Shown here piece after piece: positions 1 through 30,194 of a DNA stretch of 30,194 nucleotides. How positions within the stretch are numbered: the stretch's first letter is position 1; each line of letters starts with the position of its first letter. Origin of the DNA: a virus; the IMG/VR virus record IMGVR_UViG_3300037264_004389, positions 1 to 30,194 of that record. One strand, written 5' to 3'. Position numbers and translations under genes: made by a program. The notes beneath the pieces are model-generated. The model did not search any database. It was given only the letters and a program-made list of their open reading frames with translations, and was not told the DNA's origin.

Positions 1-510
1 TAGAAAAGTCCAGTTCGTACCATCGTAGTATAAAACTGCTCCTTGGGCTTCAGCCCCGTATTGTATTTTCGTTCCATCGATTGTATTTATGGCAATCACC
101 GATCCTGTTACCGTGAGGGGGGCAAGGTCTCCACCATCTAATGTGCCACCTACTATCTGGAGTACTTCATTAGAATCCGGACCTAGAGTGATATCAGCCC
201 CAGTTGGATTAACCTCCCACCCAATTACCTCTAGGTTGCCAAGTGCAAGACCTGTAGCAAGGTCTGCGGGATCTGCCGCTAAAGAACGGTACAGATTTGC
301 AACAAATCCACCCCCCGTTCCTGCTGCATCAGATCCTTTAATAAACCCTGCGGAATCACGAGATAGTTTTGTATCAACCGCTCCAGCGGCAGAGGTATTA
401 CTAGCCGTCCAACCAAAAATCTCATCGGCTTGGATCTTAACACCCTGAGCGGATAATGGTTGGGCTAAAGACAGGAGAAGTAGTACAACAAAAAGTTTTA
501 TAAATTTCAT
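1..510 (-). CDS. Exported fibre-like protein, N-terminal part (runs off left edge)
   Basis: The frame is open from an ATG at 510 to base 1 without a stop, giving 170 residues of a longer protein. Residues 1-21 form a typical Sec signal peptide: two lysines near the start, a leucine/valine-rich core (LFVVLLLLSL) and a cleavable end PLSA before QG. There is no lipobox cysteine. The mature part is rich in Gly, Ala, Asp and Thr, and its last visible residues (YYDGTNWTF) resemble the closing motif of phage tail-fibre domains. The ATG overlaps the TGA of the tail-fibre gene by four bases (ATGA), so translation is probably coupled. I do not recognise a family. It may be a secreted or envelope-displayed adhesin-like protein. 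The gene and signal peptide are clear; the function is unknown. Confidence 0.7.
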   Translation of the reverse strand, partial: MKFIKLFVVLLLLSLAQPLSAQGVKIQADEIFGWTASNTSAAGAVDTKLSRDSAGFIKGSDAAGTGGGFVANLYRSLAADPADLATGLALGNLEVIGWEVNPTGADITLGPDSNEVLQIVGGTLDGGDLAPLTVTGSVIAINTIDGTKIQYGAEAQGAVLYYDGTNWTFL

Positions 511-2096
511 AGTATTGTTATTCCCTGCCCAGAATTATTAACGACTGTGTACGCTACATCAAATGTAGACGTTGTTAAGCTTGTATCTGCTGATAGGGTG
601 ACAGTAATCTTGTTTGTACCCGATACTAGGTCCCATGCACAGCTCAGTGTACCAGAGCTTACAACGGTTGTTTCGCTAGCCGAACCGACACTTAAGGTAT
701 ATACCCCGGCCTTGTTTACAGCGGCTAATGGAATTCGTCCAGTCAGCACTTGATGCTCTGTAGCGTCGCTTGCGCGTACCGTGTAAATAACCTCAATACC
801 GGCCATATCCCCTGAAGGTAAGGCTACCTCAAATATATTTACAGGGGTAGCGTCTGTTAAGCCCTTTCTAACCCCATTAATGTAAACTCTGTCTACAAGT
901 ATATTTTTAGAAGCCCCCGTACCCCCAGCATAAGCTGTCTGGAGGCTCACGGACCCACTGCTTCCACTACCAGTGCTTTGCCCCGCTTGTAGCAGGAGGC
1001 TGCCCCCTACCTTATCTGTGCCAAGCCCATCCGCAGCACTGAGTATGTGACTTGTAGCCGTAGCCGAGTCTATACCTAGTTGGAGATGTCCCGCAGCAGC
1101 GCGTAACAGAATTAAGTCCGAGGCTTCAAGCTCAATAGCAGCCCCCATGCTGAATCTATCGTTGGCGTTAAGTAGGATAGAGATATCAGTGGAGTTACCA
1201 GCGTTTCTCCAACTCTGAGCTTGATTATTGCTATATCGAAATAGTCCTGTAGATGCAGGGTTAGCTGAAGAAGTAATAAACGCGGCACTGAATAAGCTAG
1301 TACCAAAATAGCCTGTTCTAGGCCTAGTAGCTCCCGATGCCCCTACATCGTATATGTTATCAGTATTAGCGAGCAAGTGTCCAGAAGTTTGTATAATCCA
1401 TTTAGACACCCCATTGGTTTCAAATACTAATGCAAAGTTATCATTGGTTCCGATAATTGCGTCTGTTCCAAGAGAGTTACCCGCATGTGTGAAGAATCCT
1501 CCTCCTGCAGTTAAGTCTGTATAACCCCCACCATTTTCGGATACCTTGAATGTCTGTGAGATGGAATCATAGTAGATTCGCCCCTGACTTGCAGGGGCTA
1601 CAGCAGGCTCTGAAATAGCCCTCATTGTAAAAGCACCTGAAAGATCTAGCAAGGATGTCGGGGCCGTATTACCAATGCCAAACGCACCGGTGGAAAGAAA
1701 CCGAGCCCGCTCTACGTTGTTTGTTTCAAAAGCTAAGGCAAAGGCATCATTAGTCCCAAGTATGGCTACTGCTCCAAAAGCATTTCCGCCCGCAGTAAAT
1801 ATGTTACTACTTACGCTGCCCTCAAGACTTAACACCCTGTCATTTAATCCCACAAGATCGTCTGCAGGAATCGCTATCCAGTCTAGTTCTCCAAGTATTC
1901 TTTTAATTGCACTGCGTAAATAATCTAGATCATCCGCAAGTGAGGATGCCCCAGTCTCTGCAGCAGACGGATTAAACGTATCATTATACGACCCGCTGTT
2001 TGCTATTTTATACTGACTGAGATCCGCATCCGTAGCAACAGAAATATCCTTAAGCTCCTTAACCTGCGTATAACCTCGTACCTGTGTTTCCGGCAT
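507..2096 (-). CDS. Tail fibre / receptor-binding structural protein
   Basis: This 529-residue protein has the low-complexity, Gly/Ala/Ser/Thr/Asn-rich make-up of trimeric phage fibres. Two related segments (roughly residues 102-150 and 203-245) carry the repeat GTNDxFAL-FETN-V followed by a G-G turn, a pattern common in beta-helical fibre shafts. An N-terminal part (about 1-95) with a DDLDYLRSAIKRILGE helix probably attaches to the tail. The C-terminal 120 residues look like a globular beta domain with an endpoint such as YTVVNNSGQG. The start ATG follows GGAG with six bases between. It ends in an ATGA overlap with the exported protein downstream. The fibre role is inferred from composition and context; the receptor is unknown. 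Confidence 0.7.
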   Translation of the reverse strand: MPETQVRGYTQVKELKDISVATDADLSQYKIANSGSYNDTFNPSAAETGASSLADDLDYLRSAIKRILGELDWIAIPADDLVGLNDRVLSLEGSVSSNIFTAGGNAFGAVAILGTNDAFALAFETNNVERARFLSTGAFGIGNTAPTSLLDLSGAFTMRAISEPAVAPASQGRIYYDSISQTFKVSENGGGYTDLTAGGGFFTHAGNSLGTDAIIGTNDNFALVFETNGVSKWIIQTSGHLLANTDNIYDVGASGATRPRTGYFGTSLFSAAFITSSANPASTGLFRYSNNQAQSWRNAGNSTDISILLNANDRFSMGAAIELEASDLILLRAAAGHLQLGIDSATATSHILSAADGLGTDKVGGSLLLQAGQSTGSGSSGSVSLQTAYAGGTGASKNILVDRVYINGVRKGLTDATPVNIFEVALPSGDMAGIEVIYTVRASDATEHQVLTGRIPLAAVNKAGVYTLSVGSASETTVVSSGTLSCAWDLVSGTNKITVTLSADTSLTTSTFDVAYTVVNNSGQGITIL

Positions 2097-2112
2097 TTCT
2101 TTCTCCGAGCTT

Positions 2113-2373
2113 CTAGTACGGTAGGTACCCTATCCTATACTCTATGTGAAGCTCATCCCCTACAATTGGAATTTCTTCTAGTGTAACGGACTTTCTACGA
2201 TCAAGATCCTCACTAAAATGCTGTCCCGGAAGACCTTGATAAACACCGTTTTTCCAGAGCTTACTTGTACCTATCTGAATAACTTGATACGTAGCAAAGA
2301 CCGCTCGTGCCCCATCCACCTGTGAAGTCAGATTCTCCCATATGGTTACTCCGGGATCTTTTAATTCTGGCAT
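2113..2373 (-). CDS. Small fibre-region domain protein, paralogue of the adjacent gene's C-terminus
   Basis: This 86-residue protein is essentially one copy of the domain at the C-terminus of its upstream neighbour. Both have (S)SQ(I/V)xG, then WKNG(V/L)YQG or FKNGLYQG, and PIVGDEL near the end. The pattern NG-YQG...GDEL-(I/V)-Y is frequent in small beta-sandwich modules of phage tail fibres. The ATG follows the upstream stop codon directly (TAG-ATG), with an AAGGTGG ribosome-binding sequence seven bases before it. It is probably a virion appendage component produced by tandem duplication. It could also be a chaperone-like or accessory adhesin. Confidence 0.6.
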   Translation of the reverse strand: MPELKDPGVTIWENLTSQVDGARAVFATYQVIQIGTSKLWKNGVYQGLPGQHFSEDLDRRKSVTLEEIPIVGDELHIEYRIGYLPY

Positions 2374-3003
2374 CTACGTACCACCTTCTACAATATAGTC
2401 TACAATAAGCTCGTCACCCACTATCGGCGCTCCAAAGTTCATTGTGAACGCCTGATGAGAGGTGCTATTCTCAGTGAAATTCCCCCCGCTAACCCCTTGG
2501 TATAACCCATTCTTAAACACACGCAAGGTTCCCGGAATAAACCGCCATGTTGTTGTAAAAGTTGTTTGGCTTCCATTAATCTGGCTACTGAGATCTTCTT
2601 GTGCAGGAAGATTGGGGGTACCCATAGGTTGACCATACGGTGGAGTGAAAGCATCAAGCTGTGGTCGCACTATTAAGGTAAACGCTTTAGCCTGCGTTTG
2701 GATTGTTCCATTCGGAAACACAATTTCAACCTCGCCCTGAAATGCTCCAGATTCAGCTAGATCACCGGCTACCCAGTTTAATCCAACTCTACCGTTGGGA
2801 TCGTCTATGTGCAACAGTTCCCTTTTGAATTTATATGTAGCTGAAGTTTTTTTCTTGAAGTTAAAACTAACCTTATGACCCGTCAGATTAATAGCTACTG
2901 GGGGTTCCTGATTGTCAACAATGGTAAAATTCAGAACAGGTCGTGTATCCCCCTGAACTAGGGGTATAGACTCTTCAGTTGGAAAGGTGAAGCTAAATGC
3001 CAT
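2374..3003 (-). CDS. Baseplate/fibre protein with BppU-like N-terminal domain
   Basis: The protein has 209 residues. Residues about 14-118 read like the N-terminal Ig-like domain of BppU-type baseplate proteins: QGDTRPVLNFTIVDN, then a NLTGHKVSFNF strand pair, then GxFQGEVEIVFPNG and a closing FTLIVRP strand. Residues about 138-209 are a second module shared with the downstream 86-residue protein (FKNGLYQG...PIVGDELIVDY). The start lies eleven bases inside the upstream gene, with AGGGGA five bases before the ATG. It probably sits at the tail tip or on a fibre, linking baseplate and receptor-binding modules. The BppU resemblance is by eye and should be treated as moderate. Confidence 0.6.
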   Translation of the reverse strand: MAFSFTFPTEESIPLVQGDTRPVLNFTIVDNQEPPVAINLTGHKVSFNFKKKTSATYKFKRELLHIDDPNGRVGLNWVAGDLAESGAFQGEVEIVFPNGTIQTQAKAFTLIVRPQLDAFTPPYGQPMGTPNLPAQEDLSSQINGSQTTFTTTWRFIPGTLRVFKNGLYQGVSGGNFTENSTSHQAFTMNFGAPIVGDELIVDYIVEGGT

Positions 3004-3214
3004 CCCCTTCCCCTAGAGTAATCTCTGGAATAACAAAATTTTCGGATAATATCCCGGCCATTACCGCATCCCCAATTCTGAATCTGAATTCTGCAACGTG
3101 GTTTCCTCGTTTTAAAGTAAAAAATGCGGTATCAAATAGTACATTTACAAGTTTCAAACCCAATAGCTGATCTACGTCTATATTTTTGTGGCTGTTCCAA
3201 TCATATAGTGTCAC
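2993..3214 (-). CDS. Unrecognised small protein in the tail-fibre operon
   Basis: A 73-residue protein of mixed character with beta-like stretches (FFTLKRGNHVAEFRFRIGD) and an acidic, glycine-rich end (TLGEGDGI). Its GTG start overlaps the TGA of the small membrane protein gene upstream (GTGA), and it overlaps the start of the BppU-like gene by eleven bases, so the three are probably translated together. No transmembrane segment or signal peptide is visible. I do not recognise the family. By position it may be a minor fibre or baseplate component. Confidence 0.55.
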   Translation of the reverse strand: MTLYDWNSHKNIDVDQLLGLKLVNVLFDTAFFTLKRGNHVAEFRFRIGDAVMAGILSENFVIPEITLGEGDGI

Positions 3215-3363
3215 GTATATTGCCCGTAGTGACCCTCGTCATTATCCTCATCTTTCTCTGTAAGCTCACTCCAGACGATAACCGCACTTATAGTTAACAC
3301 GGAGACTACTCCAGACCACAAAAAAGATTTCCAAAAACTCTTCCACGTGTAACTCATTTCCAT
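3211..3363 (-). CDS. Small single-pass membrane protein (50 aa)
   Basis: This gene was found by reading the 180-base space between the HTH-array gene and the next gene. The ATG at 3363 (or a second ATG at 3357) opens a 50-residue frame whose TGA overlaps the GTG of the downstream gene by four bases. That is the usual coupling geometry and supports a real gene. Residues about 14-32 (FLWSGVVSVLTISAVIVWS) form one transmembrane helix. Two lysines precede it and a strongly acidic tail (EKDEDNDEG) follows, suggesting N-in, C-out topology. No good SD precedes either ATG. Its size and proximity to a peptidoglycan peptidase would fit a holin or lysis-accessory role, but this is a guess. Confidence 0.5.
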   Translation of the reverse strand: MEMSYTWKSFWKSFLWSGVVSVLTISAVIVWSELTEKDEDNDEGHYGQYT

Positions 3364-3393
3364 TGATAGGGAAGTACAAGGGGAGTAGAAGGC

Positions 3394-4656
3394 TTAAGAC
3401 GCCTGTAGGGTTAGGGATTCTCTGCGAGACTTCTTAAGGATTTTGTTTTCTTGCGGGGTTCTAGCAATACCGAGCTTGTAAATCCAACGTCTAATGTTAT
3501 TCTTGGATATTCCAAGCATCTTAGAAATATCTAAAACGGTTCTGCCAGATAAGTATAGTTCTTTTGCTTTGATTGCCTCCAGCTTATCCTCAGTTTGAGT
3601 ATATCTCTGTTTAGAGTCAGATATCTTTTCAATTACGATCCCTTTTTGTTTTTGAACAGTTCTAAGCATATTAAAAACCTGACCTACTTTTAGATTGAGT
3701 TCAACTCCAGTTTCTGATAGAGACAACCCAGACTCACATAAGAGAAAAACCTTTTGAGCTAATGCATCTCGCTTATCTAGAGAAAGCCGTTTACGAGGAT
3801 CTTTTTGAAGTGAATATTTACGAGCTGTACGGTTTACGTGAACCATAGAGGTCTTTAACTGCATTGCAATATCATAAGAGCTAAGATCCTTCTGAGTTTC
3901 TAAGAGGTTCTTAATGGTTAATTCTAGTTCTGAAGTCAATGGTTTTTTTCTACGAGACTCATAAACACCCAAAGTTAGTAACCACTGAGTTACAACAGCG
4001 TGTGTAACGTCTAGTTTAGTTGCAATTTCAGTAATATACCCGCCAGCCTGAAATAGCTGCGCAGCTTCGAGGGCTTTGGGGTTATTACTAATAAGCTGAT
4101 CCTTTTTTTGTTCCCAAGAAATATGATCTTGAGGTCTCTTAATACCTCTTGTCCACGATCTAATTTTAGATAAATAAATATTAAACTCAGAAGCCAACTC
4201 TTTTTGGGTCTTTCCAGCTAAAAATCCTTCAATAACTTGTTCCTTTACTCCAGAAAAAGATACAACAAGATCTGCTATATCGTGTTCTTTAGCTCGTCTA
4301 ATTATTTGAGCAGCTTGTAAAGATCTTGAACATCCAAGACGCCGCAACCAATAACCAATTGTTGACCCTTTAACACCAAGCTTTTGAGAAATTTCATTTG
4401 TAGAGAGCCCCTGTTCATATAACACTTTGGCTTCTTGAGCATCTTTACGGTTAAAAACCCCGTCCACTCTTCGTGTTCCTGCGATAGTAATAGCTTGAGA
4501 TCTACTTCTCTTTAACCCCAAGTTTTTAAGCCACCAACTAATATAAGGGGGATAAACACTAATAACCTTAGCAATCTCAGACTGGCTCATCCCTGATTCA
4601 TACAATGAAACAGCTTTTTTCATATCATCTGGGATAGGAATTTGAGATATATCCAT
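3394..4656 (-). CDS. Tandem helix-turn-helix array protein (seven HTH units)
   Basis: The 420-residue protein is built almost wholly from repeated HTH units at about residues 14-47, 75-108, 138-171, 197-230, 247-282, 300-335 and 363-396. Units are spaced 50-63 residues apart. The clearest units (1, 2, 4, 7) share the pattern A-x-LY-x-x-G-x-S-x-x-EI-(A/S)-x-x-(L/I)-x-V, a turn, then I-x-x-WL-x-x-LG and a basic tail. Units 3, 5 and 6 are degenerate. The linkers are rich in Lys/Arg, as expected for DNA binding. No nuclease or recombinase motif is visible. The gene lies between two tail genes, 14 bases after the upstream stop, with no clear SD, so it may be poorly expressed or a late insertion. 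It could be a transcription regulator, a DNA-organising protein, or the DNA-binding half of a decayed homing element. Confidence 0.75.
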   Translation of the reverse strand: MDISQIPIPDDMKKAVSLYESGMSQSEIAKVISVYPPYISWWLKNLGLKRSRSQAITIAGTRRVDGVFNRKDAQEAKVLYEQGLSTNEISQKLGVKGSTIGYWLRRLGCSRSLQAAQIIRRAKEHDIADLVVSFSGVKEQVIEGFLAGKTQKELASEFNIYLSKIRSWTRGIKRPQDHISWEQKKDQLISNNPKALEAAQLFQAGGYITEIATKLDVTHAVVTQWLLTLGVYESRRKKPLTSELELTIKNLLETQKDLSSYDIAMQLKTSMVHVNRTARKYSLQKDPRKRLSLDKRDALAQKVFLLCESGLSLSETGVELNLKVGQVFNMLRTVQKQKGIVIEKISDSKQRYTQTEDKLEAIKAKELYLSGRTVLDISKMLGISKNNIRRWIYKLGIARTPQENKILKKSRRESLTLQAS

Positions 4657-4670
4657 TCACAGGAACTTTA

Positions 4671-5177
4671 CTAGACACCAGCAAGGAGATCGTTATAAAT
4701 GACCTTTAGTGTATCTGCTCCGGTCTTAGTGAATGGCGCACTAAAAAGTGCTCTACCAAATGCAGCAGTGGGGGTGGTTATGTCATCCACAACCACAAGT
4801 TCATTGATCCCGGACCCATTAGCTTCGGTAGTGCCGTAAGTTACACGCCACGTAACTACGTTTACCCCGGCTCCAGTGTTATCTACATCAGGATCATTGG
4901 TTCTGGGGTAGCCCCCATCAAATATTTTCGCAGATCCCGACAGGAAGGTTTGTACGTCTGCATCTGTTTTTGCAGGGGCATTAGTACCGGTACCAAGGCG
5001 AAAACCAGAACCACCGGCTAGGAAATTCTTATTCAAAGCTCCATTCACAGCCTGTTCTGCTAGAAACCTATCCCCGGCGTTTGTAACGATGTTATGCGTT
5101 TCGTAGATTCTGGTTTCTCCGGTTTCCACATTTTTTAAAATTGCGATTATATACCCTGTTATTTCAACTGCATTCAT
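4671..5177 (-). CDS. Probable virion appendage protein
   Basis: The 168-residue protein opens with a short beta-rich segment (GYIIAILKNVETGETRIYE), then NIVTNAGDRFLAEQ. That N-terminal pattern (a response to a loss-of-naming segment followed by VTNxG and a helix) is common in small phage tail-fibre or adhesin-like proteins. The rest is Gly/Thr/Asp/Asn-rich and likely beta. The ATG has a GGGAGG sequence seven to eight bases upstream. It sits between the peptidase gene and the HTH array. I cannot name the family; the structural role rests on composition and neighbours. Confidence 0.5.
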   Translation of the reverse strand: MNAVEITGYIIAILKNVETGETRIYETHNIVTNAGDRFLAEQAVNGALNKNFLAGGSGFRLGTGTNAPAKTDADVQTFLSGSAKIFDGGYPRTNDPDVDNTGAGVNVVTWRVTYGTTEANGSGINELVVVDDITTPTAAFGRALFSAPFTKTGADTLKVIYNDLLAGV

Positions 5178-5257
5178 ATAAAAACCCTCCCTAGCTTTTT
5201 TATAAGTTTTTACAACACGTTTAGTACAGCAACTTTGGAAATATTATCTGATCAAAT

Positions 5258-5587
5258 TTATTTAGGATCAAATTCCATATGAAAATGGAAATTCAACCCT
5301 TCACCGTGCGCTATGACATCAAAATCAGCATCTAAATACTTCTTGCACTCAGCTACAACAGCAACTACCATCTCAGGAGCAAGATCATTCGCACGAAAAT
5401 CTACTGCATTACCAGTATAGTGCAATGATCCTTCCATATGGACCCCGTCCATAATCGCTGTTATTACGGGATTGCTACCTACTAATCCGCGATAGACGTT
5501 TTCAAATATAAGCATCCCATACAGAATAGGGGCTGAAATTATCTTCCCACTATGACAGCATCTTGTTGCGGACGATTTAGGTATCAT
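5258..5587 (-). CDS. M15-type peptidoglycan peptidase (endolysin candidate)
   Basis: This is a compact 109-residue protein with the metal-site pattern of M15/VanY-like D,D- or L,D-carboxypeptidases. SLHYTGNAVDF (His56, Asp63) matches SxHxxGxAxD, and the end HFHMEFD (His101/His103, Glu105) matches the third zinc ligand region. Such enzymes cut peptide cross-links in peptidoglycan and serve phages as lysins or as virion-borne wall-penetration enzymes. The single domain lacks a cell-wall-binding module and a signal peptide, so it would need a holin or virion delivery. GAGG lies five bases before the ATG. It sits among fibre genes, so a tail-associated lysin is as likely as a lysis enzyme. The catalytic call is firm; the substrate bond is inferred. 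Confidence 0.75.
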   Translation of the reverse strand: MIPKSSATRCCHSGKIISAPILYGMLIFENVYRGLVGSNPVITAIMDGVHMEGSLHYTGNAVDFRANDLAPEMVVAVVAECKKYLDADFDVIAHGEGLNFHFHMEFDPK

Positions 5588-5593
5588 CTGGAC

Positions 5594-5658
5594 CTCTTAC
5601 GTTATCACCTTAATTACAGAATCTCTTACGTTATCACCTTAATTACAGAATCTCTTAC
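5594..5658. repeat. Tandem 29-bp direct repeat (two full copies plus 7 bases)
   Basis: The 29-base unit beginning CTCTTACGTTATCACC occupies 5594-5622 and 5623-5651 with no mismatch, and a third copy begins at 5652 but diverges after seven bases. On the minus strand the unit covers the last codons and stop of the repeat-rich tail protein (stop at 5626) and is then repeated in the short space before the peptidase gene. Because 29 is not a multiple of three, the extra copy does not extend the frame. It looks like a recent slippage or recombination duplication of a gene end. Confidence 0.9.
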
Positions 5659-6918
5659 TGTAACAAATTCACTTGATAAAAGCTTAGTAATAGCGGTGGG
5701 CTCAGTGAAGGGTTCTCCAACAATCCCCGTTAACTCTAGAGGGGTCTGAAGAAATCTTGCAATAAGCTCCACACCCTCTACATCCAAATTTACCATAACA
5801 ATCATTCCGTCCGGGGGAACAGGGCCAGCAACTACCTGCCCAAACCTATCTCTACGTTTACCATCCGGTAAATTCTCTGTAATACTGACGGTATCAAACA
5901 CTGTTTTAACGGTCTTCGTAGCTAACCTTGGAACACCAACGCTGCGCACACGAACCGTTTCCGTGATCCCCCTTACAAGCCTCATCGGTTTCTGGAGTGT
6001 TTCGGATACATCTACAGTATCATTTACGATCCGGGTCAACATGAATATTGGTTCAATAGAATCAGAAACCCAAATATTGTCTTCAATTACTTTAGCAATA
6101 GATGTGCTGACAATCTTATCCCTAGAGTCCATTACAGGTACAGAATCCGTAATTACACGCACTTTTTTAACCAGACCCAAAACTGAATCTGTAATCTGGA
6201 CTGTATCTAATGGTGCTTTTTTAAGCGGATTTTCTGTAATCTGAACTAGATCCTCAATAACACGGATTAGGACCCCAGCTGGTAGTTCATTCTGGAATTT
6301 ATTTAAAATTAGTGCAGCGAGAGACTTAGGCCTACCACCTGATACAGTCCATGACATATTCACGGATGCCGCACCAGCTTCCCTTGATCCAGCACCACGG
6401 ATTGCGGTGTCTTCGCTTGCTCCCCCCACTCCAGTTTGCCACTCTTCTGTTTGCCCTGCTCCCACAGTAGCTGCCACGTTCCACCGGCTCGCAAGGCAGT
6501 CCACAGAGAGATCGTCGGTGCTAGCACCTAAAATAAGCTCAATACTATCTGTAACACCGGTAATTGCATCGGAATCCCCAATAGGATCTAGTTGGTCTAC
6601 TTCATAAAAGCTAATCGCCTCTACTACCACTGAGTTAATCAAACCATCAAAAACCCCTGAAACAGCAGCGGTACCAGATGGTGGATTACGTAACCACCAG
6701 ATAGAAGACTTGATAGAGGACCCTTCTGTAGCAGGGGTTCCCCTAGTTAAGGCTTGAATACCATAGGAAACAGAAGTTAATTCAGTAAGTATTGGAGCGT
6801 TTACAGAGATTGCTACTAACAGTACAGGATGAGCTACTACCCCACATGTGTGGTTAAAAGAAAATGAGCTTAGACCAGATCCTGTATAGGGTGTCTTCTG
6901 ATCTACTAAAATAGCCAC
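5626..6918 (-). CDS. Repeat-rich tail/appendage protein
   Basis: The 430-residue protein has two parts. Residues 1-205 resemble a beta-sandwich domain seen in phage and bacterial surface proteins: FSFNHTCG near the start, then LLVAISV, TSVSYG, IWWLRNPPSGTAAVSGVF, and a Gly/Ser-rich end. Residues about 215-400 contain degenerate repeats of the form (D/E)xVxIT(D/E)S or DTVSITEN, six to eight times at intervals of about 20-30 residues. Such V-x-I/V-T-D repeats are typical of extended fibre stalks. GTG start with GAGGG six bases upstream. Its end is duplicated (29-bp repeat). Inferred role: displayed virion protein in host attachment. Confidence 0.6.
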   Translation of the reverse strand: MAILVDQKTPYTGSGLSSFSFNHTCGVVAHPVLLVAISVNAPILTELTSVSYGIQALTRGTPATEGSSIKSSIWWLRNPPSGTAAVSGVFDGLINSVVVEAISFYEVDQLDPIGDSDAITGVTDSIELILGASTDDLSVDCLASRWNVAATVGAGQTEEWQTGVGGASEDTAIRGAGSREAGAASVNMSWTVSGGRPKSLAALILNKFQNELPAGVLIRVIEDLVQITENPLKKAPLDTVQITDSVLGLVKKVRVITDSVPVMDSRDKIVSTSIAKVIEDNIWVSDSIEPIFMLTRIVNDTVDVSETLQKPMRLVRGITETVRVRSVGVPRLATKTVKTVFDTVSITENLPDGKRRDRFGQVVAGPVPPDGMIVMVNLDVEGVELIARFLQTPLELTGIVGEPFTEPTAITKLLSSEFVTVRDSVIKVIT

Positions 6919-6933
6919 GTAACACCCTCAGCT

Positions 6934-7872
6934 TCAGTTAACAACGCCCCCGCTAATGCGTAGCGTAGTTGTTTCTCCCGCATTACAGTACAAACCTAAC
7001 ACCGATGCATAATGATCTATACCTTCGTATGTCGCACTGGAGTCTATCTGCACAATAGCCTGCGGAAACCTTACCAAGGCTTCACTAGCTCCGGTATTTT
7101 TTATGGTGATAGAAGAGGATACAAAGTTTAGAGAGACATACTGTTCTCTATCAGATACAGGTAAGATTATCTCTGCTGGCATTGGCTGTAAAACCGTTCT
7201 GATGGGAGAATCTGCTTTGTTTGATTCTACCCCTCCCCCATCTACAGACGTGATAAGGAAAAATAACTCATCGGCTACGGTAGTGCTAGAAGAGGGCGCG
7301 TCAGCCCCTAAGCCACTATCTGCTAGATTATCTGTATAAGTAGTTGCAGTGTTGTTAGTAATTGTAGTAACCAGTTTATACGCCCCAGCATCACCTGCGA
7401 CAGTCCGATATACTTTACGAGCTGTTACAGTGCTTGGCCCGACAGGTATAGCAGTCAAATTAACCCGACCATCCATAGTCTTGTCCGTGACCGTGACTAT
7501 ATTAGACGCAGTTCCCGCCGTTGTTTCTCCAAGTGCGGTTACAAAAGTAATTTTCCATGAATGGGTTCCGTCGTCTACGTTACCTGCGCCAGCCCCGGCT
7601 AAAGCTGCTGTAGTCGCTCCGGGGGCCGTAACTGAGGTCTTAGACGCAAGTGCCGTTCTAGTAAGTGGTACGCTGATGGAGCCTCCAAGAGGTTGTGTCG
7701 AAGGTGTGGGGAAGTTAGCGATTTCTTGCACTAGAGCCGGATATGTTCCGTCATGTTCAAGATCCACGTACAAACGATAAGCTTTCATCAAGGCAATAGG
7801 CCTCCAGAAGAATACAATCTTATCCCCTAAGTTTAAATGTTGTTGAATTCTAAGATTCTGGTTTATAGCCAT
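6934..7872 (-). CDS. Structural protein with Ig/FN3-like repeat module
   Basis: The 312-residue protein contains, at about residues 78-197, a module of the form AALAGAGAGNVDDGTHSWK, then TALGETTAGTAS, then TARKVYRTVAG and TYTDNLADSGLGA. It is shared with the protein encoded at 8724-10049, including 72 identical bases. Modules of this type occur in many phage tail and fibre proteins and are thought to bind surfaces weakly. The N-terminal 75 residues and the C-terminal 100 residues are unrelated beta-rich segments; the C-terminus mentions no recognisable catalytic motif. A GGAGG sits seven bases before the ATG. It is the first gene after a strong terminator hairpin, so it may have its own promoter or rely on read-through. 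Structural role inferred. Confidence 0.65.
   Translation of the reverse strand: MAINQNLRIQQHLNLGDKIVFFWRPIALMKAYRLYVDLEHDGTYPALVQEIANFPTPSTQPLGGSISVPLTRTALASKTSVTAPGATTAALAGAGAGNVDDGTHSWKITFVTALGETTAGTASNIVTVTDKTMDGRVNLTAIPVGPSTVTARKVYRTVAGDAGAYKLVTTITNNTATTYTDNLADSGLGADAPSSSTTVADELFFLITSVDGGGVESNKADSPIRTVLQPMPAEIILPVSDREQYVSLNFVSSSITIKNTGASEALVRFPQAIVQIDSSATYEGIDHYASVLGLYCNAGETTTLRISGGVVN
7540..7611. repeat. 72-bp perfect repeat, copy 1
   Basis: Identical base for base to 9372-9443. It encodes the start of the Ig-like module (VDDGTHSWKITFV region) in two different genes. Surrounding codons differ in both directions, so the identity stops abruptly and suggests recent gene conversion or module exchange. 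Confidence 0.9.
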
Positions 7873-7923
7873 TGGACACCCTCCAGATTTATTTTACTAC
7901 TCATGTATAAAGTTTAAACTAAA

Positions 7924-7958
7924 GAAAAAAAGCCGGGTGAGTAAAACCCCACCCAGCT
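7924..7958 (-). terminator. Rho-independent terminator in the fibre operon
   Basis: On the minus strand, AGCTGGGTG pairs with CACCCGGCT (nine pairs, one U-G) around a ten-base loop and is followed by a run of seven T. This is a textbook intrinsic terminator. It lies 45 bases after the stop of the gene ending at 8004 and 51 bases before the next start at 7872. The space 7873-7923 contains AT-rich stretches such as TTTATACA and TAAAAT that could be a promoter, but no convincing -35/-10 pair. Confidence 0.85.
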
Positions 7959-8003
7959 AAACAGAGGTTCATTTGAGGTTTAAATGGGTTTTGTGAAACA
8001 AAC

Positions 8004-8642
8004 CTAATCATCAAGAGAATATGTAACCGTTACTGTGGCCGAGGTAAGCCCTACGGTATCTCCAGCCGAGCTACTCAATTCCAGATCCAGAGTATCATTG
8101 TAATCCCATGCATTACCAAAGCCGTCCGCAAAGGTAATACCACTCACATCAAATGTAATTGTGACCCCATCAACATCCGCATGATCAAATAACGCGGAAG
8201 TTTGGTTTGCATTGTTTCGTTTGAATCGGTAATTGATATCTTTACCTGTATCTGGAGCAGCATTAAGCACACTCTTCAAAGAGAGTATGTGGATAGGTCT
8301 TCCAAAAACAAGATCGTTCCAGAACACTTGTGTTACTGAAATGGGTGCTCCAGTCTTTGTGACAACCACAGTTCTTTCAAGATCCTCATCTACACTCAAA
8401 ATCTGCAGTTTTCCCACAGTAACAAGGGTGGATATTTCCCCATCAACTGCTGATTTCTTAACAGCTCCCGTCTCAACTAGTTGTATAGCTAAAGTCGTAT
8501 CCGGTGCGTCATTAACGTCCAATCCTGTTGGGATGTACCGAGCTTGATTCTGTTTCCGCCCGTAGGGACCACCATTCCGGTCATTTCCAATATCCCCGAT
8601 AAAGATAGAATCTTTATTAGGGTCAATATTCAAGAGTTTCAT
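8004..8642 (-). CDS. Structural protein, short paralogue of the 8724-10049 product
   Basis: The 212-residue protein aligns with the N-terminal and C-terminal thirds of its upstream neighbour. Shared features are the start MK(I/L)LNIDP, then FIGDIGN, R(R/K)QNQARYIP(S/T)GL, LAIQ(F/L)VET-AV, and DDYVFGRP or NDLVFGRP. It lacks the Ig-like middle of the paralogue. The C-terminal 60 residues look like a beta domain (DTLDLELSSSAGDT, then VTVTYSLDD). AGAGG lies six bases before the ATG. The leader upstream of this gene is conserved with that of the paralogue. A strong terminator follows it. It probably forms part of the virion surface or a fibre; the precise role is unknown. Confidence 0.6.
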   Translation of the reverse strand: MKLLNIDPNKDSIFIGDIGNDRNGGPYGRKQNQARYIPTGLDVNDAPDTTLAIQLVETGAVKKSAVDGEISTLVTVGKLQILSVDEDLERTVVVTKTGAPISVTQVFWNDLVFGRPIHILSLKSVLNAAPDTGKDINYRFKRNNANQTSALFDHADVDGVTITFDVSGITFADGFGNAWDYNDTLDLELSSSAGDTVGLTSATVTVTYSLDD

Positions 8643-8665
8643 TCTGTGCCTCTCAAAGTCACAAG

Positions 8666-8704
8666 GAAGCCCGTTGAGTACCAGCCTGATACAGGTTCCG
8701 GTGG
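8666..8704 (-). promoter_or_regulatory. Conserved 5' leader element, copy B
   Basis: In the non-coding space upstream of the gene starting at 8642, two blocks (21 and 11 bases) match the leader of the paralogous gene exactly, separated by a variable 7 bases. The element begins 24 bases before the start codon. The copy also forms a small hairpin with GTTCC and GGAAC arms just upstream. No start or stop frame is shared, so the match is not coding. Confidence 0.6.
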
Positions 8705-8723
8705 AACTCCCCTTAAAATCACT

Positions 8724-10049
8724 TTAATCTACAAATTCGTAATACACTTTAACTGTAACGGACCCAATCCCAGTTGTATCCGTGCTTAAACCAAATAAAA
8801 CATCCATTTCATCATCTTGATCCAGCTGATTTGTACCCGGAGCTGCAGCATAAGCCATCGCAGATGTGTCAAAGGTTTTATCCCCACTATCTGATTGTGT
8901 ATACCTGTAAAAACTTTGAGTAGTATTGGCTGAGGGGGCGTCCGCTCCTAAGCCGCCATCTGCTGTGTTATCGGTATAAACCGTAGTTATATTGTCAGAA
9001 ATAGTGGTGAGTAACTTATGAGCACCAGTATTCCCAGCTACTGTTCTGTATACTTTACGTGCTGTAACGATCCCTGAGGTTCCCGTAGGGATCACAGAAA
9101 GAGCAACCTTTGAATCATCCGCAGCTGGCATATTCGCACCCAATGAACCATCAGCAATGTTATCTTCATAGGTAGTTGTCGTATTGTCTGCGATTGTGGC
9201 AACTAATTTGTAGTTCCCAGTATCCCCAGCTATCGTTCTGTATACTTTACGTGCCGTGGTGCCTGTAGCCCCTAAGGGAATTACAGTTAATGCAACTTTA
9301 CCATTTGTAGTTTTATCTACAACATTTAGTACGTTAGAAACTGCAGAACCGGTTGTTTCCCCACCCGCATGTACAAAAGTAATTTTCCATGAATGGGTTC
9401 CGTCGTCTACGTTACCTGCGCCAGCCCCGGCTAAAGCTGCTGTTGCTGCAGATCCAGAAGCTACAATAACATTGACTATAGCTGAGACGGTTCCTGCTTC
9501 TGTTTCGCCAAGAGCGGTTACTAACGTTACTTTATAACTATGAGTGCCGGGTGTGACACTGCCAGCTCCTGCTGCGGCTAATGCAACGGTAGGGGCCGCT
9601 GGGGCGGTTGTACTTATTTGTACAGTGTTATTCTTTTTGTAAATAACATCAACAACTTTACTTGCTCCCGGTGGAACATTGGGTGTGACTATTAGTCTTG
9701 TTAAAAGAATTGGACGACCAAAAACATAATCATCAAAAAACACCTGAGAGTTTGTTGGGGCAAGTATGGTCTTTGTTAAGACGTGCTCATAGTTTTCACC
9801 AGCGCTTACTACCTGCACAAAGCCCTGTGCAATAAATGCGGCAATCTCCCCACTAGCTGCTGATTTCAACACAGCATCCGTTTCAACAAACTGTATCGCT
9901 AGAGCAGGATCTGGCGTACCACTAACCAATCCGGATGGGATATATCTAGCTTGGTTCTGTCGCCTTCCCACAGTTCCTTTGTTTCTTTGATTTCCAATAT
10001 CCCCAATAAAATGGGATTCTCCAGATGGATCGATATTTAAGATTTTCAT
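8724..10049 (-). CDS. Structural protein with inserted Ig-like repeats
   Basis: I place the start at the ATG at 10049, which has GAGGG seven bases upstream and gives MKILNIDP, matching the paralogue; this gives 441 residues. Residues 1-144 match the paralogue at 8004-8642, as does the last segment (about 381-441). In between sits an insertion of roughly 235 residues containing Ig/FN3-like units: two starts of the GTHSYK or GTHSWK type and two ARKVYRT(I/V)AG-TG ends. One such module is shared with the protein at 6934-7872. Probably a displayed virion protein whose insert supplies surface-binding domains. Structural role inferred. Confidence 0.65.
   Translation of the reverse strand: MKILNIDPSGESHFIGDIGNQRNKGTVGRRQNQARYIPSGLVSGTPDPALAIQFVETDAVLKSAASGEIAAFIAQGFVQVVSAGENYEHVLTKTILAPTNSQVFFDDYVFGRPILLTRLIVTPNVPPGASKVVDVIYKKNNTVQISTTAPAAPTVALAAAGAGSVTPGTHSYKVTLVTALGETEAGTVSAIVNVIVASGSAATAALAGAGAGNVDDGTHSWKITFVHAGGETTGSAVSNVLNVVDKTTNGKVALTVIPLGATGTTARKVYRTIAGDTGNYKLVATIADNTTTTYEDNIADGSLGANMPAADDSKVALSVIPTGTSGIVTARKVYRTVAGNTGAHKLLTTISDNITTVYTDNTADGGLGADAPSANTTQSFYRYTQSDSGDKTFDTSAMAYAAAPGTNQLDQDDEMDVLFGLSTDTTGIGSVTVKVYYEFVD
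9372..9443. repeat. 72-bp perfect repeat, copy 2
   Basis: Identical to 7540-7611; it encodes the same part of the Ig-like module in the 441-residue structural protein. The bases just outside differ (9371 and 9444), so the match has sharp borders. Confidence 0.9.
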
Positions 10050-10074
10050 ATATACACCCTCTTTGAGGAGGCTA

Positions 10075-10112
10075 GAAGCCCGTTGAGTACCAGCCAACAA
10101 TGGTTCCGGTGG
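10075..10112 (-). promoter_or_regulatory. Conserved 5' leader element, copy A
   Basis: Blocks of 21 and 11 bases identical to those at 8666-8704 lie 26 bases upstream of the ATG at 10049. The spacer between the blocks differs in length (6 versus 7) and sequence. The rest of the 115-base gap 10050-10164 holds the ribosome binding site and AT-rich sequence (GTATAAG, TATAGT) without a clear promoter. The pair of copies flanks the 441-residue gene as direct repeats. Confidence 0.6.
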
Positions 10113-10164
10113 TGCTACAGCCCTAAGACTATAGACTTATACAAAAAGATAAAAAGAGAGGAAT

Positions 10165-10749
10165 CTAGTTTGGGTCTTCTTTGTGATGAATTTTCGTATA
10201 TAAGTCTTCAAACTCTAACCGCTCACTATCCGGAGCAAATAATTTCCAGCCTAAATTAGTCCAGAACCTAGTCTCTACGGGCTCACTAACTGATTCAGAC
10301 TTAGATTTAAAAGAAAATAGGTTCTTGATCCAAATCCAGAAGTGAAATTTGGGTTTAGAAATAAACCCATCTAAATTGGATAGAACCTGTTGTGGAATCA
10401 GCTTTCTAACATTTACAGTTGGATCTTCTCTATCGTTTGTATACTGTACCGCTTGTGCAATTAGGTTGAATGAGTCTACACTACCCTGAAGCGTTAGATT
10501 GCTGTATCCAAATACTTCCCGGTCTTTAGGTGTTTTTACAAACCTAGATAGAAGGTCACCTTTTACTCCGTTTAAACCCACAAACCAGTTAGTATGGCAC
10601 GCATTACACCCCCAACCCACTTTACGGTTTAGAATATCATCCACAACAAGTAACCAGTTAAATTCTACAGTAGGGTGTTCCACTCTAAAATGGTTTATGA
10701 CAGCAGTAGAAAGTTCCGATAGGGTCCGCATTTGATGTTCCAACCTCAT
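10165..10749 (-). CDS. Unrecognised protein, possible head-tail connector component
   Basis: The 194-residue protein contains a single CxxC (GWGCNACHTNW, about residue 48) and a tryptophan/phenylalanine-rich stretch (FHFWIWIKNLFSF, about residue 135) that is hydrophobic but rather short and charged for a membrane helix. The N-terminus is helical, with a WLLVVDDILNRK segment. AAGGAGA precedes the ATG by about ten bases. It sits between the FmdB-like gene and the fibre genes, where phages often place neck or tail-completion proteins. I do not recognise a family. Confidence 0.5.
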   Translation of the reverse strand: MRLEHQMRTLSELSTAVINHFRVEHPTVEFNWLLVVDDILNRKVGWGCNACHTNWFVGLNGVKGDLLSRFVKTPKDREVFGYSNLTLQGSVDSFNLIAQAVQYTNDREDPTVNVRKLIPQQVLSNLDGFISKPKFHFWIWIKNLFSFKSKSESVSEPVETRFWTNLGWKLFAPDSERLEFEDLYTKIHHKEDPN

Positions 10750-10750
10750 A

Positions 10751-11128
10751 TTAATCTTTCTCCTTTTTAATTAATTTATCATAGGAGTCCGCATTAAGAC
10801 CTTTGGATTTAGCTAGTCTCTGGGCCTCAGACCAAGTATCAACCTGTTCCCCGGCTACATTAGGCATCAGCCTTATTTGTGGATGAGCTTCTTGTCGCTC
10901 TCGAGTTCGAGAAGCTTTCTCAGCGTTTCTTTTGAGCCTAATAGAGGATTCCCTATGAATCTTAGAAGACCAACCACTCCAACCTTTTAGAATAAAGTTA
11001 GGGACAGATATTTTTCGTTCAAGTTGTTTCCCACATATTTTGCATACAAATATGGGGTCTTCATTTATGGAATGAATTTCTTCTTGAACGGTATTGCAAA
11101 ACGTACAACCGTAATCATAGGTAGGCAT
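10751..11128 (-). CDS. FmdB-type zinc-ribbon protein
   Basis: The first 35 residues match the FmdB-family zinc ribbon: MPTYDYGCTFC, then VCKICGK, with Cys8, Cys11, Cys29 and Cys32 as likely zinc ligands. The rest (to residue 125) is basic and helical, rich in Arg/Lys/Glu, ending KKEKD. FmdB-like domains are common in phages and bacteria and their role is poorly known; a regulator was first proposed. Here it lies three bases after its upstream neighbour, in the block just downstream of the capsid gene, so an assembly role is also possible. The ribosome binding sequence is weak (GAAGAG), so coupling is likely. Confidence 0.7.
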   Translation of the reverse strand: MPTYDYGCTFCNTVQEEIHSINEDPIFVCKICGKQLERKISVPNFILKGWSGWSSKIHRESSIRLKRNAEKASRTRERQEAHPQIRLMPNVAGEQVDTWSEAQRLAKSKGLNADSYDKLIKKEKD

Positions 11129-11131
11129 CTT

Positions 11132-11404
11132 TTACTCTTCTTCAACCTCTTCCTCATCGAGATCTTCTTCCTCTATCGAATTCTGCTGCTTAAGAGTTAG
11201 TTTTCTTTTCTGCTGTTTAATTTCTTGTTGAACACCGTGGAAGAACCCTTCCGAGACGGATTCAAGTAGTGCTCTTACAGCCTTTCGATACTCATAGCCA
11301 TGGGCGAGCTTGAGCAGTTTGGAATCTAGAGTTTTAAATGTCTGCTCTCCCCACTTTTTTCCGGCCACTAATCCGAATTCAAAAGCATCTCGATGAGACC
11401 TCAT
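11132..11404 (-). CDS. Small protein with acidic tail
   Basis: The 90-residue protein has a helical body with aromatic and glycine residues (FGLVAGKKWGEQTF), a basic glutamine-rich stretch (QQEIKQQKRKLTLKQQ) and a terminal run of acidic residues (EEEDLDEEEVEEE). GAGGG lies eight bases before the ATG, next to the stop of the upstream gene. Small proteins with acidic tails occur among phage head proteins, but the family is not recognised here. Confidence 0.5.
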   Translation of the reverse strand: MRSHRDAFEFGLVAGKKWGEQTFKTLDSKLLKLAHGYEYRKAVRALLESVSEGFFHGVQQEIKQQKRKLTLKQQNSIEEEDLDEEEVEEE

Positions 11405-11416
11405 CAGGGGGGCCCT

Positions 11417-12043
11417 CTATTTTCTTCCAAAAACTTCTTTAACTAAACGTACCCTTCCCTCAATAGTCTGTTTTACTTGTGGATCGATCTCAATCTCTGC
11501 TAAATGGTTTAGGACTTGAAGATCCGCTACCTCAACAAGTAAGGATACTTTCTGATTAGAGGATAGCTTGTTCCATTTATCATAATTGAAATTAGGTTCG
11601 TGCTCTCTGAGGAGCTCAACACCTCTCATTGGGATTTTTCTAAACTCAAAGGAAGCTACACCAGAATCATGTTCTATAGGTAATACGGATTCGACCACTC
11701 TTCCAGTTTTGGGATCGTCTTTCCGTGTTATAATATAGTTAGGGGGCTGTGATGGTCTGAGTTCAGGGGGTTCTTCACCGGGACGAATAATGTGCTTATT
11801 TCTAATAGTGGTATGGATAGAGGGACAGACATATTCCTCACCGTTGACTGTGATACGATTACCTTTAACAAGGACCTCTGTTCCAGCCGCTATCTTACCC
11901 TTTATTCCCCCAATATACTGTGGAATAGCAGCGATGTAGAGTTCTCCCTCTTCTTTAGAGCGCATTTTGGGGGCTGGGGCAGTAATAGGGGGGGGAGCAG
12001 GGGCGGGAACGGTTTCAATAACATCTTTCTTCGGTCTTGGCAT
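11417..12043 (-). CDS. Unrecognised protein immediately downstream of the capsid gene
   Basis: The 208-residue protein starts with a Pro/Ala-rich disordered stretch (residues about 12-25, PAPAPPPITAPAP), followed by a small beta domain (about 35-90) that includes IPQYIGGIKGKIAAGTEVLVKG, split here by a turn, and a helical C-terminus. GGAG with six bases of spacing precedes the ATG. It follows the capsid gene after a 127-base structured gap. Position suggests a head-completion or capsid-associated protein, but no motif confirms it. Confidence 0.5.
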   Translation of the reverse strand: MPRPKKDVIETVPAPAPPPITAPAPKMRSKEEGELYIAAIPQYIGGIKGKIAAGTEVLVKGNRITVNGEEYVCPSIHTTIRNKHIIRPGEEPPELRPSQPPNYIITRKDDPKTGRVVESVLPIEHDSGVASFEFRKIPMRGVELLREHEPNFNYDKWNKLSSNQKVSLLVEVADLQVLNHLAEIEIDPQVKQTIEGRVRLVKEVFGRK

Positions 12044-12080
12044 TTTAATCTCCTTTTACATTTTCTTATTAAATAAACTG

Positions 12081-12175
12081 GATAAGGGGGTCTCTTGGAT
12101 ATAAAGATACTTAGTATACCTTAACGAGACCCCTGTCTCCATGTATTATCACTATACATCTAAAACCCCCTTATC
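12081..12175 (-). promoter_or_regulatory. Structured RNA at the end of the capsid gene, alternative stems
   Basis: In the capsid transcript the bases GATAAGGGGGT (12175-12165, overlapping the stop codon) can pair perfectly with ACCCCCTTATC (12091-12081). Alternatively GGGGTCTC (12133-12126) pairs with GAGACCCC (12094-12087). The two stems share the 3' arm and cannot both form. A third small hairpin, ATGTAT/ATACAT, lies at 12141-12159. No T-run follows, so it is not a standard terminator. It might slow transcription, protect or process the capsid mRNA, or act as a switch. Confidence 0.6.
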
Positions 12176-13046
12176 GATTGATAATCAGTCGGGTAAGGCC
12201 CGCAGGGTTATGCGAACCAATTCCGATATTCTCAAAAATAGAGAATCCGATCATCCTTTCTTGTGGATTATCAGCGCTGATAACGGTCATTTCAGTACGA
12301 ACAGGAATTCGACCGAAGAAACCCTTCTCTGCGCAAATATATGCTTGTCCAACCGGGACAATACGTGAAACGATAATCCGGGCACCCCAAAGAGTCGCCT
12401 GCAAGCCTGTCTTTAAAAGAGCAGCTTGAGATTCAATATCCAAGGTATCTCTACCAAATTTACGGATATCTGTGAAATCTCGAGCGTTCATAAAGACATT
12501 TTGAACAACAAGATCGTGAAATTCGACTTCACCAAACGCATCGGCAAGCACATCAACGGTGATCGGGGCAGTTACAGTAATGTCAGGGTTGGCATTCCGA
12601 GGATCGGCTGCCGCTGCATCCATAACAGCAAATGCTTTAGTGTCTTCTTGTGCTTGGACCTCGCTCTTTCCGAGGTCAATATTACGTTGAATGAGGTCGT
12701 ACCGAGTATTCTTAACCTCTGTGAGAGACATCTGCGGATTTGCCGCAATCTCAAACAAAGGAAAGATTACTCTTTTTGGTTTACTTTGCGAAATGATAGA
12801 AGCACCTTCCTCTCCAATCATATACGCAACCACTTCCGGGTCACGATCATAGAGTGGAAGAGCGCCATCAGGCAGCTGTTCAACCAAAAACGCCTTACGG
12901 GCGACGGATGCATAATCTCTACGAGTACGCAGAGGCATAATCATACTCATCGCCATTTTTACACGACCGGCAGGAGTCTTAAGGAGTTCGTTAAAGATCT
13001 GCTGTTTTACAGCCTCAGGAAATTGTTCTTGTGCAGTAGTAAGCAT
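12171..13046 (-). CDS. Major capsid protein (HK97 fold)
   Basis: The 291-residue protein has the layout of HK97-fold capsid proteins: a helical N-terminal arm (1-45), an extended loop and central beta/helix region, and a C-terminal segment with FFGRIPVRTEMTVI (about 240-255) and FENIGIGSHNP (about 275-285). The latter is the familiar aromatic-acid-x-hydrophobic-G-x-x-x-x-N end strand of these proteins. GGAGG stands four bases before the ATG, the kind of strong site expected for the most abundant virion protein. It follows the likely decoration protein by nine bases. No separate N-terminal scaffold-like delta domain is obvious, which agrees with a separate scaffold gene upstream. Confidence 0.8.
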   Translation of the reverse strand: MLTTAQEQFPEAVKQQIFNELLKTPAGRVKMAMSMIMPLRTRRDYASVARKAFLVEQLPDGALPLYDRDPEVVAYMIGEEGASIISQSKPKRVIFPLFEIAANPQMSLTEVKNTRYDLIQRNIDLGKSEVQAQEDTKAFAVMDAAAADPRNANPDITVTAPITVDVLADAFGEVEFHDLVVQNVFMNARDFTDIRKFGRDTLDIESQAALLKTGLQATLWGARIIVSRIVPVGQAYICAEKGFFGRIPVRTEMTVISADNPQERMIGFSIFENIGIGSHNPAGLTRLIINR

Positions 13047-13055
13047 TCTTCCTCC

Positions 13056-13586
13056 TTACGACAAGTCATCCAGCTTCCACTTCAGCAACAAATATGGGTT
13101 GCTAGCAGTTGCGGGACGCAAACAAATACCAATAGAGCGGGTTTTGCTAGTAGAATCTTTCGTTATCATTCCACGCAGGGAACAATAAAGACGATCACCT
13201 ACTGAATACGTATTATCCGCGTTATCAGCATCGTTTCTAAGTTCATAGATATCGCACTCGTAGAGTCCGTAATCTTCGAACAAAACACCTTTACCTGACT
13301 CTACAGCACTAGACGCGGAGTAGGCACTGCCCCGCACAGGATTTATAAATAAACCAAGTGCAGCATTTGCCTCACCAGTGGTATCTGCAAGTCCAATAGT
13401 TCCATCAGATAGCAAAGACCCAACCATCCCATCTAGCGCTCCTCTCGGATCATCCGCAGTAACTCCGGCAGGGTTGTTAGAACCACCTACTGTAAACACA
13501 GCAGTGCTTAACGCTGCCGCTGCAAGGGAGTAATACGAATTGCGGGTACCCGAGTACAACACTTTTAAGTGTGGAGTATACAACAT
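13056..13586 (-). CDS. Probable head decoration protein
   Basis: The 176-residue protein is directly upstream of the capsid gene. The second half reads as a beta barrel: GKGVLFEDYGLYECDIYE, then YSVGDRLYCSLRGMIT, then IGICLRP and NPYLLLKWKL. The pattern Y-x-x-GD-x-LY near the middle and (I/V)G-x-x-x-x-P-x-x-x-NPYL at the end occurs in phage capsid decoration proteins, which sit on the outside of the shell and stabilise it. AAGGAGGA lies about ten bases before the ATG, slightly far but strong. The position next to the capsid gene supports the call. A role in capsid assembly other than decoration is possible. Confidence 0.55.
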   Translation of the reverse strand: MLYTPHLKVLYSGTRNSYYSLAAAALSTAVFTVGGSNNPAGVTADDPRGALDGMVGSLLSDGTIGLADTTGEANAALGLFINPVRGSAYSASSAVESGKGVLFEDYGLYECDIYELRNDADNADNTYSVGDRLYCSLRGMITKDSTSKTRSIGICLRPATASNPYLLLKWKLDDLS

Positions 13587-13615
13587 GTACTTTTTTCCTC
13601 CTTTTTGTTAATTCA

Positions 13616-13642
13616 AAATCCGAAAAACTATTTTCCGGATTT
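13616..13642 (-). promoter_or_regulatory. Hairpin with the scaffold stop codon as its loop
   Basis: On the minus strand AAATCCGGAAAA (13642-13631) pairs with TTTTTCGGATTT (13627-13616): twelve pairs with one G-U. The three-base loop is exactly the TAG stop of the scaffold gene. No long T-run follows. The hairpin sits just before the strong ribosome binding site of the decoration protein gene and might mark an mRNA processing or protection point. Confidence 0.7.
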
Positions 13643-14569
13643 ACCAAAAACTTGAGAGACATCAGGAGCAGATGGCCAGAGAGCTTGCAAATTGGAAACA
13701 GAGTACGTACCGGTTTCTCTAGGTCCACCAGCAAGCTTCTGAATACCTTTCTTTGCAACTTTTGCAATAACTTGTTCGGGCATCTGCAGTCCCTCAGCAA
13801 ACAATATTCCCAAAAGATCATCTTCTGGATTAAGAGCTGAACCTTCTACACCCTTCTCTTCCTCGAAACTAAACGAAGCCGCTGGTTCCGCTGCTTCATC
13901 GGATTCCATTACAAAGGGACCAAAAGAAATTTCTACACCATCAGAGGCCTGAACAGGGGTGGTAGGAGCTACCTTTTCCGATTCTACAACTTCAGGTTGT
14001 GTTTCTACAACAGACGTTTCCGCTGCTGCAGATACAGGTTCTTTAGGTTCCGCTTCAACAGGCTTTTGAGCCTCAACAACAGGGGCTACCGCAGGAGTGC
14101 TTAAGGAGGTAAAAGTAGCGTCTGCAGCTTCAATCAACTCTCTTGGAGCATTTAAAAGCGCAGCAGCCAGAGTCTCAATCTCAGCTACTGTACGGTTGGG
14201 GAGTAGAGATGTTGCTAACTTCAGTGCATTGCCAGCCTTACCATAAAAGGCAACAGTGGCTTTTGCCGCTTGTTTAGATTCTTCTGGTACTCCCATCCCC
14301 ATCTCATTTCTAGGCTCTTTCGGGCCAGCTTCAGGAACGTCACGAGGTTCTTCCCATTTCAACCAATCGTCTTTTATGCCATAGGCAGTGTCACGAGCGG
14401 GTTCATACCCTCTTTCTTGGTTCATGGTATAGAGATCATCAGCACGTCTGACTCTCGCGGTAGATCTTGGACGATAGCCTTTGGCACGAAAGCCAGTTGG
14501 CCTAACCGGTCTTTCAATACGCGGATCTCTCCCCAAATCAACCAATTGACTGGTTAATCTTTGTCGCAT
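13628..14569 (-). CDS. Probable scaffold protein
   Basis: The 313-residue protein lies two genes before the capsid protein, where phages usually keep the scaffold. It is very acidic, with an Ala/Glu/Pro/Val-rich middle (about residues 158-240, e.g. EAQKPVEAEPKEPVSAAAE) that is likely disordered, flanked by a basic N-terminus (Arg-rich, 1-45) and a short helical C-terminus (about 265-290, LQMPEQVIAKVAKKGIQKLA) that could bind capsid protein. GGAGG in the end of the upstream gene is nine bases before the ATG. No protease motif is present. The scaffold assignment rests on composition and position and is moderate. Confidence 0.5.
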   Translation of the reverse strand: MRQRLTSQLVDLGRDPRIERPVRPTGFRAKGYRPRSTARVRRADDLYTMNQERGYEPARDTAYGIKDDWLKWEEPRDVPEAGPKEPRNEMGMGVPEESKQAAKATVAFYGKAGNALKLATSLLPNRTVAEIETLAAALLNAPRELIEAADATFTSLSTPAVAPVVEAQKPVEAEPKEPVSAAAETSVVETQPEVVESEKVAPTTPVQASDGVEISFGPFVMESDEAAEPAASFSFEEEKGVEGSALNPEDDLLGILFAEGLQMPEQVIAKVAKKGIQKLAGGPRETGTYSVSNLQALWPSAPDVSQVFGKSGK

Positions 14570-14575
14570 TCAGGT

Positions 14576-15010
14576 TTACCTCCTCACGAGTAAATTTTTT
14601 GCAGTAGTACGTAATTCGGCAGCCATTTTCGGATTGTTCTTATCAAGAGCTCTTGCGGCTCTCCTTAACTGGAGAATCACAGAGGACTGCCTCACCGGTA
14701 CAGGCTTTTTAAAGGCCTGATTCATAACCTGTGAGTGCTTATCCTCGTTGTAGAGCTTCATATACGGTTCATCCGAATCAGATGGCTCCCCGCTTACCAA
14801 CCCACTGCGGTCAAATGTGTCCATATACGGTTCATCTGAATCCTTTTGCAGCACATCTCCTTTGCGGCTCCATGCGTTTAAGGTGTTTGTCACCTTATCG
14901 ATTTCAGTCGCTAGATTTCTGCGCCTATGCGGAGGCAGATCAGGACACCGCTGCACCTCTGTAGCAAGGTTATCAAGTTGTGCAGCAATTCTGTTGTAGT
15001 TTAATGACAT
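14576..15010 (-). CDS. Nested in-frame gene: C-terminal helical protein (144 aa)
   Basis: Inside the zinc-ribbon gene, GGAGG is followed after seven bases (TAAAACA) by ATG at 15010, in the same frame as the long protein (residue 210). This is the best-spaced SD in the region, so a separate 144-residue product is likely. It contains QLDNLATEVQ and then IDKVTNTLN, helical-hairpin motifs found again in the nested product of the 18170-19312 gene, and a last helix pair (LRRAARALDKNNPKMAAELR). Lambda uses the same arrangement for protease and scaffold (C and Nu3). Confidence 0.45.
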   Translation of the reverse strand: MSLNYNRIAAQLDNLATEVQRCPDLPPHRRRNLATEIDKVTNTLNAWSRKGDVLQKDSDEPYMDTFDRSGLVSGEPSDSDEPYMKLYNEDKHSQVMNQAFKKPVPVRQSSVILQLRRAARALDKNNPKMAAELRTTAKNLLVRR

Positions 15011-15637
15011 TGTTTTACCTCCTTCACGTGGAAGATTTTTAGCAGTTCGTAGGGGAATCTCAGGGAAATTTTCTTCATACTTTTCCAGATAGTCATTAAC
15101 TGACATCTCTACCCCGCCCTGTCTGAGCTTAATACTAGCTCTAACGTCAGAATTCCCCAGTCCAGCTTGGTCAATTAAATCGTGACTCTTTAATGTAGCT
15201 ACGATTTGATCCACCTGTGGCTTAGTGAGATTCATCATAAAAGCTTTTGTACCCTTTAATCCAGAAGTAGTTTTGGCACTATACCGTTTAAAGCGCCAAT
15301 CGTATATAAGTTTTTTAGACGTAATTTTCTTTTCAGCGTCCCCCGCATTCCATGTAATTGAATAAAGTCCGTCAGGAATAATTGTGTAAACTGAGGCATG
15401 GGAGGAAAATTTAGTATCTTTCTTTTCCATTTCAGCTGCGACCTTAGACATCTTTGAAGAAAACTCCATTCCACAATTCCTACATCTATACCACGTCTCT
15501 GGACCTAGTTGCCCCAGTGGAACTCCTTCTCCACCACATACTGTGCAAACTGTACCATCATCTTCCGCAAATACTTTTTTACTAGTGCTGGCTACTTTTG
15601 CTGTTCCAAGTGTTAGTGTGGTCAATCTTTTTCTCAT
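14576..15637 (-). CDS. Zinc-ribbon head-region protein with nested C-terminal gene
   Basis: The 353-residue protein has a zinc ribbon at residues 31-55 (CTVC...CRNC: Cys31, 34, 52, 55), then a middle domain (about 75-200) of unknown fold containing YTIIPDGLYSITWNAGD. The C-terminal 144 residues begin at an internal ATG preceded by a perfect SD and consist of helical-hairpin segments. Within it the heptapeptide DSDEPYM occurs twice, 21 residues apart. The start ATG follows the protease stop directly (TAA-ATG) with no strong SD, so coupling is likely. The gene lies between the prohead protease and the scaffold. Function unknown; a head assembly role is inferred. Confidence 0.55.
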   Translation of the reverse strand: MRKRLTTLTLGTAKVASTSKKVFAEDDGTVCTVCGGEGVPLGQLGPETWYRCRNCGMEFSSKMSKVAAEMEKKDTKFSSHASVYTIIPDGLYSITWNAGDAEKKITSKKLIYDWRFKRYSAKTTSGLKGTKAFMMNLTKPQVDQIVATLKSHDLIDQAGLGNSDVRASIKLRQGGVEMSVNDYLEKYEENFPEIPLRTAKNLPREGGKTMSLNYNRIAAQLDNLATEVQRCPDLPPHRRRNLATEIDKVTNTLNAWSRKGDVLQKDSDEPYMDTFDRSGLVSGEPSDSDEPYMKLYNEDKHSQVMNQAFKKPVPVRQSSVILQLRRAARALDKNNPKMAAELRTTAKNLLVRR

Positions 15638-16792
15638 TTATCTTTCAATCACCTTGTTATTCAAACATCTTTTAACGAGTTCATTTAATTCAGAAGCTGT
15701 TCTTCGCCCAAAAAAGCCTTCATAAAAGTTAGTAAAGTCCAGAACATCTCTAAATCTAATATTTCCCTGCTTAAAGATAGTTAAAAACAGATTATCAAAT
15801 TCAACTGGGACTTTATTTCCTGTAAACACGGAAAAATTAGGAGCAAGCTCTGCATCTTGTGGTATTTTCTTACGCGGAGTAGCTGTTTCTACCGAGTGTT
15901 CTTCCTCATTCTTTGGTTTCTGCTGTATCTCCACAAGAAATGGTGGGGAGTACATAACACCAAATTGTGGACCTTCCGTAAATAATTGATACGCCACTTT
16001 CTTTTTTGCGCTACCATAATCTATTATTTTTCCTTGTTTTTCTAACAGGGACAAACGAGCAAGTAATTCCTTACTCGGATTCAGGAGAGCCCGGGTAATA
16101 GCACCCTTGAATGCAGGATCTTTAACCCACGAGGCTTCAATAAAGCGATTAGACTGAAGATCCTGTGCGTCTCCGCATAATTCTGCAATGATTCTTCTCG
16201 TCCCGAAAGGATCTATAAAAGTTTGTCCCTTCATAGCCCTAATACAAATACAAGAATCATCTTCGGATTTAGATATATTGCCGCATCTAGTACAAGTAGT
16301 GTACTGAACTAAAGCTCCCATGGACATGGTTTTCATTAGGCCAGATTCAATACTAGCAACTAGCTCTTTATGCTTTCTATCCGTAGCCACAAGAATGTCA
16401 ACATACAAAGAATTAGGTACTTCCCTTACAGTTGCGTCTAATATCCATCCTTTTCGTAATGACATTACTTGTACGTGTTCATGGAAATTGGGAGCTCCGA
16501 TAAAGGTTTGGTACGTACCAGAAATAACTCCGCGAGTCCACGCATCACCGTTTGCATTAACTAAATGTGCAGTTTCCGGTGTTATGTAATAGGGAATGCG
16601 ACTGTCGTGATCTACGCTAGACACAATACAAGAATGGGAAAATAAGTATTGATCTGGAGGATATTCAGATAAAGGTATTTTTTTGGAGCTCGCTCTGACA
16701 ATTTTACCGGGGTGCTTTTCTATAGTCTTCAACCATTGATCGGGTTGTATACGATCCACTATTTGTGCTGAAGCAAGTACTAGTTTAGCCAT
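15638..16792 (-). CDS. Probable prohead protease with zinc-finger insertion
   Basis: The 384-residue protein lies between portal and capsid genes. Residues about 78-190 resemble a phage prohead serine protease: NANGDAWTRGVI, a histidine pair in NFHEHVQVMS (His104, His106), ATVREVPNSLYVDILVATDR, and IESGLMKTMSMGALVQY with a candidate nucleophile Ser157 in the SMG motif. Just after it come four cysteines (Cys167, 170, 181, 183) that probably bind zinc; this combination of SMG followed by a CxxC pair occurs in large phage head proteins of this type. The C-terminal 150 residues (KNEEEHSVETATPRK, then a helical end) may be a scaffold-like part. Prohead proteases cleave scaffold and capsid proteins during maturation. 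No strong SD precedes the ATG. Confidence 0.6.
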   Translation of the reverse strand: MAKLVLASAQIVDRIQPDQWLKTIEKHPGKIVRASSKKIPLSEYPPDQYLFSHSCIVSSVDHDSRIPYYITPETAHLVNANGDAWTRGVISGTYQTFIGAPNFHEHVQVMSLRKGWILDATVREVPNSLYVDILVATDRKHKELVASIESGLMKTMSMGALVQYTTCTRCGNISKSEDDSCICIRAMKGQTFIDPFGTRRIIAELCGDAQDLQSNRFIEASWVKDPAFKGAITRALLNPSKELLARLSLLEKQGKIIDYGSAKKKVAYQLFTEGPQFGVMYSPPFLVEIQQKPKNEEEHSVETATPRKKIPQDAELAPNFSVFTGNKVPVEFDNLFLTIFKQGNIRFRDVLDFTNFYEGFFGRRTASELNELVKRCLNNKVIER

Positions 16793-16796
16793 TTAT

Positions 16797-18128
16797 CTAC
16801 AGTATTCTCTTCTGAATATCCAGTAATTCATTTTGGAAAGCAGGACGCGCTAAAACATAATCAGGACTACGAAGCGCCATTTTAGCCGCAGAAGCCATCT
16901 TAGATGGGTCTTGTACACACGAAAGAATATTCTCGCATATGGCTTTGAGTTGTTTCACCGATTTAATGGGGCCTGCTGACCATGTATCTTTTCCCCAATT
17001 AGTGGGGGATTGTTCCGCTCTTAGTCTTTTAAAAGAAACACTACTTTTTCGTGGTTGCCATTCATAAACAACAAATTTATCGCCAACCTTTTTATAAAAT
17101 CCGGTTTCAAGAACATTTTCCATCATAAAGCTTTCAGCTTCCATTTCATCTGTAAAACCCCTAAGTTCAACTGCATCCCACAAATCCTCACCAGAATCAG
17201 GTGGTCCTAGTACATCTGCTAGATCCCCACTCCTTCGGATATTTGATTGAATAATAACATCTTGATTGCGGTCACGTTCCTTACTCCAACCATGTTCTGA
17301 TAAATTTATAAGAAAACTAGGATCTTCGTATTCAACAGACCACGGCCACGCTACTATTACCTGATACGTAGCGGGAGATACATCTACAACCTTTCCAGAA
17401 TAGGGACTCACACTCTTTTCCCCAAAGATTTTCATGACACGATCCCCGATATTAAAAGATTCTGGATCTATGTAATTGGGATGAAGCCGTGTACTATACG
17501 CGGCACTTCGGGTTGAATCATATTTCACTTTAATTGGGTCTATTTTTTCTTTCCCAAAAACACAGGCTTCGTGAAATACATCTCCTTCAGGCCCCTTCCA
17601 ACACAATCCTTCCCCAATTTGTTTCCCACACATTGGGCATGTCTGATATTTTGCCTCAGAACCAGCTGAATAGGTTTGTGACGGTAGGTCAACATCGTAA
17701 CTGCCACATTTTGGACATTTGGGTTCTGAAGAACTAGTTTTAAAGACTTTGCCACATTCCATACACTCAACAGAAAATTTCTGTGCCCCTAAACGTTGAA
17801 TTGTTTTTGGGTTATCCTCACTAGCAATTCCCCAGTAATCGTTATCGGCAGGATTTAATTTATTTTGTTTAGCAGTAGGAAGAACCTTATGCCCCATTAT
17901 TCTAAGAATTGATTTTGCGTATTCATAATTAGCAGAAAATCCCGCTTGCTTTAAGTAGTCTTCTAATTCAGATTCCATGATAGCCTTATTACGACCACGA
18001 ACGTTCATTAAATCGGATAACGCCTTAAGAACGTCTAGCTTTCCATCAAGATCTTCAGTGTCTAAAAATCCTTCCATAAAGTGAAAATAGTCTTCACCAA
18101 GCTTTATCTTTTCTGCACGTTTTTCCAT
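16797..18128 (-). CDS. Unrecognised protein with two zinc-binding segments
   Basis: The 443-residue protein has a helical N-terminus (1-85), a first zinc ribbon (Cys122, 125, 138, 141, CMEC...CPKC), a second CxxC-based site (Cys164, Cys167, then His186 and Cys189, CPMC...HEAC), and a KOW-like or SH3-like beta segment (about 226-262, FNIGDRVMKIFGEKSV...GKVVDVS). A helical end follows (about 395-443). GAGGA lies six bases before the ATG. It is between the portal-side gene and the protease, so it is likely part of the head or portal-associated machinery. I do not recognise a family. Confidence 0.5.
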   Translation of the reverse strand: MEKRAEKIKLGEDYFHFMEGFLDTEDLDGKLDVLKALSDLMNVRGRNKAIMESELEDYLKQAGFSANYEYAKSILRIMGHKVLPTAKQNKLNPADNDYWGIASEDNPKTIQRLGAQKFSVECMECGKVFKTSSSEPKCPKCGSYDVDLPSQTYSAGSEAKYQTCPMCGKQIGEGLCWKGPEGDVFHEACVFGKEKIDPIKVKYDSTRSAAYSTRLHPNYIDPESFNIGDRVMKIFGEKSVSPYSGKVVDVSPATYQVIVAWPWSVEYEDPSFLINLSEHGWSKERDRNQDVIIQSNIRRSGDLADVLGPPDSGEDLWDAVELRGFTDEMEAESFMMENVLETGFYKKVGDKFVVYEWQPRKSSVSFKRLRAEQSPTNWGKDTWSAGPIKSVKQLKAICENILSCVQDPSKMASAAKMALRSPDYVLARPAFQNELLDIQKRIL

Positions 18129-18169
18129 CTTAAATCCTCACTACATCAAATTACAAGGAAATTAAAAAA

Positions 18170-18505
18170 TTAGCGTGATACCTCAAGCATCTTTACCCAG
18201 TTAGATACTCTCTGTCGTTTTCCCACCCCATAATCACGTCGTGTTCTGAGTGGGTTTGATCCAAACCCGCAATCCTCACACTCCAAGGTATTTGCTACGG
18301 CATCTATTTTAGCGCTAGCTAATGGAAATTCTGCTTCAACAATTCCAGATGCTGTTTCGAGAATAGGAATCCATCCCCGCATATCCCCCTCTGCTTCTAT
18401 CTGGTCGGTAACCTTGTCCACGTTATACGCTACATTTGGATATTCATCCTGTACAAGATCAGCGGCATAATCCAAATATGCAACACACACCCTTCTAGCT
18501 TTCAT
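18170..18505 (-). CDS. Nested in-frame gene: C-terminal helical protein (111 aa)
   Basis: AGGGAGG lies five bases before an in-frame ATG at 18505 (residue 270 of the long protein). The predicted 111-residue product has YLDYAADLVQ...VDKVTDQIE and then ILETASGIVE...IDAVANTLE, two copies of a helical hairpin related to that in the nested product at 14576-15010, and ends with CEDCGFG and a basic tail. Strong SDs inside a gene are rare by chance, and two such nested products of related sequence argue for function. Confidence 0.45.
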   Translation of the reverse strand: MKARRVCVAYLDYAADLVQDEYPNVAYNVDKVTDQIEAEGDMRGWIPILETASGIVEAEFPLASAKIDAVANTLECEDCGFGSNPLRTRRDYGVGKRQRVSNWVKMLEVSR

Positions 18506-19312
18506 ATTGCCCTCCCTATGCGGATTAAACTCGTGTTCCCAAGTTTGAACTTCCCAACAAGATTCACATATAGGTTTAAACCGACTATCTACACGATTCT
18601 GTCTACAAACCTCACACAACTGTGTCTCTGTTACGGGTTTAGGATTTTTAATATGTCTGAAAACACGAAATCGGTCATGGATTTGACGATCAGGGATCAC
18701 AGTACGACGGAATGGGAAAACAGGCTGCATTCTAGGATTCACTTTATCCCCCACATGGGCCTTACTAAGGTCCCAGTAAACGTTATGGGATGTCTCGTCT
18801 AACCACGCATCGGCAGAATCGGTGTTAAACCTGTCTATGCGATGTTCCGTAGTCATAGAGTCATTTAGAGGGTATGGCGACGGAATAAAAGGATGGGGGC
18901 CATACTCATCGCGTAAGTATTTATGAGGTCTATCCCCATACCAGTCGGGAGTTTCTGGTTTTACAGGAGTTGGATACGTATCATAATTTTGCGATGGGTG
19001 CTTGGGTAAATCAGCTGGCTCTTGAAAATCAAGATCTCTACTTATCTGGATTTTCCGTTTACGCAAATCGTGCCGTGGAGCTCCTCTAGGCGGCTCTCTG
19101 TATATTAGGTCTTGAACGGCACTATCCTCTTTTTTCTTCTGTCTAGAAATTTCTTCCGGGGTTTTAACAGGCTCGTTTTTATCTTTAGTGTTGTCCACGT
19201 CGCTCCACCTTAAATACACATTTGGATAATTCTCTCTTTTATCAATCTCTTCCAAGTTAGAACTAGGTATAGGAAAAGTATTTGTAGGTTTAAGACGCTT
19301 TGTTTTAGCCAA
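18170..19312 (-). CDS. Unrecognised zinc-ribbon protein downstream of the portal
   Basis: The 380-residue protein starts with a long Pro/Asp/Arg/Tyr-rich, probably disordered region (1-225), then a zinc ribbon at 233-252 (CEVC...CESC), then a helical C-terminus that starts at an internal ATG with a strong SD. A further CEDC pair (about residue 348) may form another metal site. The start is TTG, overlapping the end of the portal gene by eight bases, with AGGTG seven bases before it. The C-terminal part carries two helical-hairpin units of the L-x-x-A-x-x-V-Q...DKV type. Role unknown; the location suggests head assembly. Confidence 0.5.
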   Translation of the reverse strand: MAKTKRLKPTNTFPIPSSNLEEIDKRENYPNVYLRWSDVDNTKDKNEPVKTPEEISRQKKKEDSAVQDLIYREPPRGAPRHDLRKRKIQISRDLDFQEPADLPKHPSQNYDTYPTPVKPETPDWYGDRPHKYLRDEYGPHPFIPSPYPLNDSMTTEHRIDRFNTDSADAWLDETSHNVYWDLSKAHVGDKVNPRMQPVFPFRRTVIPDRQIHDRFRVFRHIKNPKPVTETQLCEVCRQNRVDSRFKPICESCWEVQTWEHEFNPHREGNMKARRVCVAYLDYAADLVQDEYPNVAYNVDKVTDQIEAEGDMRGWIPILETASGIVEAEFPLASAKIDAVANTLECEDCGFGSNPLRTRRDYGVGKRQRVSNWVKMLEVSR

Positions 19313-22300
19313 GTTTCTTCACCTTACTAGCCCCACGAACTATCGGAGTTCGCAGAGGGGGTTGCCGCTTCTTTATAGGTTGTTCCGCTGCTGGAGGTGA
19401 AATAACCATGGGGGTCCTCATAGGGATAGGAGCTGGTGGGGGTTGGTATTTCGGGGCTTCTACTAGAGGAGAACGAGCAGGAGGGGGGATCTCCTGCTCA
19501 AAGGGGATAGTAGTGGTAGGTTCTCCTCCAAATTCAGGACCAGCCTCAAACTCTTCTGTGCCCGACTCAAAACCCGGGCCTTCTCCACCCTCTTCCGGCA
19601 CCTCAGGAGCTTTAGGAGTAAACTTGAGTCCGAGTTTAGCTGCTAATTTCTGCAAAATATCTGACTGCTCAACAAGTGCTTGTGCCGCTTGAGAGAAGAG
19701 GTTCCGCTTTAATTCGCCCATATCAGGGTCAAATACAGAGAACAAATCCTCTTCTACGCTAACCTTTGCGTCCTCAGGATCAATGTTTAACAGATCCAAC
19801 AGTGGTCTAATAGATATACTGCCTTTTTGAAAGAGATTGAACATATCCGCGAATTGATCAGCGTAATCGCGCAGAGACAAGCGTGAAAAACGTACCCTAG
19901 GGTACAACAGGATCTTATGCCCGAATTCATCTACACCCCAAAAATTATTTCGTTTAGCTATAGGCTTGAATACGCCATTTTCTATAAATAGCTTTAGTTC
20001 TTCACGGTAAAGACTGTATACCGTATTCATAACCTCTAGTGAAACACGCTCGCCAGTATATGTACCTTCCCCCGTGAGCAGTGCTCTAGGTAATCCTAAA
20101 CCAATTAGAATCAGGTTCTCTGTGTATTCCATTTCTCCTTGAATATCGAGCAGTCGCTCACGAGCACCAATTTCCTGCCACTCTATTGGGTAGTTTACTA
20201 GTATCGTGAAATCAGGATCGGCAAGAGCCATATCAACCTGTTGTCGCAATTGTTCTAGTGTTGTCTCATCCGCTAACTCCGCTACAATAACCCTTTTAGG
20301 GGTCATGTTTCGGGTCGCGATTTGTGTCTGCGCCTGCCTTAATTTGTCACGAAAAAGGATGCTCCTAAGACAATTAAAAGTACGTATATTATTGATAAAA
20401 AAGGACTTATCGTCATTTACAGAAAAACTGTACACCAAACCAGAATAATTACCGCTTTCCACAACTTTAACTTTGTAGTAGAGTTCCTCGTTGTGTACTA
20501 GATGCCGTCTACCGGAATTCCACCGTTTACTGGGTTCTTGCTTAAGAATTCGATTCTTAGAGATAAATCCGTGTCTAAAGAATCTTCTGATGTGGACCCT
20601 ATCAGAGAAAGAAACGTTGTATAGGGACTTGCATTTCTCTTGAATAGTTCCTTGAGGCTGTCTTACGTTCTTAGGATAAGATACGTTAACAGAAACCGGA
20701 ATACCTAACGAGGTGCAGAGCAGAAAAATATTGTCAATTACAATTCTATTTGTATTCCAGAATCTAACAGATATAGTTGGTCTATTTTTCTTTTTTGTGA
20801 TATCTCCATCAGAATCTAAAAATCCCCGCAGTACTCCGTAAATAAAATCTTTTGGCGCATCAAAAATCCATTCTGGTAAATGTTTGTCATCACAATTATT
20901 CCCAAAATTATTAGATACCCATCTTGAAAATAAATCATGTCTTTTATGAACTACGATATGCACCATTGAGTTATCTGTAGTTACTTCGGAATAACTAAAC
21001 CTATATTTTCGTAGAAGTATCTCTTTGAGCTTTCGAGCAGATCTAACAGCAGTAGGGACTTTTGTGGAGTAACAAATTGAAAGAGACTTATGTTCAGAAG
21101 AAGCGGTCCACCCATCCCCAAGATAATATCCAATCAAATACCCTAAATTACCGTCTAAATTAAGATATCTACGCGAGCGTTTAATGGGACTGTTTGTTTT
21201 AACGTGTGTACTTCTTGAAACCTTGGAATCCAAATCAGGAAAAAATTTTCTGTGCGCTAGACTTTTACCATAATTAAATACAGGCTCATACGATAAGATC
21301 TCCTGTCTACATCTATGGTATTGAACTAAAATATCTTTTTCCGTCCGATCAATAACCTTAGTTTCTATTACCCTGTTCCCAAACCTTACACTTTTAAAGT
21401 TTTTATTGTCGTAGTATTCAGCTAGATCCACCCTATCCAAACTCTCTGTGAGCTTTCTCTGAGCCACTTTGATATAATCCCCGTCGGCAATATCTCTGGC
21501 CTCCACTCTAACGAGTTCCCCATTCCGTAACACTTCATGATCGTGATCAGCGGTACACCAACTAGTTTCTGGTAACTTCCACACAGAGATCCCACAAATA
21601 GGTTCATTCTCTACATATCTCGATCCCGCTTGAAACGACTGAAAATTGCCAGCACCTGACAGGATAAGATCTGTATTGGGATCTAGGTCCTCAATATTCA
21701 CCGTGGCCATAGCATCATCACGTTTTACATAAACAGCTTGGCCCGGCAAATGACACCGTTCTATGATGCTAGAACCCTCATCGGCATAGGGACTGCGTTT
21801 ACGAGCTAAATGGTAAACATATGATCCCTCTTCAGGATCTGTTTCAAATACTAAATTCTTACCCTGCTCTATAGCATCTAATACTTCCTGTGGAACACCC
21901 TCTTTCAAATCGTCTGTATACTCAGACTTTTCTCCAGAACTAGCTAGCATTCCCCCAAATCCGGGATCTGGCATCATCTCGATCCGCACTTTATCAGAGT
22001 AAGGAATACCTTTTACTTCAACAAAGTCAGGGTTCAAAATTACTATACGGTTCCATTTCTTAGTCCCTTCATTGTATTCTAAATATGCAAAACAATTCCC
22101 AAAAAGCCAGAATTCGTGTGAAATAGAAAGTAGATTCCGAAACAGATTTATATCTTCAGCCATCTCCTCAAAGAAATGAAGAACATATTTATTTAATTTC
22201 TGATCTTGCCCTTTTGGTTCCATATAGATCAATTTGGATAGCGGGATATCAGTATGGATATCAATAGCACGGCCTATAAGGGGATCTGCTTTGTAAAATA

Positions 22301-22571
22301 GTCTGTACCATGTATGTTTCTCTGCCCTCGTCATAGGCAGTTCTAAGAAATCTTTGGATAATACAGGATGGTAAAACGCAGTCTCCTGCGACTCGCGCAC
22401 ATTACCACCCCCAAACGTAGAGGAATTAATTGTGGGAAAAGAGGTCAGTGCGGTTCTATGCTTAACAGCAACCCTTTTACGAGCCTCAAGAACGTAGTCT
22501 CTTGGCTTAGCTTGAACTGTATTAATCTTTGGACTATTTTTCTTTTTCAATCTTAATCTCCTACCGGCCAC
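19305..22571 (-). CDS. Portal protein precursor containing an intein
   Basis: The precursor is 1088 residues. The exteins (1-272 and 734-1088) join to about 627 residues resembling portal proteins: an N-terminal region with YHPVLSKDFLELP and a clip/stem area with RAIDIHTDIPLSKL; at the junction SSIIER + CLRSILFRDKLRQAQ; then LIGLGLPRALLTGEGTYTG and RDYADQFADMFNLFQKGSIS, and a Pro/Glu-rich tail. Portals form the dodecameric ring through which DNA enters the head; the gene follows the large terminase, as usual. The annotated GTG start overlaps the terminase end by eleven bases but has no SD; a TTG at 22550 (residue 8) has AGGAG seven bases upstream and may be the real start. Excision of the intein is required for a working portal. 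Confidence 0.8.
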   Translation of the reverse strand: MAGRRLRLKKKNSPKINTVQAKPRDYVLEARKRVAVKHRTALTSFPTINSSTFGGGNVRESQETAFYHPVLSKDFLELPMTRAEKHTWYRLFYKADPLIGRAIDIHTDIPLSKLIYMEPKGQDQKLNKYVLHFFEEMAEDINLFRNLLSISHEFWLFGNCFAYLEYNEGTKKWNRIVILNPDFVEVKGIPYSDKVRIEMMPDPGFGGMLASSGEKSEYTDDLKEGVPQEVLDAIEQGKNLVFETDPEEGSYVYHLARKRSPYADEGSSIIERCHLPGQAVYVKRDDAMATVNIEDLDPNTDLILSGAGNFQSFQAGSRYVENEPICGISVWKLPETSWCTADHDHEVLRNGELVRVEARDIADGDYIKVAQRKLTESLDRVDLAEYYDNKNFKSVRFGNRVIETKVIDRTEKDILVQYHRCRQEILSYEPVFNYGKSLAHRKFFPDLDSKVSRSTHVKTNSPIKRSRRYLNLDGNLGYLIGYYLGDGWTASSEHKSLSICYSTKVPTAVRSARKLKEILLRKYRFSYSEVTTDNSMVHIVVHKRHDLFSRWVSNNFGNNCDDKHLPEWIFDAPKDFIYGVLRGFLDSDGDITKKKNRPTISVRFWNTNRIVIDNIFLLCTSLGIPVSVNVSYPKNVRQPQGTIQEKCKSLYNVSFSDRVHIRRFFRHGFISKNRILKQEPSKRWNSGRRHLVHNEELYYKVKVVESGNYSGLVYSFSVNDDKSFFINNIRTFNCLRSILFRDKLRQAQTQIATRNMTPKRVIVAELADETTLEQLRQQVDMALADPDFTILVNYPIEWQEIGARERLLDIQGEMEYTENLILIGLGLPRALLTGEGTYTGERVSLEVMNTVYSLYREELKLFIENGVFKPIAKRNNFWGVDEFGHKILLYPRVRFSRLSLRDYADQFADMFNLFQKGSISIRPLLDLLNIDPEDAKVSVEEDLFSVFDPDMGELKRNLFSQAAQALVEQSDILQKLAAKLGLKFTPKAPEVPEEGGEGPGFESGTEEFEAGPEFGGEPTTTIPFEQEIPPPARSPLVEAPKYQPPPAPIPMRTPMVISPPAAEQPIKKRQPPLRTPIVRGASKVKKLG
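20373..21755 (-). other. Intein with LAGLIDADG homing endonuclease, in the portal gene
   Basis: Residues 273-733 of the precursor (461 residues) form an intein. Block A is CHLPGQAVYV with Cys273 as the first nucleophile; block B is TADHDHEVL (Thr340, His343). The endonuclease shows both DOD motifs, LIGYYLGDG (479-487) and LRGFLDSDG (581-589), with likely catalytic Asp486 and Asp588. Blocks F and G are VYSFSVNDDKSFFINN and then RTFN followed by Cys734 as the first extein residue. The usual penultimate histidine is replaced by Phe732. The insertion point is a conserved part of the portal, as expected for a homing element. Splicing should be possible because the reactive Cys, Asn733 and Cys734 are present. 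Confidence 0.85.
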
Positions 22572-24447
22572 GCATCATACGACTAGCTCTAATCTGCATA
22601 TATTGCTTTTTGAACTGTTGGTTTCTCAATAGCGCTTGATAATGCCTGCTAGCTCCCGATTCAATGGGGGTACTTCTAGTTGATTTAGATACTACTAATC
22701 CGCCTTTTGTTGAAACTATAGAGACAGGGTTCTGCACAGTTGGGCTTGTACCAAGATACTTATAAAGACCCCCCTTTACCGCCCAGCAAGCTCTAGCAAG
22801 TGCGTAAGAAAAATCATCGTGTTTTCCCACCATTGTTGGGGCACGTACTACTTTATATTTTGCGCCTTCACGCTTCTGAAGCTCTAACAATTCCTGTAGT
22901 AGTACATGATTTTCGTAAGGCTCAAACCTAGTCTCCACAATAAGAGAGTACAAGACACTAAAAACTTCATCATTAAGTCTATCTGTGAAATTGATAAAGC
23001 TAAACTGCTTTAACCCCTCTTTTACTAGCTCATCTTCTAGAGGCCCCGCACAGTATTGATCAAACACCCCACCTACTATTCTGAATGCACTGCATAGATT
23101 TTTGATAACTGGGACTACGTGTTTAGTCATCTGGAGCCGGTCTACGTCCTCATAAGGGATAACTCCGGGGTATTGCACCATCCCATAATCTAGTACCACA
23201 TTATCTGTAACAGGATCGGCGTGTACAATTACATGCGCAGTACCATCGTTAGAAAGACCGAGGTCGTTACCATAAAAATACCGAATTGAGATCTTACCTC
23301 TTGATTGCTCTACGCGCTCATTCTGTTTAGCAAGTTCTATACAATTTAAAAGGTATTCTTCTTTTGGTATAAAACCCTCAATACGTTCCGAGAACTCAGC
23401 TCCGAATTCGACCACGAATCGTTCAGAACCGTCACTGTTCCACCGTGTTCTTAAAAACTTTGAATTTATATTTGGATTTGCTATCCATGTTGGGATGTGG
23501 AGCATCAGAATACTTTCATCAGGTCCGTCATTAGGCCCCCCGCCTAGTGATCTTAGATACAATTCATATACCTTACCAGCCTTTGTTCTGGGGCTTGATA
23601 GGCTTAAAATCCTTCCATCGAGACCATAATCTCCTACAGAAGGAATCATAGCGTTATAGATCTGCTCATCTGATTGGTTCCCACCATTGTCTAAAAACCA
23701 CGCTAACTCATCAAAGGTAATCTTGATGTTACCGCCACCTCTAAGGGCTCTCGAGTTACACCCATGGGACCCGAGAATTACAGATGCGCGATTAGAACTC
23801 TTTTTAAAGTATTTGAGATCTGCTTCGGTTCTTAATTCAATTTCTGAGTTCTTTGGTTTATTAACTACGTATTGTTGAAAAAATGGAGTTTTTTCTATAT
23901 AAGATTTTACTACAGTAAAAAGTTTAGAGGCTTGTTTTCTAGTATTTGCGAGGTTTGTGAGATTGATAGTGTCTTCCCGAAGCAGACCATAGTACTCCAA
24001 AGGATCAAATTTCTTTAATAATTTATAGGTCTCATACGTTTCTGCCAACGACGCTATTGAGGTCTTGCACCCCCTTCTTCCGAAGATCATTAGGCCTTCC
24101 TGCCAGTCCCCTTGCGGAGCCTTTACATTACACCTGTTTTGATCTTTCAACCAGAGGAAGAAGTCATGTTCTGTGAGTGTAGCAGTAATTTCTTCTCTAA
24201 ATTTATCGGTTATCTCAATTGTTTTATATACGTTATCTAGAGGCAACCCATAATACATTTTTAACGAAAATTGCATTACGGGGAGTAAGCCAACCCCTAG
24301 TATTTCATTTACAAATGAGACGACACTCTTCTGAGAAGCACTATCGGATCTGAGTTGAGAAGCTAACTGACGGAGTTGGGATTGCTTTGTTTGAGCTGGT
24401 AAGAAGGTTTCATCTAACTGTTGTAGTGAAGAAACAGACATACTCAT
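22561..24447 (-). CDS. terL: Terminase large subunit
   Basis: The 628-residue protein has the two-domain layout of large terminases. The ATPase part has a Walker A-like motif FGRRGCKTS (residues 122-130, Lys128), a Walker B motif IKITFDELAW (Asp246, Glu247) and a coupling motif LSLSSPRT (282-288). The nuclease part has the RNase H-like acidic set: GNDLG (Asp395), VFDQY (Asp463) and HDDFSYA (Asp544/545). It cuts concatemeric DNA and pumps it into the prohead through the portal. The start ATG overlaps the TGA of the upstream gene by four bases. In Walker A the glycine before the lysine is Cys127, a variation comparable to the Ala in the GSAKS motif of phage SPP1. Confidence 0.92.
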   Translation of the reverse strand: MSMSVSSLQQLDETFLPAQTKQSQLRQLASQLRSDSASQKSVVSFVNEILGVGLLPVMQFSLKMYYGLPLDNVYKTIEITDKFREEITATLTEHDFFLWLKDQNRCNVKAPQGDWQEGLMIFGRRGCKTSIASLAETYETYKLLKKFDPLEYYGLLREDTINLTNLANTRKQASKLFTVVKSYIEKTPFFQQYVVNKPKNSEIELRTEADLKYFKKSSNRASVILGSHGCNSRALRGGGNIKITFDELAWFLDNGGNQSDEQIYNAMIPSVGDYGLDGRILSLSSPRTKAGKVYELYLRSLGGGPNDGPDESILMLHIPTWIANPNINSKFLRTRWNSDGSERFVVEFGAEFSERIEGFIPKEEYLLNCIELAKQNERVEQSRGKISIRYFYGNDLGLSNDGTAHVIVHADPVTDNVVLDYGMVQYPGVIPYEDVDRLQMTKHVVPVIKNLCSAFRIVGGVFDQYCAGPLEDELVKEGLKQFSFINFTDRLNDEVFSVLYSLIVETRFEPYENHVLLQELLELQKREGAKYKVVRAPTMVGKHDDFSYALARACWAVKGGLYKYLGTSPTVQNPVSIVSTKGGLVVSKSTRSTPIESGASRHYQALLRNQQFKKQYMQIRASRMMRGR

Positions 24448-24965
24448 CTACCATTGTCTGTAGACTCTAGCTTCTGACGAATAAAATTAGTTATATCTAC
24501 TTCTAACTTATCGCACCGAACCGCAAAATCATCTAAGATCTTATCTACAACATTACCTGAAAGAGTCTCTCCGATGTACAGCTCAATGGCTTGTTTAATC
24601 TCTGGGAATACTAGCCTCATCGCTTCGTTGTAATTGTTCATGAAATCGCTAACATTGCCAACTTTTGAAGCCGCACGATTCTGAGCATCAATAACCTCAT
24701 TAAGGATCTTTAAAGCCTGTGCCCTTTTAGTAGCTATTCCGGAAGCAATAGCTATAAACTCCGCATCGGGTTCTTCACCTTCCGCAAACCAATCATGTTC
24801 TTTATCCAAATCAGAAATAACTTCCCAGAGTTTTTCCTGAATAATTGAAAATTTCTTATCCACCGGAGCGGATTCAAAATCTAACAGAAACTGAGTGTCT
24901 ACCTTACCCACACTAATTACATTAACCACTTTTGTAATAATGTCTCTCTCAGTTGATTTTTTCAT
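24444..24965 (-). CDS. Unrecognised protein before terL; possible small terminase
   Basis: The 173-residue protein is acidic and mostly helical (VSDFMNNYNEAMRLVFPEIKQAIELYIGE and others, interrupted by turns). It lies directly upstream of the large terminase with an ATGA overlap, the usual place of the small terminase subunit, which recognises the packaging site. No HTH motif is visible, so the assignment is positional only. The ATG follows the upstream stop with almost no space (TAA-CC-ATG). It could instead be an unrelated assembly protein. Confidence 0.4.
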   Translation of the reverse strand: MKKSTERDIITKVVNVISVGKVDTQFLLDFESAPVDKKFSIIQEKLWEVISDLDKEHDWFAEGEEPDAEFIAIASGIATKRAQALKILNEVIDAQNRAASKVGNVSDFMNNYNEAMRLVFPEIKQAIELYIGETLSGNVVDKILDDFAVRCDKLEVDITNFIRQKLESTDNGR

Positions 24966-24967
24966 GG

Positions 24968-26221
24968 TTAATCCGACTCAGAGTGTTCATCCAAGTAATC
25001 AATGGCTTGAAGTTGGGCAATGCCACCACCAAAATCGGGGGTCGAATATGTGGGAATGCTAGGAAGATCCGAATCAGCAAGAACAATCTCAGGACTAGCT
25101 ATCCCATACACAGCAACATCAGCGACGGGTTTCGCCTCAACATTTTGAGATATCTCCCTTCCAACAAATTGCTTACGGAGCTTCTGGCAAAAGCTTTCTC
25201 TGTAATTAGCACAGGTATAACACCGATCAGGATATGTCTCAAGCTTAAAATCAATACTAGACAGCCCGTTAGGAAGATGGCACTGGGCATCAAGATCCGC
25301 AACACGAATAAATCCTACACGCTTAACAGCGTGACCTAGAAGCTCAGTAGCAACACACTCACCAACCCTCGTGGTTGCAGCAAAATGGACCTTGTAAAGG
25401 TTATATCCTTTTGTCAGGGCTTTTGTCATCCCTTCTATCACGTAGATTCCAGAAGCATCATCGTTCCCTACGACAGTGGGAGCAGCAACCTCTGTTCCTT
25501 TGTATTGAGTTATTTCCGGCTCTGTGGAAAAGGATAGGGATGCCCGCTTTATTTTATTAGAAAGCTTATCTGTGGATAAGGCTATACGCTGAGCTTCATC
25601 CGCACTGATATCCCCCCTGTAAATAGCTTTTCGGAGAGCAGACTTAAGCACAGCTTTATCTAAGATTATCTTGGAAACAACAGGTTTCTGAATTACTGAG
25701 CATCTATCCTTGCCCCCACATAAGCAGTTATACCCTTCTTTACGCCAGACAAAATCAGGATCTAATTTCGCCTTTACTAAAAATTCTTTAGCTCTCCTAC
25801 AAGACCCGAATAGTTCTGGGTCCACAAATACATGCCCCTCTAAACCCCAGCTTTTTAACGCTGAAACAAGAAGAGATTTATGCCCTTTCAAGGTGTCCAT
25901 ATCAAACTTGGAAGCCAATTTTGACAGTAGATCTGCTGTAGTTTTAGTGGTCATCATCGCAAGTCTGGCAACCTTTGTTAGATCCACTTGTTGCTGTGCC
26001 TTCTGATACCCAGAGTTGTCTTCCATGGTTCGTTCCGGTTCCCCGGGGACTCTCTCTGGAAGAAACGGTGCAGTCGTATGCCAAGGGTGCCATTCTGATT
26101 CTAAGTTCTTAATCACTGATTGCCACGGCTTATTATCCGGAGGAGTGTAGTTTACGGCCTGTTCAAACCAGCTAAGATCCGGCACCACCACCCGTTTCCG
26201 CATCAGCTCAGAGATATCCAT
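24968..26221 (-). CDS. Unrecognised protein with two four-cysteine clusters
   Basis: The 417-residue protein holds two cysteine sets: Cys141, 166, 168 and 174 (CLCGGKDRC), and Cys314, 334, 337 and 345 (CYTCANYRESFC). The spacing, one distant Cys followed by three close ones, resembles sites that hold an iron-sulfur cluster or zinc, but no known family was recognised. Residues 188-235 form a basic helical segment. GGGAG lies six bases before the ATG. The gene ends just before the possible small terminase, so a role linked to packaging or DNA handling is conceivable. Confidence 0.5.
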   Translation of the reverse strand: MDISELMRKRVVVPDLSWFEQAVNYTPPDNKPWQSVIKNLESEWHPWHTTAPFLPERVPGEPERTMEDNSGYQKAQQQVDLTKVARLAMMTTKTTADLLSKLASKFDMDTLKGHKSLLVSALKSWGLEGHVFVDPELFGSCRRAKEFLVKAKLDPDFVWRKEGYNCLCGGKDRCSVIQKPVVSKIILDKAVLKSALRKAIYRGDISADEAQRIALSTDKLSNKIKRASLSFSTEPEITQYKGTEVAAPTVVGNDDASGIYVIEGMTKALTKGYNLYKVHFAATTRVGECVATELLGHAVKRVGFIRVADLDAQCHLPNGLSSIDFKLETYPDRCYTCANYRESFCQKLRKQFVGREISQNVEAKPVADVAVYGIASPEIVLADSDLPSIPTYSTPDFGGGIAQLQAIDYLDEHSESD

Positions 26222-26232
26222 GTTCGACTCCC

Positions 26233-26427
26233 TTATTCAAAATTTAAATCGCCGTAAGTACGACCAAGGGCTTTTTCCGCCCATTTCAACAGCTCTATTG
26301 CTGCGACTCTGCGACTCAGTTCATCCGGTAACTCCCTTTGTCGGAGACTCACCGGTACAAGTTCCAGCTCTTCTGAGGTGGGGACAACACCAAACGCTCT
26401 AAGAAGCTGTACCGCTAATGATGGCAT
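26233..26427 (-). CDS. Small helical protein (64 aa)
   Basis: This 64-residue protein reads as helices: MPSLAVQLLRAFGV, then ELSRRVAAIELLKWAEKALGR. There is no transmembrane segment or cysteine. The ATG follows the upstream stop after three bases, and its own TAA lies eleven bases before the next start, so it is part of the same translation unit. No family recognised. Confidence 0.5.
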   Translation of the reverse strand: MPSLAVQLLRAFGVVPTSEELELVPVSLRQRELPDELSRRVAAIELLKWAEKALGRTYGDLNFE

Positions 26428-26430
26428 TTC

Positions 26431-27144
26431 TTATCTCAATGATTTTTCTTGTTCTTCATAACACTGGTTGCACAAAGCTTCTTCTGGATTACTCCCATCC
26501 CATTCTTGCGGCATTGGCACTGGAATCCCACAACCGGGGCATGAAACTTTCTGAACTTTCTGAAACCGGCTTCGTTCAAGTAGGCTTTTAATTTTATTAT
26601 CGTTCTTCATATCCTTACTTAGCTTGGGTGAAGGTTGTGCAAAGTCCTGAATATTGTGCACCACGTCTCGAACAGATTCTTTTCTAAGAATTTTAAAGAT
26701 CTTTTCGTCTGGGATACTAGGATCAGAACTCTTTATATACCTGAATTTATTCCCGCTATCCATTGCAAAAATAACCCTAGCAACTTTTTCGTTTGTTCTA
26801 ATAGAGCGCCCCGCTTGATCTTCAAGCAACAAGAAAATCTGTTTAGCTTCGTTATTTACAGCTACCTTATCGGCAGCTGCATTTTTTGTTTTCTGTTCTT
26901 CTGACGCTGCCTCCATCTTCAACGGTGTTCCATCGGGATCAAACATCTGCTGGATATACGTACCATCATCAGAAATCTGCCAGAGATCCCTGTCAGCTTG
27001 GTGTACAAGAATATTCTCAGCTACCTTAGAGAACTGTTGAAGAAGCTCAGGTGTTGCAGTTTTTATTACAGTACGTTCGCTAGAACTAAGGTAATAATCA
27101 AGCCCGCTAGCCCCAAATTTAATATCTGTTTCATGAAGTGACAT
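26431..27144 (-). CDS. Unrecognised protein with C-terminal zinc ribbon
   Basis: The 237-residue protein ends in a zinc ribbon (Cys202, 205, 225, 228: CPGC...CNQC). The N-terminal 170 residues are mixed alpha/beta with a YLSSSERTVIK segment and a helical, lysine-rich middle. It has one of the best ribosome binding sites in the window (GGAGG, six bases before ATG). It is the first gene after the 75-base space downstream of the sigma-like gene, which may separate regulatory from structural genes. Function not recognised; nucleic-acid or protein binding by the ribbon is possible. Confidence 0.5.
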   Translation of the reverse strand: MSLHETDIKFGASGLDYYLSSSERTVIKTATPELLQQFSKVAENILVHQADRDLWQISDDGTYIQQMFDPDGTPLKMEAASEEQKTKNAAADKVAVNNEAKQIFLLLEDQAGRSIRTNEKVARVIFAMDSGNKFRYIKSSDPSIPDEKIFKILRKESVRDVVHNIQDFAQPSPKLSKDMKNDNKIKSLLERSRFQKVQKVSCPGCGIPVPMPQEWDGSNPEEALCNQCYEEQEKSLR

Positions 27145-27219
27145 TGATATCCTCCGAGATGTTTTGATTCTAAAAGTATTCAGTTACAAATAATTACAAG
27201 CAGAGTACAAAAAAACTAG

Positions 27220-27840
27220 TTACATACGCACAGAGTACTCAAGGCTTTCCATGAAATCTACGTCTTTGTAGTCTTTAGAGGCAAGAACACGCAAGATATT
27301 AAAATTCTCAGATATCTTTGTAAAGTATTCTACATACACCTTAAATCGAGGCTGGACATCTGCACTAGACTTCAGTAGCTCTATAGCCTTTAGGAATCTG
27401 TACCTGACCCTACCTTGGGAAAGCCCCGTAAGAACCCCTGTAACCGTTTGAGAGGATGATTTTGACATAAGACAGAGTAATTTAACTTGCTCTTCCGATA
27501 AAACTTTTAACAGATCGGTTTGCATTTCTTGAAAGTCAACAGGAGGAAGACTCAAAATAAATTGAAGCCTTTGGATTGTACGCTTAATCCGATAGGAAAC
27601 CCCACCTTGCGTGAGACCAAATAGGACTGCAATTTCTTCCTGACTTTTTTGAACAAAGAAATATAAATATAACAGGTCCCGCTCCATCTTTGGAAGTGTC
27701 TGAATCAGAGGTCTGAGTTCCTCAAATGAAATATTAAATCGCGGAGCAATGAAATCCTTAAGTGTTAGTGCATCTTCGTTAGAGTACATTGCGCATAACT
27801 CTTGGGGGTCTTTGTATTCGAGAAAAGGTTTTGTGTTCAA
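27220..27840 (-). CDS. Tandem sigma-region-4-like HTH protein
   Basis: This 206-residue protein has two units that resemble sigma-70 region 4. The first (about 42-95) contains LPKMERDLLYLYFF, then SQEEIAVLFGLTQGGVSYR and a helix KRTIQRLQF. The second (about 107-157) contains LSEEQVKLLCL, then SQTVTGVLTGLSQGRVRYR and a helix KAIELL. The two are clearly related, and both keep the G-L-(T/S)-Q-G turn. Sigma region 4 binds the -35 element; no region 2 is visible, so it is not a complete sigma factor. It might be a late-transcription co-activator. The TTG start has GAGG five bases upstream and lies 23 bases after the exonuclease stop. Confidence 0.65.
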   Translation of the reverse strand: MNTKPFLEYKDPQELCAMYSNEDALTLKDFIAPRFNISFEELRPLIQTLPKMERDLLYLYFFVQKSQEEIAVLFGLTQGGVSYRIKRTIQRLQFILSLPPVDFQEMQTDLLKVLSEEQVKLLCLMSKSSSQTVTGVLTGLSQGRVRYRFLKAIELLKSSADVQPRFKVYVEYFTKISENFNILRVLASKDYKDVDFMESLEYSVRM

Positions 27841-27863
27841 AGCGTCCTCTTTGAGTTCTTGAA

Positions 27864-28736
27864 TTATCCTACCTTGAAAAATCCAGAGGTAAAATTGCTT
27901 TCTATATCTACAAGTTTTGGAATAAAGGATTTAAACTCTAAAGAACAAAATGATTCCCTAAGCTGCTCTCGATCAAAAGGACCGTATTGAACGTTATAAT
28001 CTATATCCTTTTTCAATTTAATCAGATCATAATTAAGTCGAATCTTTTCAGAGTATTTGGATAACCCTCTATCAAGTACATTTATATTGTCAGGAGTGGG
28101 AGCCGGGGATAACATAGACATAAAGGCAAACAAGTTCGCAGTTTTTTGTTTACCGTATCCGGGTACCCCTTTAAGATTGTCCGTGAGATCACCACAAATA
28201 GATTTATACAAAGGAATAGCGTTTGGAAAGACCAAAAACTTCCCCTTCACTTTTTCAGCATCCCAAGCTACGTCTACTCCATGTTTAAAGTCTGGGGAAA
28301 AAACAACAACACGAGAATCTATAAGTTGTAGCAGATCACTATCAGCAGAATAGATGTATGTAACATCAGATTGAAGCTCTTTTTCTATTAAAGAGGCTAT
28401 CACATCATCAGCCTCCTCTTTATCAGCCCAAACTTGAAATACCCCTAAGCACTGGAGTATATGACATAAGTTAGATATATCTAAAGAGATATTCTGCTTT
28501 TTACTAAGTCTATGACCTTTATAATCAGCGAACTTACGAACCTTCTCTTCCGGGTATCTGTCCCATACAATAAAAATATTATCTACTTTTGGGCTTAGTT
28601 GTTGCTTTAAACGGATAAGGGTGCGAAGGAATCCGTATGTTACACCGGTAGGAACGCCTTTAGACGTGCATAGATTTAGAGCAAACCCCGCTCTGTAAAC
28701 CAAATTCATACCATCAATTACTAAATTTATCTTCAT
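27864..28736 (-). CDS. Nested in-frame start for a free 5'-3' exonuclease (290 aa)
   Basis: The FEN half begins at an internal ATG at 28736 preceded by AGAGG five bases upstream. Translation from it would give a normal-sized single-domain phage exonuclease of 290 residues, MKINLVIDG..., next to the fusion protein. The site is moderately strong, and the position exactly at the domain border argues against chance. Confidence 0.45.
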   Translation of the reverse strand: MKINLVIDGMNLVYRAGFALNLCTSKGVPTGVTYGFLRTLIRLKQQLSPKVDNIFIVWDRYPEEKVRKFADYKGHRLSKKQNISLDISNLCHILQCLGVFQVWADKEEADDVIASLIEKELQSDVTYIYSADSDLLQLIDSRVVVFSPDFKHGVDVAWDAEKVKGKFLVFPNAIPLYKSICGDLTDNLKGVPGYGKQKTANLFAFMSMLSPAPTPDNINVLDRGLSKYSEKIRLNYDLIKLKKDIDYNVQYGPFDREQLRESFCSLEFKSFIPKLVDIESNFTSGFFKVG

Positions 28737-29246
28737 AGTATCCTCTGGAACTAAGGAGGAAGTCTCTATAACTTCCGCTATGGAAATGCTGTCAAGGCGG
28801 GCTTCCACATGGACATGTCCATTATTTTTTCCCACAACAACTGCGGGAATACCCCTATATTTCCCAAACTTAAACCGGACAAAATGCCCTAAACGTGGAA
28901 AGAACTCTTGTTCTTTTCGAAGGTTCCGGCAAATACTCTGAACCTCTTGCTCCGGTATTCTGACTAGATTTTTTGTCCCGTTTTGTCGCGTAAACAAAGG
29001 CCCAATAAAAAAGGGACTAGAGGAGATCCTGAAAATTCTACCGTCTTCTTTAGGACAGATAAAAACATAGCTACAAAAGGGAAAATCAGAAGTATCAGGT
29101 TCTGTGCAGTATTGTTTAGGGTGTATCGGGTGGGGGAAAAGAACAGGAACATCACCTAAATACTGAATAATAGTTGCTTTGATTCTGGCGTAAGGAATTG
29201 CCTCGCCTTCCTCAGACAGTTGTAGGATTGCCCACGCTGCCACCAT
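27864..29246 (-). CDS. NusG-like (NGN-KOW) domain fused to 5'-3' exonuclease (FEN)
   Basis: I take the ATG at 29246, which has GGAGG seven bases upstream, instead of the GTG at 29288; the product has 460 residues. Residues about 3-105 resemble the NGN domain of NusG (AAWAILQLS at the start, CSYVFICPKEDG, FFIGPL, EQEVQSI), and about 120-167 a KOW segment (GHFVRFKFGKYRGIPAVVVG). From 171 on it is a complete FEN nuclease: VIDGMN (Asp178), VWDRYPEEKVRKF (Asp229), EEADD (277-281), ADSD (302, 304) and GDLTDNLKGVPGYGKQKTA (Asp353, 356 and the helix-hairpin-helix). FEN enzymes remove RNA primers; NusG-like factors bind RNA polymerase. I know no established protein with this combination. Confidence 0.8.
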   Translation of the reverse strand: MVAAWAILQLSEEGEAIPYARIKATIIQYLGDVPVLFPHPIHPKQYCTEPDTSDFPFCSYVFICPKEDGRIFRISSSPFFIGPLFTRQNGTKNLVRIPEQEVQSICRNLRKEQEFFPRLGHFVRFKFGKYRGIPAVVVGKNNGHVHVEARLDSISIAEVIETSSLVPEDTMKINLVIDGMNLVYRAGFALNLCTSKGVPTGVTYGFLRTLIRLKQQLSPKVDNIFIVWDRYPEEKVRKFADYKGHRLSKKQNISLDISNLCHILQCLGVFQVWADKEEADDVIASLIEKELQSDVTYIYSADSDLLQLIDSRVVVFSPDFKHGVDVAWDAEKVKGKFLVFPNAIPLYKSICGDLTDNLKGVPGYGKQKTANLFAFMSMLSPAPTPDNINVLDRGLSKYSEKIRLNYDLIKLKKDIDYNVQYGPFDREQLRESFCSLEFKSFIPKLVDIESNFTSGFFKVG

Positions 29247-29322
29247 CAAAAAGCCTCCAGAAAAACATGTGAATCCATCCGCCCCCACAAGAGGAACGGT
29301 ATTCCCGCCAATTTACGATAAA

Positions 29323-30194
29323 TCACCCAAGCTTTTTAAGAATTTTCCCGCCGAGCCCGGAAACAAATTCTTCTATAGATTTGTGAATTTCAACTGGTAT
29401 AACTGGAAATTTTTTAGTTTCGGTAATTTGAGTTGGTTTTGGGATTTGTTTTTCTGGTACTTTAATTGGCTTTTCGTCAGAGTATATCTTAACGGCCCGC
29501 TGTTCTAAAATTTGGTGAAACTTGTCGTCAGCAGTGTCAATTTTTTGTGGAGCAGCTTTTAACCTTTTAGTAGTAAAATCGCCTATTCTAAGCTTAGCGG
29601 AGAGCAGTAGATAGTCACAGAGAACCTCATCAGCACTATCTCGCCGTGATCTAGATATATAGAAATCAAGAGCAGGGATGAGAAGATCCTGACCCCAGAA
29701 GTTAACAATCCTATCTGCTAGGACTTGTTCTTCGGCTATCTGGTACGTATCGATCCCCATCCTATACTTTTCAAGCTCCATTAGTATTTGAAAAAAAGTA
29801 AACGATACATCTTTTGGGGACTCTTGCTGCAGGATTGTTTCAAGAGTGGAGAATCCATACTTAACATCAACCTTCGCCTCAGCAAGAATCTCTAGTAATT
29901 TAATCTTGATGTCTAGTTTAAAGTATTGCTTTAGCTTAGTCAACCCTATTGTTTTAGAATCAGCAGCTAGCGCTTCGATTATGCGCAACGCAATAACAGG
30001 TTTACCTAGGGCATTACTAACAATCGGAGACAGGGTTTCTTCAGCGTAGGAAATCTGTTCTAGCGCTAGAGCCGTCTTAAGAAGTTCTACCATCTCTTTG
30101 TTAGAAACTAACTTAAAAGGTAATTCCATACAGAGCAGCCGGAATTCCGGTTCAAGTAAATTAGGAGATTCAGTAGTAGCAATGAAATAAGAAG
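29323..30194 (-). CDS. AAA+ ATPase, clamp-loader-like, C-terminal part (cut by right edge)
   Basis: A frame open to the right edge continues upstream of the first ATG (30129). Translating 30130-30194 adds SYFIATTESPNLLEPEFRLL before that Met, which reads as the sensor-1 strand of an AAA+ ATPase (FIATTE) followed by the segment that holds the arginine finger in clamp loaders. Then MELPFKLVSNKEMVELL and YAEETLSPIVSNALGKPVIALRIIEAL match the lid (G-x-P-x-x-ALR). The remainder is helical, like the collar of clamp loaders, ending in a Lys/Pro-rich linker and a short helix. Walker motifs must lie outside the window. A replication clamp loader (DnaX/gp44-like) fits the next gene, a FEN; RuvB- or Rad17-like ATPases are alternatives. 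The ATG at 30129 is internal, not the start. Confidence 0.65.
   Translation of the reverse strand, partial: SYFIATTESPNLLEPEFRLLCMELPFKLVSNKEMVELLKTALALEQISYAEETLSPIVSNALGKPVIALRIIEALAADSKTIGLTKLKQYFKLDIKIKLLEILAEAKVDVKYGFSTLETILQQESPKDVSFTFFQILMELEKYRMGIDTYQIAEEQVLADRIVNFWGQDLLIPALDFYISRSRRDSADEVLCDYLLLSAKLRIGDFTTKRLKAAPQKIDTADDKFHQILEQRAVKIYSDEKPIKVPEKQIPKPTQITETKKFPVIPVEIHKSIEEFVSGLGGKILKKLG

Follow-up and report, generated by a model that had tools for sequence, protein, structure and literature searches.

The window (the whole stretch of DNA analysed here, 30,194 bases, an entire uncultured-virus record) encodes a 460-residue protein that almost certainly joins a phage NusG paralog to a flap/5′–3′ exonuclease (FEN). 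Residues 1–170 form an NGN–KOW half and residues 171–460 a FEN half; both domains come from known families, and the NGN–FEN combination was not found in the literature searched. The fusion is not unique to the window. The main genes of the window all lie on the minus strand, and those that bear on the fusion are as follows.

22561..24447, minus strand: terminase large subunit, named from homologues (no Pfam match) and used to find relatives.
27220..27840, minus strand: sigma-70 region 4 protein, the next gene downstream of the fusion (206 aa, TTG start; PF04545, E = 1.8e-11; same position in relatives).
27864..29246, minus strand: NGN–KOW–FEN fusion gene (460 aa from an ATG; the interval takes in the stop codon; identified from profile matches and AlphaFold2).
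27867..28736, minus strand: FEN/5′–3′ exonuclease domain, residues 171–460 (Pfam, Taq match, structure match, all nine acidic residues).
28742..28745, minus strand: GAGG inside the fusion gene, 5 nt ahead of an in-frame ATG (28736), a possible separate FEN start.
28743..28895, minus strand: KOW domain, residues about 118–168 (GxxVRFKFGKYRGIPAVV; alignment, Pfam matches of the family, AlphaFold2).
28905..29246, minus strand: NGN domain, residues 1 to about 114 (family profile, AlphaFold2).
29254..29258, minus strand: Shine–Dalgarno sequence GGAGG, 7 nt before the fusion ATG at 29246.
29323..30192, minus strand: DnaX/RFC-like clamp loader, C-terminal portion only, the next gene upstream, cut by the contig end (E = 9e-10 to the clamp loader of relative L029).

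Three further features were noted among the other genes of the window. Just downstream of the terminase gene, a 1088-residue reading frame (19305–22571, minus strand), probably that of the portal protein, contains an intein with a LAGLIDADG endonuclease. A 420-residue protein of several helix-turn-helix repeats (3394–4656, minus strand) is encoded among virion genes, and two neighbouring paralogs (8004–8642 and 8724–10100, minus strand) resemble each other at the N terminus (LNIDP...FIGDIGN); repeated domains are present in the larger one.

The fusion is read from one continuous frame of 460 codons, which runs from the ATG at 29246 to the stop codon ending at 27864 on the minus strand with no internal stops; the plus strand over the same interval is packed with stop codons. 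A preliminary description of this DNA had reported this frame, a strong Shine–Dalgarno sequence and two domains with their border, all of which are borne out here (GGAGG 7 nt upstream; NGN–KOW up to residue 170 and FEN from residue 171). Its coordinates hold as well; it had left the strand unstated, and it missed that the FEN may have a start of its own, that relatives are numerous and that the clamp loader/sigma neighbourhood is conserved. With regard to the possible internal start, the GAGG 5 nt upstream of the FEN ATG at 28736 is a Shine–Dalgarno-like site of a kind that precedes only 10 of the 119 internal ATGs in the genes of the window. Because this ATG is in frame and follows such a site, free FEN may also be made in the window besides the fusion. 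Inspection of the sequence in the frame one base over reveals a TGA exactly at the FEN ATG (ATGA).

The NGN–KOW half alone gave no credible match in Pfam or PHROGs, and chance resemblance therefore had to be excluded by means of a family profile. A weak match of this half to PNP_UDP_1 (E = 0.13) was rejected as noise. A leave-one-out profile built from 15 phage NusG-like relatives, with the window excluded, found the half at E = 1.5e-17, and the best of 2000 shuffled NGN–KOW controls reached E = 0.92 with the same profile. The NGN family profile of 16 sequences, in which the window is included, gave E = 1e-11 against Thermotoga NusG (2lq8, matched full length), E = 2e-11 against Aquifex NusG and E = 8e-5 against E. 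coli NusG. The members of this family are themselves recognized by the Pfam NusG model (13 of 16), the KOW model (12 of 16) and PHROG 6386, a transcription antiterminator (15 of 16); the NCBIfam models for nusG, LoaP, UpxY and RfaH gave them weak scores. Tyr60 and Phe62 are invariant in the 16 family sequences and lie inside a GYxFV-type RNA-polymerase contact motif. In an alignment to NusG, the GYxF motif places Phe62 at the position of RfaH Phe56, a residue that RfaH needs to bind RNA polymerase (PMC7593976).

AlphaFold2 gave an unusable model of the fusion from the single sequence (pLDDT only 31) and, when relatives were supplied (39 sequences), a model with a mean pLDDT of 88.1. In the latter, NGN-like strands and helices are followed by a five-strand KOW-like unit and then by the FEN. 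The match lists of a fold search with this model were filled by FENs, so that none was left for the NGN half. The leave-one-out match, the match of the family to 2lq8 and the order of strands and helices in the model together uphold the NGN–KOW identity first proposed for residues 1–170. As in NusG, RfaH, LoaP and UpxY, NGN is followed by KOW, the aromatic residues of the contact motif are present and the length is similar. Unlike these proteins, among which no known member with a nuclease domain was found, the N-terminal half of the fusion has its gene in huge phages, flanked by replication and sigma genes, and the copy in the window is too divergent for Pfam.

The FEN half is matched by PF02739 (5_3_exonuc_N) at E = 6.7e-30 and by PF01367, the C-terminal SAM-fold domain, at E = 2e-8, which in the full protein lies under the 40-bit cut-off of that model. 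It matches the 5′ nuclease of Taq polymerase at E = 4e-24, and its predicted structure superimposes on Mycobacterium FenA (6c33) with Z = 28.8 over 274 residues. The preliminary description had noted that all acidic residues of a 5′–3′ exonuclease are present; nine such residues (Asp178, Asp229, Glu278, Asp280, Asp281, Asp302, Asp304, Asp353, Asp356) are indeed found and are invariant over 15 relatives. These nine correspond to the metal-binding acids of T5 FEN. The Lys/Arg residues of the FEN arch are also present (Lys243, Arg246). In its whole-domain fold and its acidic residues the FEN half thus resembles M. smegmatis FenA, T5 D15, E. coli ExoIX/Xni, the Taq Pol I 5′ nuclease and T4 RNase H; unlike the FEN of the window, those enzymes work by themselves, on a clamp or as part of a DNA polymerase, not joined to a transcription factor.

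Scans of viral contigs with the single fusion, terminase or sigma protein found no relatives. Relatives were reached via the terminase, an alignment of three terminases opening the family, and 80 phage loci were surveyed; later scans used terminase, FEN and fusion alignments together with profile searches over all loci. An HMM search for NGN+FEN fusions in phage genomes had been proposed in the preliminary description, and searches of this type brought to light 21 distinct fusions besides that of the window (22 in total, on viral contigs of up to 529 kb). A further 24 distinct loci have neighbouring NGN and FEN genes, the FEN start lying mostly within 50 nt of the NGN stop. An adjoining NGN gene was found at none of 80 bacterial FEN loci, and at one of 69 further phage FEN loci, which is itself one of the 24 pairs. 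The two phages nearest to the window by terminase have no detectable FEN, and no record covering 80% of the fusion of L020 was present among 50,697 phages. The unfused FENs of two clades of pairs end in SLFD or D[FW]LxDI tails (L036, L077, L011, L032, L045 and L082; L058, L079, L160, L274, L277, L318 and others).

The genomic setting of the fusion also recurs. An order of clamp loader, NGN, FEN (where present) and sigma-70 region 4 fits the window and the 11 relatives sampled. Both flanking genes are named by Pfam in seven relatives (L019, L020, L022, L032, L036, L065, L077); in L029 Pfam identifies the sigma region 4 gene, and the clamp loader is recognized from its sequence; in L024 and L038 both flanks are recognized from the sequence only; and in L057 the sigma region 4 gene, named by Pfam, is the only flank that could be assigned. 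The clamp loader gene of L029, to which the partial gene of the window is related, lies directly upstream of the NGN gene. Additional genes are found upstream in three relatives, encoding a primase (L036, L077) or a beta clamp (L029). A scan of 13 large contigs for the C-terminal domain of the DNA polymerase III beta subunit found no clear sliding clamp, a clamp being seen only in L029. The NusG-like protein of L029 (5606–6382), encoded beside the clamp loader, sigma region 4 and beta-clamp genes, has a C-terminal extension. A search of the PADLOC defence families gave no match to the fusion or its two neighbours.

Wherever a relative has both genes, the FEN occupies one constant position, after NGN and before sigma, and no FEN lies between NGN and sigma in L019, L024, L029, L038, L057 and L065. 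From these six relatives, the FEN appears to be a later arrival that came into an older clamp loader–NGN–sigma unit. On the scale of whole contigs, four large NGN-only phages (L019, L028, L044, L057) have no PF02739 FEN, so NGN evidently works without FEN; in L006 and L010 an NGN-like gene (found with an iterated profile) and a FEN lie apart on the same contig, so the two need not be linked. On nine contigs with a fusion or a pair (159–529 kb, possibly incomplete), no PF02739 gene was found other than the fused or adjacent FEN, and ordinary primer removal is therefore also expected of it; the fused or paired FEN probably performs this function as well. All nine contigs encode a separate PolA-family polymerase. 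The PolA-family profile is split in two pieces in the L032 record; in the 485 kb L044 record it is split in three along a 1763-residue reading frame (426418–430125), probably by inteins.

The 21 other fusions all have a spacer of 112–198 residues between NGN–KOW and FEN, and the window, in which the spacer is nil, is the only spacer-free fusion found. The spacer-type fusions form one clade with support of 100/99 from which the window is excluded; the window branches elsewhere, on a long branch, in the NGN, FEN, combined and terminase trees. AU tests did not reject joining the window to the spacer clade (p = 0.33, 0.30, 0.25 and 0.09). The spacer-free fusion of the window may be a separate event, which the trees favour at a level short of significance. 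In close fused relatives (five comparisons, all with L059), dN is mostly 0.05–0.10 for NGN–KOW and 0.08–0.09 for FEN, compared with 0.26–0.36 for the spacer, whose rate of change is roughly three- to fivefold that of the two domains. Both halves are under strong purifying selection in these relatives. At the FEN start of the inspected spacer-type fusions there is no clear Shine–Dalgarno sequence, and several have no ATG there.

With regard to function, the chances seem about even that the NusG paralog tethers the phage 5′ nuclease to host RNA polymerase within a replication–transcription module. That the nuclease is carried to RNA polymerase is a reasonable inference from the recurrent neighbourhood and fusion, from the conservation of the motif that contacts RNA polymerase and from the purifying selection that acts on each half in relatives. 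In the manner of NusG and RfaH, the NGN domain would dock on the clamp helices of the β′ subunit of host RNA polymerase; none of 13 large contigs, which may be incomplete, yielded a gene for RNA polymerase beta. The linked FEN would then act on nearby 5′ ends, namely the RNA primers of the lagging strand and the flaps where the fork meets the polymerase, or alternatively on RNA–DNA hybrids behind the polymerase. Late transcription of replicating phage DNA would thereby be coupled to the removal of RNA and flaps, with some of the FEN of the window possibly also made alone from the internal ATG. Against tethering stand the NGN-only phages, the unlinked genes of L006 and L010 and the many relatives in which NGN and FEN stay separate genes. 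A more specific form of this proposal is put forward tentatively: the fusion may be a dedicated coupling protein in which the NusG paralog holds the only FEN of the phage on host RNA polymerase, the polymerase taking the role of a sliding clamp; primers, flaps or R-loops would then be cleared at the sites where transcription meets replication of the phage genome.

The main rival, which we consider somewhat unlikely, is that fusion merely ensures joint production: two proteins of one operon, an antiterminator and a nuclease for primer removal, would have become one polypeptide whose halves act separately. The NGN-only phages and the many separate pairs show that either half is sufficient by itself, the spacer evolves rapidly and the window keeps an internal FEN start backed by a Shine–Dalgarno sequence, all of which favour this reading. 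However, the spacer-type fusion has been retained over a diverse clade of 21 without a clear Shine–Dalgarno sequence at the inspected FEN starts, and the constant place of FEN between NGN and sigma argues in the same direction.

It is improbable that the tethering operates in reverse, with a FEN of the replisome bringing the elongation factor, and with it the neighbouring sigma and late transcription, to newly replicated DNA by analogy with the T4 sliding clamp. The clamp loader and sigma region 4 genes that flank the NGN–FEN unit and the beta clamp gene beside the L029 clamp loader would suit such an arrangement, and so would the hydrophobic/acidic tails of the separate FENs in two pair clades, which resemble clamp-binding peptides; a C-terminal segment of T4 gp55 has been described as clamp-binding (PMC2988020). 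However, NGN proteins exist in relatives without FEN, and the fused FENs, that of the window included, are without such tails, although their nearest unfused sisters (L266, L268, L272, L273) lack them too.

It is very improbable that a sequencing or assembly slip in the window joined what are really adjacent genes with an ATGA-type overlap: the TGA one base over at the FEN ATG, the similar distances between paired genes in relatives and the lack of a spacer in this fusion alone would fit such a slip, but NGN–KOW aligns in frame to its last strand, leaving few codons for a slip and no long homopolymers, and 21 other sequences independently carry a fusion.

Bacillus phage G gp582, annotated as a NusG-like antitermination factor and found with the NGN of a fused relative as query, is likewise an NGN–KOW protein of a jumbo phage; unlike the fusion it is free-standing, and the FEN of phage G (gp690) is encoded about 60 kb away. 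The T4 late-transcription module (gp45 sliding clamp, gp44/62 clamp loader, gp55 sigma, gp33 co-activator), in which clamp-loader and sigma genes are bound together, may be a plausible working parallel; it differs in that the fused proteins are without a clamp-binding C-terminal tail and a NusG-like factor is present instead. No description of an NGN–FEN architecture was found in the papers, NusG reviews and phage records searched (subscription journals lay mostly outside this scope), which agrees with the earlier statement that no protein of this design was known. Searches for NusG in jumbo or huge phages found no paper, and those combining NusG, flap endonuclease and fusion retrieved only origin-of-life papers.

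The fusion suggests that huge bacterial viruses may physically link transcription to the replication of their genomes. A FEN that is conserved in these phages as a fusion or a gene pair with NGN would provide a direct and testable link between transcription elongation and either lagging-strand processing or R-loop removal, and the NGN–FEN locus points to a module of replication-coupled transcription that may differ from that of T4.
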